Shown piece by piece: positions 1-64,000 of a stretch of 64,000 bases of DNA (positions are counted from its first letter, which is position 1; every line of letters begins with the position of its first letter). The notes under the pieces were generated by a model. It made no database searches. It was not told the DNA's origin and worked only from the letters and a program-made list of their open reading frames with translations. Both the position numbers and the translations under genes were made by a program. Origin of the DNA: Palaeococcus ferrophilus DSM 13482 (GTDB taxonomy: Archaea; Methanobacteriota_B; Thermococci; Thermococcales; Thermococcaceae); NCBI RefSeq assembly GCF_000966265.1, contig NZ_LANF01000004.1, positions 1 to 64,000 on the forward strand, read 5' to 3'.

Positions 1-173
1 CTGAAATTTTTATGCAAAAAAATGCGTATTAACTTGGTGCCATCCCCATTGATTAGACAAAGATATGTTTATAGGGTTCACGTCCTTTGAGCTCAATAAT
101 CATGCCGACATTGTGAACACACTGTGATTCCCACAGGGCGATAGTTGAAATAGAAGAAGAAACAAAAGATTCA

Positions 174-889
174 TCAAATCTTCGGCTCGACCGCGTAGAC
201 GGTCCTGTCCTCACCGAGGGCATCCATCAGCCCGCGGTGGCGTCTCACGCAGCTCTCGCACTCACCGCAGTGGATAGGCTTTCCGTCCTCAGTGAAGCCC
301 TTCGGCATGTAGCAGGAGTTGGAGTACTCGTACTTTGCATTCAACTCCTTCAGAAGCCTCGCGATGCCCTTCTTGTCGAGGTCTATGAGCGGTGCAACTA
401 CCTTAACCTCCGCCATCGTCCCGTACTTTAGCATCCCGTTCATCTTTTCCACGAACTCAGGTGTGTTGTCCGGGAACGTGGCGCCCTCCTCAGCGTTGAA
501 GCCGACTATTATGTCCCCACCCCCAAGGGCATCCAGCAGGGAAGCGGCAACGCTTATGAGGACGACATTTCTAGCGGGAACCCAGACGCTCTTCGCCGTC
601 TCCTGAGCAACACTCATGTCCTCAAGCTCTTCTCCAGTGACCTTTGGCGTCTCCCCACCGACGAGGGTTGTCCCTCTGAGCTTTGAGAACTCTTCGAGGA
701 AGTCGAGCCTTACTATTCTCAGCGGAACGTCCAGCTCCTTCGAGAAGAAGTCCGCCACCCTGTTCGTAACCTTCTCCTCGTTGCTGCCGTAGTTAACTGT
801 CAGCATTATGACCTCGTCGTAGTTCTTCTTCGCCCAGTAGAGGCAGGCCGTACTGTCAAGCCCGCCGCTGAAGAGAACGACCGCGCGCT

Positions 890-893
<4 letters not shown>
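174..893 (-). CDS. queC: 7-cyano-7-deazaguanine synthase QueC
   Basis: Converts 7-carboxy-7-deazaguanine plus ammonia and ATP to preQ0, the precursor of archaeosine in tRNA; cytosolic. The 239-residue protein opens with the PP-loop SGGLDST (residues 9-15) and ends with the family's zinc site: Cys194, Cys209, Cys212 and Cys215 (CGECESC). Length is normal for QueC. The ATG overlaps the stop of the upstream vapC (ATGA), with a good GGAGGTGG Shine-Dalgarno inside the vapC end, so it is translationally coupled to the toxin-antitoxin pair. Family assignment is secure; the vapBC coupling is unusual. Confidence 0.95.
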
Positions 894-1530
<637 letters not shown>

Positions 1531-1644
1531 TCACCATAATGTAGTTATTTAATGTACTAAATAAGCATTATCACTGCCCCATCGATATCACGCGATAGTT
1601 GAAGATGGTGATAATACCAGTACACCTCCTCCTGTGATTTATAA

Positions 1645-2063
1645 CTGTTTAGGGCGGCCATTGACATTGAGAGCCGGGAAGTGTTAACAGTCTGGATTAC
1701 TCCCACCAGAAACCTGTGGATTGCCAAAGGTTCATTGGGACTGTTTTAAACTCCTGTGAGGGGATACCGGTTTTTCTGGTTGATAGGGCTGTCTGGTACC
1801 CATCTGCGTTCAATAGTTTGAAGTTGCCCTTTATTCACGTGACTTTTGGACCCAGGAATTATGTTGAGCGCTGGTTTAGAACTGTTAAGGGGCGGATTAA
1901 GCGTTTCTGGAATAATTTCAGGGGTAAAGACTGGAGGAGGGTTCACAGGTTTATCTTCCTGTTTGCCTTCTGGTATAATCTCGTTAGGACGCACTCCACG
2001 CTGGATAAGCCCCCGGGCAATATTACCGAATGGTTTCAGGAGGTGATGCCCCAGTTATCCTAA
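1645..2063 (+). pseudogene. IS6-like DDE transposase remnant
   Basis: Two frames together read like the C-terminal half of the IS6-type transposases found in Pyrococcus. The first runs 1645-1712 (AIDIESREVLTVWITPTRN). A shift of one base then leads to 1713-2063, which contains FLVDRAVWYPSAF, HVTFGPRNYVERWFRTVK and the C-terminal RVHRFIFLFAFWYN block. The N-terminal helix-turn-helix and first catalytic Asp region are missing, and an in-frame stop lies at 1642-1644. No terminal inverted repeats were recognised. It marks past insertion into the AT-rich island and cannot encode active transposase. Confidence 0.8.
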
Positions 2064-2201
2064 CAGTATCAACTAACGATAAAGAACGTAACCAACGGAC
2101 CACCTATTCGTTATTTTTCCATTACCAGGAGTTTATTTATCCCTAAATAACACGATATTAAAATCATTAAATACGATTTTTTATTATTATAAAACGGAAA
2201 A

Positions 2202-2210
2202 TTTATAAGC
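2202..2210 (+). promoter_or_regulatory. TATA box of the exported-protein gene
   Basis: TTTATAAGC preceded by a purine-rich BRE-like stretch (CGGAAAA). Transcription would start near 2230, which puts the ATG at 2230 on the start site itself and favours the downstream ATG at 2260 with its AAGGAG site. Confidence 0.6.
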
Positions 2211-2259
2211 TTAATAGTTTAATCATGTCATGCAGAATATTACTAAGGAGATATCTATA

Positions 2260-3096
2260 ATGTGGAGGAAAGTGCTAGGCCTGTTGATGGGATTGTTAGT
2301 CTTGGGAGCAGGTGGTGGAATGGTTAGTGCGTCAGAGCCAGAGACAAATGCTGATTATTCATTCTCGTATTACTGGAACGGACATTTCATAGGGAAAGTT
2401 GGTATAGCTTCCACGTATCTACCTAAAGTAGCGGTAATTAATCAGGATGGCCTTGCCACACCCCAACAAACTTTTGTCCTTAGAGTGAAACTCGGAAAAG
2501 GATGGAAAAGTGGATGGAATCACTATTATTACCCGGTTAGCAGTGGGCATTGGCTTTCTGTTGAGGTTGAGGTTGTAAAACCATCAACGTCCACCCATGT
2601 TGGAGTACTAACTGGGACAAATGGCATTTTTGTTGTGGAATCGGGATCCAGCGAGTCAAAAACGGAGATGGCATATAAGGAGTTCGTTAAGAATGCAGTA
2701 GACGCATTAGCGGGAATTCTTGGATTACCAAATTTTATAGATCCTCTCTTCAATATTGGGGAAAGTGAGAGGGGAAGTTATGCTATCCAAACTTCAGGGG
2801 ATGTGGCCTATGACGTCAAGAAGATAACAATTAGATTCTATGGGGATTCAAGATTTAGAGGCACTGACTATGGGGCAGGGGTAACTTGGAGTATAGTAAA
2901 TCCACAGGAGGCCGATTACGAATTCAGAGTAAGTGGTGGCGCAACACTATATATTGTTGGATACTCTCATAACAGCATCCCAATACTCTCCAAAATAACT
3001 CGCATTGTTCCTTCCTCTATAATTGGAAAAACCGGAAGAAGTGCAAGTGTTACAACGGTTACAAAGGTCTATTATGGAAACAAAAACAACAACTGA
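2260..3096 (+). CDS. Exported protein of unknown function
   Basis: No family recognised. From the ATG at 2260 (AAGGAG at 2245-2250, ideal spacing) the protein is 278 residues. It opens with a signal peptide, MWRKVLGLLMGLLVLGAGGG followed by MVSASEPE, with cleavage likely after VSA. The mature part is rich in Tyr, Ser, Gly and Val, looks beta-rich, and lacks further membrane segments. An ATG at 2230 would add ten residues but lacks a Shine-Dalgarno. Base composition is more AT-rich than the surrounding core genes, and the gene sits just after an IS remnant, so it is probably acquired or fast-evolving. It may be cotranscribed with the next gene (12-bp gap). Confidence 0.75.
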   Translation: MWRKVLGLLMGLLVLGAGGGMVSASEPETNADYSFSYYWNGHFIGKVGIASTYLPKVAVINQDGLATPQQTFVLRVKLGKGWKSGWNHYYYPVSSGHWLSVEVEVVKPSTSTHVGVLTGTNGIFVVESGSSESKTEMAYKEFVKNAVDALAGILGLPNFIDPLFNIGESERGSYAIQTSGDVAYDVKKITIRFYGDSRFRGTDYGAGVTWSIVNPQEADYEFRVSGGATLYIVGYSHNSIPILSKITRIVPSSIIGKTGRSASVTTVTKVYYGNKNNN

Positions 3097-3108
3097 GGGG
3101 GATTTTTC

Positions 3109-4425
3109 ATGAGTACACAGAGGTTTATGGCCCTTTTGGCTATTTTTATCTTATCTCTCTCTATTTTCATTCCATACTTAAAATACCAAGAGTATAAAAC
3201 ACGAGAGGAAATGAGATTAGACCTCAATGTCAGTGCCAAGCTGGTTGAATCCCACTTCCAAAATTACAGAGCAAGCTACAATTCTACCTCCTCCACATAC
3301 CTTAACAAGAAGGTAGATGAAGATGACAGCAGAGTTGCCATTGACCGGGTATTATTGCTCAGGAGTAAGCTGATACAGCTGAACATATCCAAAAACAAAA
3401 TTGAGGATGTGGATAGATGCCTCAACAAGACCTACAACTTTTATCACACGGAAGAATTTTATGATGCTCTCACACAGGCAAGGGTCTGTGCAATACTGGC
3501 ATCAGACTACCTCGGTTCCCATCTCGTGGCCACTAACAGAACAGAGTTTCTTGATTATACCTTCAAAGAACTCCAGAATATCACGATCATCAAAGATGAT
3601 ATTGAGGGCAGATGGGAGGAGAAGATGAAAAATGGTGTGGAGTTTACAGACTACATGGTCACTGGACTAAAAATAGAACACAATTTAATCGAAGCCGAGA
3701 TCTTTTTAAACAGGTCTGCTATCTCTTTGGAAAAGTTAAAACAAGAACATACCCCCACAACCCCTGAAGAGGCAGAAAACCTAACACTGTTGGGAAGCAG
3801 AATAACAAATGACTTGGAATACGCTAGGAGCTTTTTGGAGGATGCGTTAGTACTGATGAGGCACGTGAATATGGGAAACTTCCAGCCAACGGAGCTCGAA
3901 AGCGAGGTGGACATGCTCAGAAAAAATCTATCCGAAATTGATAGACCCTGCAACATCACCGTGATGATGGCTAAAGTTGCGTGCGATTGGAAGGATTATC
4001 ATAAAAGGAGAGGCATCATCGCTCTTCAAAAAGGATACTACTCTGCAGCAAATTATCACCTTCTCTACAGCATTGCCATTGCAGAAGGACTTAGGGAGTT
4101 TAAAAGCTTAGCACTGGAATTCAACAGTTCAAAAAGCTTAACAGACAAAGCTAAGATTATCCTGAGGTTAAGGGGAGAAGCCATAAACAGTCTCGAAGAA
4201 TGCTCTAGGGATACAATAACATCCTTATACCTAAAAGACCCTACAGGTTGGTATTTCAAACGAGCTGAAAATACCCTTCGGAATACATTAAACCCCGAAA
4301 TACCCTACAGTATATACAGGACTCACGATTATGACTCCCACATTGTTTATGACTACGAGATGACAAAAGTTCTGGCTCAAAAGTTCTGTCCATATCTTAC
4401 TGTAATGACAAAGGGCTATGAATGA
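3109..4425 (+). CDS. Membrane-anchored, helical surface protein of unknown function
   Basis: 438 residues with one N-terminal hydrophobic segment (about residues 7-24, ALLAIFILSLSIFIPYL), probably an uncleaved anchor. A long, charged, mostly helical extracytoplasmic part follows, with several Asn-X-Ser/Thr sequons (NVS, NST, NKT, NRT, NIT) and about seven cysteines. A GAGGGGG site precedes the ATG. It forms a pair with the upstream exported protein in the same AT-rich island. I do not recognise the family; a surface adhesin or defence role would be a guess. Confidence 0.7.
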   Translation: MSTQRFMALLAIFILSLSIFIPYLKYQEYKTREEMRLDLNVSAKLVESHFQNYRASYNSTSSTYLNKKVDEDDSRVAIDRVLLLRSKLIQLNISKNKIEDVDRCLNKTYNFYHTEEFYDALTQARVCAILASDYLGSHLVATNRTEFLDYTFKELQNITIIKDDIEGRWEEKMKNGVEFTDYMVTGLKIEHNLIEAEIFLNRSAISLEKLKQEHTPTTPEEAENLTLLGSRITNDLEYARSFLEDALVLMRHVNMGNFQPTELESEVDMLRKNLSEIDRPCNITVMMAKVACDWKDYHKRRGIIALQKGYYSAANYHLLYSIAIAEGLREFKSLALEFNSSKSLTDKAKIILRLRGEAINSLEECSRDTITSLYLKDPTGWYFKRAENTLRNTLNPEIPYSIYRTHDYDSHIVYDYEMTKVLAQKFCPYLTVMTKGYE

Positions 4426-4547
4426 ACTAAAAACTGTGAACAATGTCTGCTTTTATTCCCTTTGTTTTCCCTCCAAGTTACCTAAGGTTAGAACCCACCG
4501 TGAAACTTAAGCGCTGTTCCCAATTAAGAATTAAATGGGGGCTTCAT

Positions 4548-5450
4548 TCACTCCAAAGCCAGCCCCACAATTTCCCCCACGCTTAAAAACCCTTCCTCCT
4601 CAAGGTAGCGCTCAATGCCCGCGTTTATCTCCCGGAACACCTTCCAGCCGCGGAGGGAAACGGCTGTGCCAATCTGGAGCGCTGAGGCTCCAGCCAAGAG
4701 GAACTCAACTGCGTCCTGCCAGGTAGTTATTCCACCAATGCCAATCACCGGTATCTCGAGGGTTCTCGCGAGGTCGTAGACCGCCCTCAGGGAAATTGGC
4801 TTGACGCCCGGCCCGGAGTAGCCGCCGACCTTGTTGCTCAAAATCGGCCTTCTGGCGTAGACGTCTATTGCTATCGCCTTTAGGGTGTTTATCGCCGAGA
4901 CTGCATCAGCTCCCGCTCTCTCTGCCGCCAAGCCGAGCTTCGTTATGTCGTCAATGTTGGGGGTGAGCTTGGCTATGACGGGCCTATCCGTCGCGTCTTT
5001 GACAGCCCTGACGACCTCATAGACGTTCTCCGGTCTCTGCCCTATCTCCATGCCGTAGCCCTTGGCGTGGGGGCAGGAGAGATTGAGCTCGAAGGCGTCA
5101 GCAACGTCGCTCAGCTTTTCAGCAAGGAATGCAAACTCCTTGGGGGTTCCGCCGAAGATAGAAACTATAAGCGGGAAGTCGAACGTGTAACCTTCAATCA
5201 TCTCGAGAAAGCCCTTCCACCCCGGATTTGGGAGGCCCATCGCGTTTATCAGGCCGTGGGGGAGCTCGACTATCGTGGGGTTGTCGTAGCCCTTTCTAGG
5301 CTCGATGCCAATAGACTTGGTAACGACTCCTCCCGCGCCTTCCTCGTGCGCCCGTATCCACTGCTCGGGAACCTTGTCATTTATCCCTGATGCGAGAATG
5401 AGCGGGTTCTCGAACTTAATTCCAAAGAGCTCGAGCTTTAGGCTGGCCAT
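4548..5450 (-). CDS. pyrD: Dihydroorotate dehydrogenase, class 1B catalytic subunit PyrD
   Basis: Oxidises dihydroorotate to orotate in pyrimidine synthesis; FMN flavoprotein. The 300-residue protein starts MASLKLELFGIKFENPL. The catalytic base is Cys126 in NLSCPH, and FMN-site motifs are AGADAVSAINT, VGGYSGPG and GIGGITT. Class 1B enzymes usually pair with an Fe-S subunit, PyrK, which is not in this window. The frame stays open upstream to 5609, but that extension lies in SRP RNA and its trailer, so the ATG at 5450 is the sensible start. A TATA-like ACTTAAG lies at about 5486-5495. Confidence 0.93.
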   Translation of the reverse strand: MASLKLELFGIKFENPLILASGINDKVPEQWIRAHEEGAGGVVTKSIGIEPRKGYDNPTIVELPHGLINAMGLPNPGWKGFLEMIEGYTFDFPLIVSIFGGTPKEFAFLAEKLSDVADAFELNLSCPHAKGYGMEIGQRPENVYEVVRAVKDATDRPVIAKLTPNIDDITKLGLAAERAGADAVSAINTLKAIAIDVYARRPILSNKVGGYSGPGVKPISLRAVYDLARTLEIPVIGIGGITTWQDAVEFLLAGASALQIGTAVSLRGWKVFREINAGIERYLEEEGFLSVGEIVGLALE

Positions 5451-5530
5451 CCTTACACACCATTGGCAAAAGGGCGTGGGGGAACTTAAGTTTTTTGCAT
5501 CAGAAAAGCCACACCCACTGGACATGCTAA

Positions 5531-5852
5531 TGGCGGCGGACGCGCCCGGAGGTGGGGACCCTCCCCCGCCCGGCCTCCACCGGGACTTGTTCTCCCCCGT
5601 TTGCCCCACGAGCGCCGGGCGTCCCGCCTACCGCTGCTCCCTTCCGGGCCTGACGGGGTTCGACGGGCAAAGGGTCTTGGCACGGCCCTTCAGCCGTACC
5701 CGACCCACCGCCGGCCCCGTGGGACGAGGGATCATAACTCCTCCCGGGTTCGGCCGGACGGCTTTGGGAACCGCCCTCCGGGCTTCGGCCCCCGCATATC
5801 GACGGTTTCGGGTTCCAGGGGACGCCGAACCCCCCAGCCTAGTCCGCCGCCA
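5531..5852 (-). ncRNA. Signal recognition particle 7S RNA
   Basis: On the minus strand the GC-rich segment has complementary ends (TGGCGGCGGACT at the 5' end, GTCCGCCGCCA at the 3' end) and the invariant domain IV core at about 5628-5654 (GGAAGGGAGCAGC). This is the SRP54-binding hairpin of archaeal 7S RNA. Length of about 320 nt fits archaeal SRP RNA. The very high G+C is typical of structural RNA in hyperthermophiles. Several open frames cross it and are not genes. Exact ends are inferred from the closing helix. Confidence 0.95.
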
Positions 5853-5872
5853 TTGCCTATTAGATGGGGCGG

Positions 5873-5882
5873 GTATATAAAG
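5873..5882 (-). promoter_or_regulatory. TATA box of SRP RNA gene
   Basis: Read on the minus strand this is CTTTATATAC, with a BRE-like CCAAAT just upstream. It lies about 25 bp before the inferred RNA 5' end at 5852, the standard archaeal spacing. The same decamer occurs in front of porG. Confidence 0.75.
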
Positions 5883-5953
5883 ATTTGGTTCTTCTGGAAC
5901 TAGCACCAAACTTGCAAAGAAGCATGTTTAGAAAAGTATAGTTAAAGGGAGTT

Positions 5954-6844
5954 TCACTCCCCGTCTCCTTTGCTTCCCTTCATCTCTTCGAGCTTCTTTA
6001 TGAGTCTGTCCACGATTTCCATGAACGCCTTCGCCGCTATCGTATCCTCGTAGAGGACTATCGGGATTCCGTTGTCGCTGGCTTCCCTCGCCTTGAGGTC
6101 GATGGGAATCTCCCCAAGGAAGTCCACGCCCTCCTTTTCGGCGAGCTTTCTCCCACCGCCCTTGCCGAAGAGGTCTATCTCGTTTCCGCAGTGCGGGCAG
6201 ATGAGGTAGCTCATGTTCTCCACAACCGCTATGTACGGAACCTCCATGCGCTTCATCATGTTGACGGCCTTCCCAGTGTCGAGGAGCGCTACTTCCTGGG
6301 GCGTGGTGACGATTATGGCGGCATCGAGCGGTATGCTCTGTGTAACTGTGAGTATCTGGTCCCCCGTTCCCGGCGGGAAGTCAATTATCATGAAGTCGAG
6401 CTCTCCCCACTTCACATCCCCGAGAAGCTGCTTGACGGCCTTGGTGACCAGTGAGCCTCTCCATATGACGGGCTGATCCTCGGGGACGAGGAAGCCCATG
6501 CTCATGATCTTTATCGGAGTCGTCTGCCCCATGAAGTCGTTCATCGGCGGGAGCATCTCAAAGCTGCCGTCCTCGCGCTTTTCTGCCAGAACGTCCGCCT
6601 TGTCAACGCCGAGCATCTTGGCGACGTTTGGACCGTGTATGTCCGCATCGAGTATCCCAACAAAGTGGCCCTTCCTCGCCAGGGCCGTTGCGAGGTTGAC
6701 GGCGACAGTGCTCTTCCCAACGCCACCCTTACCGCTGAGAACGGCTATCTTGTACTTCCACTTCTTCTGCTTCTCTTCAATCCTCTGGGCGAGAGGATCG
6801 GCCCCGAGGCCACCTATGTTGAGAGTAGGAGCTTTGATCGTCAT
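5954..6844 (-). CDS. Mrp/NBP35-family Fe-S cluster carrier ATPase
   Basis: A deviant-Walker P-loop ATPase that in other organisms carries and delivers [4Fe-4S] clusters. The 296 residues include GKGGVGKST (about residues 38-46), the DADIHGPN block, IDFPPGTGDQ and a C-terminal CPHCG pair of cysteines for the bridging cluster. Cytosolic. The leader contains a hairpin that covers the Shine-Dalgarno (separate entry). Adjacent genes do not share its orientation closely enough to call an operon. Family call is firm; the client proteins are unknown. Confidence 0.92.
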   Translation of the reverse strand: MTIKAPTLNIGGLGADPLAQRIEEKQKKWKYKIAVLSGKGGVGKSTVAVNLATALARKGHFVGILDADIHGPNVAKMLGVDKADVLAEKREDGSFEMLPPMNDFMGQTTPIKIMSMGFLVPEDQPVIWRGSLVTKAVKQLLGDVKWGELDFMIIDFPPGTGDQILTVTQSIPLDAAIIVTTPQEVALLDTGKAVNMMKRMEVPYIAVVENMSYLICPHCGNEIDLFGKGGGRKLAEKEGVDFLGEIPIDLKAREASDNGIPIVLYEDTIAAKAFMEIVDRLIKKLEEMKGSKGDGE

Positions 6845-6848
6845 CTTA

Positions 6849-6871
6849 AACCACCTCCAGAGGAGGTTGTT
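6849..6871 (-). promoter_or_regulatory. Inverted repeat covering the mrp Shine-Dalgarno
   Basis: On the minus strand, AACAACCTCC-TCT-GGAGGTGGTT forms a stem of ten positions with a 3-nt loop and one mismatch. The 3' arm is the ribosome-binding site GGAGGTGG, five bases before the mrp ATG. It could hide the site in the mRNA, or act as a DNA operator. Confidence 0.55.
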
Positions 6872-6927
6872 CGGTAAACTTAAAAGCTTTGCCCCAAAAT
6901 TTGACAGTATTACTCATATTTGAGTAC

Positions 6928-7674
6928 TCAAAGGGGCACCACCACCGGAACTCCCCTCACCTCGCCTATCTCAACGTCCACACCGTAGACCTCCCTGAAC
7001 AGCTCGCCGTCGAGAACTTCAATTCCTCCATCTGCCATTATCTCACCGCCCTTCATGAACACGAACCTCTTCGCGAAGCGCAGCGCAAGGTTGACGTCGT
7101 GCATCACCAGAATGGAAGTCTTCCCTTCGGAAGAGAACCCACGCGCGAGCCTCATCACCTCAAGCTGGCTCTTAATATCGAGGTTGTTTGTGGGTTCGTC
7201 CATCATGAGGATTTTCGGCTCCTGCGCCAGAGCCCTCGCCACGCTAACCTTCTGGAGCTCGCCACCGCTCAGCTTGTTTGTGGTCTTGAGGGCGAGGTGT
7301 TCTATCCCGAGCTTTCTCAACGCACTCCTCACGGCTTCCACATCCCGCTTTGAAGGCCTCAGCCCCATATACGGCCTCCTCCCGAGGAGAACCGTATCAA
7401 ACACCGTCATGAACCCGGGCTCAGTCCTCTGGGGAACGTAGGCCACAAGCTTCGCGAACTCGTCCCGAGGATACGCCTCGATGGGCCTTTCAAAGACCTT
7501 AACCCCCCCGCACTTGAGGATTCCGGAGAGGCACTTCAGCAAGGTGCTCTTGCCAGCGCCGTTCGGCCCGAGGATCGCGACAAACTCCCCTCCTCCTATC
7601 TCCAAGTTTATTCCCCTCAGGACTTCGGCCCCGTTGTATGAGTAGCGGAGGTTTCTTACCTCAATGACCTTCAT
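6928..7674 (-). CDS. ABC transporter ATP-binding protein (FecE/BtuD family)
   Basis: Cytosolic ATPase of a class II importer. The 248 residues show Walker A GPNGAGKST, signature LSGGELQKVS, Walker B KILMMDEPT and the switch His in VMHD. Last gene of a four-gene operon (FmdE-like, binding protein, permease, ATPase) with overlapping or touching reading frames; its start overlaps the permease stop by 4 bp. The FecCD/BtuCD class moves iron-siderophore, haem, cobamide or molybdate/tungstate; the substrate is not readable from the ATPase. Confidence 0.92.
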   Translation of the reverse strand: MKVIEVRNLRYSYNGAEVLRGINLEIGGGEFVAILGPNGAGKSTLLKCLSGILKCGGVKVFERPIEAYPRDEFAKLVAYVPQRTEPGFMTVFDTVLLGRRPYMGLRPSKRDVEAVRSALRKLGIEHLALKTTNKLSGGELQKVSVARALAQEPKILMMDEPTNNLDIKSQLEVMRLARGFSSEGKTSILVMHDVNLALRFAKRFVFMKGGEIMADGGIEVLDGELFREVYGVDVEIGEVRGVPVVVPL

Positions 7675-8711
7675 CTCCTCCCCTCCATTCTCACCAGCAG
7701 GTAGATGAAAGCCGGAGCGCCGAGGAATGAGGTCACTATGCCAACGGGGAGCACCATTGGGGCCAGAATCAGCCTCGCAACGGTGTCCGCTGTAACAAGG
7801 AGGAGCGCACCTGCGAGGGCAGAGAGGGGCACGAGGAAGCGGTAGTCCCCTCCCGCGACGAGCCTTATCGCGTGGGGGGCTATGAGCCCGATGAAGCCTA
7901 TTACCCCAACGAAGGCGACGCCCACGGCGGTTATGAGGGCCGCGAGGAACGTGGATATCAAACGAACCCTCTCGACGTCCACGCCGACGCTTTTTGCAAC
8001 TTCCTCACCGACGGCTGACGCGTTAAGATCCCACCTCTTCACGACGAAGTAGATGAAGACGGGCGTGAAAACTAGGAGCATTATCATGTCCTCCCGCCAG
8101 GTGGCCCTCCCGAGGTCGCCGAAGCTCCAGTAGACCATTGCGGCAAGCTGAAGCTCGTCGGCGAAGTACTGGACGAGCGTCGTCAGCGCCACAAAGAGGG
8201 AGCTCATTGCCACCCCCGCAAGGATTATCGCTTCTGGAGAGAGCCCTTTGAGCCTCGCGAGGAGAAGAATCACGCCCACCGCAATCATGGCTCCCAGGAA
8301 AGCGAACAGCACCACCGCGTAGGGGTTATTAAGGGAGATTCTGCCGGAGCTTTCCGCGTAGCCCGCTCCGAGGATTATGGCGAGGGAAGCGCCGAACATC
8401 GCCCCGTGTGAAACCCCCATCGTGAAGGGGGTCGCCAGGGGGTTCCTCAGGAAGCCCTGCATCACTGCACCTGAAACTGCCAGCGCCGCCCCAACCAGGA
8501 GGCCGGCCACTATGCGCGGCAGGCGGATGTTCCAGACCACGAGAGAAGCACTCTCGCTCCCCCTCCCGATGAGCGCATTAAGAACCTCCCGGATGGAGAG
8601 GTAGTAAGAACCGTGGGAGAGGGAGTAGAGGCTAACCAGAACCGTAAAGAGAAATAAAAGGAGGCCGATGGAGAGCTTTCTTGCAACGTAGCCCTCGTAG
8701 TCCATAGGCAT
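7671..8711 (-). CDS. ABC transporter permease (FecCD/BtuC family)
   Basis: A polytopic inner-membrane permease of 346 residues from the ATG at 8711, which shares its first base with the binding-protein stop (TGATG); a GTG one codon earlier is possible. Family marks include NIRLPRIVAGLLVGAALAVS, GAVMQGFLRNPLATP and the late VGFIGLIAPHAIRLVAG block, with about ten hydrophobic segments. It works with the lipoprotein binding protein and ATPase encoded on either side. Confidence 0.92.
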   Translation of the reverse strand: MPMDYEGYVARKLSIGLLLFLFTVLVSLYSLSHGSYYLSIREVLNALIGRGSESASLVVWNIRLPRIVAGLLVGAALAVSGAVMQGFLRNPLATPFTMGVSHGAMFGASLAIILGAGYAESSGRISLNNPYAVVLFAFLGAMIAVGVILLLARLKGLSPEAIILAGVAMSSLFVALTTLVQYFADELQLAAMVYWSFGDLGRATWREDMIMLLVFTPVFIYFVVKRWDLNASAVGEEVAKSVGVDVERVRLISTFLAALITAVGVAFVGVIGFIGLIAPHAIRLVAGGDYRFLVPLSALAGALLLVTADTVARLILAPMVLPVGIVTSFLGAPAFIYLLVRMEGRR

Positions 8712-9829
8712 CACGGGGAAGTCGGTAGGGAATACTTAACGGTTCCGTTCTCAAGGTCTATCTTCCCGAAGCCGCCGAACTGGTTCGCCATATCCCTGTA
8801 GACGGGCTTCCCGATGAGGAAGGAGTATATCTCGTCGGCTTTCTTTGCGGGGTCAACGTCCTCGAAGCGTCCTGGATAGAGGACTTTGCCGATGTAGTAG
8901 GCATCGGCGAGGGCCGTCCCTATGTTGGTGGTGTAGAAGTTGAAGGGGAGCAGGCCGTAGAGGTTGCCGTTCTTCACGGCCTCAAGGGAGTTGTAGAAGT
9001 CGGAGTTCTCGCTGTAGTCGTCGAGGACGAGCTTTAAGCCACCCTCGTCGAGGAAGATGTAGTCGGGCTGCCACTCAAGGAGCTTCTCCTTGTCTATGGA
9101 GTGGTGGCCGGTTCCAAGTTCCTTCGCCACGTTATCCGCGTGGACTACATTGAAAGGCGGGTAATCCCCCTCGGTGCTCTCGATGCCGTGGGCGCCCTTG
9201 TAGCCTATCCCGCCGACGTAGACCCTCTTCGGCTCAACGCCCTCGGTGCGCTTCGCGAGATCGTCCTGGGTGGACTTGATGAAGTCTATGACCTCTTTGG
9301 CCCTCTTCTCCTTCCCGAGTATCCTCCCAGCGAGCTCAATGGACTTAAAGAGCTCCTCGTCCTTGAAGATGGCAAGCTGACCGTAGCTGAGAACCACAAC
9401 TGGAATGCCCGTTTTCTCTTGGATTTCATCTGCGGTCTTTTTATCAACGTAGGTCAGGAATATCACGTCCGGCTTGAGGTTTATCAGTGCCTCAAAGTTG
9501 GGGAGCTTGCCCGGCCCGCCGGGCCCTATGCTCGGCAGCTCCTTAAGCTCGGGATGTGCTATGATGTAAGGCCTCCCGAAGGAGTACTTCTTCTCGAAGT
9601 CCTCGACGCCAACAACCGTATCGCTAGCGTTGAGGTAAACTATGAGCCTAAGCGCTCCGGGCCCGGCGGCGACAACCTTTGTGACCTCGGCGGGCACTTC
9701 AACCGTCCTTCCAATCGCATCGGTAACCGTCACGGTTCCCTTCCCGGTATCAGAGCCGTTGCTGCTCCCGATGCAACCGCTGACCGCTACCACGAGAAAC
9801 ACGAGGAAAAGCGCCAGTAGCTTCCTCAT
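8711..9829 (-). CDS. Substrate-binding lipoprotein of the ABC transporter (class III)
   Basis: Signal peptide with lipobox VSGC (Cys19 from the ATG at 9829), then two lobes of the periplasmic-binding-protein-2 (BtuF/FhuD) type: [10 protein letters not shown], then [14 protein letters not shown], and a C-terminal [12 protein letters not shown] subtype segment [14 protein letters not shown] lies mid-protein. A GGGAGGG site favours the ATG at 9829 over 9835. About 372 residues. The ligand is uncertain: the context offers nickel (NikR), molybdenum or tungsten cofactor (FmdE, MobA), iron or a chelate. Confidence 0.9.
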
Positions 9830-9831
9830 CT

Positions 9832-10524
9832 TCATTCCCTCCCCCCGAGTTCAACTATTCCGCGGCCGATAACGCCTAGGTACTTCTCCCCGGCGCAGGA
9901 GAGGCAGTATGGCTTTCCATCCACGTAAACGGCCCTCGTTTCCATGACGAGCTCTCCGCAACTGGAGCAGCGGAGGCTGTTGAAGATGGGCGCCTGCTCT
10001 ATCGGAGGAATCTTTACCCGCTCGATTTTGAACTCCTCCCTCGGCAGGTGGAGCATCCTCATAGCGGCCTCCTCCCACAGCTCCCAGAGGCGTTTCCTCT
10101 CCTCAGGTGTCCCTTTACGCTCCTTCACGACCCTGTTGAAGAGCTCCGTAGCACCGGACGGGTAGTACTTCGCCAGTTTCTCAGCATCAGCGTAGACCCT
10201 AACCCCCTCCCAGGTCGAGCGCTTCACGAGCGTTAAAGCCGTCTTTCCGAGGTCGAGGTAGATAAGGGAGTTGTTCCCGAGTGTGCAGCCCGTTGCGACC
10301 TGGACGCCGTCCGTGAAGCAGCTGTTGACCTCGACTATCGCCAAGATCGACTCATCGACGCTTCCTGAGTAGTCAAGCCTTCCGACGCCGAGTTCCTCCA
10401 TCGCCACCAGCGACGCCCTTATTCCAAGCGCGAGGTAGGGGCATACGTGCCCGTGGAACTCCCTCGCGTACTCCAGGATGCCCTCTGCATTCCTCTCCCC
10501 AACGAGTTTGTTGAGCGTGAGCAT
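9832..10524 (-). CDS. FmdE-family protein with C-terminal zinc ribbon
   Basis: 230 residues. The N-terminal FmdE-like domain starts with [18 protein letters not shown], the conserved His/Cys metal motif of this family, and has [20 protein letters not shown] around residues 68-87. A C-terminal zinc ribbon carries CSSCGE and CLSCAGE. FmdE proteins were named from molybdenum formylmethanofuran dehydrogenase operons, but their biochemistry is unclear. It is the first gene of the ABC operon, ending two bases before the binding-protein start, so a role in handling the imported metal or cofactor is a fair inference. Confidence 0.85.
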
Positions 10525-10675
10525 GGTATCACCAATTTGAGATAAAGTAGCACGATTTTTAACAATTTTTTAATCTGAGTGTTATGAACAAAAGGTTAAA
10601 ACCCCTTCGGAGGAGAGGCACCATTTCCCAAAATGGGAGCATTATTCAGAAAATACAGAGAAGAGTGCGTGGGCT
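10525..10675 (-). promoter_or_regulatory. nikR to FmdE-operon intergenic region
   Basis: 151 bp that must hold the FmdE-ABC operon promoter unless it is read from nikR. AT-rich stretches at about 10550-10572 (minus strand TTAAAAAATTG) could be a TATA box, and a GGTGAT site precedes the FmdE ATG. A short dyad TCCCA-AAA-TGGGA lies at 10626-10638. No clear match to bacterial NikR operators was seen. Confidence 0.4.
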
Positions 10676-11092
10676 TCAGACCAGCTCCCTGCCCGTTCCT
10701 GTCATCACGAGCTTCCCGTGCTTGACCCCCTTGAGGCTGAGCAGTCTGTCCGCTATCTCCTTTATCCTGCTCGCTTTCCCCTTGACGATGACGACCTCGA
10801 GGCAGTTGTGCTCGTCCATGTGGACGTGTATGCTCGACACTATCTCCGTCAAGTAGTCGTGCTGGAGGTCGAGGAGCTCCTTAACAACCTCCGCCTCATC
10901 GTGGTTGTAGAGGAGGGTTATCGTTCCCGCCACTTCCCTATCACCTTCCTCCCACTCGTGGCGGATTATAAAATCTCTCATCATGTCCCTTATGGCCTCG
11001 CTCCTGTTCACGTACCCCTTATCCTCGATTATCCTGTCGAACCTGTCAAGAAGCTCCTTGGGAACGGAGACACCGAAACGTATTACACTCAT
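10676..11092 (-). CDS. nikR: Nickel-responsive transcriptional regulator NikR
   Basis: 138 residues: an N-terminal ribbon-helix-helix ([19 protein letters not shown]) and a C-terminal ACT-like domain. The high-affinity nickel ligands are present: His78, His89, His91 and Cys97 ([11 protein letters not shown]). The ATG at 11092 lies 6 nt after GGAGGGGG; the ATG two codons earlier touches that site. It represses nickel uptake when Ni is bound. It lies between mobA and the FmdE-ABC operon on the same strand, making that operon its obvious candidate target. Confidence 0.95.
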
Positions 11093-11169
11093 GAACATCC
11101 CCCTCCAAAGTACGTCAACATTCTTTTTTAAATTTAGTTTAACCTTCGGTTCTGAACCTCTGCGGAAGC

Positions 11170-11748
11170 CTACAGGCCGCGGTGGATTCTCCGGAGGTCA
11201 TCCCTCGTGTTCACGTTGAAGAAGCTCTCCCTCCACTCCGCGGGCAGCTCTTCTATTTCAAGGTAGCAGGCGTCGCTCTCCCTTATCGCCTGGTTTATCG
11301 CGTAGTTTCCTGCCGCTATCTGTTCTCCCAGGAGCTTTTGGAACCCCTTGGAATAGGCCGCGTGTAGGGGCTCAATGTAACCGTTGGCCCAGCGGGGGAC
11401 GCACGCTAGCTTTTTGGTTTCGTAAAAGCGCTCTATCATGTAATCAACGAACTCGGGAACGAGGAGGGGCATGTCTCCGGCGACCACGAAGGCATCGCCC
11501 ATATCCAGTGCGGTGTAAACCCCCCCTATCGGGCCCACGGTGAGTTTGTCCACCACAACAGCGTAGCCAAGTTTCTCCAGCTCCCCGACGTTCTCGGGGG
11601 AGGTCACCAGAACTATCTCCCTAATTCCTGCGGCTCTTTCGAGCCTCTCAAGCGCGTGGAGCAGAAGAGGTTTGCCACCGACCCTGAAGAGCAGCTTGTT
11701 ACCCCTGAAACGCGTCCCTCTTCCCCCTGCGAGCACCGCGCCTATCAT
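11170..11748 (-). CDS. mobA: Molybdenum cofactor guanylyltransferase MobA-like
   Basis: Transfers GMP from GTP to molybdopterin (with Mo or W) to give the dinucleotide cofactor. The 192 residues start with the nucleotidyltransferase loop [14 protein letters not shown] and contain VAGDMPLL with the catalytic Asp pair region, and a C-terminal [12 protein letters not shown]. In this lineage tungsten is the usual metal. It stands alone, 70 bp upstream of nikR on the same strand; a related nucleotidyltransferase role cannot be fully excluded. Confidence 0.85.
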
Positions 11749-11779
11749 TGTGCTCCCCTAAAAAGATTGGGGAGGAACG

Positions 11780-12100
11780 TTATAAACCTGCCCTTTGGAG
11801 TTCCCTTAACTCTTCGAGCCTCAAAAGAACCTCTTCCCTGTTTCTTATAAGGTTCTGCCTGGCGACCTCTTTTCCGTCCTTAAGGTAGACCAGTGTCGGG
11901 ACGTTGAGGACGTCAAAGCGGTTCACCAGGTCGCTCCACTCCTCCGCATTCACGTGGATTACTTTAATTTCAGGGAACTCCTCGCTGACCTCCTTCATAA
12001 AGTTCTCCACAAGCCTGCACGGGGGACAGCCTGGGATTGAGAACCACAGCACAGCCTTCCCTTTTTCGAAGTCCACCTTTCCGTCGTACTCGACTATCAT
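11780..12100 (-). CDS. Thioredoxin-like protein with CPPC active site
   Basis: A 106-residue thioredoxin fold with the motif SIPGCPPCRLVE around residues 23-34 and the cis-Pro loop NVPTLVYLKDG. No signal peptide, so probably cytosolic. The start at 12100 follows GAGGTGG; a GTG at 12109 is also open. It lies 10 bp behind copA in the same direction, so it may keep copper-binding cysteines of CopA or a chaperone reduced (inference). It resembles the small CPPC/CPYC redoxins of hyperthermophilic archaea. Confidence 0.85.
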   Translation of the reverse strand: MIVEYDGKVDFEKGKAVLWFSIPGCPPCRLVENFMKEVSEEFPEIKVIHVNAEEWSDLVNRFDVLNVPTLVYLKDGKEVARQNLIRNREEVLLRLEELRELQRAGL

Positions 12101-12110
12101 CTCGACCACC

Positions 12111-14510
12111 TCAAACGTTTGCCCTCTTCAGGAGCAGGGAGTTCGTGACGACGCTCACGCTGCTTACGCTCATCGCACCTGCGGCCCACTCGGGCTGGAA
12201 CTCAATTCCGAAGAGGAGGAACGCCAGCCCCGCCGCGAAGGGTATGAGCATCGTGTTGTAGAACATGGCCCAGAAGATGTTCTGCTTTATCTTCCCGAGT
12301 GTCCTCTGGCTGAGCTTTATGGCCTTAACCACGTCCCTCGGGTCGTTTTTCATGAGCACGATGTCGCCGCTCTCCATCGCTATGTCCGTCGCGTTCCCGA
12401 CCGCTACCCCTATGTCGGCCTGTGCCAGGGCCGGAGCGTCGTTGATACCATCTCCCACGAAGATAACTATCTCGCCCTTCTCCTGGAGTTTCTTCACCTC
12501 GTTGGCCTTGTCTCCCGGCAGAACCTCTGCCAGAATGTAGTCCACGCCGAGGGTTCTCCCTATTGCCTCCGCCGTCCTCCTGTTGTCGCCGGTAATCATG
12601 CCGACCTTCTTGCCCATCCTGTGGAGCTCCTCGATGGCCTCCCTGGCGCCTTCTTTTATCGTGTCCGCTATTCCGAGAATGCCCGCTATCTGCTCGTCTA
12701 TCGCCACAACGACAGCAGTCTTGGCCTCGTTTTCGAGCCTCTGGAGGGTCTCCTCCACCGCTCCAAGGTTGAGGCCCCTCTCCACCATAAGTTTCCTGTT
12801 TCCAGCCAATACCTCCTTTCCTCCGATAACGGCCCTGACTCCTTTCCCAGTAATCGCCTCAAACTCCGCCGGCTCCTCAACCTCAAGCCCGAGCTCCTTC
12901 GCCTTCCTCACAACTGCCTCTCCCAGCGGGTGCTCGGAGCGCTTTTCAGCCGAAGCGACGAGCCTAAGGAACTCCTCTTCACTCATTCCAAGCGCGATGA
13001 CGTCTGTAACCTCCGGCTGTCCCTTGGTGAGCGTTCCCGTCTTGTCGAAAAGAACGACGGTTGCCTTCCTCGCTATCTCCAGCACCTCTCCGTTCTTTAT
13101 GAGGATGCCCATCTCAGCCCCTTTTCCCATCCCGACGGTCAGGGCCGTTGGGGTCGCCAATCCGAAGGCACAGGGGCAGGCTATGACGAGGACGCTGAGG
13201 AGCGTCGTGAAGGCAAATAGTACCGGCTCGTCCGCGATGAAGTACCAGTAGGCGAAGGAAAGGAGGGCTATCGTGAGCACCGCCGGGATGAAATAGGCCA
13301 CGATTCTGTCAGCGAGCCGCTGTATCGGCGGCTTCGTGTTCTGTGCCTCCTCGACGAGCCTTATTATCTGGGCCAGAACCGTGTCCCTGCCAACGCGCTT
13401 TGCCTCAACCTTAAGCACGGAGTTCCTGTTTATCGTTCCGCCTATGACCTCGTCGCCCTTCCTCTTCAGGTTGGGCACCGGTTCGCCGGTTATCATCGAC
13501 TCGTCGACGTAGCTCTCGCCCTCGAGGACAACCCCGTCAACCGGAATTCTCTCGCCGGGTTTGACTATCACGATGTCGCCGACTTTTACCTCACCTATCG
13601 GAACCTCGATCTCCTTCCCGTCCATTAAAACCAGGGCTTTCTTCGCCTGAAGACCCATGAGCTTCTTTATGGCCTCGCTTGTCCTCCCTTTCGCCCTCGT
13701 CTCAAGGAACCTGCCGAGCAGAAGGAAGGCCATGAGAAGAACGCTGGCCTCGTAGAAGTTGAACTCCTCAGGAATTATCCCGATGGTTGCCAGGACGCTC
13801 GCAAAGTATGCCGAACCTATGCCGAGGGAGTACATGACCTCCATCGTCAGCGTTTTATGCTTGAGCGAGGAGATCGCCTTCCCGAATATCCCCCTCCCCG
13901 CGTAGGCTATTGCTACCGTTGCCAGGACGAACTGGATCGGCATTAGGTATGGTATCTCTATCCCAAAACGGTCCACCTGCATGGAGGCGAAGAGCGCTAT
14001 CCCGATGCTCCACGCAACGGCCAGCTTCTTCTTCATGTCCCTGAGGGCCTTTTCCCTAAGCTCCCTCTCGACGTCGTGGGTCTCTTCTCCCTCCACACCA
14101 ATGAACTGGTAGCCGACGCTCTCAACGGCCTTCCTGATGTCCTCCAGATCTACAACGCTCGGCTCATAGCTTACTTTTGCGGTCTCCGTTCCGAGGTTGA
14201 CGCTTGCTTCTAGAACACCCGGGAGTTCTTTAAGGGCCGCCTCTATCGTCTTGGCACACATGGCACAGGTCATTCCACCTATCTTGACCACCACATCCTT
14301 CCTCTCGCGAACCACTGTGTAGCCGACGTCCTCAATGGCCTTGATAATCCGGTTCAAACCGACCTCGGACTCGTTGAAGCTGACGAAGACAGTTTCTGTT
14401 CCTAGATTTGCTTTGGCGTCCTTCACGCCCGGAAGTTCCTTTAGGGCGGTCTCTATGGTTTTAACGCACATGGCACACGTCATACCGTTGACCTTGAGAG
14501 TGATCTCCAT
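12111..14510 (-). CDS. copA: Copper-exporting P1B-type ATPase CopA
   Basis: 799 residues. Two N-terminal heavy-metal domains with GMTCAMC motifs; transmembrane helices with the Cu(I) site CPC in [13 protein letters not shown]; phosphorylation motif DKTGTLT; the P1B HP locus SEHPLGEAV; and hinge [10 protein letters not shown]. It pumps Cu(I) out of the cytosol. The ATG at 14510 follows GGTGAAG. A divergent TRASH-domain regulator gene lies across a 115-bp shared promoter region. Confidence 0.95.
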
Positions 14511-14565
14511 TTTCTTCACCGATAGTTATTACGCTGCCAGCCTTATGGGGGTTATTTTTTACACT

Positions 14566-14578
14566 TTGAAAAATTCAA
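14566..14578. promoter_or_regulatory. Dyad in the copA/regulator intergenic region
   Basis: TTGAA-AAA-TTCAA, a perfect inverted repeat between the two divergent genes. It sits just upstream of a TATA-like sequence for copA (about 14548-14557, minus strand) and before TTTTTATAG at about 14586-14594 serving the regulator. A plausible operator for the copper regulator; the assignment is by position only. Confidence 0.45.
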
Positions 14579-14625
14579 GCGAAGAATTTTTATAGTTTGA
14601 AAACAAGATATAGGCGGTGACTGGA

Positions 14626-15210
14626 ATGACACTGGATGAACTGGACCTAAAGCTTATCTACCTCCTGATGGACAATTCGAGACTCAGCATCTCCGAACTG
14701 GCCGAGAGGCTTGGCGTAAGCAGGCCCACGGTAAGGGCAAGGCTGGAGAAGCTTGAGAAGGAAGGGATGATACAGGGCTACACGATAAAGCTCAACCCCG
14801 ACCTGCTCAGGGCCCACAACGTCGTTGCCCTAATCGTAAAAACGGACGAACCGGATAAGATGAAGGGTTTTGAGGAGATAATCGAGATAAACCGCTTCAC
14901 GAGCAGAAAGTACCTGATAAAGATCGCGGTTGAGAGCATGGAGGAGTTGAGGAAAGTCATTGAGGGGGCAGGTTTTGAGGTGCTCGAGATAATGCCAATA
15001 CTGGAGAGCATAGAGAAAAAGACCCCACCCAAGGTCAAGGTGCCCTTTAAGTGCGACTACTGCGGGAAGGAGATAGTGGGCGAGCCCATCGTTTACAAAT
15101 ACCGCAACAAGGTGTACTTCTTCTGCTGCCCGACGTGCTTCAGGGAGTTCAGGAAGACGAGGGAGAACCTGGAAAAGCTAAAGAACCCCGAGGGACACCA
15201 TGAGCATTGA
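14626..15210 (+). CDS. Copper-responsive Lrp-like regulator with TRASH domain (CopT/CopR type)
   Basis: 194 residues. An N-terminal Lrp/AsnC-type winged helix-turn-helix (ISELAERLGVSRPTVRARLE), a central sensor-like region, and a C-terminal TRASH metal-binding segment with KCDYCGKE and FFCCPTCFREF. A His-rich tail (GHHEH) follows. Divergent from copA, the arrangement described for archaeal Cu regulators in Saccharolobus and Thermococcus. A GGTGA site five bases before ATG 14626 favours it over GTG 14617. It probably controls copA by sensing Cu(I) with the TRASH cysteines. Confidence 0.88.
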   Translation: MTLDELDLKLIYLLMDNSRLSISELAERLGVSRPTVRARLEKLEKEGMIQGYTIKLNPDLLRAHNVVALIVKTDEPDKMKGFEEIIEINRFTSRKYLIKIAVESMEELRKVIEGAGFEVLEIMPILESIEKKTPPKVKVPFKCDYCGKEIVGEPIVYKYRNKVYFFCCPTCFREFRKTRENLEKLKNPEGHHEH

Positions 15211-15276
15211 TTTCTCCTGCCCCTTCAACCTTTTGCAGTCATCCTAACTAATAAAAAGAGCGGGGAAGGAAGAGAG

Positions 15277-16272
15277 TCACTCCTCCGGCTTCGGGAGGGT
15301 GACTTCGACACCGAGAACCTTCCACATTGCCTTGATCTGCTCGCGCATCTCGTCTATGGCCTCTGGCTGCTTGAAGAGGTGCTTGAACCTGCCCTGGTAC
15401 TTGAGGTACTCCTCGATGGGCTTCTTGAACTCAATGGCGACTATCTTGCCGCCTTCGCGTTTGACCTTGGCGCCTCCTCCCGGTGCCTGTATTTTGATGT
15501 TGTGGAAGTCGCCGTTCTCGATCTCGAAGAGCGGCCAGACGCCGGTCTCGATGGCGAGCCTTGTTATCTCTACACTCTTTTCAGGTGGAGCACGCCACCC
15601 CGGCACACAGGTACACTGTACCTGCACAAACGCCGGTCCGTCGACCTTGGCCGCTTTCTTCATCTTCCTCACGAAGTCGAAGGGGTTGGCAACGCTTGCA
15701 GTGGCAACGTACGGAATCTGGTGGGCGGCCGCTATCAGAGCAACCCACTTCTTGGGCTTGTCCTCACCGATGGAGAGCTTGCCCGGCGGGCTGGTGGTTG
15801 TCCAGGCACCGTAGGGGGTGGAGCTTGACCTCTGTATTCCGGTGTTCATGTATGCCTCGTTGTCGTACATGAGGTAAACGACGTTGTGCCTCCTCTCGAG
15901 CATACCGCTCAAAGCCTGCATACCGATGTCGGCGGTTCCGCCGTCACCGCCTATGGCGAGTATCTTGCCCTTTCTGCCGAGCTTCTTCCAGGCCGCCTCA
16001 ACACCGCTTGCCGCGGCCGCGGCGTTCTCGAAGGCCACGTGAACCCACGGGGCCCTCCACGCGGTGTACGGGAAGACGGCGCTAACGACCTCCATACATC
16101 CGGTGGCCTGGGCTACGGCGAAGGCGTTTGGATCTCCGAACTTCTCTTCCATGGCCTCGCTGAAGGCCTTGGTGGCGAGCTTGAGAGCGATGGCACAGCC
16201 ACAGCCTGCACAGGCTGCATGCCCGGGTGCCCAGTACTCGCGGGTGGTAATCGGGGGTTTCCTAACGGCCAT
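15277..16272 (-). CDS. porB: Pyruvate:ferredoxin oxidoreductase beta subunit
   Basis: 331 residues with the thiamine-diphosphate motif [15 protein letters not shown] and the cluster cysteines ACAGCGC near the N-terminus. With PorA, PorD and shared PorG it oxidises pyruvate to acetyl-CoA and CO2, reducing ferredoxin. The ATG at 16272 follows GAGGTGAGG; the GTG three codons earlier is part of that site. Last gene of the vor-por cluster. Assigned POR rather than VOR because the known Pyrococcus order is porG-vorDAB-porDAB. Confidence 0.9.
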
Positions 16273-16282
16273 TTTCCTCACC

Positions 16283-17467
16283 TCACAGTATCTCCTTCCT
16301 CAATCCAATCCAGGTGACCTCATCAACCTTCTCGCCGTTGAGGGCCTTCCTGCTTATCTCAAGGACTTCGTCGAGGTTCTGGAACGTGACGTCCCTTCCA
16401 CCGAGCCCGAGTATGAAGTCGAGGATTATCGGCTTCTCCTTGCAGTTGATGAGGGCCCTGCTGAAGTCTTGGAAGAGGGCTCCACCGACGCTGAATGTGA
16501 CGTTCTTCTCGAGGAGCGCGAGAACCTTGGCCTTCTTTGCCAGCTCCCTAACCTCTTCAACCGGGAACGGCCTGTAGACGGTGAGCTTCGCCGCTCCGAC
16601 CTTGATGCCCTTCTCCCTGAGAGCATCAACGTACTCCTTGACGGTACCGGCGAGAGAACCCATGGTGACAAAGATTATCTCGGCGTCCTCAGTGCGGTAC
16701 TCCTCAATCTTCTGGTACTTTCTGCCGAACTTCTTCTCGAACTCGGCGAAGACCTCGTCAATGACCTTCTTGGCGTTCTCGTTGGCCTCCCAGACCGTGT
16801 ATCTGGCCTCCATGTAGTGGGCCGGGAACGCTAAAGTTCCCTGGGTTATCGGCCTGCTCGGGTCGAGGTAAGCATATTTGGGCTCGTACTCACCGAGGAA
16901 CTCATCAACGACCTCCTGGTCGGGTATCTCGACGGGCTCGACCGTGTGGGTGAGGATGAAGGCGTCGAAGCCGACCATTGCCGGAAGGAGAACCCTCTCA
17001 TCCTCGGCGACCTTAAAGGCGGCGAGGATAAGGTCAAGGGCTTCCTGGTTGTTCTCGGCGTAGAACTGGAGCCATCCGGTGTCGCGCTCGCTTATCGTGT
17101 CCTGCCAGTCGTTCCAGATGTTGATGGGAGCGCTGAGTGAGCGGTTTCCAACGGCAATGACTATAGGAAGCCTCATTCCCGCTGCTATGAAAAGTATCTC
17201 GTGCATCAAAGCGAGACCCTGGGAGGCGGTGGCGGTGAAGGTTCTAACCCCAGCGGCGCTTGCTCCAACACAGGCTGAAATAGCGGAGTGCTCGCTCTCG
17301 ACCTTGATGAACTCCGCGTCAAGCTCACCATCGGCGACGAACTCACTTATCTTCTCTGGAACGAGTGTTGACGGAGTAATGGGGAAAGCGGCTATAACCT
17401 TTGGCTTGGCAAGCTTAGCCGCCCAGGCGGCCGCTTCGTTAGCTTTCATAACCTTTCTTATCGGCAT
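16283..17467 (-). CDS. porA: Pyruvate:ferredoxin oxidoreductase alpha subunit
   Basis: 394 residues from the ATG at 17467 (GAGGTGG upstream). Typical alpha-subunit features are AAFPITPST near residue 30, [29 protein letters not shown] and the C-terminal [13 protein letters not shown]. It binds the pyrophosphate side of TPP together with the beta subunit. The gene order D-A-B is tightly packed, with gaps of about 10 bp. Confidence 0.92.
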
Positions 17468-17477
17468 CCTTACCACC

Positions 17478-17795
17478 TCACTTGCTCTCCCTAACCATTA
17501 CGATTGCATCAACCGGGCACTCGTTGGCACATATACCACAGCCCTTACAGTAGTCGTAATCGAAGACCGGGTAGCCCTCCTCATCGAGGTAGATGGCCGG
17601 CTCGGGGCAGTAGATGTAGCAGAGGTAGCACCGCGTACACTTGTCGCGGTTGAACTCGGGCATGAAGACTCTCCAAGAACCCGTTTTGTTTATTACGCTG
17701 CTCCCCGGGATAGTGGCTATCGCTCCGGGGGTCATCTTTTCGCTATACTCCTTCGCCACCCTTTCGATGTTTTCCTTAAAGGGAGTTTCAACCAT
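17478..17795 (-). CDS. porD: Pyruvate:ferredoxin oxidoreductase delta (ferredoxin-like) subunit
   Basis: 105 residues from the ATG at 17795, preceded by GGAGGTGA. It carries two 4Fe-4S motifs, CTRCYLCYIYCPEP and CKGCGICANECP, which relay electrons from TPP to external ferredoxin. It heads the por half and is preceded by its own promoter-like sequence (separate entry). Confidence 0.93.
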   Translation of the reverse strand: MVETPFKENIERVAKEYSEKMTPGAIATIPGSSVINKTGSWRVFMPEFNRDKCTRCYLCYIYCPEPAIYLDEEGYPVFDYDYCKGCGICANECPVDAIVMVRESK

Positions 17796-17836
17796 ATACG
17801 TCACCTCCGGTGATACACATTAATGCTCCCGCCTTC

Positions 17837-17846
17837 CTTTATATGC
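17837..17846 (-). promoter_or_regulatory. Internal promoter before porDAB
   Basis: Minus-strand GCATATAAAG with an upstream purine-rich TTTTCGCAA. It sits in the 71-bp gap between vorB and porD, the only sizeable gap among the six DAB genes. Transcription would start near 17815, leaving a leader of about 20 nt with GGAGGTGA. Confidence 0.65.
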
Positions 17847-17866
17847 ATTGCGAAAATTAAAGGGGG

Positions 17867-18802
17867 TCAGCCGAACACCTCGGCCTTCTTCTTGAGTTCC
17901 TCCCACTCCCTGAGCACCCACTGCTGGAGGTTCTCAATGTCCTCCTTGGTCATGTACTTGAACCTGCCCTGGTACTTGAGGTACTCCTCGATCGGCTTGG
18001 GTTCCTTCTTTGTTGAGGGCATGTTGATCTTGTACCTGCCGTTCTCGTACTCGAAGAGCGGGAAGTAGGCCGTCTGAACGGCCAGCCTTGCCAGCTCAAT
18101 GCTCTTGTCCGTTGGGGCCCTCCAGCCCGTTGGGCACGGGGCGAAGAGCTGAATGAAGCTCGCACCCGGAGTTTCCCTCGCCTTCTTGAGCTTCCTCATG
18201 AAGTCCTCGGGGAAGGCTATGCTGGCCGTTGCGGCGTAGGCTGGCTTGTGGGCTATCACTATGTCAATGACCTTCTTCTTGGGCCTCTGCTCGAGGAAGT
18301 GCTCCTTTCCTCCGGGGGTGTTGGTTGTCCAGGCACCCTGGGGGGTTGAGCTTGAGCGCTGTATTCCGGTGTTCATGTAAGCCTCGTTGTCGTACATTAT
18401 GTAAAGGCCGTCGTGATTCCTCTCGAGGAATCCACTGAGGGCCTGAAGGCCGATATCGGCGGTTCCACCGTCGCCGGCCCAGCCAACGACCATAACTCCA
18501 TCCTCGCCCTTGACCTTGTAGCCCTTGGCTTTTAGCGCCGCCTCGATACCTCCCATGACCGCTCCGGTGGTCTCGAAGGCGGTGTGGAAAAGTGGTGCTC
18601 CGAGGGTGGAGTAAGGCCACGGTCCAGCAATGATTGTTGAACAGCACGCGGGGATTGTGAAGATGGTTTTCTTCCCGTATGCCTTGAGCACGTACCTCAA
18701 TCCGAGGGCAGCGCCACAGCCCTGGCAGGCGGTGTGGCCGGCGTAAAAGTACTCCTCTGCCGGAAGGCTAAGCCTCTTTTTAACGTTCTCAGGAATCTCC
18801 AT
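17867..18802 (-). CDS. vorB: 2-ketoisovalerate:ferredoxin oxidoreductase beta subunit
   Basis: 311 residues, TPP-binding beta subunit ([15 protein letters not shown]) with N-terminal cluster cysteines ACQGCGA. VOR oxidises branched-chain 2-oxoacids from peptide catabolism to acyl-CoA. The ATG at 18802 follows GAGGTGAG. A close paralogue of porB, but with a distinct middle segment (IPACCSTIIAG). Which set is VOR and which POR is inferred from the conserved Pyrococcus order. Confidence 0.88.
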   Translation of the reverse strand: MEIPENVKKRLSLPAEEYFYAGHTACQGCGAALGLRYVLKAYGKKTIFTIPACCSTIIAGPWPYSTLGAPLFHTAFETTGAVMGGIEAALKAKGYKVKGEDGVMVVGWAGDGGTADIGLQALSGFLERNHDGLYIMYDNEAYMNTGIQRSSSTPQGAWTTNTPGGKEHFLEQRPKKKVIDIVIAHKPAYAATASIAFPEDFMRKLKKARETPGASFIQLFAPCPTGWRAPTDKSIELARLAVQTAYFPLFEYENGRYKINMPSTKKEPKPIEEYLKYQGRFKYMTKEDIENLQQWVLREWEELKKKAEVFG

Positions 18803-18807
18803 TTTTC

Positions 18808-19995
18808 TCACCTCTTAAGGTGGTACCAGTCCACCTCTACATCCACCTTGCCGCTCTCCATAACCTTCTTCATATCCTCTGCTATTGCCTTGACATCGTA
18901 GGTCGTGAAGTCCCTGCCTCCAAGGCCAACGATGTAGTTCTTCATTACGGGCTTCGCGTCGGTGTTGTAGAGTGCACCCTTGGCCTCTGTGAAGAGTATG
19001 CCCTCCATTCCGAAGGAGTAGTTCCTGTCGAGGACCGCTATTCCCTCAACGCTCTTGGCTAATTCGTAGAGCTCCTCGGTCGGGAAGGGCCTGAACCAGC
19101 GGACCTTTGCCGCTCCGACTTTGTATCCCTCCTTCCTGAGAAGGTCAACGGCCTCCTTGACGGTACCCATGAGTGAGCCCATTCCCATGAAGACGAAGTC
19201 AGCATCGTCAGTCCTGTAAAGCTCTATCATCTGGCTGTAGTCCCTTCCAAAGCGCTCGCCAAACTCCTTACCGACTTCCTTGATGACCTTCTTGGCCTCC
19301 TCGTGGGCCTTGGCGAGCTTGTAGCGGAACTCGTAGTAGTCGTTCGGCGTCGCAAGGGCACCGACGGAAATCGGGTTGTCAAAGTCCGTAAGCGTGTAGA
19401 GTGGCTTTCTCGGCGGTAGGAACTCATCCACGAGCTCCTGCGGTATCATCTCGACAACGTCGTAGGTGTGGCTCAGGATGAAGGCGCTCTCGATTACCAT
19501 GGCCGGCACGTTAACGGTCTCCGCAACCTTGAAGGCCATGAGAACTCCATCGTAAACCTCCTGGTTGTTCTCGGCGTAGAACTGCATCCAGCCGGTGTCC
19601 CTCTGGGCGAGTGAATCCGTCTGGTCGTCCCAGACGCTCCATGGGGGAGCCATGGCCCTGTTAACGTCAACCATGACTATCGGGAGCCTAGCACCGGCCG
19701 CCCAGTGGAGCATCTCGTGCATCAAAGCGAGACCCTGGGCTGAGGTGGCTGTGAAAGCCCTCGCACCCGTTGCGGAGGCGCCTATACAAGCAGCCATGGC
19801 GGAGTGCTCACTCTCGACGGGCACGTACTGGAGGTTCTCGACCTCGCCGTTGGCTATGAAATCGGCTATCTTCTCAATGATGCTGGTCTGGGGGGTAATC
19901 GGATAAGCGGCCACAACCTCAACGCGGGCATGCTTGGCCGCATAAGCAGCGGCATAGTTTCCGCTCAGAACCTTCTTAATCGGCTTGTACTCCAT
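18808..19995 (-). CDS. vorA: 2-ketoisovalerate:ferredoxin oxidoreductase alpha subunit
   Basis: 395 residues. [40 protein letters not shown] and RWFRPFPTEELYELA mark the alpha-subunit family. The ATG at 19995 follows GAGGTG; upstream GTG and TTG codons are open but lie within that site. It pairs with VorB five bases downstream. Confidence 0.88.
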   Translation of the reverse strand: MEYKPIKKVLSGNYAAAYAAKHARVEVVAAYPITPQTSIIEKIADFIANGEVENLQYVPVESEHSAMAACIGASATGARAFTATSAQGLALMHEMLHWAAGARLPIVMVDVNRAMAPPWSVWDDQTDSLAQRDTGWMQFYAENNQEVYDGVLMAFKVAETVNVPAMVIESAFILSHTYDVVEMIPQELVDEFLPPRKPLYTLTDFDNPISVGALATPNDYYEFRYKLAKAHEEAKKVIKEVGKEFGERFGRDYSQMIELYRTDDADFVFMGMGSLMGTVKEAVDLLRKEGYKVGAAKVRWFRPFPTEELYELAKSVEGIAVLDRNYSFGMEGILFTEAKGALYNTDAKPVMKNYIVGLGGRDFTTYDVKAIAEDMKKVMESGKVDVEVDWYHLKR

Positions 19996-20005
19996 GGCCA
20001 ACACC

Positions 20006-20323
20006 TCACTTCTCCTCTCTCTCCATGGTTATGGCTTTGGTCGGGCACTCGTTGGCGCATATACCGCAGCCCTTACAGTAGTCGTAGTCTATGCCCACGT
20101 ATCCGTCCTCGCGTATGTATATTGCCGGCTCGGGGCAGAACTTCCAGCAAATGTAACACTTGACGCACTTGGAGTCGTCAACTTTGGGTATGAATGTACG
20201 CCAGTCTCCAGTAAAGTTTATTAAGGTCGTGCCAAGAGAAACCGGTGCCTCAGGGTATTCACTCTCGGTGGTGAATACCATTCTCTTGGCCTCGGCCTTT
20301 TGCTTTCCAAACAGGGTGTTCAA
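20006..20323 (-). CDS. vorD: 2-ketoisovalerate:ferredoxin oxidoreductase delta subunit
   Basis: 105 residues starting with TTG at 20323, the only sensible start behind GGAGGGGAGG. Two 4Fe-4S motifs: CVKCYICWKFCPEP and CKGCGICANECP. Its N-terminal extension (about 30 residues) resembles PorD's in placement but not in sequence. Third cofactor-bearing subunit of VOR. Confidence 0.9.
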   Translation of the reverse strand: MNTLFGKQKAEAKRMVFTTESEYPEAPVSLGTTLINFTGDWRTFIPKVDDSKCVKCYICWKFCPEPAIYIREDGYVGIDYDYCKGCGICANECPTKAITMEREEK

Positions 20324-20386
20324 ATGCCTCCCCTCCTTTTATCTTTAACTTATCAAGGCTTTAAAGAGAGATTAAAGCTGGAAAAG

Positions 20387-20944
20387 TCAGAGCTCGAAGA
20401 CCTCTGTCTTCTCGAAGGCTTCCCTTGCGGCCTTGGCGTTCTTCTCACCAAGGGCTCCCGAGAAGGTCTCCTTGATCGCTGCCTCAACGCTCTCGATCTT
20501 GACGAGGCCGGTGGCCTTGGCGATTGCGCCGAGGATTGAGGTGTTTGTAATCGGCAGTCCAAGGACGTCGAGGGCTATGCCCGTAGCGTCAACGATGGCG
20601 AGCTTCTTGGGCTTTCTCTTGAGTATCTCGAGAACCTCGTCCTTGCTCTTCTCGGTGTTGACTATTACGATTCCGCCCTCCTTGAGGCCTGAGGTGACGT
20701 CAACAACCTCAAGGAGTGAGGGGTCGAGGACAACGACAACATCGGGCTCGTATATCTGGGTCTTAATCCTTATCGGCTTGTCGTCTATTCTGGTGAAGGC
20801 CGTAACTGGCGCTCCCCTCCTCTCAACACCAAAGAACGGGAAGGCCTGGACGTACTTGCCCTCGGAGAACGCTGCAGCGGCTAATATGTTGGCGGCTGTA
20901 ACCGCACCCTGTCCACCTCTACCGTGAAAACGGATTTCCATCAT
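20387..20944 (-). CDS. porG: Shared gamma subunit of POR and VOR
   Basis: 185 residues. [19 protein letters not shown] near the N-terminus and GVERRGAPV are diagnostic of the gamma family. In Pyrococcus a single gamma polypeptide serves both POR and VOR, and only one copy is present here, in keeping with that. First gene of the cluster, 63 bp before vorD. The ATG at 20944 is followed at once by a second ATG. Confidence 0.93.
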
Positions 20945-21005
20945 CTTCTTTGCCCCCTAAAAGTTTTCAAGTTCTCATTGATGAAAAGCATTTATTTAGT
21001 TTTCG

Positions 21006-21015
21006 GTATATAAAG
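21006..21015 (-). promoter_or_regulatory. TATA box of the porG-vor operon
   Basis: Minus-strand CTTTATATAC, identical to the SRP RNA TATA decamer, implying strong transcription. A start near 20985 would give a leader of about 40 nt before porG. The rest of 20945-21229 is the divergent porG/PiT promoter region; a 67-codon open frame there is not called. Confidence 0.7.
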
Positions 21016-21235
21016 AAAGGCGGTTCGACAGGTGTCTTTGGGTAGAAATGAACACACCCCATGTCTGATGCATTTAGTAGGTCATGGCCATTCCACAAAT
21101 GACCAATTGACAAATGTAAAATCCTCGTTCCCCCATTTCCAACCTTCTGGAAATTTTCCCGCTTGGGCAAAACACTAAAAAGCCAAGCACGGATATATTG
21201 TCTATATTGACTATATACCCGGGAGAGGGATGGGT

Positions 21236-22207
21236 ATGGATGCGCTGTGGCTTGCGGTGGTTTCAGTGGGCTTTTACATTGCGTGGAACATAGGCGCCAA
21301 CGACAGCGCGAACGCCATGGGAACCGCGGTAGGGGCGGGGGTCATCACCTTCAGACAGGCCACCCTCACGATAGCGATATTTGTCCTCATGGGTGCGTAC
21401 CTCGAGGGCTACCGCGTTATGAAGACCGTTGGCAAGGGAATAGTGCCGGAGGGCTACCTAACGCTGGAGCTGGCGGCTATAGCCCTTCTTTCCGCAGGGA
21501 TATGGGTAACGATAGCCACCATAAAGGGCCTCCCGGTCTCCACCACGCAGGCGATAGTGGGCGGCGTAGTTGGCGTTGGTATATCAATAGGGGCCCCCGT
21601 GAGGTGGTACACCCTCACGAAGATTGTCCTCGCGTGGGTGCTCTCTCCAGTCATTGCCGCACTCGTCTCGATAATTCTGTACAAGTTCTATGGCTTCATA
21701 ATAAACCGCATAAAAAGCGTCAAGAACATTGAGCTCCTGTACAAGTGGTCGGCCGTCCTTGGAGGCTCGTACATGGCCTTCAACTTCGGGGCCAACGAGG
21801 TTGCAAACGCCACGGGCCCCCTCGTCGGCGCGGGCTTTATGGCCCCAAAGGTGGCGGGGATATTTGGGGCCTTGAGTCTGTCCCTAGGGGCTTTAACCTT
21901 CAGCTACGCCGTTATGTACACGGTTGGCAAGAAGATAACGTCCCTCGGCCCGATTTCAGCTTTTGCCGCCCAGTTCGGCTCCGCCATGGCGGTGAGTGCG
22001 GCGAACATCCTGGGCCTCCCAGTGAGCTCGAGCCAGGCCATAGTGGGCGGCGTTATCGGCGTGGGCCTCATCACCGGCCACGGGGTTGAGAAGAGCACCA
22101 TTAAGGACATAGTCTTTGGATGGGTTGCAACGCCCCTAACGGCCGTCGTGATTTCGCTCGCGGTCTTCAACCTCTTCAAGATTGCGGGCCTTCTCCCGGG
22201 GCTCTAA
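21236..22207 (+). CDS. PiT-family inorganic phosphate permease
   Basis: About 323 residues and roughly ten membrane segments. Both copies of the PiT signature are present: WNIGANDSANAMGTAVGAGV near the start and FNFGANEVANATGPLVGAG after the central loop. It imports phosphate driven by an ion gradient. The ATG at 21236 has better spacing from GGGAGAGGG than the one at 21230. TATA-like ATATATTG lies about 40 bp upstream. Its last 32 bp overlap the convergent hflX gene. Confidence 0.92.
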   Translation: MDALWLAVVSVGFYIAWNIGANDSANAMGTAVGAGVITFRQATLTIAIFVLMGAYLEGYRVMKTVGKGIVPEGYLTLELAAIALLSAGIWVTIATIKGLPVSTTQAIVGGVVGVGISIGAPVRWYTLTKIVLAWVLSPVIAALVSIILYKFYGFIINRIKSVKNIELLYKWSAVLGGSYMAFNFGANEVANATGPLVGAGFMAPKVAGIFGALSLSLGALTFSYAVMYTVGKKITSLGPISAFAAQFGSAMAVSAANILGLPVSSSQAIVGGVIGVGLITGHGVEKSTIKDIVFGWVATPLTAVVISLAVFNLFKIAGLLPGL

Positions 22208-23459
22208 TTTCTACGCCCATCCTCGTCAGTTCCTTTATCATGCCCACCTGGATCCTCGCCCTTATCACAGTTTTCTGGCCGTACCTTACATCAAGCACGT
22301 CCCCGATTTCCCGTACGATGGAGAGAACCCTCGGAACGTCCTCCGCGTCGGCGATTATATCAAAAACCCGGAACTTCGGGAGTGTGACTATAACCCTCTC
22401 CAGGGCGTTGAAGAGCTCCCCAAGCTCCCCCTCCCTTGCGGAGACTGCCACTACCTCAAAGGGTGCCATTCTCCCCTCAGCCAGCGCCAGAAGTGCCGCC
22501 CTCTTGTCCTCCACGTCCTCGGGTGTTGTGAGGTCAATCTTGTTGAGCACCACGATTATCGGCCTGTCCATGGCCCTTAGTTCTCTTAGAACCCTGAGTG
22601 ATGCCAGGAACTTTCTCTTTATTTCACTCCACGGCTCACTGACGTCGAGGACGAGTAGTATCACGTCGGCCTTCACTATCTCCTCGAGCGTCGAGTGGAA
22701 GGCCTCGACTATGAAGGGGGGCAGGTTGTCTATGAACCCCACAGTATCGGTCACGAGAACCTTCTTGTGCCCAACGCGAAAGCTCCTGGTGGTGGTATCG
22801 AGCGTGGTGAACATCTGCGCCTTCGCCTCTACCTCCTCCCTGGCGAGGGCGTTTAGGAGGGTGCTCTTGCCGGCGTTAGTGTAGCCGGCCAGGGCGAACA
22901 AGATAAAGCCCGCTTCCTCCCTGCGCTTCCTCTTGACCTCGCGGTCGGCTTTGACTCTCTCCAGCTCTTTTCTTATCTTCCCCATCCTGTAGCGGACGTG
23001 TTTGAGGTACTGCTGTGTCTGGTACTCGCCCATACCCTTGAAGCCGGCCCTGTCTCCGAGCCTTATCCTCCGGATGGCCTCCTTAACGAGTGGAATCTCA
23101 TACTGGAGCTGGGCGAGCTCGACCTGGAGCTTGGCCTCCTTTGAGTGGGCGCGCTTCTCGAATATCTCAAGGACCAGCTGCCACTTGTCCATAACCTCTA
23201 CCCTGAGCTCCTTCCATAGGTTGTAGGCCTGACTGGGAGTTAGGCGGTTGGCGAAGATAACCCTGTCCGGCCTGAGCTCCTCAACAAGGGTTTTGAGTTC
23301 CTCGAGCTTACCCTTGCCTATGTTGTAGCGCGGGTGCTCCTCGCGGTTCTGTTCTATTATTGTAATAACCTCGTAGCCTGCGCTGGTAAGGAGCTCCTCA
23401 AACTCCTTCTTCCGGACCCTCTCACGGGGGTCTATCCTTATGACTCCTACCGCTCTCAT
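22176..23459 (-). CDS. hflX: Ribosome-associated GTPase HflX
   Basis: 427 residues. An N-terminal HflX domain (GKGKLEELKTLVEEL, then the VIFANRLTPSQAYNLW block), a coiled linker, and a GTPase domain with G1 GYTNAGKST, G3 DTVGFIDNLPP and G4 NKID. HflX splits stalled or hibernating ribosomes in bacteria; the archaeal homologue binds the large subunit. The frame is open 18 codons upstream, but a TATA box 25 bp before ATG 23459 implies a leaderless message starting there. The 3' end overlaps the PiT gene tail-to-tail. Confidence 0.92.
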   Translation of the reverse strand: MRAVGVIRIDPRERVRKKEFEELLTSAGYEVITIIEQNREEHPRYNIGKGKLEELKTLVEELRPDRVIFANRLTPSQAYNLWKELRVEVMDKWQLVLEIFEKRAHSKEAKLQVELAQLQYEIPLVKEAIRRIRLGDRAGFKGMGEYQTQQYLKHVRYRMGKIRKELERVKADREVKRKRREEAGFILFALAGYTNAGKSTLLNALAREEVEAKAQMFTTLDTTTRSFRVGHKKVLVTDTVGFIDNLPPFIVEAFHSTLEEIVKADVILLVLDVSEPWSEIKRKFLASLRVLRELRAMDRPIIVVLNKIDLTTPEDVEDKRAALLALAEGRMAPFEVVAVSAREGELGELFNALERVIVTLPKFRVFDIIADAEDVPRVLSIVREIGDVLDVRYGQKTVIRARIQVGMIKELTRMGVEIRAPGEGPQS

Positions 23460-23480
23460 TGAGAGGGCATATCGGGGTGG

Positions 23481-23490
23481 CATATATAGG
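23481..23490 (-). promoter_or_regulatory. TATA box of hflX, leaderless arrangement
   Basis: Minus-strand CCTATATATG centred about 26 bp upstream of ATG 23459. No Shine-Dalgarno precedes that ATG, so the transcript probably begins at the start codon. Confidence 0.65.
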
Positions 23491-23662
23491 CTTTTTGCAG
23501 ACTGGAAGAACATAATGTTACCTTTTTTCCCGAAGAATCGCCCTCATGTGCTTTCTCCTCCCGAAAGCCTGAACATTATCTACGGTGCATGTGCCCGTGA
23601 GGGGCAGAATGACCGCGATAGGCTTAAATAAGGTCGGTACAAATATTTTTTGAGTGATGCTA

Positions 23663-25180
23663 ATGCCGTGGGTGCCCGTCTTTCTTCTCACCCGAACGAC
23701 GTTTATAATTGACAAGGAGGCCCTCCGGGAGGATGTAAAGCGCTGGAGGATGGCCGATTTAATGGAGCTAATATCCGAATCCAAGAACGTTCTGGAGATT
23801 CTCCACGACTTCCTTAAGGATGAACCCCTAGTGCGGAAAAACACCCTGTATCTTCTGAAAGAGCTCGTGGAGAAGGGCATTATCGGAAAGGGGGAAATAG
23901 AGGAATTCCTCGATGAGATTATAAAAGCCTCTAAGGATAGGGACGAGAGGGTGGCCCTTCAGGCCGTGGAACTTCTGAATGTAATTCTGGAGAACGTTGA
24001 TCTGGACGAGAATGACTACGACCGCGTTAGTCATGCTCTCATGGACGTCCTGAGCTCGGGAAGGGCAATAATAAGCGAGTACGCGGCAGAGGGGCTTGGA
24101 GTTCTGGGTTCGAAGGTACTGGCAATAGCGCGCAAGGTCGTGGGCTGGCTATTCTCCCTCATCGCAGGTTCCGATAAGCATGAGGTTCAGGGTGCGGCCA
24201 TTACCGCTCTCACAGAGATGGCATCGAAGAGCTCCCATGGCTCCATAGTGTCCGAGATTTTCGCGGGAATGGCCGACCTCCTCGAGAGCGACGACAGCTA
24301 CGTCCGGGAGAGGGCTATGCTCTCCCTCAACAGGATAGCAACTAGGAGGGACGCCCTGTCCGAGAGGGTCATAAAGAGAGTCCTTCCCAAGGTCAAGGCC
24401 GTGCTGAACGACGACAGACTTTCCCAGAAGGCCTCTCTTCTCCTGGCCCGCCTTGAGGCCTCGGACGAGACGGTGCCGGTGGAGGAGAGCGTGAGGAAAG
24501 CTCTCGTAGGGGCGGAGAAGTACTCGGTGGAGGACATCGAGAAACTTTTCGAGCAGGAAAAACACGAGATTGTGGCCGAAATGGCTAGAACGAATCCCGA
24601 GGCCCTTGCGAGGGTTATGGAACTCCTGAGGTCTGAAGAAAAAAGCCTCAAACTTGACGCCCTCTGGGTTCTGAGCAGGGTGGTTGACCACCTCACCCCC
24701 GATAAAGCCTACTCCGTCCTGCCAACGCTTGGCGAGCTCCTGAGGAGCAGAAACGCGTGGACGAGGACAACGGTTGCGAAGACCCTTGCCGAGATGTTCG
24801 TACTCTACCCTGGAACCTCCAAGTTCATACTCTCCCTCATTGATACCCTGTTAAACTCGAACGACCCAAACGACCTCAGGGCAGGCCTCGAAGTGCTGGC
24901 TGAGATAAACAAACGCCTCCCGGATAACAGCCTCTTCAGGGCGGGGATTATCCTCCTGGCCCCCAGACTCCTCGAACCGGCGATAAGGAAGGTCATACTT
25001 TCGTTCCTCGCGGAACAGGCGGAACACATACCCATGCTCGATGCCGAGACCCTCGAATACCTCGGGGCCTACGCCTCCAAAGCCTACTCCATGGCCTCTC
25101 CCGATGAGAGAGAGGTACTGTTAATCCTTCTCGACCTGCTCCATACTCTGAAATCCGGAGGAGAGATGCATGAGCCATGA
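23663..25180 (+). CDS. HEAT-repeat protein, first of a tandem pair
   Basis: About 505 residues made almost wholly of paired helices with HEAT/armadillo character, for example [29 protein letters not shown] and [15 protein letters not shown]. No catalytic motif, signal peptide or clear membrane segment is seen, although one stretch (KVVGWLFSLIAG) is hydrophobic. The start is chosen at ATG 23663 after GAGTGA; GTG 23654 and ATG 23657 are alternatives. TATA-like CTTAAATAAGG lies near 23622. The next gene is a paralogue and overlaps it by 11 bp. Probably a scaffold; function unknown. Confidence 0.8.
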   Translation: MPWVPVFLLTRTTFIIDKEALREDVKRWRMADLMELISESKNVLEILHDFLKDEPLVRKNTLYLLKELVEKGIIGKGEIEEFLDEIIKASKDRDERVALQAVELLNVILENVDLDENDYDRVSHALMDVLSSGRAIISEYAAEGLGVLGSKVLAIARKVVGWLFSLIAGSDKHEVQGAAITALTEMASKSSHGSIVSEIFAGMADLLESDDSYVRERAMLSLNRIATRRDALSERVIKRVLPKVKAVLNDDRLSQKASLLLARLEASDETVPVEESVRKALVGAEKYSVEDIEKLFEQEKHEIVAEMARTNPEALARVMELLRSEEKSLKLDALWVLSRVVDHLTPDKAYSVLPTLGELLRSRNAWTRTTVAKTLAEMFVLYPGTSKFILSLIDTLLNSNDPNDLRAGLEVLAEINKRLPDNSLFRAGIILLAPRLLEPAIRKVILSFLAEQAEHIPMLDAETLEYLGAYASKAYSMASPDEREVLLILLDLLHTLKSGGEMHEP

Positions 25181-26549
25181 GGAGATTATCGAAGCCCTGA
25201 GGGGCTGGCACCTGAGGGAGGTCGTGAAGCGGGCCGAGAAGCCAGAGGTATTCTCGGCTATACTGGAGGCGTTGAAAAAGCGGGACCCGGTGCTTCAAAA
25301 AAACGCTCTCTACGTTATAAAAAAGCTCGCACTGAAGGGAAAACTCCGGGGAGAGGCCGCAGAGAGGGCCGTAAAAAGCGTGATGCGCCTAATCCACTCC
25401 AAGGATGAGAGCGTGGCTCTCCAGGCGATCATGACGCTCAACACGGTACTCTCCACCACGGAACTCCCGCCAGAGACCTACCCCGAGGCGATGGAGGTTT
25501 TGATGGGCATAACCTCCTCGGGGAAGATGCTCCTCAGTGAGTACGCCGCCGAGGGGCTCGGGAACATCGGCGCGCGAATTTTAACTCTCGCACGCAGAAT
25601 ACTCTCGTGGGTTCTCTCCATCGTTGGGGAGGAACGGAACCCCGAGGTGAAAGCTGTGGCAATGGAGGTTCTCTCCACTATCGTGGAAAGGACGGAGAAC
25701 CCGCAGATACTTGAGGAGGGTCTCAACACTGCCCTGAAACTCCTGGACGAGGAGGATTCACGCATCAGAAACATTGCCCTGGATATCGTAGACAAAGCCC
25801 TTCGGAGGGAGGGAATGCTCTCGAGGGAGGCACTCCAAAACGCTTCCGATGCCCTCGATCGTGCGGGCCAGGCTTCCCTGAAGGAGCGCGCGGATGAGCT
25901 CCTCACGAGGGAGACGAAGGTGGAAATGGAGCCCGTTGAGGTGGAGGAGCACTCGGTTGAGACCATAAAGCGCATGTTCGAGATGGAGAAGCACCCCTAC
26001 GTGCTGGAGCTGGCGAGAAGGGACTATGAGGTGTTAAGGCTCGTGATGAGGATATTCCTCTCCGAAGACCTCATGACCAGGCTGGATGCCCTCTGGGTGC
26101 TTTCAAACGCGGCATCTTACGTAAAGCTCGACGATGCGCTGAAGCTCGTCCCCGTGCTTGAGGAGATGGGCCAGAGCGACAACCCGTGGATACGCTCAAC
26201 CTCGATCAAGGTCTTCGGGACGCTCGCCATCAAGTACCCCTCGATAATGGAGAGGGCGGTTAACTTCGTGCTCTCGGGTCTCGACTCGGGGGAACCTTCG
26301 AGGGCCAGGGGGGCTCTTGAGCTCTTCGACTTCCTGACCTCGCGGGTTGAGAACCTCGGCCTTATGAGGACGGTGGTGGAGAAGGTCCTCCCCCTCCTGG
26401 AGAACGACGCCCTTAGGGAGGCGGTTGTGGAGTTCCTTAGAAAGCACGAAGATAGGATAGAGGGGCTCGATCCCGAACTAAAAAAGAGGGTTGCGCTCGC
26501 CCTTTCGAGGGCGGCCCTGAAGGAAAAGCTCAGGACTGGAGCCGGATGA
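25170..26549 (+). CDS. HEAT-repeat protein, second of a tandem pair
   Basis: 459 residues, clearly paralogous to the upstream gene over its full length. Matched blocks are [49 protein letters not shown] and [15 protein letters not shown], in the same order. All-helical, no catalytic motif seen. It starts inside the end of the first gene (GGAGGAGAGATGC then ATGAGC), so the two are translationally coupled and may form a heterodimer. Its 3' end overlaps the NAC gene by 20 bp on the other strand. Confidence 0.82.
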
Positions 26550-26868
26550 TGGCCTCGGCGAGGTCTCCCCCCGTTTCCTCGAGGGCCTTCTTTGCGGTCT
26601 CGTAGTCCACCCCTGCCTGCTCCATGACGAGCTTTATGTCCTCCTCGCTCAGGTTGAGGATTCCCCTGACCTCTTCCTTGCCCACTATCTGGTAGCTCTT
26701 CTCGCCCATGGCCGTTATAACCGTCACCTGCGGGTTGGCAATGATTATCTCCTTGTTCTCGAACCTTATCACGACCTCTTTGACGCCCTCGAGCTCATCC
26801 ATCTTTATCCCGAGCTGGCGCATCATCCTCTGCATCTGCTTGGGGTTCATTCCTTTCATCGGGAACAT
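26530..26868 (-). CDS. nac: Nascent polypeptide-associated complex protein
   Basis: 112 residues: a short Met-rich N-terminus, the NAC beta-barrel domain ([21 protein letters not shown], residues about 30-50) and a C-terminal UBA domain ([21 protein letters not shown]). Archaeal NAC is a homodimer that binds ribosomes and nascent chains. The ATG at 26868 follows GGTGGTGA; the upstream GTG is less likely. Downstream of hisS with a 15-bp gap, so cotranscribed. Confidence 0.92.
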
Positions 26869-26883
26869 CTTCACCACCACACC

Positions 26884-28197
26884 TCATTCTTTCAGCAGGG
26901 CTTTAACCTTTTCCACGGCATTTCCAATCTCTACTGCATACTGCTCTCCGCTCACCATGTCCCTCACCGTGACCCTTCCCTCGCTCAGGTCGCGTTTCCC
27001 AACGATTACGGCAACCTTCGCACCGATTGAGTTCGCGTAGTCGAGCGCTTTGCCGAGCTTTCTCCCCTGGATGTCGTACTCGGCCTTTATGCCGGCCTTC
27101 CTGATGGCCTGCGTGAGCTCGATAACGGCCCTCTTCACTTCGCGTTCCTTTCCGATGTAGGCCACGAAGACGTCGCTCCCCACCCTGAGCCCTGGAATGA
27201 GCCCCTTCCACTCGAGTATCGGGATGAGCCTCTCGATACCTATGGCGAAGCCCGTGGCAGGGGTGGGCCTTCCGCCAAAGACTTCTATGAGGTTGTCGTA
27301 CCTCCCGCCGCCGCCTATCGAGCCTATTCCGAGGTCGTTGGGGGCTATGGCCTCGAAGACCACGCTCGTGTAGTAGTCAAAACCCCTGGCAATGCCGAGG
27401 TCTATCCTTATCCAGTCGGAGACACCGTAGGCGTCGAGCAAATCAACGAGCTCGTAGAGCTTCGCTATTTCGGCCTTGGCTTCCTCGCTCGTGAAGAGCT
27501 CCTCCGCCTTCGGGAGGACTTCATCGGGGCGGCCCTTTATCTCGATCAGGGTGAGAACCTTCTCAACGCCCTCATCGTTGAGTCCGAACTCTTTGAGCGA
27601 GGCTATGAAGTCCTCCTCGCTCATCTTGTCCTTCTTGTCTATAAGCCTCATCAAACCAACGTCGTCCTCGACGCCGAGCATCCTTGCGAACTCGTCGAGG
27701 AGAACGCGGTCGCCGATGTTGACGGTGAAGTTCTTCAAACCCGTCGCGAGGTAGCTCTCCACGAAGAGCGCTATTACCTCTGCGTCCGCCTCCACCCTAC
27801 CGCTACCCAGGAGCTCAACGCCTGCCTGCCAGAACTCCCTCAAACGGCCGCTCTGGGGCTCCTCATAGCGGAACATGTTCGTGATGTAGTACCACTTCAC
27901 GGGCTTCGGGGCCGTCTGGAAGGAGTTGACGTACAGACGAGCAACGCTAGATGTCAGGTCCGGACGGAGTGAGAGGTTCCTTCCTCCCTTGTCCTCGAAG
28001 GCGTAGAGCTGGTTGACAACTTCCTCACCGCTCCTGAGCTGGAAGAGCTTGGTATACTCGAAAGTCGGGGTGAGTATCTCCTTGAAGCCGTAGCGCTCGA
28101 ATACGTCCCTGATTCTCTCAAAGACCCACCTTCTCTTCACCATGTCTTCTGGAAGAAGGTCGCGCGTTCCCTTAACCCTCGCTATTTCCTTTCCCAT
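26884..28197 (-). CDS. hisS: Histidyl-tRNA synthetase
   Basis: 437-residue class II synthetase. Motif 1 region KGTRDLLPEDM, motif 2 MFRYEEPQSGRLREF, HisA RGFDYYTSVVFE, and motif 3 ATGFAIGIERL are all present, followed by the anticodon-binding domain. The ATG at 28197 follows CAGGTGAAG. TATA-like GACTATAAGCC lies near 28233-28243 on the minus strand. Operon with nac. Confidence 0.95.
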   Translation of the reverse strand: MGKEIARVKGTRDLLPEDMVKRRWVFERIRDVFERYGFKEILTPTFEYTKLFQLRSGEEVVNQLYAFEDKGGRNLSLRPDLTSSVARLYVNSFQTAPKPVKWYYITNMFRYEEPQSGRLREFWQAGVELLGSGRVEADAEVIALFVESYLATGLKNFTVNIGDRVLLDEFARMLGVEDDVGLMRLIDKKDKMSEEDFIASLKEFGLNDEGVEKVLTLIEIKGRPDEVLPKAEELFTSEEAKAEIAKLYELVDLLDAYGVSDWIRIDLGIARGFDYYTSVVFEAIAPNDLGIGSIGGGGRYDNLIEVFGGRPTPATGFAIGIERLIPILEWKGLIPGLRVGSDVFVAYIGKEREVKRAVIELTQAIRKAGIKAEYDIQGRKLGKALDYANSIGAKVAVIVGKRDLSEGRVTVRDMVSGEQYAVEIGNAVEKVKALLKE

Positions 28198-28284
28198 TAT
28201 CTTCACCTGGAGGGAGAAACGGGAGCGGGCTTATAGTCTTTTTGCATGAATCAAGAAGGGAAGACAAAAGCAAAAATGGGGAAT

Positions 28285-29619
28285 TCAAACCGGGGTGACG
28301 TGACCCCACTTCTCCAATGCTCTGGCGAGCTCCTTGTGGGTCTTCGCGTACTCGTCGAGCGGAATTCCCTGCATTATGGCATCGATTGCCTGCCTCACGG
28401 CCCTTGCACCGGCCGCCGGCCCGTCCGGGTGACCCATGGTTCCGCCGCCGAGCTGTAAAACGATGTCCTTTCCGAGGGCCTCTATGACGGGCTGGATGTT
28501 TCCTGGGTGGAGTCCACCTGAGCTCGTCGGAAAGACCGGCTTCATGTGATAGAACTTCTGCTCGAGGTGGAATACGTCGTTCTCGTCCGGCACGTAGTGG
28601 CTCTCGGTGATGACGCGCTTGTACTGTATAACGTCCCACCTGCTTCCCTCAAGTTTGCCCGCTCCAGCCGTCCCAACGTGGAGCTGGTCAACACCGATGA
28701 CCCTCGCGAGCTTGGCTAGGACGAACATAGACATGCCGTGCATCGGGTTCCTGTCGAAGGCGGCGTGCATGGCCCTGTGGGCGTGGAGGGCTATGCCGTA
28801 GTCCTCAGCGAGGTCCCTTATGTAGTCGAGGACGCCCCAGCCGAGCACCACTATGTCAATCATCGCATGGGGGACGCCGTAATCTGCAAGAATCTCAAGC
28901 CGCTGCTCCATCTCAAGGATGGGTGCGGTTATGTTGGCGAACCAGGTCTTCTTCTCCCCGGTCTCGGCCTCGGCCTTTTCCATGGCCTTCGTGACGACCT
29001 CAACGCGCTTCTCGAAGCGGTTGTACCACGGGCCGGTGAGGTTCTCGTCGTCCTTGAGGTAGTCGGCGCCGCCAAGGTAGAGGTCGAGGGCCAGCTTGTA
29101 GAGCTCCTCCGGGGAGTAGCCTATCTTGGGCTTTGGAACGACACCGTAGAGCGGCCTGTCGTAGATTTCGAGCTTCTTCCTGACGCCCTCGATACCGAAG
29201 GCCGGGCCGGGGTAATCCCTGAGGAACTTCTCCGGGAGATAGAGATCCTCAAGGCGGAGCCACTCGACGCGCTTCATCCCGAAGATGTTGCCCGCGACGC
29301 TCGCTAAAAAGCCGGGCATGTTGCCCTCCTCAAAGATGTGCTCGGGATAGGCCACCCTTACAATCCAGCTGCCGTCGCCCATGTCTGTGAAGTGGTAGGC
29401 CTTGGCGGACATGTCGGCCCATCTCTCCTGCTCGTACCACCCATAAAGGGTCGTCCAGGTTCCGGTAGAGCTCTCCGCAGCAACCGCTCCAGCAGCCTGC
29501 TCGATGGTGTAGCCCTTCGCGGGAGTAACTCTAAAAACGGCCACGACGTCTCTCTTCCAGTTCGGCTCGTAGGACTTGTCAACATAGTAGTCGTATATCT
29601 TGTCAAACTTTTCGGGCAT
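28285..29619 (-). CDS. rbcL: Ribulose-1,5-bisphosphate carboxylase, type III (RuBisCO large subunit)
   Basis: 444 residues, the length of Thermococcus kodakarensis RuBisCO. Visible active-site elements are KPKIGYSPEE (catalytic Lys), the carbamylation motif YLKDDEN (Lys189), HRAMHAAF, LHVGTAGAGKLEG and TSSGGLHPGN. In archaea this form works in the AMP/nucleoside degradation pathway, turning ribulose-1,5-bisphosphate and CO2 into two 3-phosphoglycerates, rather than in a Calvin cycle. The start is preceded by AAGGAGGTG. A TTAGG-N4-CCTAA palindrome overlaps the predicted transcription start. No small subunit is present, as expected. Confidence 0.96.
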   Translation of the reverse strand: MPEKFDKIYDYYVDKSYEPNWKRDVVAVFRVTPAKGYTIEQAAGAVAAESSTGTWTTLYGWYEQERWADMSAKAYHFTDMGDGSWIVRVAYPEHIFEEGNMPGFLASVAGNIFGMKRVEWLRLEDLYLPEKFLRDYPGPAFGIEGVRKKLEIYDRPLYGVVPKPKIGYSPEELYKLALDLYLGGADYLKDDENLTGPWYNRFEKRVEVVTKAMEKAEAETGEKKTWFANITAPILEMEQRLEILADYGVPHAMIDIVVLGWGVLDYIRDLAEDYGIALHAHRAMHAAFDRNPMHGMSMFVLAKLARVIGVDQLHVGTAGAGKLEGSRWDVIQYKRVITESHYVPDENDVFHLEQKFYHMKPVFPTSSGGLHPGNIQPVIEALGKDIVLQLGGGTMGHPDGPAAGARAVRQAIDAIMQGIPLDEYAKTHKELARALEKWGHVTPV

Positions 29620-29639
29620 TTTTCACACCTCCTTTCCAA

Positions 29640-29653
29640 TTAGGTTCTCCTAA
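29640..29653 (-). promoter_or_regulatory. TTAG-N6-CTAA palindrome upstream of rbcL
   Basis: TTAGG-TTCT-CCTAA, a perfect inverted repeat 21 bp before the rbcL ATG. A minus-strand TATA box CCTATAAGCC (about 29669-29679) places the transcription start inside the repeat. The same layout occurs upstream of FTR1 and of the peroxiredoxin at 38.1 kb. Confidence 0.6.
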
Positions 29654-29719
29654 CTCTTAAGTCTTCCGGCTTATAGGCAAAAAATTTGGGGGTGAGGGCT
29701 TATTAAGTTTTCGAAAACT

Positions 29720-30808
29720 TCAGAGGGCAGATATGTGGAATAACCCCTCCATCAGCCTGCCGAATAGGTAGCTCAGGAAGGCCGCCCCGAGGCCAGTCGT
29801 GACCATCTCCACCACCTTCGTTCTTATCGAAATCCCTGAGAGCACCGATATGAGCGTCGCCACGATGGCCAGAGCCGTTCCCGCAAGGAGTATAGAGAAT
29901 GGAAGCGCCACTAGGGAGGATGAGGCTAAGAAGTACGGTAGCACGGGAAACGCCACCCCCAGAATGTATGCCAGACCGGTGTACACTGCCGAGCGAACCT
30001 CGTTCTCGTTCCCATCTTCGCCGGTGAGGAGCTTCAAAAGGGCCTCGTGGTTCGATGACAGCTTCCCCGCCACTTCGCCGGCTATTTCCTCGGGCATCCC
30101 GCTCTCGCGGAGCCTTGCGAGCAGCTCCCCCCTGGCCCTCTCGGGCGAGACCTTGAAGAGAACCTCCATGCGCTTCCTCACGCTCTCGTTAACCTGCCTC
30201 TGGGAGCGCACCGAGATGAAGGCCCCTATGGCCATAGAGAGGGCCCCCGCAACTCCAACTATGAGGCCGCTTATCCCCACTATCCTGGGGGTGCTAACGT
30301 AGACGGCGGAGAGCCCGGTTACCGCACCCAAAAGCTCAACGAGACCGTCGTTCATTCCAAGAACAAAGTCCCTTATGTTCTCCGTGTGGAACCGCCTCTT
30401 TGTTTCGGCGAAGAAGTGCTCGTGCTCGAGCTCGTCGAGTATGACCTCCGAAAGGGCCCTCCTCTCCGCTTCCTCCAACTCAAAGTTCGTGAGGAACTCG
30501 AAGTACTTCTCAACGGCCGAGTTCTCCCCCATCTCGAGGAGCGAGGCAACTGCCCCCGGCCCGAGGAGTTTCCTCAGGACCCTTATCGAGAGAACCCTCA
30601 GCCTTCCGACCTTCACCCTTGGAGGGGAGGCGTTGCGTTTTGTGAGGAACTCGTGCCAGAAGCTCGCGTGCTTTGATTCTATTTTTGACAGCCTTAGAAA
30701 CTCCCTCTTGAGTGTCTCATCCTTCTCTCCCTTTGCCAGCCTCGCGTAGAGGACTGAATCCTGGTATTCATCCTCATAGAATTTCTCTGCTAGTTCAACC
30801 GCCCTCAT
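29720..30808 (-). CDS. Ferritin-like/VIT1 fusion iron transporter
   Basis: 362 residues in two parts. Residues 1 to about 140 form a rubrerythrin-like four-helix domain with carboxylate/His motifs YEDEYQDSVLYARLA, ESKHASFWHEF and LDELEHEHFF. Residues about 145-362 form a CCC1/VIT1-type membrane domain with the signature FVLGMNDGLVELLGAVTGLS and about five hydrophobic segments. Fused proteins of this type (Er-VIT1, MbfA) export iron and protect against peroxide. It has a TATA-like TTTATAAC near 30842-30850 and follows the SOR operon on the same strand. Confidence 0.88.
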   Translation of the reverse strand: MRAVELAEKFYEDEYQDSVLYARLAKGEKDETLKREFLRLSKIESKHASFWHEFLTKRNASPPRVKVGRLRVLSIRVLRKLLGPGAVASLLEMGENSAVEKYFEFLTNFELEEAERRALSEVILDELEHEHFFAETKRRFHTENIRDFVLGMNDGLVELLGAVTGLSAVYVSTPRIVGISGLIVGVAGALSMAIGAFISVRSQRQVNESVRKRMEVLFKVSPERARGELLARLRESGMPEEIAGEVAGKLSSNHEALLKLLTGEDGNENEVRSAVYTGLAYILGVAFPVLPYFLASSSLVALPFSILLAGTALAIVATLISVLSGISIRTKVVEMVTTGLGAAFLSYLFGRLMEGLFHISAL

Positions 30809-30848
30809 GGTAGACCCCCTTTATTAAAAAAGAAAAGGACGTTATAAA

Positions 30849-31022
30849 TCACTCGGCGGGAGCGTAGTAGCAGCGTTTCGGGGAGATTACCTTGCCCTCT
30901 TTCTTGAGCTTCCTTATGGCCTTGTCAACCTCTTTTTTATCGAGACCCGCCAGCTCCGCTATCTCCGCAGATTTGAGAGGCCTTCCGGCATCCTTGAGGA
31001 CTTTAAACACCATCTCCTCCAT
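30849..31022 (-). CDS. Small winged-helix protein in the SOR operon
   Basis: 57 residues, almost entirely one helix-turn-helix: EEMVFKVLKDAG, then KSAEIAELAGLDKKEVDKAI, then KLKKEGKVISP with a wing ending CYYAP. The ATG at 31022 follows GGTGG. It sits 38 bp behind the superoxide reductase gene on the same strand. It could be a minimal DNA-binding regulator of the oxidative-stress genes, but the family is too generic for a specific role. Confidence 0.7.
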   Translation of the reverse strand: MEEMVFKVLKDAGRPLKSAEIAELAGLDKKEVDKAIRKLKKEGKVISPKRCYYAPAE

Positions 31023-31060
31023 TAGAACCACCCGTCAGCTTAAAAAGGAATAGAAGGGAA

Positions 31061-31408
31061 TCACTCAAGCGCGACCTCGTTCTCCCAGAGACCGTGGATG
31101 TTACAGTAGCTGAGCGCGTAGAGCTTGCCCTTCTTGGCCGTCCTGAAGAAGAAGACCGCCTTCGGTTCGGTGAGCGGGTCGGTGTGGTTGGTAAAGGCGA
31201 CCCTGCCGACCATTATGGGGAAGGCCCCGTCCTCGGGATGGAAGTAGAGCTCGATCCAGGCTATGTGGTGCTCCGGGGTGTTCGGATGGGGAATCTCCTT
31301 GCCGACGCTGACCTCGACCTTGACGAGGTCGCCCTCCTTCTCGTACTCTATAACGGGAACGTGCTTCTCCCCCTTCCAGTCTCCGCTCTTTATGGTTCCG
31401 CTTATCAT
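31061..31408 (-). CDS. sorA: Superoxide reductase (neelaredoxin type)
   Basis: 115 residues, the one-iron form. The centre-II ligands and nearby Glu can be placed: Glu14, His16, His41, His47, Cys102 and His105 (SYCNIHG). It reduces superoxide to peroxide with electrons from rubredoxin. The frame is open upstream to 31555, but that part overlaps the rubredoxin gene in another frame; GAGGTGGTAGAG precedes the ATG at 31408, which gives the right length. Directly downstream of its electron donor. Confidence 0.95.
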   Translation of the reverse strand: MISGTIKSGDWKGEKHVPVIEYEKEGDLVKVEVSVGKEIPHPNTPEHHIAWIELYFHPEDGAFPIMVGRVAFTNHTDPLTEPKAVFFFRTAKKGKLYALSYCNIHGLWENEVALE

Positions 31409-31418
31409 CTCTACCACC

Positions 31419-31580
31419 TCACTCAATTTTTTCAAACATGTCCTTGGGAGCACCGCAGAGCGGGCAGACCCAGTCATCCGGAAGGTCCTCAAACTTGGTT
31501 CCAGGGGCGACTCCGCTGTCCTCGTCCCCCGCGTCCTCATCGTAGATGTAGCCACAGACTATGCATTTCCACTTGGCCAT
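31419..31580 (-). CDS. rub: Rubredoxin
   Basis: 53 residues reading [18 protein letters not shown] at the start and [14 protein letters not shown] near the end. The FeS4 ligands are Cys6, Cys9, Cys39 and Cys42. It carries electrons from NAD(P)H:rubredoxin oxidoreductase to superoxide reductase and rubrerythrin. The stop is 10 bp before the SOR start. TATA-like ACTTTATAAGG lies at about 31612-31622, with a CTAA-N5-TTAG dyad at 31594-31606 near the likely transcription start. Confidence 0.96.
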
Positions 31581-31593
31581 TTCTTTCACCACC

Positions 31594-31606
31594 CTAATGT
31601 TGTTAG
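31594..31606 (-). promoter_or_regulatory. Dyad near the rubredoxin-SOR transcription start
   Basis: CTAA-TGTTG-TTAG, about 20 bp downstream of the TATA box and 14 bp before the rubredoxin ATG. Its arms are everted relative to the TTAG-N6-CTAA elements elsewhere, so it may be a different operator or chance. Confidence 0.35.
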
Positions 31607-31659
31607 TTCGACCTTATAAAGTTTGCGTTCCAAACCTGCAAAATGAAAAAACGAAAGCC

Positions 31660-32175
31660 TCACTCGAACACCACGAACTTGTCCCTTGGGGCACCGCAGA
31701 CAGGACAGTACTCCGGGGCTTCATCCACCGCGGTGTACCCGCAGACTGGGCAGATGTACACCCTCTCTATCTCTATGTCCTTTCCGCTCTCCGCTGTCTC
31801 CTTGGCCTTCTTGTAGAGCTCGGCGTGTATCTTCTCTGCCTCAAGGGCGTAGCGGGTCGTCCTAACCGCGTCCTTCTCACCCTGGAAGTCGGCGGCGTTG
31901 TTGTAAACCGGGTACATCTCCTCGACCTCGAAGGTCTCGCCCTCTATCCCCATCTGCAGGTTCTCTGGAGTCTTACCAAGCTTGCCGAGGGCTATGAAGT
32001 GGTTCTTGGCATGGACAAACTCGGCGTGCGCTATAGCCCTGAATAGTTTGGCTATGTTGTGGAATCCTTCTTTCTCAGCCTTCTCAGCGAAGATGAGGTA
32101 CCTCATATGGGCCATACTCTCCCCAGCAAAGGCATCCTCCAGAAACTTCCTTGTCATTGCCCTCTTAACACCCAT
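31660..32175 (-). CDS. rbr: Rubrerythrin
   Basis: 171 residues, the length of Pyrococcus rubrerythrin. The N-terminal diiron four-helix domain has AGESMAHMRYLIFAEKAEKEG, AEFVHAKNH, and EAEKIHAELYKKA. The C-terminal rubredoxin-like domain has CPVCGY and CPVCGAP. It reduces hydrogen peroxide to water. The ATG at 32175 follows GAAGGTGATAG; an ATG at 32217 is open but lies upstream of the predicted transcription start (TATA CTTTTATACAT at about 32215-32225). Confidence 0.95.
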   Translation of the reverse strand: MGVKRAMTRKFLEDAFAGESMAHMRYLIFAEKAEKEGFHNIAKLFRAIAHAEFVHAKNHFIALGKLGKTPENLQMGIEGETFEVEEMYPVYNNAADFQGEKDAVRTTRYALEAEKIHAELYKKAKETAESGKDIEIERVYICPVCGYTAVDEAPEYCPVCGAPRDKFVVFE

Positions 32176-32187
32176 GCTATCACCTTC

Positions 32188-32197
32188 GAAAATTTTC
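32188..32197 (-). promoter_or_regulatory. Palindrome in the rubrerythrin leader
   Basis: GAAAATTTTC, extended imperfectly to 16 bp (TTCGAAAATTTTCAAA). It lies at the predicted transcription start of rubrerythrin, about 25 bp below the TATA box, a location suited to a repressor. Confidence 0.35.
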
Positions 32198-32232
32198 AAA
32201 ATAGTATGGGTATCCATGTATAAAAGGGTTTT

Positions 32233-32529
32233 CTAAACCTCAGGTTCATGCTCGTTATTAGAACCCCTGAGGAGGTACTCCACCACGTAGCGGCCGTGCT
32301 CAAACTCGTCCTCTTCCGCCTCAAGAACCTTCACTGGCTCGAGCTTAAGCCCTGAGTCCATTGCCTCCCACGTGATGTCCTCAAAGTAGTCGTATAGGCC
32401 GCAGGTCGCGCAGAAAGAGCCTTCAAACTCGATAACGACCCTCCCTCCTCCTGCCTCGACGATCCTCGCCTGTGCCTCGCTCCCGTGAAGCCTGTTGAAT
32501 TCTTTAATTACATAATTAAGCTTTTCCAT
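32233..32529 (-). CDS. Conserved-looking small protein with CATC motif
   Basis: 98 residues, family not recognised. Features are a FCATCGLYDYFEDITWEAMD segment around residues 39-58 with two cysteines in a CxxC pair, and an acidic C-terminus. No signal peptide or membrane span. It begins three bases after the stop of the next gene upstream, so the two form an operon, which leads into rubrerythrin. The CxxC could be a redox or metal site. Confidence 0.7.
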   Translation of the reverse strand: MEKLNYVIKEFNRLHGSEAQARIVEAGGGRVVIEFEGSFCATCGLYDYFEDITWEAMDSGLKLEPVKVLEAEEDEFEHGRYVVEYLLRGSNNEHEPEV

Positions 32530-32532
32530 AGT

Positions 32533-32811
32533 TCAGTCCCCGCCTATGTAGTCGAGGGTTTCCTCCACGAAGTCCTCAAACGCTTCCTCATCAATCTCCT
32601 CCAGCTTCAGCTCGAACTCCCTTCCAAGGCTCCACCTCACGGCCACATCTCCAAGATCCGTCTCCGCGAGAACAAGTCCAAAGGGCATGTCCCCGGCCCA
32701 GTGGTGTTTGGAAAACCTAACGTTAAACCCCTCCCTCTCAAGGGCGGATAGTATCTTCCTGTAGGCCCCAAGGGGCCCCTCTGAGGTTTTGGCCAGTCCA
32801 ACGTACGGCAT
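32533..32811 (-). CDS. Small protein of unknown function
   Basis: 92 residues with a GGAGGTGAGGGG site directly before the ATG, so translation is credible. The N-terminal half is basic with AYRKILSALEREGFNVRF; the C-terminal third is strongly acidic (KLEEIDEEAFEDFVEETLD). No cysteines. First gene of a two-gene unit with the CATC protein, upstream of rubrerythrin and divergent from a peroxiredoxin. I do not recognise the family. Confidence 0.68.
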   Translation of the reverse strand: MPYVGLAKTSEGPLGAYRKILSALEREGFNVRFSKHHWAGDMPFGLVLAETDLGDVAVRWSLGREFELKLEEIDEEAFEDFVEETLDYIGGD

Positions 32812-32927
32812 CCCCTCACCTCCAAGTATAGTTTGATATCAAAACTTAAAAGGTTTTCTTAATAGAAGTATATCCACGATAGAAAAACTTAAATTGGAAA
32901 ACAGCCAAACCACCGAGGGTGAACGGC

Positions 32928-33386
32928 ATGGGGCTCCTCGAGGTAAGGGTTCGGGATGAGGAGGGCAACGAGCTCACACTGGGGGAGGTTATCTCAGGGA
33001 GATGGACGGTTCTCTACGTCTACCCAAAGGACAACACGCCCGGCTGCACGACGGAGGCGAAGGAGTTCACGGAGCTCCTCCCCGAGTTCGAGAGGCTCGG
33101 CTTTCAGGTTATTGGGGTTTCCAGGGACTCCGTGAAGAGCCACCACAACTTTAAGGAGAGGCATGGACTCAGGGTAAAGCTCCTCAGTGACCCCAATGCG
33201 GAGCTTATCAAAGCACTTGGGGCTTGGGGCAGGAAGAAGCGTTACGGCAGGGAGTACGAGGGAGTTATAAGGAGCACATTCATCATCAGCCCCGAAGGTG
33301 AAATCGTCTGGAAGAAGCTCAACGTCAGGGCGAAGGGGCACGCGGCTAGGGTTCTTGAGGAAGCGAAACGCGTGGTGGAAACTTAG
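32928..33386 (+). CDS. Peroxiredoxin, Bcp/PrxQ-like
   Basis: 152 residues of thioredoxin fold. The peroxidatic cysteine is in YPKDNTPGCTTEAKEF (about residue 42); the resolving cysteine five residues later that many PrxQ proteins have is absent, so it probably works in a 1-Cys manner. GVSRDSVKSHHNF and STFIISPEGEI are further family marks. GAGGGTGA precedes the ATG at 32928. It removes alkyl and hydrogen peroxides, in line with the neighbouring SOR and rubrerythrin genes. Confidence 0.88.
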   Translation: MGLLEVRVRDEEGNELTLGEVISGRWTVLYVYPKDNTPGCTTEAKEFTELLPEFERLGFQVIGVSRDSVKSHHNFKERHGLRVKLLSDPNAELIKALGAWGRKKRYGREYEGVIRSTFIISPEGEIVWKKLNVRAKGHAARVLEEAKRVVET

Positions 33387-33414
33387 CACGATGGGCACTC
33401 AAAGGGGTTGGGGC

Positions 33415-34053
33415 ATGGGTTCCGGTGTGGAGCTTCGCGTCTGCACCTTCAACCTGCACGGAAAGCAGGAGAACGACGATGTTAGGTTCCTTCGCATAGT
33501 GGATATGCTCCCGGGGTTCAAGCCCGACCTCTGCGCCCTCCAGGAGGCGATAGAGGACGGTGAAAGAAACATGGCGGAGGGACTCGCGGAACTGCTCGAA
33601 GAGAAAAAGGGGGAGAAATACCAGGGTCACCCCGTCGGGACAGACCTTTTCTACGGGGAATACCCCGAGGGAGTTGCAGTTCTCTCAAGGCACCCCTTCA
33701 TAAACAGATGGGCGGTGGACTTGACCGAGGTTCCCGTGCCCCCGCTCCTCCCGAGGAGGGCCGCGGTTGTAAAGGTCGCGATAAAAGGAAAACCACTCAT
33801 TTTCGCCTCCGTCCACCTCGACCATCACGAGAACCTTCACCTGCCCTTGGGCTCTTGAGGGGGGAGGGGCTTTCTCGATGCCTACCACGCTCTCAACGAT
33901 GACCCGGGCCACACCTTCCCCGCGGAAGAGCCGAAAATGAGGATAGACTACGTAATGGCGAAGGGCAACGTCGAGGTAACCTCCTCCAGAAGGATAATGG
34001 GGACGAAGGGGCTTAGCGACCATCTTGGGGTTTATGCAGCCCCCAAATGGGAA
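33415..34053 (+). pseudogene. Broken endonuclease/exonuclease/phosphatase-family gene
   Basis: The N-terminal half is intact, with RVCTFNLHG, the metal-binding Glu in DLCALQEA, and FASVHLDHH. The frame then stops at TGA 33856-33858. Immediately after, the same frame resumes with FLDAYHALNDD and ends with MRIDYVMAKG and the catalytic His motif LSDHLGVY. The middle of the fold, including the expected GDFN motif (about 50 residues), is missing, and the residues around the stop read better in another frame (LGLLRGEG). So a deletion plus a frame disruption has removed the active site. Not functional as one protein. Confidence 0.82.
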
Positions 34054-34062
34054 AGTAGTACT

Positions 34063-35058
34063 CTACTTCTCAAACACGTAGAAGTACCTCTCCAGACTCT
34101 TGTGAACCCTCTGGTAGTATTTGCCCACGAGATTAAAGCCCACTCTTTCCGCTTCTTCCTCCCCGTCAAAGTCCGTTGGAAAAGCTATCGCCAGCCTCCC
34201 GCCTTCCATGAGAACGCTGTACATACTCTTCAGGGCCTTTCTGTAGAGCTCGCCCCTCTCCCTTCCGGCCAGGGTCGCGGATGTGCCGTAGGGAGGGTCG
34301 GTCGCTATCGCCTCGAACCTCTTTCCCGGAAAGAGTTCCTCAAGCCTCGTGGCATCGCCGAGTTTCAGGGTGTAATCCTCGATCCCGTAGTGTCTGAGGT
34401 TCATTTCGGCCCCTTCCACCATCTCGGACTTTATGTCAACGCCGTAGACCTTCAGGCCGAGCAGACCTGCCTCCATCAAAACCCCACCGGCGCCCATGAA
34501 TGGGTCGAGGATCTCCTTTCTCGCTTTCGTCAGGTTCACCAGCGCCCTTGAAACCCTCGGATGAAGGGAAATCGGCCTAAAGAAGGGCCTGTGGTGGGCC
34601 TTTCTTCTCTCGAAGTCCTTGGGGCTGAAATAGTGGAACCTTATTCCCGCGTAGAGCTTCTCGCCGCAGTAAACTCTAACCAGCGTGTCGGGCCTTGAGA
34701 GGTTCACCCTGAAGCCCTGGGAGTATATGACCGCACCGAGCTTCCTCGGAAGGTCGAGGACGCCGTGTCTGCAGTTTGCCATGGTCTCGGTGTCGACTTT
34801 GAATTTGCCTTTAATCGGCCACTCGACTTCCCCCGCCCTCTCCAAAAGCTCCTCGACTGAATCCGCCTCGATTATCAGTTTTCCGTACTCGTGGGCCAGG
34901 CCGAGTCTGTCTAGGTATGGGAAGGCCTCTTCTCCCGCGTCGAGCTTCAGGAGCAGGTAGTCCCGGCCAGCGATCCCTCCACCTGCCAGCTCCAGCATGG
35001 CCTTAACTTCGTCCCTTGCCATCTCCCTGAGGTTTCCGAGTATCTCCACGTAGAGCAT
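34063..35058 (-). CDS. tRNA (guanine10-N2)-dimethyltransferase, Trm-G10 type
   Basis: 331 residues: an N-terminal THUMP-containing region and a C-terminal Rossmann methyltransferase with [17 protein letters not shown] for AdoMet binding and the N-methylation motif ATDPPYGTS. This matches the archaeal enzyme that forms m2G/m22G at tRNA position 10. The ATG at 35058 has no Shine-Dalgarno; a TATA-like CGTTTTTAA at 35081-35090 (minus strand) lies 25 bp upstream, so the mRNA is probably leaderless. A related Trm14-like role is possible. Confidence 0.87.
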
Positions 35059-35080
35059 GGTGTGGGGTTATGGCTCCCCG

Positions 35081-35090
35081 TTAAAAACGT
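35081..35090 (-). promoter_or_regulatory. TATA box of the Trm-G10 gene, leaderless
   Basis: Minus-strand ACGTTTTTAA about 25-28 bp before the start codon at 35058, with no ribosome-binding site between them. Confidence 0.5.
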
Positions 35091-35160
35091 TTGCCCGCGG
35101 TCAGTGCCATATACATGTAATAACCTAACGGTTCCACACAACCCCTGGTAAAAAGAGGGT

Positions 35161-35345
35161 TCAGTGGTGGCAGCCGCCCATGTGGTGCATCCTGTGGTGG
35201 GAGTGCCCAACACTAACGTACTTCCCGGGGTTCGCCTCGAACTCGGCCCTACACCCCAGCAAACGGAAGTATTAAACCTTCCCACCGTACTCGAGCCTAA
35301 AACCAGCGTTCTCGCTAACTTCCGTCCCGCGGACGATGCCGGTAT
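35161..35345 (-). pseudogene. Decayed YHS-domain metal-binding protein
   Basis: Reading the minus strand after the copZ stop gives a frame that resembles YHS domains: VRGTEVSE (expected VCGMEVSE), FRLEYGGKV, an in-frame TAA where Tyr is expected, then YFRLLGCRAEFEANPGKYV and a His-rich end (HSHHRMHHMGGCHH). Two of the family's cysteines and the Met are replaced, and no start codon remains. The match is by eye but spans the whole domain. A former copper/heavy-metal partner of the adjacent copZ. Confidence 0.65.
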
Positions 35346-35349
35346 GTAT

Positions 35350-35553
35350 TCAACCCACCTCCACCTCGTAACCATACTTCTTGATGGCTTTAATCACATC
35401 CTCCAGCCTCGTTTTTCCGGGGTCGAAGTCAACCACGGCCGTTTTGGTTTCGAGGTCGGCCCTTCCATCAGCCCCAGCACTCTTTATGGCCTTCTCTATC
35501 CTCATGACACAGTGCCCACAACTCATGTTGGGTATCTTCAAAACAACCCTCAT
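35350..35553 (-). CDS. copZ: Heavy-metal-associated (CopZ-like) copper chaperone
   Basis: 67-residue ferredoxin-fold HMA domain with the metal loop NMSCGHCVMRI near residue 9 and the usual C-terminal IKKYGYEV. It would bind Cu(I) and deliver it to an ATPase such as CopA. Good GGTGATG site before the ATG. A decayed YHS-domain gene follows within 5 bp. Confidence 0.9.
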   Translation of the reverse strand: MRVVLKIPNMSCGHCVMRIEKAIKSAGADGRADLETKTAVVDFDPGKTRLEDVIKAIKKYGYEVEVG

Positions 35554-35645
35554 AACATCACCGGTGGAACATCAACGGGAGGGTTTATGGGGCTTATTCT
35601 TTCCAGAATGTAAAGAGAAAATGCGGAACAATTGAGAAATCGAAA

Positions 35646-36023
35646 TCAGAGGGAGTCAATGATTGCAATAACCCTCTTCTCCATGGGCTTCATCAGCTCA
35701 GCCACCCTTTCTCCGGCTATCCTCCAGGCGACGCTCGGCAAAGTAACGCCCAGGTAGTTCCCATCTTCCCTTCTGTAACCGAAGCCCGTGCACGGGAGAA
35801 GGGCGCCTATGTTAGCGTCAATCTTGACGAGCTCCGCCACCAGTTCTTTGTCACATATGAAGAGGACGTGGTAATCTGCGATAATTCCATCCTCGCGCTC
35901 CACTATCGCCACGGGTATCCTCTCCCCTATCAGAAGGAATCCTGCCTCCTCAAGCCTCTTCTTGAAGCGCTCCCAGATGAAGTCGAGATCCTCCTCAAAG
36001 CGCCGGACGTAGTAGAAACTCAC
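35646..36023 (-). CDS. DUF302-family protein
   Basis: 125 residues from GTG 36023, which follows GGAGGTGACAG. The frame is open to 36065 but that part overlaps the upstream gene. The family pattern is an N-terminal FEEDLDFIWERFKKRLEEAG helix, then DYHVLFICD, then the conserved IGALLPCTGFGYRREDG with its single Cys, ending in a helix after LGVTLPSVAW. DUF302 (TT1751-like) proteins have no settled function. A second DUF302 gene lies at 60.3 kb. It overlaps or abuts the CoA-binding protein gene, so they are coupled. Confidence 0.82.
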   Translation of the reverse strand: MSFYYVRRFEEDLDFIWERFKKRLEEAGFLLIGERIPVAIVEREDGIIADYHVLFICDKELVAELVKIDANIGALLPCTGFGYRREDGNYLGVTLPSVAWRIAGERVAELMKPMEKRVIAIIDSL

Positions 36024-36028
36024 CCCTG

Positions 36029-36409
36029 TCACCTCCGCATCCCAGATGTCTCGACCATTATGCACCTTCCAAAGCTGTACTCAACCCCTTCTCCATCAAG
36101 CAACCTCGCTATCTCATCGCTCTCCGCTCCGGGCTGGAACCAGAGCCGTTTAAAACCAGCTTCAACGGCTTCCTTTGCCACGTTAAGACCTGCTTTTGGG
36201 GGAACGACAAAGACGATGACATCCACGTCCCCTGGAAGTTCCTTAACATCCCTGTAACACTTGAGGCCTTCAATTTCCTCGTGCTTGGGATTAACGGGCA
36301 GAACCTCGAAGCCCTTTCCCAAAAGATCCCTCAGGATGATATTCCCGTATTTGTCCGGATTCGGACTCGCCCCGACGATGGCTATCTTTCTAACCTCCTT
36401 CACATTCAT
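36029..36409 (-). CDS. CoA-binding domain protein (YccU-like)
   Basis: 126-residue Rossmann-like protein: IAIVGASPNPDKYGNIILRD at the start, VLPVNPKHEEIEGLKCYRDV and LWFQPGAESDEI. This is the CoA_binding family, whose members bind CoA or nucleotides; role unknown. The ATG at 36409 follows GGTGAAG. A minus-strand TATA box ATGTATAAAAG at about 36446-36456 gives a leader of about 15 nt. First gene of a two-gene unit with DUF302. Confidence 0.87.
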   Translation of the reverse strand: MNVKEVRKIAIVGASPNPDKYGNIILRDLLGKGFEVLPVNPKHEEIEGLKCYRDVKELPGDVDVIVFVVPPKAGLNVAKEAVEAGFKRLWFQPGAESDEIARLLDGEGVEYSFGRCIMVETSGMRR

Positions 36410-36470
36410 TTTCTTCACCGAGCTTGAATATGTTTTCACCCTTTTATACATTACTGGGCAAAAGTGGGTA

Positions 36471-36857
36471 TCATTCTTCGACTAAGAAAAGCTCCCCGAG
36501 CCTTTCCGCATCTCCCTCATCAACTAAATATGTTCCGGCGTCCAGAAACAGCAGAACACCCTCTTCTCTGGTGGCCTCCTCCACCATCTCCTGAACCTTT
36601 TTCACCTCAAAGGCTCCCTCAACAACGGCGATAATCTTGCCGTTGTAGAAAACCGCTGTTGTTGGGATTCCCCCTATCCCTACCATCCGGTGGAGCTCTG
36701 AAAAAAGGGCCGAGTTCCTTTCGTTGCCCTCCAGCTCGTAATACACAAGGGCGTCCCCACCGTAGGCTCCCATTATCCTCTCTCGCATCCTCCTGCAAAC
36801 GGGACACCAGTGGGCCCCATACATGTAGAACCTGAGCTTGGAAGGATCGAAATCCAT
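36471..36857 (-). CDS. Thioredoxin-like protein with CPVC motif
   Basis: 128 residues. The redox motif is YGAHWCPVCRRMRERI near residue 18, and the cis-Pro loop is GGIPTTAVFYNGK. A C-terminal extension of about 35 residues (EEGVLLFLDAGTYLVDEGD) is unlike standard thioredoxin. Cytosolic. The ATG at 36857 follows AGGTGG. It lies 44 bp behind the FTR1 iron permease on the same strand and may be cotranscribed. Confidence 0.82.
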   Translation of the reverse strand: MDFDPSKLRFYMYGAHWCPVCRRMRERIMGAYGGDALVYYELEGNERNSALFSELHRMVGIGGIPTTAVFYNGKIIAVVEGAFEVKKVQEMVEEATREEGVLLFLDAGTYLVDEGDAERLGELFLVEE

Positions 36858-36901
36858 ACGCGCCACCTTCTACACCACCACGTGAAAGAAAAGTGAAAAA
36901 A

Positions 36902-37759
36902 TCAGGAAGCGCTTCTGGAGCGAGCCTTCTTTGGCCTCATTGAGGGTTCCTTCCCGTAGGCCCTCAGCACGAGGTAGAGTGCAACTATCAAATATCCGAA
37001 CTGGACTATCACCCTCCCCCACTCCATACTGGTAGAGTAGCCGAAGAGCACCGCAAAGACCGAGCCCACAGCCCCATTGTGGTGCCACAGGCTGTCACTT
37101 GGAATTCCAAGATCGTAGGCGGTCTCCTCAAGCACCCCAAGGCTGAAACCCTCTTCCTCGCCCCACTCTATGAGCTCGTGAGTTCCGTATCCGGCCAAAC
37201 CGGCCGCCACGAATACGAGCAGTATCGAACTGTAGTAGAAGAACTTCCTGAGGTTTATCCTCATGCCGACCCCGTAGATGAGGTACGCCAGCAAGAGGGC
37301 ACCCGCCAGGCCGGCCGCGAGACCAAGGAGCGTTCCGCCGGGGCTCTGAGTCATGAAGGGCGTGAGGAAGAGCACCGTTTCAAGCCCCTCCCTGAAGACG
37401 ACTATAAACGTAAAGCCTATGAGGGCGAGTGGAGCTATCGTCTGGCTGACTTTGCTTTCTATTTCCGCCTTGATGTTCCTTCCCTTGGTCGCCATCCAGT
37501 AGATCATGCTCGTGAGGACTATAACGGCCAGATAAGACGCTATCCCTTCAAAGAGCTCCTTCTCACCTAACCCACCGTAGAACTTCAGTATACCGATTCC
37601 AAGAAGGGCGCTGACACCAATCGAAAGAGCCGTCCCTATCCACACGTCCTTTATCTGCCTCTCCCTCCCGGTTCTGCGCAGGTAAGCGATTATTATGGCC
37701 ACGATTATCGCCGCCTCCAGGGCCTCCCTGAAGGTTATGAGGAAAGCGCCAACGCTCAT
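36902..37759 (-). CDS. FTR1-family iron permease
   Basis: 285 residues with seven likely membrane helices. Both iron-coordinating REXXE motifs are present: FREALEAA in the first helix and FREGLETVLF mid-protein. The family imports Fe(III) or Fe(II). No oxidase or EfeO/B partner is adjacent. The ATG at 37759 follows GGAGGTGAACCC, and a TTAG-N6-CTAA palindrome lies 20 bp upstream of it. Confidence 0.92.
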   Translation of the reverse strand: MSVGAFLITFREALEAAIIVAIIIAYLRRTGRERQIKDVWIGTALSIGVSALLGIGILKFYGGLGEKELFEGIASYLAVIVLTSMIYWMATKGRNIKAEIESKVSQTIAPLALIGFTFIVVFREGLETVLFLTPFMTQSPGGTLLGLAAGLAGALLLAYLIYGVGMRINLRKFFYYSSILLVFVAAGLAGYGTHELIEWGEEEGFSLGVLEETAYDLGIPSDSLWHHNGAVGSVFAVLFGYSTSMEWGRVIVQFGYLIVALYLVLRAYGKEPSMRPKKARSRSAS

Positions 37760-37778
37760 GGGTTCACCTCCAAATTTG

Positions 37779-37792
37779 TTAGGACAGTCTAA
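37779..37792 (-). promoter_or_regulatory. TTAG-N6-CTAA palindrome upstream of FTR1
   Basis: TTAGG-ACAG-TCTAA on the plus strand, 20 bp before the FTR1 start codon. With a TATA-like TCATAAG at about 37806-37813 (minus strand), the transcription start falls in the element. It resembles half-sites of DtxR/IdeR-type iron repressors. Confidence 0.55.
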
Positions 37793-38083
37793 AATTAGTT
37801 GGCCCACTTATGAGTTTTATTTTTGCCAAATTGAAACTTCGAACCGGACTGTGAGAATTTACCAAAATTAACTTGATATGACAGGCGTCAAACCTTTAAG
37901 GTTCGAACATTGGAACGAGTACAAGCGAAATCCGCACTAGATACACGCCTTTGGGAAGTACACAGCCCTGGGCACTTCAATGTGGAATGCGAGGACTCCA
38001 ATAGATTTTCAAACTTGAAAGCAGACCCTTAGAAAAGTCAGGTTTTTGAAATATGAGGACAAAAACGAAAACGGCAGAGGAAA
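37793..38083. other. Intergenic region between FTR1 and peroxiredoxin genes
   Basis: About 290 bp without a supportable gene. It holds the FTR1 promoter (near 37806-37813), a dyad AACCTT-T-AAGGTT at 37891-37903 running into GTTCGAAC, and a minus-strand stretch that reads KSIGVLAFHIEV and onward for about 24 codons before a stop, with no start codon of its own. Base composition is AT-richer than the flanks. It may hold a gene remnant or a small RNA; neither can be supported. Confidence 0.4.
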
Positions 38084-38653
38084 TCAAAGTTTCCCGACAA
38101 GGTCGAGGCTGACCTCCAGAGCCTCCTTACCCGGCTCCCAGCTCGCGGGACAGACCTGGCCGGGGTGCTCGCGGACGTACTTGGAAGCCCTGAGCCTCCT
38201 CAGGATTTCCTTCGCGCTCCTGCCTATGCTGAGGTCGTGCATCTCCATGTGGACAACCTTCCCGTCCGGGTCTATTATGAACGTCGCCCTCCAGGAGACG
38301 CCCTCCTCCTCGATGTAGGTGCCGAAGAGCCTGCTTACCTTCCCGGCTGGATCCGCCAGCATCGGGTACTTTATCTTCCTTATGCCCGGGGATGAATCGT
38401 GCCAGGCCTTGTGAACGTAGGCAGTATCGGTTGAGACGCTTATTATCTCCGCACCTTCCTTCTTGAATTCCTCGTAGTAGTCGGCCAGCTCCTCAAGCTC
38501 CGTGGGGCAGACAAAGGTGAAGTCCGCCGGGTAGAAGGCTAAAACGACCCACTTGCCCCTGTAGTCAGAAAACCTCAGCTTTCCGATGTCGTCCTTCTCC
38601 GGGAAGTAGGCATCGGCCTCAAAGTCCGGAACCACTTCTCCAACCTTGACCAT
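38084..38653 (-). CDS. Peroxiredoxin, AhpC/2-Cys type
   Basis: 189 residues. The peroxidatic Cys49 is in PADFTFVCPTE; the resolving cysteine is probably in HPGQVCPASWEPG near residue 167. DLSIGRSAKEILRRLRA and the long C-terminal arm are typical of AhpC/TSA proteins. It reduces peroxides, recycled by a thioredoxin or disulfide system. GAGGTG precedes the ATG at 38653. The promoter region carries a TTAG-N6-CTAA palindrome 21 bp before the start. Confidence 0.93.
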   Translation of the reverse strand: MVKVGEVVPDFEADAYFPEKDDIGKLRFSDYRGKWVVLAFYPADFTFVCPTELEELADYYEEFKKEGAEIISVSTDTAYVHKAWHDSSPGIRKIKYPMLADPAGKVSRLFGTYIEEEGVSWRATFIIDPDGKVVHMEMHDLSIGRSAKEILRRLRASKYVREHPGQVCPASWEPGKEALEVSLDLVGKL

Positions 38654-38673
38654 GGGTTTCACCTCACATTTTA

Positions 38674-38687
38674 TTAGACCTCCCTAA
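38674..38687 (-). promoter_or_regulatory. TTAG-N6-CTAA palindrome upstream of peroxiredoxin
   Basis: TTAG-ACCTCC-CTAA, 21 bp before the ATG at 38653. It lies between a TATA-like CTTTTTAAATTA (about 38689-38700, minus strand) and the likely transcription start. Confidence 0.55.
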
Positions 38688-38793
38688 TTTAAAAAGGTTG
38701 TTCTAACAAAATGAGAAGTTTTGAATTTAGAATGCTTTCACTTTGAAAGTCAAATTTAAATAACTCACAAGATAAACCTAGTTCGGTGATAAC

Positions 38794-39360
38794 ATGAAGG
38801 TTAAGACAATTCTCGGAACGGCAAGAGAGGGGAGGAAGAGCGAGAGGGTGGCAAGGTATCTAACTAAAAAGGCCTCCGAGCTCGGCTGGGAGGCAGAACT
38901 GATAGACGTCAAGGATTACCCCCTCTGCTACACCCACCGCTGGAAAATAACTCCCGAGATGGAGCGTTATAGAGCAAAAATCTTCGAGGCCGATGCCCTC
39001 ATCATAGTGGCCCCGGAGTACAACGGGAGTTATCCTGGCGAGCTTAAGATACTCCTCGACACGATATTCGATGAGTACGAGGCCCTTCCAGTTGAGATAG
39101 TGGCCGTCTCATCAGTTACCGGGGGAGTAAGGCTCCTCCAGGAGCTTAGATTGGCGGCCGTAAACTACCGCATGCTTCCCGTTGGGCAGGTGCTGTTCTA
39201 CAAAGTTGATGAGCTCTTTGAGGGCGATGAGCTGAGGGACAAGAAGTACAAGGAGAGGGTTGAGAGACTCCTCAAGACTCTCGAGAAGTACGCGAGGGCG
39301 TTGAAGCCGATAAGGGACGAGGTAAGGGAGAGGCTGAAGGAAAAAGAAGAGCACCTTTGA
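38794..39360 (+). CDS. NADPH-dependent FMN reductase-like flavoprotein
   Basis: 188 residues of flavodoxin-like fold: KVKTILGTAREGRKSERVA at the start, the family motif VAPEYNGSYPGELKILLD, and SSVTGGVRLLQELR. It would reduce FMN or a small acceptor with NAD(P)H. The C-terminal 50 residues form a charged helix. A GGTGATAAC site precedes the ATG. It is divergent from the 2-Cys peroxiredoxin across a 140-bp region, so a linked oxidative-stress role is possible. Confidence 0.85.
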   Translation: MKVKTILGTAREGRKSERVARYLTKKASELGWEAELIDVKDYPLCYTHRWKITPEMERYRAKIFEADALIIVAPEYNGSYPGELKILLDTIFDEYEALPVEIVAVSSVTGGVRLLQELRLAAVNYRMLPVGQVLFYKVDELFEGDELRDKKYKERVERLLKTLEKYARALKPIRDEVRERLKEKEEHL

Positions 39361-39429
39361 CGTCTTTTTGATAGATTAGCATTAGCTCCAGAGAATAGAA
39401 GAATAGACAGCAGAAAAGAAAAAGGCCCA

Positions 39430-42400
39430 TCACGGGCCGAATATCTTCTCCACCTCTTCCGCATCGGGAGCGGCGAAGGTCGAGAAGTCTATCTCCGCCT
39501 GGCTGGTTATTATGGTCGTTGACCTTATGTCTATGATGCCGTCAGCGCCGAGGAGCTTGAAGGCTATGACCCTAACCCTCTCGCCGTTCTGCGGGTTCCT
39601 TCCCGTGTAGACCTCCACAAAGGTTCTGTCGAGGTAGTTAACGGCTATCCTGTTCGTGTTTAGCTTTCCTTTCTCTCCACCGATGCCCGGGTCGTCGAGC
39701 GCTATCATGGTGTTGCCCTTTGAGTCCGTTACCGCGTAGACGGTGATTACCGTGTCCTTGTCTCCAAGCTTATCCCACTGGACGGGGACTACCGGGATGA
39801 AGGGCCCGTTTCCAAAGGTTATGTTTATCATCCTGGCCTCTGGAATTTCATCGAAGGGCCATTCTCCGAATTTGTCGTCGAAGATTGCCCTGAGGGGCGG
39901 GCTCGTTGGCGGGAAGTTCCCGCTCTCTTCCCAGTCTTTTGTGCCCGTGTCTGTCCTCTGGGCGTTTTCAAAGGCTCCCTTCAGGAGCTCGCTCACCTTA
40001 GTTGGGGTTTTAGCAGATACCTTCGTAACCTCTCCCTTGACCGTGAGGCTGACGAGCTGTTCGGCCAGCTGTTTAAGGTCCGCCTTCATGGCGAAACCGG
40101 TTATAGTGTACTCTCCGGGCCTGAGGTAGGACTCCTCGAGGGAAGCCGCTTCGATTGTGCTCTCGTTCGAGGGTTGGAGGATTATTGGCATCATGGCGCT
40201 CGTTTGGCCGCAGTCCAGTGTGAACTCGATCTCCTGCTCGGGAATAGGCTGGAGAGGGGCGATGGTGGGGCCATTCAGCGGTCTGTAGCAGAAACCTCCA
40301 CCTAGGGGATCCGTCTCCGCAACCACATCACCAAACCCGCCGATTGGGGGTATGAGATAGGTTCCGTTCTCGTCCGGGTGGATTCTGGCTATTTCTTTGC
40401 CTGTTTCAGGGTCTATGAGGACGAGCGATATCTCCTTGCTCCCACCGATTAGGGTAAGCTCTGTCCCGTTCTCGGGGACGCCGATCTTGACCGCTCCTAT
40501 CTGTCCCGCTCCGACAGTTCTTCCGCCTTCGCGAATTCTCGTTAAGGCACTCCCCGTGCCGGCGTGGTATATCTCAAGGTCTCCCTCGCTGTAGCCCTTA
40601 ACGGCGGCCATTCTTTCAACCATCCCCCTGCGGTCCAACTTCTTCACCTCGCCGTTCGAGACGTAGAAGAACGAACCGTCTTCCCGGTAGAACGGCTCTA
40701 TCGGCTCGCCGGTGGTGGCGTTCTCCCAGTAGGCTGTTTCGACGGCGCTAACTTCCACGAGGGCCCTTAGGTTGAGAACCTCATGGTACTTGAGCTGCGC
40801 CACTTCCTGGAGTATGGCTACCCTGGCCTTGGCGTCATCTTCTTTCTCCACGGCCTTCAGCATGACTGCAGCGCTCTCTTCCCAGCCGCTTATCTCGGGG
40901 CTTTCAAGCCCGAAGTCCAGCTTTTCGAGCTTCTCCTTGGCATCGGCTATCTCTTTGTCGTAGGTATCTATGAGGGCGCTAAGCTCCGCCTCGTCCGCTT
41001 CCCAGTCGTACTGAGGAGGAAGGGGCGTGGGTATCGTGTTGAACGAAGAGGTCTCGCTTATGGGAAGTGAGACAACTCCCAGTTGCCCGTCCTCTATGAA
41101 AGCGGTCGCCCTGAGCCCAACGGTTCCATCGGTGTTTAGAACCTTGAAGGCGATTACCTTGAGCTCCTTGCCTGTCTGAGGGTTCCTGCCGGTGTAGACT
41201 TCGAGGAATACCCTATCGAGGTAATCCGCTGCAAGTCTCCTGGTGCTTGGGGCCATGGATGCAAACCTCGGCTCGACCTCTCCGAGTTCAGCGTCTTTAA
41301 CTCCGGGATCGCCGAGTATCACGGTGGTTCTGCCCTTCGTGTCGGTTATGGCGTAAACAATTACCTCAGAGCCAGCCTCTTTGGCCTTCTCCACCGGAAG
41401 GGGAATGAACGGCCCGTTTCCAAAGGTGATGTTGACAACCCTTGCGTCCGGGAGCTCGCCGAATGGCTTCTCGCCGAACTTGTCCATGAATATTCCGTCG
41501 AGGAGGGGGCTTATGGTACACGAGCAGAGCTCGCTTGGGGTCTGCATCGAGGCCTTCAAGGAAGAGTCCGTTATGGCGCTCTGGAAGGCATCGAGGGCCC
41601 TCTTCGCATCCTTTGCCTCGAAGTGAGTGCTTCCAACTGCCATGTTCAGGTTGACGAGCTGCTCGGCCAGCTGTTTGAGGTCGGCCTTCATTGAAAGTGC
41701 CGTAATTGTGTACTGGCCTGGCATGAGGTAGAGGTCTTCCATCGGGGTGGGGTCATAGGGTCCTGTATCGCTATCGGTCGGCTCAAAGACAAAGGGTGCT
41801 ATCTGCGCGTTCAAATTGCATATCGCCTGGTCTATGTCAAGGGGTTCGTCCTGGACGTCCAGGAGGTCAAGGTAGTTGTTGTCTGGAGGTAGAAGTCTGT
41901 AACAGAAGCCGTCGTCCGCTATTCCAAGGAGGGTAGTGTTTATCGGCGGAACCGTGTAAACTCCACTTTCGTCCGGGGCTACCTGCATAACCGTCTCACC
42001 AGTGCTGGGGTCCACCATCTTTAAAACTCCGAAGCCCCCAGCAGGGGCCTTTATCTTCATGCCGCTCTTGGCGTGGAGCTTTATTGAAGGATAGACCTGG
42101 CCCGCTCCAACCGTCCTTCCGCCCTCACGGATAGCCACCAAAGCGCTTCCGGTGCCGACGTGGTATATCTCAAGGCCCTCTATCTGGTAGCCTTTAACCG
42201 CCATCATCTTCTCGACCATCGCCTCGCGGCCCAGCTTCGATATCTCACCGTTTGAGACGTAGAAAAACTCGCCGCGCATGTTGTAGAAGTCCGTTATCGG
42301 CTCTCCATTGCTGGCGTTCTCCCAGTAGGAGGTTTCAACGGCACCCACTCCTACGAGCGACCTCATGTTCAGGGCCTCGTAGTACTTTAACTCTGCCAAG

Positions 42401-42840
42401 TTCTGAAGGATGTAGACCCTCTTCTCAACGTCGCTCTCGTTGGCGGCCATCTCCGAGAGAACCTGAGCGGATTTCTCCCAGTTCCGGATTTCGAGGCTTT
42501 TAAGCTCAAGGCCGAGCTTTTCAAGTTTTTCCTTCGCGCCGGCTATCTCCTTGTCGTAGAGCTCAATTAACCCATCGAGCTTCTCCTCATCGGCCCCCCA
42601 GTCGGGCTGGAGGTTAGTCTCCGTTGGGGCGTTCGTGGTTGTCTCTTTGGGCGTTGTAGTTGTGGTCTCCTTTGGCGTTGTCGTAGTGGTTGTGGGGTTG
42701 GTGGGCGTTGTCGTGGTTGTTTCTTTGGGAGTCGTGTTCGTTCCTGTTGAGTTTCCCTGGTCAATACACCCTGAAATGAACGCGCCGAGCATCACGACGC
42801 TTAAAAGCAGGGCAAAGCCTGCAAGTTTTTTCGTTTTCAT
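39430..42840 (-). CDS. Large internally duplicated surface lipoprotein
   Basis: 1136 residues. A signal peptide with lipobox FISGC (Cys25) is followed by a Thr/Pro-rich linker (residues about 31-75, ETTTTTP repeats). Then come two tandem copies of a domain of about 500 residues, beginning near residues 80 (DWGADEEKL) and 611 (DWEADEAEL). Both copies contain YDKEIA, AKEKLEKL, FFYVSNGE, GTGSAL, IREGGRTVGAGQ, ITFGNGPFIP and VYTGRNPQ. Each starts with a coiled, charged segment and continues beta-rich. Anchored outside the cell by lipid. I do not recognise the repeated domain. Intact despite its size. Confidence 0.8.
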   Translation of the reverse strand: MKTKKLAGFALLLSVVMLGAFISGCIDQGNSTGTNTTPKETTTTTPTNPTTTTTTPKETTTTTPKETTTNAPTETNLQPDWGADEEKLDGLIELYDKEIAGAKEKLEKLGLELKSLEIRNWEKSAQVLSEMAANESDVEKRVYILQNLAELKYYEALNMRSLVGVGAVETSYWENASNGEPITDFYNMRGEFFYVSNGEISKLGREAMVEKMMAVKGYQIEGLEIYHVGTGSALVAIREGGRTVGAGQVYPSIKLHAKSGMKIKAPAGGFGVLKMVDPSTGETVMQVAPDESGVYTVPPINTTLLGIADDGFCYRLLPPDNNYLDLLDVQDEPLDIDQAICNLNAQIAPFVFEPTDSDTGPYDPTPMEDLYLMPGQYTITALSMKADLKQLAEQLVNLNMAVGSTHFEAKDAKRALDAFQSAITDSSLKASMQTPSELCSCTISPLLDGIFMDKFGEKPFGELPDARVVNITFGNGPFIPLPVEKAKEAGSEVIVYAITDTKGRTTVILGDPGVKDAELGEVEPRFASMAPSTRRLAADYLDRVFLEVYTGRNPQTGKELKVIAFKVLNTDGTVGLRATAFIEDGQLGVVSLPISETSSFNTIPTPLPPQYDWEADEAELSALIDTYDKEIADAKEKLEKLDFGLESPEISGWEESAAVMLKAVEKEDDAKARVAILQEVAQLKYHEVLNLRALVEVSAVETAYWENATTGEPIEPFYREDGSFFYVSNGEVKKLDRRGMVERMAAVKGYSEGDLEIYHAGTGSALTRIREGGRTVGAGQIGAVKIGVPENGTELTLIGGSKEISLVLIDPETGKEIARIHPDENGTYLIPPIGGFGDVVAETDPLGGGFCYRPLNGPTIAPLQPIPEQEIEFTLDCGQTSAMMPIILQPSNESTIEAASLEESYLRPGEYTITGFAMKADLKQLAEQLVSLTVKGEVTKVSAKTPTKVSELLKGAFENAQRTDTGTKDWEESGNFPPTSPPLRAIFDDKFGEWPFDEIPEARMINITFGNGPFIPVVPVQWDKLGDKDTVITVYAVTDSKGNTMIALDDPGIGGEKGKLNTNRIAVNYLDRTFVEVYTGRNPQNGERVRVIAFKLLGADGIIDIRSTTIITSQAEIDFSTFAAPDAEEVEKIFGP

Positions 42841-42966
42841 CGTTAAAACCTTCTTTCAGTCACGAAGCGGCAAAAAATCAAGAAGAAACATCAAGTGACC
42901 TATAGAGATAGTTAGTCGAAGGGGTTATTAACACTATCGGTTGCATATCAAAACGAGTTAAGCATT

Positions 42967-43542
42967 TTAGCTTTCGTTTCTCAGCGCCACTAGGAGCGTG
43001 AAAGCCATTACCAGCGCTATCTCGTAGGTCTCTCCGAGGGCCACTGAGGGCCACTCGATGAAAGTTCCAAACAGGGCAAGCAGAAAGATTAGAATGGATC
43101 CGTATCGGATTTCCCTCCTCTCGCTTCCAGCACCGTAGACCAGTGCCCCGAGGAAGAACTGGACGAAGAAGTAGGTCGAGACGAAAACGTGGGGCCTCGT
43201 TCCCCCGTGGAAAATCCCGATGAGGGCCAGAAATATCGCCGAGATGCTGGCGTAGGCCCCGCCAACCGTCTGAAGCTTATTTTTAGCAGTCAGGATCAGA
43301 TAGAGGGCAAAGGTGAAGACGAAGAAAGACGTAACTATCAGTCCATAGTTGTATATCCACGGTGCAGTTGCCTTCGACGGGTCGCCGAGGTCGCTGAGAG
43401 CATTACTGAAGAAGGAGAACCACCCGTTTCTGCTTATACTCCACGCGACGAAGAGCCAGTAGACTATCCCTGCGGTTATCCCTGCGCACTTCAGCCACGT
43501 TAGGGGTATTCTCTCACCCTGTTTTTCCAAAATAGCCGTCAT
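42967..43542 (-). CDS. DUF998-family membrane protein
   Basis: 191 residues with about six membrane segments (for example GIVYWLFVAWSI, YGLIVTSFFVFTFALYLIL, ISAIFLALIGIF). The motif FFSNALSDLG after the first helix is the DUF998 hallmark, and GIFHGGTRPHVFVSTYFF is typical. Function unknown. It starts inside the end of the CDGSH gene (29-bp overlap); the Shine-Dalgarno is weak, so the start at 43542 is uncertain. Confidence 0.78.
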   Translation of the reverse strand: MTAILEKQGERIPLTWLKCAGITAGIVYWLFVAWSISRNGWFSFFSNALSDLGDPSKATAPWIYNYGLIVTSFFVFTFALYLILTAKNKLQTVGGAYASISAIFLALIGIFHGGTRPHVFVSTYFFVQFFLGALVYGAGSERREIRYGSILIFLLALFGTFIEWPSVALGETYEIALVMAFTLLVALRNES

Positions 43543-44203
43543 CGAACTTCGCCTTGAGGTGGCTGTAGTCGCAGAAGGGCTTGTTCTTTGAGTTGCCACA
43601 CCTGCACAGGGTCATGCGGTTCCGGGCCTCGTAGGTGTAGCCGTCCGCAGACACTACCGGCACCCCTCCGCGCACCCATATGGGGCCACTCACCTTGTAT
43701 TGGGGATCCTCTATCAGGCGGAGGGATGGCTTTAACTCTGGCTCGAGCGGCTTTCCCTCCTTGTCCTGCACCACAAGCCGCCCGGAGGGGCACTTTTGAG
43801 CCTCATCAATCGCTATCCTCATCTTCTCCGGGTCGTCCGACTCTTCCACGAGCTTCCACGTGCCTCCGGCCCTGTAGCAGAAGCGGGCTGCCGCACAGAG
43901 CTCCTTCGCGTCGGTCAGGTCGATTCCGGGCCCCTCGTACCTCCTCGCCATCTCAATGTAGCCAACCCTACGGGCCGTCTCCGTCCCATCAAAGCCTACC
44001 CTCGCGTGGGTGCCATCACAGAAGGGCTTGTTCCCGGAATGCCCGCAGCGGCAGAGGGCGTAGACGCTCCCCACCTCGAACTCGTCCTCCTCGCGCCACT
44101 CGATGGGGTTACCGTCATCGCCGATGATTATGACTGCCCTCGCGAGCGGGAGCCCATAGACCATGTACGGGCCGTCTTTAGAAACAACGATCTTCTTTTC
44201 CAA
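43514..44203 (-). CDS. CDGSH-type iron-sulfur protein with two CDGSH motifs
   Basis: 229 residues. Two 2Fe-2S CDGSH motifs: CRCGHSGNKPFCDGTH near residue 51 and CRCGNSKNKPFCDYSH near residue 201. Between them lies a divergent ferredoxin-like segment (LCAAARFCYRAG to AQKCPSGRLVVQD). The double motif suggests an electron-transfer or cluster-transfer protein. It starts with TTG at 44203 behind GTGGAGGTC. A TATA-like CATAAATACG lies at about 44235-44245, and an 18-bp perfect palindrome lies just upstream of that. Confidence 0.85.
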   Translation of the reverse strand: MEKKIVVSKDGPYMVYGLPLARAVIIIGDDGNPIEWREEDEFEVGSVYALCRCGHSGNKPFCDGTHARVGFDGTETARRVGYIEMARRYEGPGIDLTDAKELCAAARFCYRAGGTWKLVEESDDPEKMRIAIDEAQKCPSGRLVVQDKEGKPLEPELKPSLRLIEDPQYKVSGPIWVRGGVPVVSADGYTYEARNRMTLCRCGNSKNKPFCDYSHLKAKFDDGYFGKTG

Positions 44204-44261
44204 CTCTAGACCTCCACGGAGAGTATGTTCTCATCGTATTTATGTCTTCCGCGCTTTTGGC

Positions 44262-44279
44262 CATTTCTGGCCAGAAATG
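44262..44279. promoter_or_regulatory. 18-bp perfect palindrome between divergent genes
   Basis: CATTTCTGGCCAGAAATG, an uninterrupted palindrome. On the plus strand it runs directly into the TATA box TTTATAGGG of the small membrane-protein gene; on the minus strand it lies about 18 bp upstream of the CDGSH TATA box. An operator for a dimeric regulator is likely. Confidence 0.6.
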
Positions 44280-44318
44280 TTTATAGGGCCTCAGGAAGAG
44301 TTAGAATCAGTGAAAAAT

Positions 44319-44516
44319 ATGATTTTGAAGCTTTCCATCATTGGAGTGGGTATTTCACTGGGCCTGTTCCTCAGGGGGACGACCCTACCCGCCGTAGGCA
44401 TCCTCCTGGCGAGCCTCCTCGGCCTCTACTTTGTCCTGGGTAGCACTGCCCCAAGGACCGAGGTTCCCTGCGATCCGCGCGAGGACATGAGCACATACAA
44501 CCCTAAGCTCCTTTGA
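44319..44516 (+). CDS. Small membrane protein of unknown function
   Basis: 65 residues from ATG 44319, or 68 from GTG 44310, which would be leaderless given the TATA box at about 44279-44287. Two hydrophobic segments are seen: ILKLSIIGVGISLGLFL and AVGILLASLLGLYFVLG. A polar C-terminus (EVPCDPREDMSTYNP) has one Cys. It ends at TGA directly abutting the convergent SDR stop. No family recognised. Confidence 0.6.
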   Translation: MILKLSIIGVGISLGLFLRGTTLPAVGILLASLLGLYFVLGSTAPRTEVPCDPREDMSTYNPKLL

Positions 44517-45209
44517 TCAGTATTCCGGTTTTTGATAGACGGAGCGGAGCATGAGTTCCTCAACCCTAACCTCAGGTGGGAGCTTTAGGAGAGGGCGGAG
44601 TGCCTCGGCAACTTCCTCCGGCTTGAGGAAGCCGTGCTCCTTTGGCTTTCCCGGCCTGCTCCCCGCGAAGTACGTGTCCACAGCCCCAGGCCTGAGCTCC
44701 AGGAAGCGAACCTCCGGATTCTCCAGCTGGAAAGTCCGGACTAAAGCTCTCGCCGCCCACTTCGTGGCCACGTAGGCTCCGCCATCCGGGAAGACCCTTG
44801 CCGAAACGTCCGAAGTTATCGCTACAACAATCCCCTTCCTCTCCTTCAGGCTCGGGAGAAATGCCTTAATCGTCCTCCAGAGGCCTAGAGTGTTCACCTG
44901 GAGCATTCTCTCAAAGTCTTCATCCCTTATCTCCTCAAGCCTGCCGAAGTAGCCAACGCCGGCGTTCGCAACGACCAGGTCAACCCCACCAAAGCGTTGG
45001 AGAACCCTGCTGGCAAAGTTATCAACGCTCTCTGGCTTTGAGACATCAAGGTGCTGGTAGAAGACCTCTGTTTCCAAGCCTTCAGCGAGCTTTTCCAGCT
45101 CTTCGACGTTCCTGGCTCCCAGGACGAGGGAGTAGCCTTCCTCAGCCAGCATCTCCGCTATCGCCCTGCCTATTCCCCGTGATGAACCGGTAACAACTGC
45201 AACCTTCAT
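44517..45209 (-). CDS. Short-chain dehydrogenase/reductase
   Basis: 230 residues. The cofactor loop is TGSSRGIGRAIAEML, with NAGVGYFG, a Ser in AITSDVSARVF, and the catalytic pair YVATK. Classical SDR size. Substrate unknown. The ATG at 45209 follows GGGAGGGTG; the frame is open upstream to 45275 over the iorB end. It lies downstream of iorAB on the same strand with a 62-bp gap. Confidence 0.88.
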   Translation of the reverse strand: MKVAVVTGSSRGIGRAIAEMLAEEGYSLVLGARNVEELEKLAEGLETEVFYQHLDVSKPESVDNFASRVLQRFGGVDLVVANAGVGYFGRLEEIRDEDFERMLQVNTLGLWRTIKAFLPSLKERKGIVVAITSDVSARVFPDGGAYVATKWAARALVRTFQLENPEVRFLELRPGAVDTYFAGSRPGKPKEHGFLKPEEVAEALRPLLKLPPEVRVEELMLRSVYQKPEY

Positions 45210-45271
45210 GAAAACACCCTCCCCGTTTTCCCGCGAGTACTTAAAAGGGATGCGGAAGGAAAAGAGAAAAA

Positions 45272-45874
45272 TCAAAGGAGCTCCTTCATTGCCTCATATC
45301 CCAACTCAAATGCCTTTACGTTGGCCTCCACAGCCTTCTCGGGCACGCTGGCCTTCACCGCTTCGAGCATCGTCTCTTTGTCTATTGGAAAGTCTGGAAG
45401 GGCCGTTAGGGCACCGACAAGGACGACGTTCTGGGCGAGGGCAGTTCCTGCTTCTTCAGCCAGCTTGAGTGCATCTATTTCATAGAGCTTTGCACCAGAT
45501 TTCTTTATGTTCCCCACTATCTCTTCGTAGGTCACGTACTCCTCTATCTTGCCCTTCACGAAGTTTTCCGTCTCGTAGGGGTGGTGGATGAGGCGCGTGT
45601 TGGTTATGACCGTCCCGCCGGGCTTGAGGAAGTAGACGTAGCGAAGGGCCTCCATCGGCTCGAGGGCCAGAATCACGTCCGCCTCACCGTAGGGAATTAG
45701 CGGTGAGAGGCCTTTCCCTATGCGCTGGTGGACTATGACCGAGCCGCTCCTCTGGGAGAGGCCGTGGAGTTCCCCGCTCACCACGTGGAGTCCCTTCCTC
45801 GCGCAGGCCTCGCCGACTATGTTGGACATGAGCACTATTCCCTGCCCGCCGACGCCGCAGTAGATGACGTTCAT
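45272..45874 (-). CDS. iorB: Indolepyruvate:ferredoxin oxidoreductase beta subunit
   Basis: 200 residues of the gamma-like 2-oxoacid oxidoreductase family: YCGVGGQGIVLMSNIVGEA at the start and GELHGLSQRSGSV. It pairs with IorA to oxidise aryl pyruvates from aromatic amino acids to aryl-acetyl-CoA. The ATG overlaps the iorA stop by 4 bp. Confidence 0.93.
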   Translation of the reverse strand: MNVIYCGVGGQGIVLMSNIVGEACARKGLHVVSGELHGLSQRSGSVIVHQRIGKGLSPLIPYGEADVILALEPMEALRYVYFLKPGGTVITNTRLIHHPYETENFVKGKIEEYVTYEEIVGNIKKSGAKLYEIDALKLAEEAGTALAQNVVLVGALTALPDFPIDKETMLEAVKASVPEKAVEANVKAFELGYEAMKELL

Positions 45875-47874
45875 GGCTTTTCCCTCCTGAGCACTATCTG
45901 CTCAAGCTCGCGGTAGTCCTCTATCGTCACGTAGGGCTTGTCTTCGCCGCCGTAGAGGATTGCCGTCGAGTGAATGGCGTTGTGAGGACACAGCTGGGCG
46001 CAGACGCCGCAGCCGACGCAGACCTCCGGCAGAATCTTCGCCTTTAAATCATTCTCGTCTATGACTATTGCTGGACACCCAAAGTCCCTTATGCAGTTAT
46101 AGGCCCTTTCGCAGGCGTCTTTGTCAACGAAGTAGGGGACGATCTTTCCTCCCGCCCTTCTGTATTCGCGGAAGTGGTAGAGGGCGCACTCTCCCCGCGA
46201 TATGACCACGGAGAGGCCGTCGTACTTCAGAGCTTCTCTGAGCTTGCCTATGTTCTTCCTCGCCTGGAAAGAATCCACAACCACTATCTTCTCGACGCCT
46301 AACCCACGGAGCACGCTCTCTATGTCTATGCGCTTCTCGTAGGGGTTCACCTTCTTCGGACTGCCGGGGTGGGCCTGCTGGCCGGTCATAGCCGTTACAG
46401 CGTTGTCGAGGATTACAAGAGTCATTTTTGCGTTGTTGTGGATGGCGTTGACTATTCCCGGAAGGGCGGCGTGGAAGAAGGTCGAATCGCCTACAAGCGC
46501 CACCACCCTCTCCTGGGCAGAATGCTGAACGCCGTGAGCTATTCCGAGGGAAGCACCCATCGCTAGGAGAGAATCAGTCCAGCCGATGTGCTCTAAAGCC
46601 AGCATCGAGTAGCACCCGATGTCGTTGGCCAAGTAGTAGTTCTCAGGCCTGCCCATCGCCCTCCTGAGAGCCCAGAAGGTCGCTCTATGCGGACAGCCGG
46701 CGCAGAAGGTTGGCATCCTCGGCGGGGCCTCCTTTGCAAGCTCCCACATTCTCTTGAAGTGCCCCTCGTAGTCAAAGGGGAGCTCCTTTCCGAGAACCTC
46801 TGCGAGAACCTTGATGACAATGGGAACGTTGTACTCTAGCATCTCAGGGAAGTGGCCGCTCTTCTTGCCTATAATCTCGATGTTTGGATTCCTCTCCTTG
46901 GCAATCTGCCTCACGAAGCCCTCTATGTAGGGGAACAGCTCTTCAACCACCACTACCTTATCAAGGCCCTCCATGAAGTCCCCAATGAGCTTCTCCGGGA
47001 TCGGGTTGAGGACTCCGAGCTTGAGGACGTAGGCCTCTCCTCCGAGCTTCTGGAGGCTCTCAAGGACGTAAGAGTAGGCAACTCCGGAGGTGATGATGCC
47101 GATTCCCTTCGCCTCTTCGGGCTTTGCCTCCTTCGCTTCCTTGCCGTCGAAGTACTCCACACGGTTCAGAGCCAAGAACTCGGGGTCTTCCTTCATCTTC
47201 GCTATCTTCTCCAGAAGCTCCGCTTTGAACTTCCTCGCGAGCGAACCCACGGTCGCGTAGCTCCTCCGGTTCTCCTTCCACGAGAGCCTGTCGAAGGGCG
47301 TCCTCTCGAGCTTTCCGACCTTTACAAGGCCGCTCTGGTGGTTCACCCTCGTCGTGGTTCTGACCAGAACGACGCTGCCGTACTTTTCACTCAGCTCGAA
47401 GGCCTTCTTTACCATCTCGTAGGCTTCTTGGGGGTTGGAGGGCTCGAGCATCGGGAGGTAGGCGGTGTATCCGAACCACCTGCCATCCTGCTCCGACTGG
47501 GAGGAGTGCGCATAGGGGTCGTCCGCTATAACCACCACGAGCCCGCCTTTAACGCCGGTGTATGCGAGCGAGTAGAGGGTATCCGATGCCACGTTTCCGC
47601 CAACGCTCTTCATTGAAGTGAATCCCCTGAGGCCGACGAAGGCGGCTCCGGCAGCTGTCTCAAGGGCAACCTTCTCGTTGGCGGCTATCTCAACAACAAG
47701 GTCGTCTCGGTAGTGGGAGACCCTGTCGAAGGTATCTAGGATTTCCGTCTGGGGCGAACCCGGATAGAAGGCGGTCACCTTCACGTCCGCCTCGAGGGCG
47801 GCCCTGACGATCGCTTCGTTGGTCAGCATATACCCCGTGTGGGGCTCCTCTTTCAGAACCTCTTTAAGGGACAT
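45871..47874 (-). CDS. iorA: Indolepyruvate:ferredoxin oxidoreductase alpha subunit
   Basis: 667 residues: a pyrimidine-binding domain (TAFYPGSPQTEILDTF), a TPP-binding domain (FCAGCPHRATFWALRR, then VALVGDSTFFHAALPGIVNA), and a C-terminal ferredoxin part with CVGCGVCAQLCPHNAI plus CERAYNCIRDFGCP. Reaction: aryl pyruvate plus CoA to aryl-acetyl-CoA, CO2 and reduced ferredoxin. The ATG at 47874 fits a TATA box at 47903-47912; the frame extends upstream past that promoter. Confidence 0.94.
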   Translation of the reverse strand: MSLKEVLKEEPHTGYMLTNEAIVRAALEADVKVTAFYPGSPQTEILDTFDRVSHYRDDLVVEIAANEKVALETAAGAAFVGLRGFTSMKSVGGNVASDTLYSLAYTGVKGGLVVVIADDPYAHSSQSEQDGRWFGYTAYLPMLEPSNPQEAYEMVKKAFELSEKYGSVVLVRTTTRVNHQSGLVKVGKLERTPFDRLSWKENRRSYATVGSLARKFKAELLEKIAKMKEDPEFLALNRVEYFDGKEAKEAKPEEAKGIGIITSGVAYSYVLESLQKLGGEAYVLKLGVLNPIPEKLIGDFMEGLDKVVVVEELFPYIEGFVRQIAKERNPNIEIIGKKSGHFPEMLEYNVPIVIKVLAEVLGKELPFDYEGHFKRMWELAKEAPPRMPTFCAGCPHRATFWALRRAMGRPENYYLANDIGCYSMLALEHIGWTDSLLAMGASLGIAHGVQHSAQERVVALVGDSTFFHAALPGIVNAIHNNAKMTLVILDNAVTAMTGQQAHPGSPKKVNPYEKRIDIESVLRGLGVEKIVVVDSFQARKNIGKLREALKYDGLSVVISRGECALYHFREYRRAGGKIVPYFVDKDACERAYNCIRDFGCPAIVIDENDLKAKILPEVCVGCGVCAQLCPHNAIHSTAILYGGEDKPYVTIEDYRELEQIVLRREKP

Positions 47875-47902
47875 GGAAACACCATATAGTTTAGGAAGCG
47901 AA

Positions 47903-47912
47903 CCTATATATC
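47903..47912 (-). promoter_or_regulatory. TATA box of the iorAB operon
   Basis: Minus-strand GATATATAGG, giving a transcription start near 47882, a few bases before the ATG at 47874; a GGTG lies between. Confidence 0.6.
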
Positions 47913-48021
47913 CTTTTTCTGGACAGAAAAAGGCAGTGTTAAACATTAATGGAATTGAAAAGTGAAAATGCTAAACACTCCAAATTCCAAGGCAAAAAAG
48001 ACAAAAACGAAAAAGAAAGAC

Positions 48022-49185
48022 TCACAACAGCTCCTCGACGAGCTCCGCTGTGGCGCTTCTAGCTTTGCTCCTGAGCCTTTCGAGGTGGGAGCTGAGGGCC
48101 TCGCCTATTCCGTGAACGAAAAGGCTCAGCGCCTCCTCCCTGTCGAGCCCGCGGGAGCGGAGGTAAAACAGCGCATCCTCGTCGAACTGCCTGACCGAGG
48201 AGGAGTGAGAGGCCGCCTCTATCTCCCCTGTGTCCACCTCAAGCATCGGCACGCTCACACCGAGGGAGCCTTCGTCCATTATGGTCACCTCAGAGACCAC
48301 GACGCTCGATGAATTCCTGGCCCTCTCAAAGACCTTTGCAGTTCCCCTGTGAACAGTCCAGCCGTTTTTGTAGGAAAAGCCGTGGACTCTGGTCTCGCTC
48401 TTACTTTCTTCACCGTACTGGAGCACGTTGGTGAGGTAGTCAACCGCCGAGCCTATTCCAATGGGTATTCCCCTCAGGAAGAGCTCGCTTTCCTTTCCTT
48501 CGAGCGAATAGTCCTCCCTGTGGTGGCTCATCCTGCCTCCATAAACCGCGGTGAATGCCCTAATCCGACTCTTCCCTCCGAGGCTGGCCCTTAGGAGGTA
48601 GTGGGATAGACTCCTGTGCTTCCCGACGGTGAGGAGCTCTATCTCCGCGTTTCTGGCCTTCAGCTCGACCACGAGGGACTTAGTCCCATCTTCGGCCATG
48701 TCGTAAATGATTATCGGCACTCTGGCGTTCTCGACCTCTATGCTCAGGTGGTGGCTTATAAAAGCCCTCTCCGAGAGGTGGGAGACTACCACGAGCGGCT
48801 CCGCAAGGTTTTCCTTGATCTTGAGACTGTAGGCATTTTTGAGGGCGTAGAAGTGGAAGCCCAGAATCCTCGACTCCTCGGGCTGTGAGAGGCCTAAAGT
48901 CCCCTCTGTGAGCTCAACTCCATTGGGCAGGTCAAAGCTCGCCTCGCTTCCCGAAAAGGCAACGTGCCCCCTAACCGGAACTTCACCCGCTTTTGCTTCC
49001 GTCGGGAGCTTTAGGGGCGAGTTCTCCTCGAAGAGCTTCCACTTCGTGTAGCTCCTTATCGTCGGACTGTCGCCGTACTTCTGGTAGGTGAGATTTTCAA
49101 GTGCCTCACGGGTTATAATGGGCTTGTTAGCGCGCTCGTCAGAGAGTCCTAAAGGACGCTCGTTAGAGAGCTCGTTAGAGCGCAT
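48022..49185 (-). CDS. sufD: Fe-S assembly scaffold protein SufD
   Basis: 387 residues of the SufB/SufD family; a beta-helix core with no clear catalytic motif apart from the C-terminal SSSVRQFDEDALFYLRSRGL typical of SufD. It works with SufB and SufC to build Fe-S clusters. The start shares a base with the sufB stop (TGATG). The first 20 codons are repetitive (SNELSNERPLGLSDERAN, from repeated CTCGTTAGAG), so the true start may lie further in. Confidence 0.88.
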   Translation of the reverse strand: MRSNELSNERPLGLSDERANKPIITREALENLTYQKYGDSPTIRSYTKWKLFEENSPLKLPTEAKAGEVPVRGHVAFSGSEASFDLPNGVELTEGTLGLSQPEESRILGFHFYALKNAYSLKIKENLAEPLVVVSHLSERAFISHHLSIEVENARVPIIIYDMAEDGTKSLVVELKARNAEIELLTVGKHRSLSHYLLRASLGGKSRIRAFTAVYGGRMSHHREDYSLEGKESELFLRGIPIGIGSAVDYLTNVLQYGEESKSETRVHGFSYKNGWTVHRGTAKVFERARNSSSVVVSEVTIMDEGSLGVSVPMLEVDTGEIEAASHSSSVRQFDEDALFYLRSRGLDREEALSLFVHGIGEALSSHLERLRSKARSATAELVEELL

Positions 49186-50609
49186 CACCCAACACCCCCA
49201 ACCTCGCTGAACTCAAGCTCTATGACCTTCTTGAGCACCTCGACGTACTCAAAGGGCAGGCCCTCAAGCACCTCGCTGATAAAGCCCAGAACGATGAGGC
49301 TCTTCGCTTCCTCCTCCTTTATTCCCCTGGAGTTCATGTAGAAGAGCTTATCTTCACCGAGCTTTCCGGTGGTTGCCTCGTGGATTATGCTCGCTGAGGG
49401 CTCGTCGTTCTGGTTGTGGGGATAGGTGTAGGCCTTGCTCTTCTCATCGAGGATGAGCGAGTCACATGAGACTGTTGCGGTGGAGTTTTTGGCTCCCTTT
49501 ATTATCCTAACGAGACCGCGGTAGATGTTCGTCCCGCCGTTGGCGCTTATGCTCTTCGAGATTATCTTCGAGCTGGTGTTTGGAGCTAAATGCCAGGTTT
49601 TGGCACCGGTGTCCTTGAGGTAGGGCCCGTTGCTGAGCGAAACCACGTACTGTGCCGTTCTTGCCCCCTCTCCCTTCAGGACGCTTGACGGGTAAGTATA
49701 GGTTATGTGGCTCCCTATACTGCCCTCTATCCACTCGACGTATGCGTTATCCTCTACTATGGCGCGCTTGTTGTTGAAGTTGATGACGTTCCTGCTCCAG
49801 TTCTGTATGGTGGTGAACTTGACGGTTGCTCCCTTGTGGGCGTATATCTCGACCATGCCGTCGTGGAAGGAGAAGCCCTTGTACATTGGAGCGGAACAGC
49901 CCTCTATGAAGTGGACGTAGCTGCCTTCATCCGCTATCAACAGGGTGTGCTCGAACTGACCCTCCAAAGCCGAGCCTATGACGAAGAAGGCCTCAATCGG
50001 GAAGGGAACCCTTACCCCCTTGGGGATGTAGACGAAGGCCCCACCGCTCCAGAGGGCATGGTGTAGAGCGGAAAACTTGTGCTCTCCCGGAGGGAAGACC
50101 TTCCCGAAGTACCTCTTGACCAGCTTGGGGTATTTTTTCACAGCCTCCTCCATCGGAACCATTATGATGCCCTTCTTCTCGAACTCCTCCTTGAGCTGGG
50201 AGTAGACGCTCTCGCTGTCGAAAACCGCTGTGAGCCCCGAGAGGAACCTCTTCTCTATCTCGGGTATGTTGAGCCTCTCGAAGGTCTTCCTGATGTTCTC
50301 CGGGAGGTCGTCCCAGTCCTTAATCTCGTTTCCAACCTCGGGCTTTGAGTAGAGGGAGAAGCTCTCGACGTCGAGCTCGTCTATTCCAACAACCCACTTC
50401 GGCATCGGCAGCTTCTTGAACAGCTCCAGAGCTTTAAGCCTGTGCCTGAGCATCCACTCCGGCTCGTTCTTTATCCTTGAAATCTCCCTGACAGCATCTT
50501 CCGTAATCTCGCCCCTGAGCTCGATTTCCTTCGGGTATGGCACCGCTGTTCCCAGAATCTCCTCGAGGGAACCCGCTTTTAGGATTTCCTCAAGCTTTGA
50601 GTGCTCCAT
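49185..50609 (-). CDS. sufB: Fe-S assembly scaffold protein SufB
   Basis: 474 residues. The family block VKFTTIQNWSRNVINFNNKR and the C-terminal HNQNDEPSASIIHEATTGK, KLFYMNSRGIKEEEAKSLIV are clear. Core scaffold of the SUF machinery, assembling 4Fe-4S clusters with SufC and SufD. The ATG at 50609 lies inside the 3' end of sufC (20-bp overlap) after GCGGTGG, so the three genes are translationally coupled. Confidence 0.94.
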   Translation of the reverse strand: MEHSKLEEILKAGSLEEILGTAVPYPKEIELRGEITEDAVREISRIKNEPEWMLRHRLKALELFKKLPMPKWVVGIDELDVESFSLYSKPEVGNEIKDWDDLPENIRKTFERLNIPEIEKRFLSGLTAVFDSESVYSQLKEEFEKKGIIMVPMEEAVKKYPKLVKRYFGKVFPPGEHKFSALHHALWSGGAFVYIPKGVRVPFPIEAFFVIGSALEGQFEHTLLIADEGSYVHFIEGCSAPMYKGFSFHDGMVEIYAHKGATVKFTTIQNWSRNVINFNNKRAIVEDNAYVEWIEGSIGSHITYTYPSSVLKGEGARTAQYVVSLSNGPYLKDTGAKTWHLAPNTSSKIISKSISANGGTNIYRGLVRIIKGAKNSTATVSCDSLILDEKSKAYTYPHNQNDEPSASIIHEATTGKLGEDKLFYMNSRGIKEEEAKSLIVLGFISEVLEGLPFEYVEVLKKVIELEFSEVGGVG

Positions 50610-51330
50610 CGCTTTCCACCGCCGCAAAGCCCTTCTCCTCTATGAGCTTGACGAGTTCCATACCACCGGAGACCACGAGCCTGCCCTCCTTAAGAACGTG
50701 AACCCTCTGGGGGTTTAGGTACTCCAGAATCCGGCCGTAGTGCGTGATGAGCAGTATTCCCGTTCCCTCGCTGTGGAGCCTCGCTATTATCCCCGCTATC
50801 ACCTTGAGAGAGTCGACGTCAACACCGCTGTCCGGCTCGTCCAGAATGAGGAGCTTCGGCTTTATAAGGTACGCCTGGAGCATCTCAAGTTTCTTCCTCT
50901 CGCCACCGGAGAAGCCGACGTTCAGTCCCCTTGAGAGAATAGAGTCGTCGAAGCCGAGCTCCTCGACGGCCTTAAAGATGAGGTCGTACGCCTCTATCTC
51001 ATCAATGCCTTTGAGGTTCTTGAGGACCCTCTGGAGGAAGTGTATGACCTTAACGCCCTCTACCTCAACCGGATGCTGGAAGCTGAGGAAGATGCCCCTC
51101 TTCGCTCGCTCCTCGGGCTTCGCTCCTGTTACGTCTTCCCCTTCGAAGGTTATCCTGCCCTCGGTTACAGTGTACTTTGGATGCCCCGCTATTGTGAGTG
51201 CCAGAGTGGACTTACCGCTACCGTTGGGCCCCATAACAACGTGCAGCTCCCCGGGCTCGAGAGTGAAGGCAACGCCCCTGAGAATTTCCTTATCTTCGAC
51301 TTTCACCCTCAGATTTTCCACAGTTAACAT
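50590..51330 (-). CDS. sufC: Fe-S assembly ATPase SufC
   Basis: 246-residue ABC-type ATPase: Walker A GPNGSGKSTLAL, signature GFSGGERKKLEML, Walker B LLILDEPDSGVDVDSL and switch His in LLITHYGR. It is soluble and powers SufBD. The ATG at 51330 follows GGTGATG. First gene of sufCBD. Confidence 0.95.
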   Translation of the reverse strand: MLTVENLRVKVEDKEILRGVAFTLEPGELHVVMGPNGSGKSTLALTIAGHPKYTVTEGRITFEGEDVTGAKPEERAKRGIFLSFQHPVEVEGVKVIHFLQRVLKNLKGIDEIEAYDLIFKAVEELGFDDSILSRGLNVGFSGGERKKLEMLQAYLIKPKLLILDEPDSGVDVDSLKVIAGIIARLHSEGTGILLITHYGRILEYLNPQRVHVLKEGRLVVSGGMELVKLIEEKGFAAVESDGALKA

Positions 51331-51428
51331 GACCATCACCGTCCATTATCGGTACAGTTTTGTGTAGAAGAGAGGTACTTTTAAAGATTTCTACCCAAAA
51401 ATGAGTAATAGAGCAAAGGAGAAGGAAA

Positions 51429-51950
51429 TCACTCCCCCTGCAGGAGGAGACCCGGAAGCCTCGGAGCCCTAACCTTAAGCTCCCTGTCGAGCATAAACAC
51501 CATCTGGGGGCTGTCCCTGGCGAGTTTGAGCTGGTCGAGAATCTTCTTCACGTTGGCCTCCTCCTCGACCTGTTCGTTTATAAACCACTCGAGGAAAGCT
51601 CTCGTTGGATAGTCCTTCTCCTCCTCGGCAAGGGTGGCAAGCTCGTGGATGGAGCGGCTTATGAACTGCTCGTGCTCGTACGCGGCCTCAAATGCCGCTG
51701 TAGGATTCTCCCACTCCTTGGGCGGCTTGGGAATTTCACCGAGCTCAACCCTGCCGTTTCTGTCGTAGATGTAGTTGTAGAACCTGAGCGCGTGGCCGAG
51801 CTCCTCCTCCGCCTGGGCCTTCATCCAGTTGGCGAAGCCCTCAAGGTTCAAATCGTCGAAATACGCCGCCATAGCGAAGTACAGGTAGGCAGAATAGAGC
51901 TCCCTGTCAAGCTGCTCGTTCAGAGCCCTAAGCATTTTTTCACTCAGCAT
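51429..51950 (-). CDS. ftnA: Ferritin
   Basis: 173 residues; the sequence closely follows Pyrococcus ferritin. Ferroxidase ligands appear in [33 protein letters not shown] and [14 protein letters not shown]. It stores iron as a 24-mer cage. The ATG at 51950 follows GGTGATGG. A separate promoter (TATA at 51981-51990) lies between it and thiI. A gene for iron storage next to suf fits shared iron economy. Confidence 0.95.
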
Positions 51951-51980
51951 TTCCATCACCGTGGTTATGTTCTCATCCGA

Positions 51981-51990
51981 AGTATTTAAG
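51981..51990 (-). promoter_or_regulatory. TATA box of ferritin
   Basis: Minus-strand CTTAAATACT, about 40 bp before the start codon, so a transcript would start near 51960 with a 10-nt leader. Confidence 0.55.
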
Positions 51991-52002
51991 TTTTGGTTCT
52001 GC

Positions 52003-53094
52003 TCAGAGGATGCCCTCTTTCTCAAGCTCTCTCCTAACACTCTCGAACTCTTCAAGTTTGCCTCCCGTAACAACCCTCTCGGGCCTGAAGGGGCAGTCGC
52101 AGTAGGGGTACTCGAGGAAGGCCTCGTAAGTCCCGATTCTCCTCGCTATCGCGACTATCTCCTCCTTGTCCATGCCAAGGAGCGGCCTGTGGACGGGGAA
52201 GTCCACACTCATAGTCTCGAAGTAGAGGTTGGCGAGTGTTTGAGAGGCCACCTGACCGAGGGAATCCCCAGTGACTATTCCAAGGGCGCCCCTCTCCCTC
52301 GCTATCTCCGCAGCACGCCTTAGCATTGCCACCTTGCAGACGACGCACGTCCACTCGCGGAGCTTCGCCTTTGCCAGCGCGGAGGCGTAGGGTTTGAGGA
52401 CTTCAAAGTGGTTCTCCACGATGAGCTCTATCGGCTCGGGTGAGTAATCACTCAGTATGTCAACGACCCTCTCAACGACGCTCCTGGCGTTGGTCCCCTG
52501 GTCGAAGTGGAGCGCTATTACCTCCGCTCCCCTCTTGAGCATGAGGAAGGCGGCAACGGGTGAGTCTATGCCGCCGCTCAGGAGCACAACAACTTTTCCC
52601 TGCGTGCCCACTGGAAGGCCGCCAACGCCCCTTATCTTCTCGAAGAAGACGTGGGCCCTGCCGTTTATTATCTCAACCCCCACCGTAAGTTCCGGGTTCT
52701 CAAGGTCAACCTTCCACCCGAAGTTCTCGACGATGAAGGCCCCTACCTCACGGTTTACCTCCATCGAGGTCTTCAGAAAGGTCTTGTCGAGCCTCTGCGT
52801 TTCCACTTTGAAGCTTTTAGGATTCAGTCCCTTCAGAGCCTCCTTGAGGTACTCTGGAACCTCCCCGTACTCCATGACCCTCGCTGGAGAGACCGACACT
52901 ACCCCGGGGACTTTGGCGATTATCTCCGCCGCCTCGTCGGGTGCATCAACGAGTATCCTGCCCCTCACAATTCTCGCCTTCCCCTCAATTCCTTTCCTCT
53001 TTAGGGTAGCCAGTATGTTGTCGCGGAGCTTTCTCTCAAACTCCCGTCTCTTCCCGCCTTTAAGTGCAATCTCGCCGTACCTCACGATTATCAC
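52003..53094 (-). CDS. thiI: tRNA 4-thiouridine synthetase ThiI
   Basis: 363 residues: an N-terminal ferredoxin-like/THUMP region, then a PP-loop domain with [16 protein letters not shown] and [12 protein letters not shown]. Archaeal-type cysteines are present in WTCVVCK and [11 protein letters not shown]; the bacterial rhodanese domain is absent. It adenylates U8 of tRNA before sulfur insertion. GTG 53094 follows GGGTGG; GTG 53103 is also open. It follows the E1-like gene in an operon. Confidence 0.92.
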
Positions 53095-53095
53095 G

Positions 53096-54064
53096 TCAAC
53101 CACCCAGGTAGCGGGCGAACACGTTCTTGGCCTCGTTCTCGTCCTCCACGCCCCTGATCACCATCCTGCCGCCCTGGAAAATCATAATCTCAAGGTAGTC
53201 GTCCTCGAACTGGATGAACTGGCTCGTCTTGAGGGCCTCTATCCCGAGCTTCCTGAGCCTCTCCTCGAGCTCGTCGAAGTTGACGTTCATCCTCACCGGC
53301 GGCGTCACCTGTATGGAGCCGTCGCAGAGGCGCTCTATCTTGATCTTCTTCTCCAAGAACTCGAACTTCCTGAGGGAGCATGCTGGACAGTCCTCCCTCC
53401 TCGGCACCTCAACCTTCTCGAAGTCGAGGGTCTTGGTGTCGAAGAATATGAGCTCGCTCCTAACTTCCTCACCGAGGAGCATCCTGGCCGCGAGGCTCAC
53501 CGCTAATGAAGCGGCCAGAGGTGGGACATAGCTCATTATTCCGGCAACGGCGCAGGTTGGCATGGGGCTCTCGGGAAGCTTCGGAATGAGACAGCGGAAG
53601 CAGGCCGTCTTTCCGGGGACTACCGGCATGACGTTGCCGTACGTGGAGAGGACACCCACGTATATCCACGGCTTGTTGTTTTTCACCGCATAATCGTTTA
53701 TCACCTGCCTGGTGTAGATGTTGTCTGTTCCATCGAGTATCAGGTCTGCCTCATCAAGCAGGCCAACCGTTCCTGGGTTGAGATCCTCAAAGTGGCCGAC
53801 CACACCAAAACGCTCCTTCAAGACCTCTACCTTGGGCTTTCCAACGTCCTCCTTCGTATAGATCGTCCTTGGAAGGTCGCTCTCGTCCACGAAGTCCCTG
53901 TCAATGACGATTATCTTCCCAACTCCAAGCTTGTGGAGGAAGTAGACCTCCCAGCTACCCAGCGCGCCGGCCCCGACAACTGCTACCCTGCTCTCGCTCA
54001 GCTTCCTCTGTCCCTCGATGCCTATGATGGGGAAGTGTCTCGAAAAGTCCATCTCAACCTTCAT
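53096..54064 (-). CDS. ThiF/MoeB/HesA-family E1-like adenylyltransferase
   Basis: About 322 residues. The adenylation domain has VAVVGAGALGSWEVYFLHKLG, IDRDFVDESDLPRT, LILDGTDN and the late PTCAVAGIMSYVPP block. Two zinc CxxC pairs (CFRC and CPAC) flank it. The C-terminal 80 residues are an extra small domain. These E1-like enzymes activate ubiquitin-like sulfur carriers (SAMP, MoaD, ThiS) for tRNA thiolation and cofactor synthesis. Coupling to thiI suggests a thiolation role. ATG 54064 is close to its GGTGAGGG; ATG 54052 is an alternative. Confidence 0.85.
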   Translation of the reverse strand: MKVEMDFSRHFPIIGIEGQRKLSESRVAVVGAGALGSWEVYFLHKLGVGKIIVIDRDFVDESDLPRTIYTKEDVGKPKVEVLKERFGVVGHFEDLNPGTVGLLDEADLILDGTDNIYTRQVINDYAVKNNKPWIYVGVLSTYGNVMPVVPGKTACFRCLIPKLPESPMPTCAVAGIMSYVPPLAASLAVSLAARMLLGEEVRSELIFFDTKTLDFEKVEVPRREDCPACSLRKFEFLEKKIKIERLCDGSIQVTPPVRMNVNFDELEERLRKLGIEALKTSQFIQFEDDYLEIMIFQGGRMVIRGVEDENEAKNVFARYLGG

Positions 54065-54130
54065 ACCCTCACCAAAACTCGCTGGGAAAAGAGGGATAAA
54101 AAGGGTTTTGGAAACCAAAGGTTTATGAGA

Positions 54131-56614
54131 TTAGCCCTTACTCACACAGCCTATGAAGGCCTCCCAGACCTTGAAGGGTCCCCTCAGGCAAGTCACGTAG
54201 CAGTTGCAGTTGAAGCTCCCATAGCGGCATTCAAGAGCGCTGCAGACCGTAGAGGGATCCTTTGGGTTGAGGCCGTCGAGGGGAGCTAGGCAGGGGTGGA
54301 TGTTCCCCCATCCCGGGTTTGGAAGGTTTTTCTCGATGTCGTCGGCGTAGGAGTTTATAGAAGCTCCCGTTATGACGGCGTTCGTCTCGGGCATCGGGGG
54401 CCAGGGGGTAATGCATGGATAGCGCTCTATGGCGTCCCATATCAGGGAGAAGTAGCGGGCGAAGATGGTAGCGGGCAGGAAAGTTCTTCCCTGTATGCAG
54501 CACAGCCGGCAGGATTCTCCCTCAACAACGCCAACCATGGCCGCTTTGAGCTTGCAGAGCTCGCACTCCTCTTGCGTTGCATACCCTCTCCCCGCCATCG
54601 GGCCCCTGGGGAAAGTGTTGGGATGGAGGGTGTTGAGAGCCACCTTTCCAAAGCTGGCCGAAAATCCGTTGTAGCCCGGGCCGTTGTGGAGCGTCGCGTT
54701 TAGACCGGGGAAGAAGGGAACTGTTAGGTTCCTATCCTCTGCCACCGCCATGGCGAAGGTGGTGCTTGAGTTCCCGGCTTTCAGCTCAAAGGAGTGGAGG
54801 CCGGGAGTTAAGAGCACCTCAATCCTGCCCCTCTCATCCGTTGTCCCCACCACTTTCCCGTCAACTGACACCGTGAGGTTGATGGCGTAGAAGGAAGGCG
54901 GCATGACCGCGGTGAGGGTCACGGTCAGGGGTTTTTCCCCTCCAGCTTCCTCCGCTGGCCTTGGAAGGGCGAAATAGCCCGCTGTCAGGAGAATGCCTAT
55001 TACCAACAGCGCCAGTCCCCGCTTATCCTTCCTCGCATAGAGGACGAGTCCGCCTATTACCGCAGCGGCTCCAAGAACTGCAAGTATTAACCCCAAATCA
55101 GAGCCCCCTTCACCTTCCACCGGCGTCTGAGGGGGGGTGTAGCTCTCGTTCTCCACGAAGAAGGAGAAGTATCCCTCCGAGTCCGTCCACACGGTTCTTC
55201 CCGAGACGTTCACCGGCGCCCCCTGTATGTCCACCTTCCCGTAGATGACCGCCCCATTTTCCAGGGGTAGGGACTCCTGCCAGAGGAGCCTTGGCTTTAG
55301 GTTGCTTACCACCCTCGTCCTGTTCATGTAAACGTCCTCGCCGTCGAAGTAGACCGCCGTGATGTTGTACTCGCCAGCCAGGAAAGTTGCGTTCCACTCT
55401 ACCTCCTCACCCCATCTTGCGAGCTTTCCGTTGATGTAGATGAAAACCGGCCCCGGGAAGTACTCCCTGGGCGTCACCCACGCCTTTAGGGTTCCATTCC
55501 CGTAGAGGAGGTGAACCTTCGGCCTCAGCTCATCGAGGAGTATTAGTCTCCCCCCGGAGCCAACGTAGCCCCCGCCGAAGTCGTGCGTGAATGCAACGCC
55601 AGGAAAGGCCGTGTATCCCTCGGGATAGGTTCTCTTCTCCACCCTTTCCAGTGTGGGCTCTATCTCCACCTCACCCCGGTTAACTTCCAGGGTCTTGGTG
55701 GGCCCTCCGAGGGAGATTACTTCCATCTCTCCGACCTCTCTCTCAAGAACTGCCTCGCCAGTCCACGTGACGTTCCCCGGGTTGAAGAGCACCAGGTCCC
55801 AGTCCGAGTTCATCAGGAGGACGTAGTTTCCAAAGAGCTTGACGTGGAGGGGCCGGCCTATAATCTTGAGGAAGCGGAAGGTGGCGTTGTAAGGCTCAAA
55901 CATCGCAACGCCTGGCGTTTCGCCCTCCATTATCGCCGCGTAAACCGTGAGGTTCCCATCAACGGTTATCCCGTCCGGGACGAGTGTTGAATAGTTTTCG
56001 GGGAGGCGCCATAGGTAGAACGTCCTGTTCTCGGGGAAGAGTATCCCAACGCCGCCCTTTGGCTCATCTTTAAACTCAATAGTAAAGTAAACTCTGTCGA
56101 GAGCTGGGAAGACATCGTAGGTTTTGAAGGTCTCATTGGGAAGGCGGTAAAAGGTCAGAGTGCCGTTTTTAAGTATCCCAACCCCACCGGTCCCGTTGAG
56201 CATGCCGGCGAAGTACGCGGTATCTCTTTTGGCATAGACGTGGATTAGCTGCAAGCCGGAGTACTCCCAGGCGTAGAGCGTGTCGTTGGAGGGATTCAAG
56301 GCCAAGGCTGGCCCCCAGTCAGCGGCCATATAAACACTGTCACCGACCGAAAGGCCGTTGAGGAGATAGGGCTGCTCCCAGTATATAAAGTGGGTCTCGT
56401 TGGTCTTGAGCCACACCCTTTCACCGTAGGTGCTGAAGTAGAGTCCATCGGGAGAAAGCCTCGGGTGGAGTATTATCCCTCCAACGTCCCACACGAAGAC
56501 TTTTCCCGCCGATGCCACCGGAATTGCCAGAAGAAAGAGCATTAAAACGACAAGGGTTCTTTTAAGGTTCTTGCTGTCCCCCAAATTCTGAAGACAGAAG
56601 CCCCGCCCGCACAT
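54131..56614 (-). CDS. Large exported protein with membrane segments and Cys-rich end
   Basis: 827 residues, family not recognised. A signal peptide (RTLVVLMLFLLAIPVASA) follows a 19-residue start; GGAGG precedes the ATG at 56614. Residues about 35-320 show repeated strands typical of a beta-propeller (HPRLSPDGLYFSTYG, GVGILKNGTLTFYRLPN, GVAMFEPYNATFRFL), with many N-glycosylation sequons. Two hydrophobic segments follow mid-protein (LGLILAVLGAAAVIGGLVLY, LALLVIGILLTAGYFAL). The last 150 residues hold over a dozen Cys (CELCKLK, CRLCCIQ, CNCYVTC). It looks like a membrane-anchored sensor or surface protein with a disulfide- or metal-stabilised tail. Confidence 0.75.
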   Translation of the reverse strand: MCGRGFCLQNLGDSKNLKRTLVVLMLFLLAIPVASAGKVFVWDVGGIILHPRLSPDGLYFSTYGERVWLKTNETHFIYWEQPYLLNGLSVGDSVYMAADWGPALALNPSNDTLYAWEYSGLQLIHVYAKRDTAYFAGMLNGTGGVGILKNGTLTFYRLPNETFKTYDVFPALDRVYFTIEFKDEPKGGVGILFPENRTFYLWRLPENYSTLVPDGITVDGNLTVYAAIMEGETPGVAMFEPYNATFRFLKIIGRPLHVKLFGNYVLLMNSDWDLVLFNPGNVTWTGEAVLEREVGEMEVISLGGPTKTLEVNRGEVEIEPTLERVEKRTYPEGYTAFPGVAFTHDFGGGYVGSGGRLILLDELRPKVHLLYGNGTLKAWVTPREYFPGPVFIYINGKLARWGEEVEWNATFLAGEYNITAVYFDGEDVYMNRTRVVSNLKPRLLWQESLPLENGAVIYGKVDIQGAPVNVSGRTVWTDSEGYFSFFVENESYTPPQTPVEGEGGSDLGLILAVLGAAAVIGGLVLYARKDKRGLALLVIGILLTAGYFALPRPAEEAGGEKPLTVTLTAVMPPSFYAINLTVSVDGKVVGTTDERGRIEVLLTPGLHSFELKAGNSSTTFAMAVAEDRNLTVPFFPGLNATLHNGPGYNGFSASFGKVALNTLHPNTFPRGPMAGRGYATQEECELCKLKAAMVGVVEGESCRLCCIQGRTFLPATIFARYFSLIWDAIERYPCITPWPPMPETNAVITGASINSYADDIEKNLPNPGWGNIHPCLAPLDGLNPKDPSTVCSALECRYGSFNCNCYVTCLRGPFKVWEAFIGCVSKG

Positions 56615-56747
56615 TTTCAGGCCTCCGTTAAGGAGCTCGTTAAATCAATCTAGGGCTCGAAACGATATAAGGTTTGCTTTTCAAAATGTTACACTTCGAA
56701 AAATATAGCATTTACAAAATCAAAATACACCTTGTGCTTTTCAGCTT

Positions 56748-57598
56748 TTAAACACGGACATCTAAAGCTTCCTTGAGGAGTTTATAAACCACCGAAAAGT
56801 CGAGCCCCTCCATGTCCCTCTCAAAGGCCGCCCTGTAGAGCTCTCTTACGGTAGTGTTGAGCCGGACTGCTTTCTTTGATGCCAAAGCCAGATCGTAAGC
56901 GTAGGAGAGGTCCTTAACGAGGTTCTTCACGGAGAAGTGCGTCGAGTAGTCATCGCCAAGGAGCTTCTCCTTCTTTGCCTTCAGCACCACCGAGTTGCCG
57001 GCGCCGTTCTCAAGAACCTCTATGAGCTCTTCCTTCGGGATTCCGGCTTTTTCACCCAAAGCTATTGCCTCACCTAGCGCCGCCATGAAGGCTCCGAGCA
57101 CAAAGTTGTTTATCAGTTTGAGCTTCGTGACCTTTCCGGGCTCATCGAAGTGGAATATCTTCTTCCCGAGCTTCTCAAGGTAGGGACGGACTTTCTCAAA
57201 GGCCTCCCTCTCTCCCTCACGAGGATCGTCAGCTGGCCGTTTCTCGCTGGGATGACGCTCCTCATGACGGGGCTTTCAAGGTAAAAGGCTCCCGCTTCCC
57301 TGTACATCTCGTGGAACTCTAAGACCTTCTCGTGGTAGTTCGTGGTGGTGTCTACCACTATCTTTCCGCTGAGGTCCGCCTTTAAAAGCCTCTCCGAGAC
57401 CTGCCTCACCGCTTCGCTGTCGTAGAGCGAGAGGAATATCACGTCGCATTTCTCAGCAACTTCCTCCGGAGTTCTTGCGACGTTCTTGAAACCTTTGGCC
57501 TTCTCTATCGTCCTGTTCCAGACGAGGAGCTCGTACTCCTCCGATAACCTCTCCGCCATGGCCCTACCTATGTGGCCCAGACCAATCCACCCTATCAT
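56748..57598 (-). pseudogene. Frameshifted 3-hydroxyisobutyrate-dehydrogenase-like gene
   Basis: Minus-strand residues from 57598 read GWIGLGHIGRAMAERL (NAD(P)-binding loop), ESPVMRSVIPARNGQLTILV, then lose the frame near 57225-57232. The continuation in another frame (REAFEKVRPYLEKLG, then KLKLINNFVLGAFMAALGEA with the catalytic Lys, then GLDFSVVYKLLKEA) completes the family to 56748. A single missing base explains it. The full protein would be about 284 residues, a beta-hydroxyacid dehydrogenase. Either a recent mutation or a sequencing error; the rest is well preserved. Confidence 0.82.
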
Positions 57599-57666
57599 CT
57601 CCATCACTCGATTGATTGTTTCGAACAATTTTTATACTCTCTATCCAAAACCTTAGAGGTGGAAGC

Positions 57667-58203
57667 ATGGAGTTCTTTGAAGTGCTCAAAAAGAGGCGGA
57701 GCATAAGGCGCTTCCAAAACAGGCCGATTCCGCGCGAGCTCGTGGAAAAGCTCCTTGAGGCGGCCTTTCTCTCACCCAGCTCCTACAACAAGCGGCCCTG
57801 GCACTTCATCGTCGTGGACAACAGGGAAAAGCTCGATGCGCTCTCAAGGGCAAAGCTCGGTGCCTCAGGCCTCAAAACGGCGCCGGTGGCGATAGTCGTT
57901 GCCGCCGACGAGAGCAGGAGCGACGTCTGGATCGAGGACTCGAGCATAGCGGCCGAGCACATCCAGCTGGCAGCGTTTGCCCTCGGCCTTGCCTCATTCT
58001 GGGTTCAGATAAGGAACAGGATGCACGACGAAACCAAAACTGCGGAGGAGTACGTGAGGGAGTTCTTAGACATTCCGGAAAACTACCGCGTGCTTTGCAT
58101 AATAGGGGTGGGCTATCCAGCGGAGAACAAGCCACCTCACGGTGATGAGGTCTTCGATTGGGAGAAGGTGAGCCACAACGAGTTTGGGAAGAGATTTAAG
58201 TAG
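57667..58203 (+). CDS. Nitroreductase-family flavoprotein
   Basis: 178 residues: FMN-binding KKRRSIRRFQNRPIPRELVE near the start, SPSSYNKRPWHFIVVDN, and IIGVGYPAENKPPH near the end. It reduces quinones, nitro compounds or flavin with NAD(P)H; physiological substrate unknown. The ATG at 57667 follows GAGGTGG, within a 68-bp gap from the divergent dehydrogenase pseudogene. Confidence 0.9.
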   Translation: MEFFEVLKKRRSIRRFQNRPIPRELVEKLLEAAFLSPSSYNKRPWHFIVVDNREKLDALSRAKLGASGLKTAPVAIVVAADESRSDVWIEDSSIAAEHIQLAAFALGLASFWVQIRNRMHDETKTAEEYVREFLDIPENYRVLCIIGVGYPAENKPPHGDEVFDWEKVSHNEFGKRFK

Positions 58204-58309
58204 CCATCGGGAGCCCAATCTCTTCAACATTTTTCAAGCCCTTTCTGGCAAGGATTTCTTTAGGGGAGCTTCCTACCGGGTCCAGGCCGATGCAGTCATG
58301 GGGCTCACG
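58196..58309 (-). pseudogene. Possible gene remnant, perhaps DUF362-like
   Basis: The minus strand in this gap reads DCIGLDPVGSSPKEILARKG followed by LKNVEEIGLPMAT and a stop. It is protein-like and vaguely recalls the C-terminal GxDP segment of DUF362 proteins. No upstream coding part continues it. It overlaps the last bases of the nitroreductase gene. The family is a guess; it may be chance. Confidence 0.3.
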
Positions 58310-58420
58310 TGGTGCACCTGTGTGTGGTATAAATGTCAATACCTTTTCAGGGGGAATTTTCCATTTTGGAAAGGATAAGAGCCATAAGTCTGCTTTATTA
58401 AGCACAGATTGGTGATTATA

Positions 58421-58627
58421 ATGGAAGCTAAGGTATGCAAGTTCTGCGCCGGAGAGAGGCTCGATGATGTGATAAAGCTCCTCGAGGAGAAGGGCTACAG
58501 GGTTAGCGTTGAGGAGTGCATAGGGCTCTGCGCAAAGTACGCCTGCGGCAACATAAACGTCATAGCCGGCGAAAAGGAGATATCCGCCAGGGACTTTGAT
58601 GAGTTCGTGAAAGTACTGGAGGTATAG
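58421..58627 (+). CDS. Small four-cysteine protein (DUF1450-like)
   Basis: 68 residues. VCKFCAGERLDD at the start and CIGLCAKYACG in the middle give five cysteines in CxxC, CxxxC and CxxxxC spacings. The pattern recalls DUF1450/YuzB-type or thioredoxin-like ferredoxin folds. It could bind a cluster or metal, or carry sulfur. GGTGATTATA precedes the ATG at 58421. It heads a run of redox genes; the DsrE-like gene starts 3 bp after its stop. A TGCTT-TATT-AAGCA dyad at 58391-58404 lies upstream. Confidence 0.72.
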   Translation: MEAKVCKFCAGERLDDVIKLLEEKGYRVSVEECIGLCAKYACGNINVIAGEKEISARDFDEFVKVLEV

Positions 58628-58629
58628 CC

Positions 58630-58959
58630 ATGGTGAAGGCCTTAGTGATAATTTCAAGCGATGATGAGGGGGCCTTACCGGGCTTCATGTGGGCCGTGAA
58701 TGCCATCAAGCACGGCTGGGTCGAGGACGTTGAGGTTGTTCTCTTCGGCCCGATAGAGAGGGCGATAGCGGAGGGAGACGAGCGCTTCCTTCCGTGGGTG
58801 GAAAAGCTGGGAGAGCTCGGAAAACTCCCTCTGGCCTGCAAGAGGCTGGCGGAGATGGAGGACTTTGAGACTCCGCTCGGGGAGTACGCGAGGCTGGAAT
58901 ACGTGGGCAAAATAATAGCCGAGCACCTGGAGAAGGGCTACGTCCCGATGACCTTCTAA
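58630..58959 (+). CDS. DsrE/DsrF-like protein
   Basis: 109 residues: VKALVIISSDDEGALPGFMWAV at the start, then EVVLFGPIERAIAEGD and a C-terminal helical part. The fold pattern is that of DsrE/TusD-type sulfur-handling proteins, but the usual active-site Cys position is not obvious; the only Cys is in PLACKRLAEMED. It is almost fused to the small CxxC gene, which suggests that they work together. Confidence 0.75.
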   Translation: MVKALVIISSDDEGALPGFMWAVNAIKHGWVEDVEVVLFGPIERAIAEGDERFLPWVEKLGELGKLPLACKRLAEMEDFETPLGEYARLEYVGKIIAEHLEKGYVPMTF

Positions 58960-59020
58960 TGAAAAAAGCTTCAAGAAAAGTCTTTTTAAGCCTTGGAGAA
59001 AGGCATTTTAGGTGAACAGA

Positions 59021-60319
59021 GTGAGGAGGGTGCCCCTAATATTCATCTTTTTCCTGCTCTTCGTGGGACTTGTAACAGCGGGGGAGGTCTCCTACGGGGG
59101 GCTTAAGTTCCAGGACGTTTCAAGCGAGGGGGAGCTAAAATCTCTAATCTCCGCCCACGAGGGCGAGTATTTCTTCATCTTCTACCACTCGGAGAGCTGT
59201 CCGGCCTGTCAGTACATGAAGGCGAGCGTCTTCCCGACGGAGAAGGCCAAAGCGGCCCTCAACGGGCTCAACCTGGTGGCTATTGATGTTTACAGGGGGA
59301 GAGAGCTCACCAACCTGGGCTACGTTGTCAGGGACAGCGTCCTCGTGCTCCAGCCCGACAACTCCGGCTATTACAACCCCCGGGAGCCGGGGGAGAGGAT
59401 AAACGTCGGCGTCCCGGGAACGCCAACGATGGTGCTCTTCAAGGTCGAGAACGGCACGATGGTGCTCAAAGGGGTGGCAGTTGGAGCGCTGAACCCGGAT
59501 GGCCTTGAGTTCTTCGTAAAGACTGCCATCGGGGACGAGATGCAAAGCCCCACCGAGAGTATGGATACGCAAAGCGAGAGGGTAAAAAATGGAAGCTCAA
59601 GGGAGAACGCCAACACAAACCTAAGCCTCGCCGTGCTCCTTCCCATATTCTCCGCGGGGATCGTTAGCGTCTTCTCGCCCTGCGTGCTCCCAGTAATAGC
59701 GGGCGCCCTCTCGCTGACCTTTGCGAGGAGAAAGGTGGAGGTCATAATAGCGGGTATGGTGGCGTCATTTGCCCTCCTCGGTGCCCTCGTTGGGAGCCTC
59801 GGCGAGTACGCCTCCGGCATACAGGGAGCGCTCTACCTCCTCGGAGGAGTTGGTTTCATACTGGTGGGTGCGAGCTTCGTAAACCCGGGGATGAGGGCAA
59901 AGATGGAGTGGTTCCTCAGCTTTTCTCCCTCTGATAGGGTGGTTTCAAAGAACGGCCTCGCCTACGACTTCGCCCTAGGCTCTGCACTCGGGGCGACTTG
60001 GCTCGGCTGCATAGCGCCCTATGTGGGCTTCGCCGTGATAACCGCGGCCCTAACGGGGGAGGCACTGAAGGGGGTCATAGTTATGGGCACCTACGGCCTC
60101 GGGATGGGCCTCACGGTCTACCTCATCACCATGTCGAAGGACCTGGGCGAGTGGATAAACAGAAAGCTGCTCTCCGGCAGGATTTCGGTAAGTGCCGGAA
60201 GCTCAAAGTGGGAGGTCGCCATCGGCGTTGTCCTCATAGCCCTTGGAATTCTCATGCTGACCGAGGTCACGCCGCTGAAGCTGTGGAGTGCCCTCTTCGA
60301 ATCACTCTCAAAACTGTAA
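59021..60319 (+). CDS. Thioredoxin-CcdA fusion (DsbD-like) membrane protein
   Basis: 432 residues from GTG 59021 (AGGTGA before it). A signal peptide is followed by an extracytoplasmic thioredoxin-like domain with YHSESCPACQYMK, a polar linker, and then a six-helix CcdA/DsbD-beta domain. The two transmembrane redox cysteines are in FSPCVLPVIAGAL and ATWLGCIAPYVG. It moves electrons from cytosolic thioredoxin to the outside. GTG 59012 is also open. Next to DsrE and DUF302 genes, it anchors a redox or sulfur-relay cluster. Confidence 0.88.
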   Translation: MRRVPLIFIFFLLFVGLVTAGEVSYGGLKFQDVSSEGELKSLISAHEGEYFFIFYHSESCPACQYMKASVFPTEKAKAALNGLNLVAIDVYRGRELTNLGYVVRDSVLVLQPDNSGYYNPREPGERINVGVPGTPTMVLFKVENGTMVLKGVAVGALNPDGLEFFVKTAIGDEMQSPTESMDTQSERVKNGSSRENANTNLSLAVLLPIFSAGIVSVFSPCVLPVIAGALSLTFARRKVEVIIAGMVASFALLGALVGSLGEYASGIQGALYLLGGVGFILVGASFVNPGMRAKMEWFLSFSPSDRVVSKNGLAYDFALGSALGATWLGCIAPYVGFAVITAALTGEALKGVIVMGTYGLGMGLTVYLITMSKDLGEWINRKLLSGRISVSAGSSKWEVAIGVVLIALGILMLTEVTPLKLWSALFESLSKL

Positions 60320-60331
60320 GGGGGTGGAAAA

Positions 60332-60685
60332 ATGTTCAGGTACAGGAGGAAGCTTGAGATGGGCCTCAGGGAGGCCGAGGAGAAGTTTAAGGCAAAGCTC
60401 GAGGAGAAGGGCTACAAGGTCGTGCTTGAGTTCACGCCGAGCGACGTGGTCAAGGCCAAGCTCGGCGTTGAGATGGAGCCCTACAGGCTCCTCTACGTCT
60501 GCAACCCGAAGAAGTTCTACGAGATGACCAAGGTCGAGTACGAAATTGGCTCCTTCGCCCCGTGCCCGGTTATCCTCTACCAGAAGGACGGGGAGACTTA
60601 CATTGCTATAAACACGGCTGAGGACATAGTTGAGGTCATTAAGGAGCCGCTCGAGGACGTTAAGGCGGTCATTGAGGGGCTTTGA
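60332..60685 (+). CDS. DUF302-family protein
   Basis: 117 residues: AEEKFKAKLEEKGYKVVLEF, YRLLYVCNPKKFYEM, then GSFAPCPVILYQKDGETYIA, the DUF302 core with a conserved Cys. A GGGGGTGG site precedes the ATG. It is 12 bp behind the thioredoxin-CcdA gene and so is in the same operon. The second DUF302 gene of this window (the first is at 35.6 kb, beside a CoA-binding protein). Confidence 0.85.
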   Translation: MFRYRRKLEMGLREAEEKFKAKLEEKGYKVVLEFTPSDVVKAKLGVEMEPYRLLYVCNPKKFYEMTKVEYEIGSFAPCPVILYQKDGETYIAINTAEDIVEVIKEPLEDVKAVIEGL

Positions 60686-60842
60686 CCCTCTATCAATCCT
60701 TTTTTGGCAGGTTGGTTCTCGATTGGGCCGTTATCGGATTGCCAAGATGTGAGGGGCCGGCCTATCAGAAGGAACGCTTGGAAACGTTCGTTTCGGCGGG
60801 TTCCTAATTAATCCCAATGTTCCAGTTTTCCGTGGTGGTTGT

Positions 60843-61658
60843 ATGAAGTTGAGGTGGTTTGCTGCCATCGTGCTGGTCATAGACATACTCGCCTTGGCGG
60901 TGGTCGCGGGTGCGTATCTTGGAAGTGATGAAAGGGAGGCCTCTACAGGATTGGAACTAAACAGAACTCCACCAACTCCCGGAGCTACCGTACCGATTCT
61001 GAAGCTGTACACAACCCCAACGGGCCCGGTAAGGTTGATTGACGGAAGAATCGTCGGTGACGTTGACGTGGAAAACGGGAGCTTAACGATGCTGCACTTC
61101 AACGGCTCGGGCTACGTCGATCTCAGCGACTCCATCGGCGAAATCGGGGAGCTCAAAGAAGGCTCAATCTCAGTGGTCTTCCGATACGAGGAGAGCGACC
61201 AGAACGTCCTCCCAATCCTCTACTTTGGAGATAAAGAGGGAAAGAACCTCTTCATAATCGAAATAGGCCACAGAGGTGAGAACAACAGGAGACTCTACGT
61301 TACGTGGATTCCTGAAGGGGATAAGCCTGCTCTCTGCTTCGACAGCGGCTTCAACCTCAAGCCGGGAAGATGGTACCACCTCGTCGTGGTTGTGAGCGAG
61401 AACGGGAACACTGCCTACCTGAACGGGAGGGAGATGACCTGGAGGCACTACAACTTCGGAAACGAGAGCATGAGGCTATTCTTTGCCAACATGCCAAAGA
61501 AGGAGCTCTCCACCCTCGGCTACGGGAAGACTGCGGACTCTATAACACCCGAGTTCCTCTATTTCCACGGGGATATCGCCGACCTTAGGGTCTACCCATG
61601 GCCCCTCAGCGGTGAGGATGTCAAGAGCCTTCTGGAAGAGATAAGGAGCAGAAATTAG
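60843..61658 (+). CDS. Exported LamG/concanavalin-like protein
   Basis: 271 residues. An N-terminal hydrophobic segment (MKLRWFAAIVLVIDILALAV, residues 1-20) acts as a signal or anchor. The mature part carries the LamG pattern: LHFNGSGYVDLSDSIGEIGE, GSISVVFRYEE, WYHLVVVVSENGNTAYLNGR and FLYFHGDIADLRVYPWPLS. LamG-like domains bind sugars or surfaces. Its target is unknown. TATA-like CCTAATTAA lies about 30 bp before the ATG. Confidence 0.82.
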   Translation: MKLRWFAAIVLVIDILALAVVAGAYLGSDEREASTGLELNRTPPTPGATVPILKLYTTPTGPVRLIDGRIVGDVDVENGSLTMLHFNGSGYVDLSDSIGEIGELKEGSISVVFRYEESDQNVLPILYFGDKEGKNLFIIEIGHRGENNRRLYVTWIPEGDKPALCFDSGFNLKPGRWYHLVVVVSENGNTAYLNGREMTWRHYNFGNESMRLFFANMPKKELSTLGYGKTADSITPEFLYFHGDIADLRVYPWPLSGEDVKSLLEEIRSRN

Positions 61659-61659
61659 T

Positions 61660-62082
61660 TCATCTTCTCTTTTTCAGTTTTTCAAGGAGCTCTTCCGTGG
61701 TTTTCTTTATGTCCATGATCTCTTCAAGGTCTTCCAGAAAGCCGAGCCTCGTGTAGAACTCCTCCATTCTCTCAAGTTCATTAAGAAGGCTCAACGCGTC
61801 TCTCTTGGCCCTGGCTCGCGGGTCTATGTCGTACTCTTTCCTAAGCCGCTCGAAAAACTCCCTGCCGAGTTCATAAACGCCCTCCTTCGTCACTCCAAAA
61901 ACTATGTAAGGAACCTTCGAGAGTTCAAAAAGGAAAGCCAAGAGGGCGAGCCTCTCAAGATCTCTCTCCCTGGAGGAGGGAATGGGAAGGTACTGAAGGC
62001 CTTCGTTAAAATAGATCACGAGATACCAGGAGTCGGGCCTGATAGAGAATTCCCGCTCTTTTCCTTTTATTACTGCTCCCAT
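61660..62082 (-). CDS. Hypothetical charged protein
   Basis: 140 residues, family not recognised. The N-terminal half has alternating strands and a hydrophobic helix (LALLAFLFELSKVPYIVFGV); the C-terminal half is a charged coiled-coil-like helix ending KLKKRR. No cysteines. It is convergent with the LamG gene (one base between stops) and 29 bp after msrAB on the same strand, so possibly cotranscribed. Confidence 0.65.
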   Translation of the reverse strand: MGAVIKGKEREFSIRPDSWYLVIYFNEGLQYLPIPSSRERDLERLALLAFLFELSKVPYIVFGVTKEGVYELGREFFERLRKEYDIDPRARAKRDALSLLNELERMEEFYTRLGFLEDLEEIMDIKKTTEELLEKLKKRR

Positions 62083-62111
62083 AGTCTGTCCCCGCTTTAT
62101 TCTTTGAGGGA

Positions 62112-63116
62112 CTACTTAAAAATGCCCTCGTAGGCGATGTAGCCGTATCTCCTAAGCTCCTCCCTTGGAATGAAGCGGAGTGCCGCGGAGTTTATGCAGT
62201 ATCTCCTTCCCGTTGGTGTGGGCTCGTCGAAGACGTGGCCGAGGTGAGAGTTGGCGAACCTGCTCCTGATTTCCCGGCCGCAGAGGAGGCCTTCGCACTC
62301 TTCAGCCTCAACGACGGCCCACTCTTCAAGAGGCTTTGTGAAGCTAGGCCACCCAGTTCCGGAGTCGTACTTGTCGAGGGAGCTGAAGAGCGGCTCGCCC
62401 GAGGCCACATCAACGTATATTCCCTCATCGTGGTTGTTCCAGTATTCGTTATGGAATGGCGGCTCTGTATCGCCGAGCTGTGTAACCCTGTACTGTAAGG
62501 GCGTTAGCAGGCTTTTAAGCTCTGCATCGCTTGGCTTCACGTAACCAAGCCAGTAGCGCTCCCTCTCAGGGAAGAGACGGAAGTATTTGTTCTTCTCCCA
62601 CATCGACTTTATGAATCCGAGCCTTCCAGAGTAGAGCTTGTAATGTTTGTAGTTCGTCTCAAAGCGGAAGTAGTAGCCCTGGTGGTAGTTCTCAGCCGGA
62701 TAAAACTCCTTCGCCGGCAGAATTTCTGTAGCTATCGGTTCGTTGAAGATTCCAGAGAGCTGAAGCCTTCTCTTGGATTCCTCTGCGAGTTCTCTCTGTT
62801 CCTCGTTTAAGTAGAAGATGGCCGTTTTATACTGCTCACCCCTGTCGGCGAACTGCCCGCCCGGATCGGTGGGGTCTATGTTCCTCCAGAAGACCTCCAA
62901 GAGACGCTCGTAGGAGATTTTGGCCGGATCGTAGATTACCTCTACGGCTTCCCTGTGACCTGTCTCACCCGTTGAGACGAGCTCATAGGTGGGGTTCTCA
63001 ACCCAGCCGCCGGTGTAGCCGGAAACTGCCTCGATCACTCCGGAAAATCTTTCAAAGGCCTCTTCCATGCACCAGAAACAGCCTCCGGCAAATATTGCCA
63101 CTTCGTCCGTCCCCAT
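62112..63116 (-). CDS. msrAB: Fused peptide methionine sulfoxide reductase MsrA-MsrB
   Basis: 334 residues. The MsrA domain comes first with [13 protein letters not shown] (catalytic Cys) and [15 protein letters not shown]. The MsrB domain begins near residue 190 and has [13 protein letters not shown] and the catalytic Cys in [12 protein letters not shown], but no CxxC zinc pairs. Together they reduce S- and R-methionine sulfoxide. A similar fused enzyme is known from T. kodakarensis. It is divergent from the aldehyde dehydrogenase gene. Confidence 0.95.
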
Positions 63117-63191
63117 GGCTTATCACTCTGCACTTAGTAGGCGGGCAACCCTTAAATAGTTTTGGACATTATTACATATCGGTGATTATAA

Positions 63192-64000
63192 ATGACCAAG
63201 TTTGTTCAACATTCGATTTTTGACCAAATATACCGTAATGGAGACGACGGCGTTCCAGAGTTCAGGACTTTCGTTGCCGGCAAGTGGGTCTTCGGCGAGG
63301 GTCTTGCCGACGTCAGAAGTCCCATAGATGGAAAGGTGATAGCGAGGGTGAGCGTCCTTTCGAAGGGGCAGGTTGAAGATGCCATAAGCTCAGCCTACAT
63401 TAGAGGCCGGGAGGCGATAAGGAACTATCCCGGGGAGAAAAGGATAACCAGCTTCCTGAAGGCTGCTGAGATTATGAGGGAGGCCTTTGACGACTTCGTG
63501 AAGGTCTTAATGCTTGACGCGGGAAAGCCGAAGTCGAACGCGGCCGGCGAGACGAGGGCGACGATGGAGAGGCTGGAAAAGACCACCTTTGAGTCAAGGG
63601 TCATGCTGGGCGACTATATCCCCGGCGACTGGAGCGAGGAGACCCTCGAGAGCGAGGGAGTGATAAAGAGAGAACCCTACGGGGTTGTACTAGCCATAGG
63701 CCCCTTCAACTACCCCCTGTTCATCCCAGCGGCCAAGGTAATTCCCGCCCTGCTGGCCGGCAACGCGGTTCTTTTAAAGCCGGCCTCCGCTGACCCCCTG
63801 GCCGCGATACTCTTCATAAGGGTGCTTGAGCTGGCGGGCTTTCCCGGGGAGAGCGTCCAACTCCTGACCATTCCGGGAAGGCTTATGGATGGGGTTGTGG
63901 CCGACAGAAGGATAGGGGCGGTAACCTTCACCGGCAGTACTGATGTCGGGGAGCACATAGTGAAGACCGGCGGCATAAAGGCATACCATCTCGAGCTTGG
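63192..64000 (+). CDS. Aldehyde dehydrogenase, probably non-phosphorylating GAPDH (GAPN); partial
   Basis: The first 269 residues of an aldehyde dehydrogenase that continues past the window. VAGKWVFGEG, IKREPYGVVLAIGPFNYPLF, LLAGNAVLLKPASADPLAA and AVTFTGSTDVGEHI are family marks; the catalytic Cys lies beyond the end. The N-terminal pattern suits archaeal GAPN, which oxidises glyceraldehyde-3-phosphate with NADP in the Embden-Meyerhof variant, but a lactaldehyde- or semialdehyde-type enzyme is possible. GGTGATTATA precedes the ATG, with TATA-like CTTAAATAG at about 63150. Confidence 0.82.
   Translation, partial: MTKFVQHSIFDQIYRNGDDGVPEFRTFVAGKWVFGEGLADVRSPIDGKVIARVSVLSKGQVEDAISSAYIRGREAIRNYPGEKRITSFLKAAEIMREAFDDFVKVLMLDAGKPKSNAAGETRATMERLEKTTFESRVMLGDYIPGDWSEETLESEGVIKREPYGVVLAIGPFNYPLFIPAAKVIPALLAGNAVLLKPASADPLAAILFIRVLELAGFPGESVQLLTIPGRLMDGVVADRRIGAVTFTGSTDVGEHIVKTGGIKAYHLEL

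Follow-up and report, generated by a model that had tools for sequence, protein, structure and literature searches.

A CopR-type promoter site suggests a copper link for a two-module, cysteine-rich gene cluster of Palaeococcus ferrophilus

The main new result of this analysis is regulatory: a match to the CopR motif stands before the gene for a small five-cysteine (CxxC) protein, the first of four genes in a 64,000-nucleotide window (the whole stretch of DNA analysed) from Palaeococcus ferrophilus. The cluster exists, is conserved and tells more than the first description suggested; it consists of known parts with a testable link to copper. As claimed in an earlier note on this DNA, four ORFs follow each other on the + strand, encoding the CxxC protein (58421-58627, 68 aa), a DsrE-fold protein (58630-58959, 109 aa), a thioredoxin-CcdA fusion, TlpCcdA (59021-60319, 432 aa), and a DUF302 protein (60332-60685, 117 aa). 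The gaps between them were computed as 2, 61 and 12 bp, a slight correction to the 3, about 60 and 12 bp first given. GTG 59021 is the best supported start of TlpCcdA, as the alignment shows V or M starts at this position in orthologues, with a GGTGA ribosome-binding site just 5' of it; the mechanical ORF begins at 59012. The five-cysteine and DUF302 proteins belong to families of unknown role, and the DsrE-fold protein is unplaced. On the promoter evidence, we propose an option that the earlier note did not contain, copper/thiol stress: the CopR-type site suggests a role in copper protection rather than in driving sulfur respiration.

A conserved CopR-type site upstream of the CxxC gene

In Pyrococcus furiosus, nearly all promoters regulated by CopR carry its consensus, TTNNCAWWWTGNNAA, directly 5' of the BRE (PMC7830388). 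The predicted operator described here, TTTCCATTTTGGAAA, is a perfect palindrome at 58358..58372 that fits TTNNCAWWWTGNNAA; 48 bp separate its end from the start codon of the CxxC gene. Downstream of it, a putative C-rich TATA-like box, CCATAAGT (58382..58389, + strand), was assigned to the CxxC-DsrE promoter from the sequence and from a CATAA-type element conserved in orthologues. The operator is the sole exact motif match in the window, against a chance expectation of 0.04; the 2.2-Mb genome holds nine exact matches and the reversed control four.

The site is conserved among orthologues. Across 34 orthologous CxxC upstream regions, the motif was exact in 13, carried one mismatch in 11 and at least two mismatches in 10, and the distance from site to start was 47-49 bp in 15 of the 24 exact or one-mismatch regions (64-101 bp in the rest). 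It is also kept where the CxxC gene has been relocated (L055-L058, L110 and L111). Control promoters, 12 of nitroreductase and 11 of TlpCcdA genes, contained no CopR motif better than two mismatches. A stricter pattern run over 94 genomes, which are related and so not independent, returned 43 sites; 10 belong to CxxC promoters, and 20 have a DUF302 paralogue within 2.5 kb. Exact matches were also seen inside the coding sequence of TnpB-like ORFs of ~435 aa (L145, L146), and these are probably due to chance. Regulation by SurR was considered and rejected, GTTnnnAAC being absent upstream of the CxxC gene and its orthologues.

A candidate controller of the operator is encoded in the same window. 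The copR-like gene (14617..15210, + strand), whose product combines an HTH, a TRASH domain (PF08394, 77.7 bits) and C-terminal His, adjoins copA (12111-14519, - strand), with a one-mismatch CopR motif at 14558 between the two. This cop cluster (11780-15210) also holds a gene for a thioredoxin-like protein. Between 34000 and 39400 lie genes for an FTR1 permease, a thioredoxin-like, a CoA-binding and a DUF302 protein, a peroxiredoxin and an NAD(P)H-dependent reductase, with one-mismatch sites at 35600, 37823 and 38703, near FTR1 and the peroxiredoxin/reductase pair; this region resembles a copper-induced region of P. furiosus. Closer to the cluster, a gene at 54131-56614 encodes a large secreted protein whose C-terminus is rich in Cys; this gene has a one-mismatch site upstream, at 56678.

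Two features are thus common to this window and the P. furiosus CopR regulon (PMC7830388), namely an exact consensus directly 5' of the promoter, here at the CxxC gene, and copA, copR, FTR1, peroxiredoxin and ferritin genes in the same region. The two differ in that regulation here is predicted, and that searches of the g2 genomes, which are taken to be Pyrococcus, recovered no CxxC, DsrE or TlpCcdA gene. CopR would accordingly be expected to bind the operator and copper to induce the CxxC gene in this species.

Two modules in Thermococcales genomes

The earlier note would have been refuted had the genes not occurred together in other genomes; they were found together in many species, and in the same order in ~20 other genomes. 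Among 94 Thermococcales genomes, all four genes are present in 23 and the four-gene order is kept in ~20; co-occurrence of gene pairs is far above chance (Fisher p 5e-10 to 2e-17, values that serve only as a guide since the genomes are related and not independent). Relatives outside Thermococcales were sought in a genome scan, which returned Thermococci only, and in a phylum search, which returned family f1 only. Literature searches combining DsrE or CcdA with Thermococcus retrieved nothing on these genes.

The earlier picture of one fixed four-gene operon gave way in this comparison. The cluster is made of two modules, CxxC-DsrE and TlpCcdA-DUF302, which have separate phyletic patterns and a conserved TATA box between them: a putative box, CTTTTTAA (58982..58989, + strand), would mark a separate TlpCcdA-DUF302 promoter and is conserved at loci with and without CxxC-DsrE upstream, and a TTCAAnAAAAnnCTTTTTAA-type element is conserved 5' of TlpCcdA in most contexts. 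A single operon was therefore rejected in favour of two transcription units that often adjoin, with possible read-through from the first into the second. Within the first module, the 2-bp gap makes it probable that CxxC and DsrE share one transcript.

Each module has neighbours of its own. CxxC-DsrE is divergent from E1-ThiI genes at two loci (L055, L058), as is CxxC alone at a third (L111), and E1-ThiI genes are also present 4-6 kb upstream of the cluster within the window. In four g5 genomes (L056, L057, L110, L114), the MBS sulfane reductase operon is directly followed by the CxxC gene. TlpCcdA-DUF302 is found without CxxC-DsrE, after a nitroreductase gene, at L104-L106, and TlpCcdA is near a CTP-synthase-like gene in g1, g5 and g6.

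The CxxC-DsrE pair is missing from most of the 94 genomes, and stops mark broken gene copies in G028 and G077. Broken copies of TlpCcdA and DsrE at L036 and L060 suggest recent loss in some species, which indicates that the system is dispensable. On plasmids, searches found DsrE in T. peptonophilus only and CxxC in none. This second DsrE copy of T. peptonophilus (plasmid NZ_CP014751.1; L136, L137) is accompanied by metal and peroxide stress genes, encoding a heavy-metal P-type ATPase, a TRASH protein, FTR1, a peroxiredoxin, a DUF302 protein and arsB; no CopR-type site was present in its upstream region.

The encoded proteins and rival readings

The description of TlpCcdA as a membrane thiol conduit with a thioredoxin domain was borne out by its DsbD-type cysteines. 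The protein begins with a hydrophobic signal or anchor, followed by a thioredoxin domain that carries CPAC; its C-terminal part is a CcdA membrane domain containing two further cysteines. The CPAC, FSPC and LGC cysteines are all invariant in alignment A2, where the CcdA pair is C224 and C333; hydropathy and sequence place the four at 60, 63, 221 and 330. Pfam matches to Thioredoxin_2, DsbD_TM and DsbD_2 fell just under cut-off, NCBIfam scores were also below threshold, and the PDB search matched CcdA (2n4x, E 2e-10). TlpCcdA thus has in common with the DsbD/CcdA conduit a CcdA membrane domain with two functional Cys and a CxxC thioredoxin domain, but differs in that its thioredoxin domain precedes the membrane domain; no nDsbD domain was detected in it. 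An extracytoplasmic position of the thioredoxin domain is predicted from the N-terminal hydrophobic segment. As for the earlier proposal that reducing power or sulfur is transferred across the membrane, DsbD/CcdA homology is consistent with the former, and we found no evidence for the latter or for a reduction of polysulfide.

The DUF302 assignment was clear, with a Pfam PF03625 match of 57.4 bits (cut-off 23, E 1e-15) and PDB matches to 1j3m and 1q9u. Thermococcal copies in the cluster have two invariant cysteines, in VCNP and APCPV (alignment A3). A paralogue on contig C19 (L153, 4431-4979) has an N-terminal extension rich in Met, Lys, Gly and His, and an exact CopR-type site precedes its gene by 60 bp; the extension is common to relatives in L154, L155, L157, L158 and L160, and close relatives also show both the extension and an exact site.

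For the second protein of the cluster, the label DsrE-like holds at the level of fold and is undetectable by Pfam. Its model (pLDDT 96) gave Foldseek probabilities of 1.00 to 2fb6, 2pd2, 1l1s and 1jx7 (YchN), with 3mc3 also matching, and its sequence profile matched 2fb6 (E 2e-5), the one invariant cysteine of alignment A1, C70, being aligned to a Cys. Identity to the nearest solved structure is 19%, and Pfam returned no match, the PF02635 cut-off not being reached. The protein thus shares with the DsrE/TusBCD sulfur carriers a fold and one conserved Cys, and differs from them in having no Pfam DsrE score and no identified heterohexamer partners.

This likeness underlies the main rival to copper/thiol stress, a housekeeping role in sulfur trafficking. 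The CxxC and DsrE-fold proteins could carry cytoplasmic sulfane sulfur, taken from polysulfide or MBS products, to E1/ThiI thiolation in a TusBCD-like manner, and the CopR site would then reflect repair of sulfur products after copper damage, or be secondary. The DsrE fold is common to TusC and sulfurtransferases, and the ThiI, E1 and MBS neighbours described above fit sulfur trafficking as well as they fit the copper reading. Work on T. kodakarensis (PMC11323500) also favours it: this species can draw its sulfur from S0, with S0-dependent thiolation, even without ubiquitin-like carriers. Against it stand the single Cys of the DsrE-fold protein, the lack of an identified TusA or TusE partner and the rarity of the gene pair among the 94 genomes. 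The E1/ThiI neighbourhood may, moreover, reflect co-regulation, because the ferritin-ThiI-E1 block resembles a P. furiosus copper-responsive region. We regard sulfur trafficking as possible though doubtful as the main role, and it can coexist with copper control.

The claim of a small five-cysteine protein was confirmed, C6, C9, C33, C37 and C42 being invariant in 25 aligned orthologues (alignment A4). They lie in CKFC, where the first strand ends, and in CIGLCAKYAC, in a loop. The AlphaFold model (pLDDT 91; strand-helix-strand-strand-strand-helix) has a predicted thioredoxin-like fold, with weak Foldseek matches, the best of them to 2Fe-2S domains of thioredoxin-like type in formate dehydrogenase and NuoE (probability 0.95-0.96, E ~0.1, TM ~0.6). 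Pfam and NCBIfam yielded scattered low-grade matches only, the best being Nif11 (E 0.001, in some members), which we take as chance.

The invariant cysteines, together with the CopR-type site upstream, would also suit a protein that mainly binds Cu(I) or acts as a metallochaperone, the DsrE-fold and DUF302 proteins being accessory metal binders and redox or sulfur chemistry incidental. The Met/His-rich DUF302 paralogue under the same type of site and a weak fold similarity of the CxxC model to the copper resistance protein CopG point the same way. However, the predicted fold is thioredoxin-like rather than HMA, and the copper-induced chaperone of P. furiosus is a dedicated HMA protein, CopZ (PMC7830388); pure metal binding is in our judgement unlikely, and less likely than sulfur trafficking. 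Less likely than sulfur trafficking too, and on its own terms improbable, is a thioredoxin-like [2Fe-2S] ferredoxin supplying CcdA with electrons at its inner face: in the order of its elements and the placement of its cysteines, with C-x2-C at helix 1 and C-x3-C in the loop that leads to strand 3, the protein is similar to NuoE-type domains, which rank among its best fold matches, but the Foldseek E value is only 0.08, the Cys spacing differs, the CxxC protein also occurs without adjacent TlpCcdA, and membership in PF01257 is not claimed given the lack of a Pfam match and a negative profile comparison (hhalign against Thermococcal PF01257 proteins, probability 0.4%).

A copper/thiol-stress reading of the cluster

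Copper attacks thiols. In these cells its harm is thought to lie mainly in the replacement of Fe in Fe-S clusters (PMC7830388). We favour, at about even confidence, a copper/thiol-stress locus of two cooperating modules, with CxxC-DsrE under CopR. A multi-cysteine thioredoxin-like protein paired with a DsrE-fold protein under such control fits thiol or sulfur repair in the cytoplasm, and the thioredoxin-CcdA conduit fits a supply of reductant outside the cell.

As we picture it, CopR would switch on the first module as copper rises. This module would form a cytoplasmic cysteine relay, in which the CxxC protein swaps electrons, sulfane sulfur or Cu(I) with the reactive Cys of the DsrE-fold protein, and would help to mend thiols, thiolated products or Fe-S clusters hurt by copper. 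In the second module, a thiol donor in the cytoplasm would pass electrons through the CcdA domain to the thioredoxin domain on the outer side, which would keep extracytoplasmic thiols reduced; the DUF302 protein may assist, perhaps by handling metal or thiols. Because the TlpCcdA promoter carries a TATA box of its own but lacks a CopR site, copper control of the second module would need read-through from the first. Cooperation and co-regulation of the modules, the flow of electrons or sulfur and the substrates are all inferred.

A bacterial system follows a similar logic. ScsB is the DsbD-like membrane protein of the Scs (suppressor of copper sensitivity) system. A DsbD-like membrane protein and thioredoxin-fold proteins of Scs are tied to copper tolerance (PMC8900818, PMC5524982). 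The resemblance to the present cluster is one of logic only, and no homologue of ScsA, ScsC or ScsD is claimed.

More tentatively, we suggest that Thermococcus has a dedicated route of copper-inducible sulfur/thiol repair, with the five-cysteine and DsrE-fold proteins carrying sulfur or reductant inside, thioredoxin-CcdA and DUF302 supplying reductant outside, and DUF302 being a copper-linked family; it is conceivable, on that same tentative footing, that the five-cysteine thioredoxin-like protein represents a new type. Copper stress under CopR provides a testable context, in genetically tractable archaea, for the five-cysteine protein, for DUF302 and for the unplaced DsrE-fold protein. If the reading is true, the CopR regulon would take in thiol and sulfur repair as well as metal export, and the cluster would be an archaeal counterpart of bacterial Scs-type copper tolerance.
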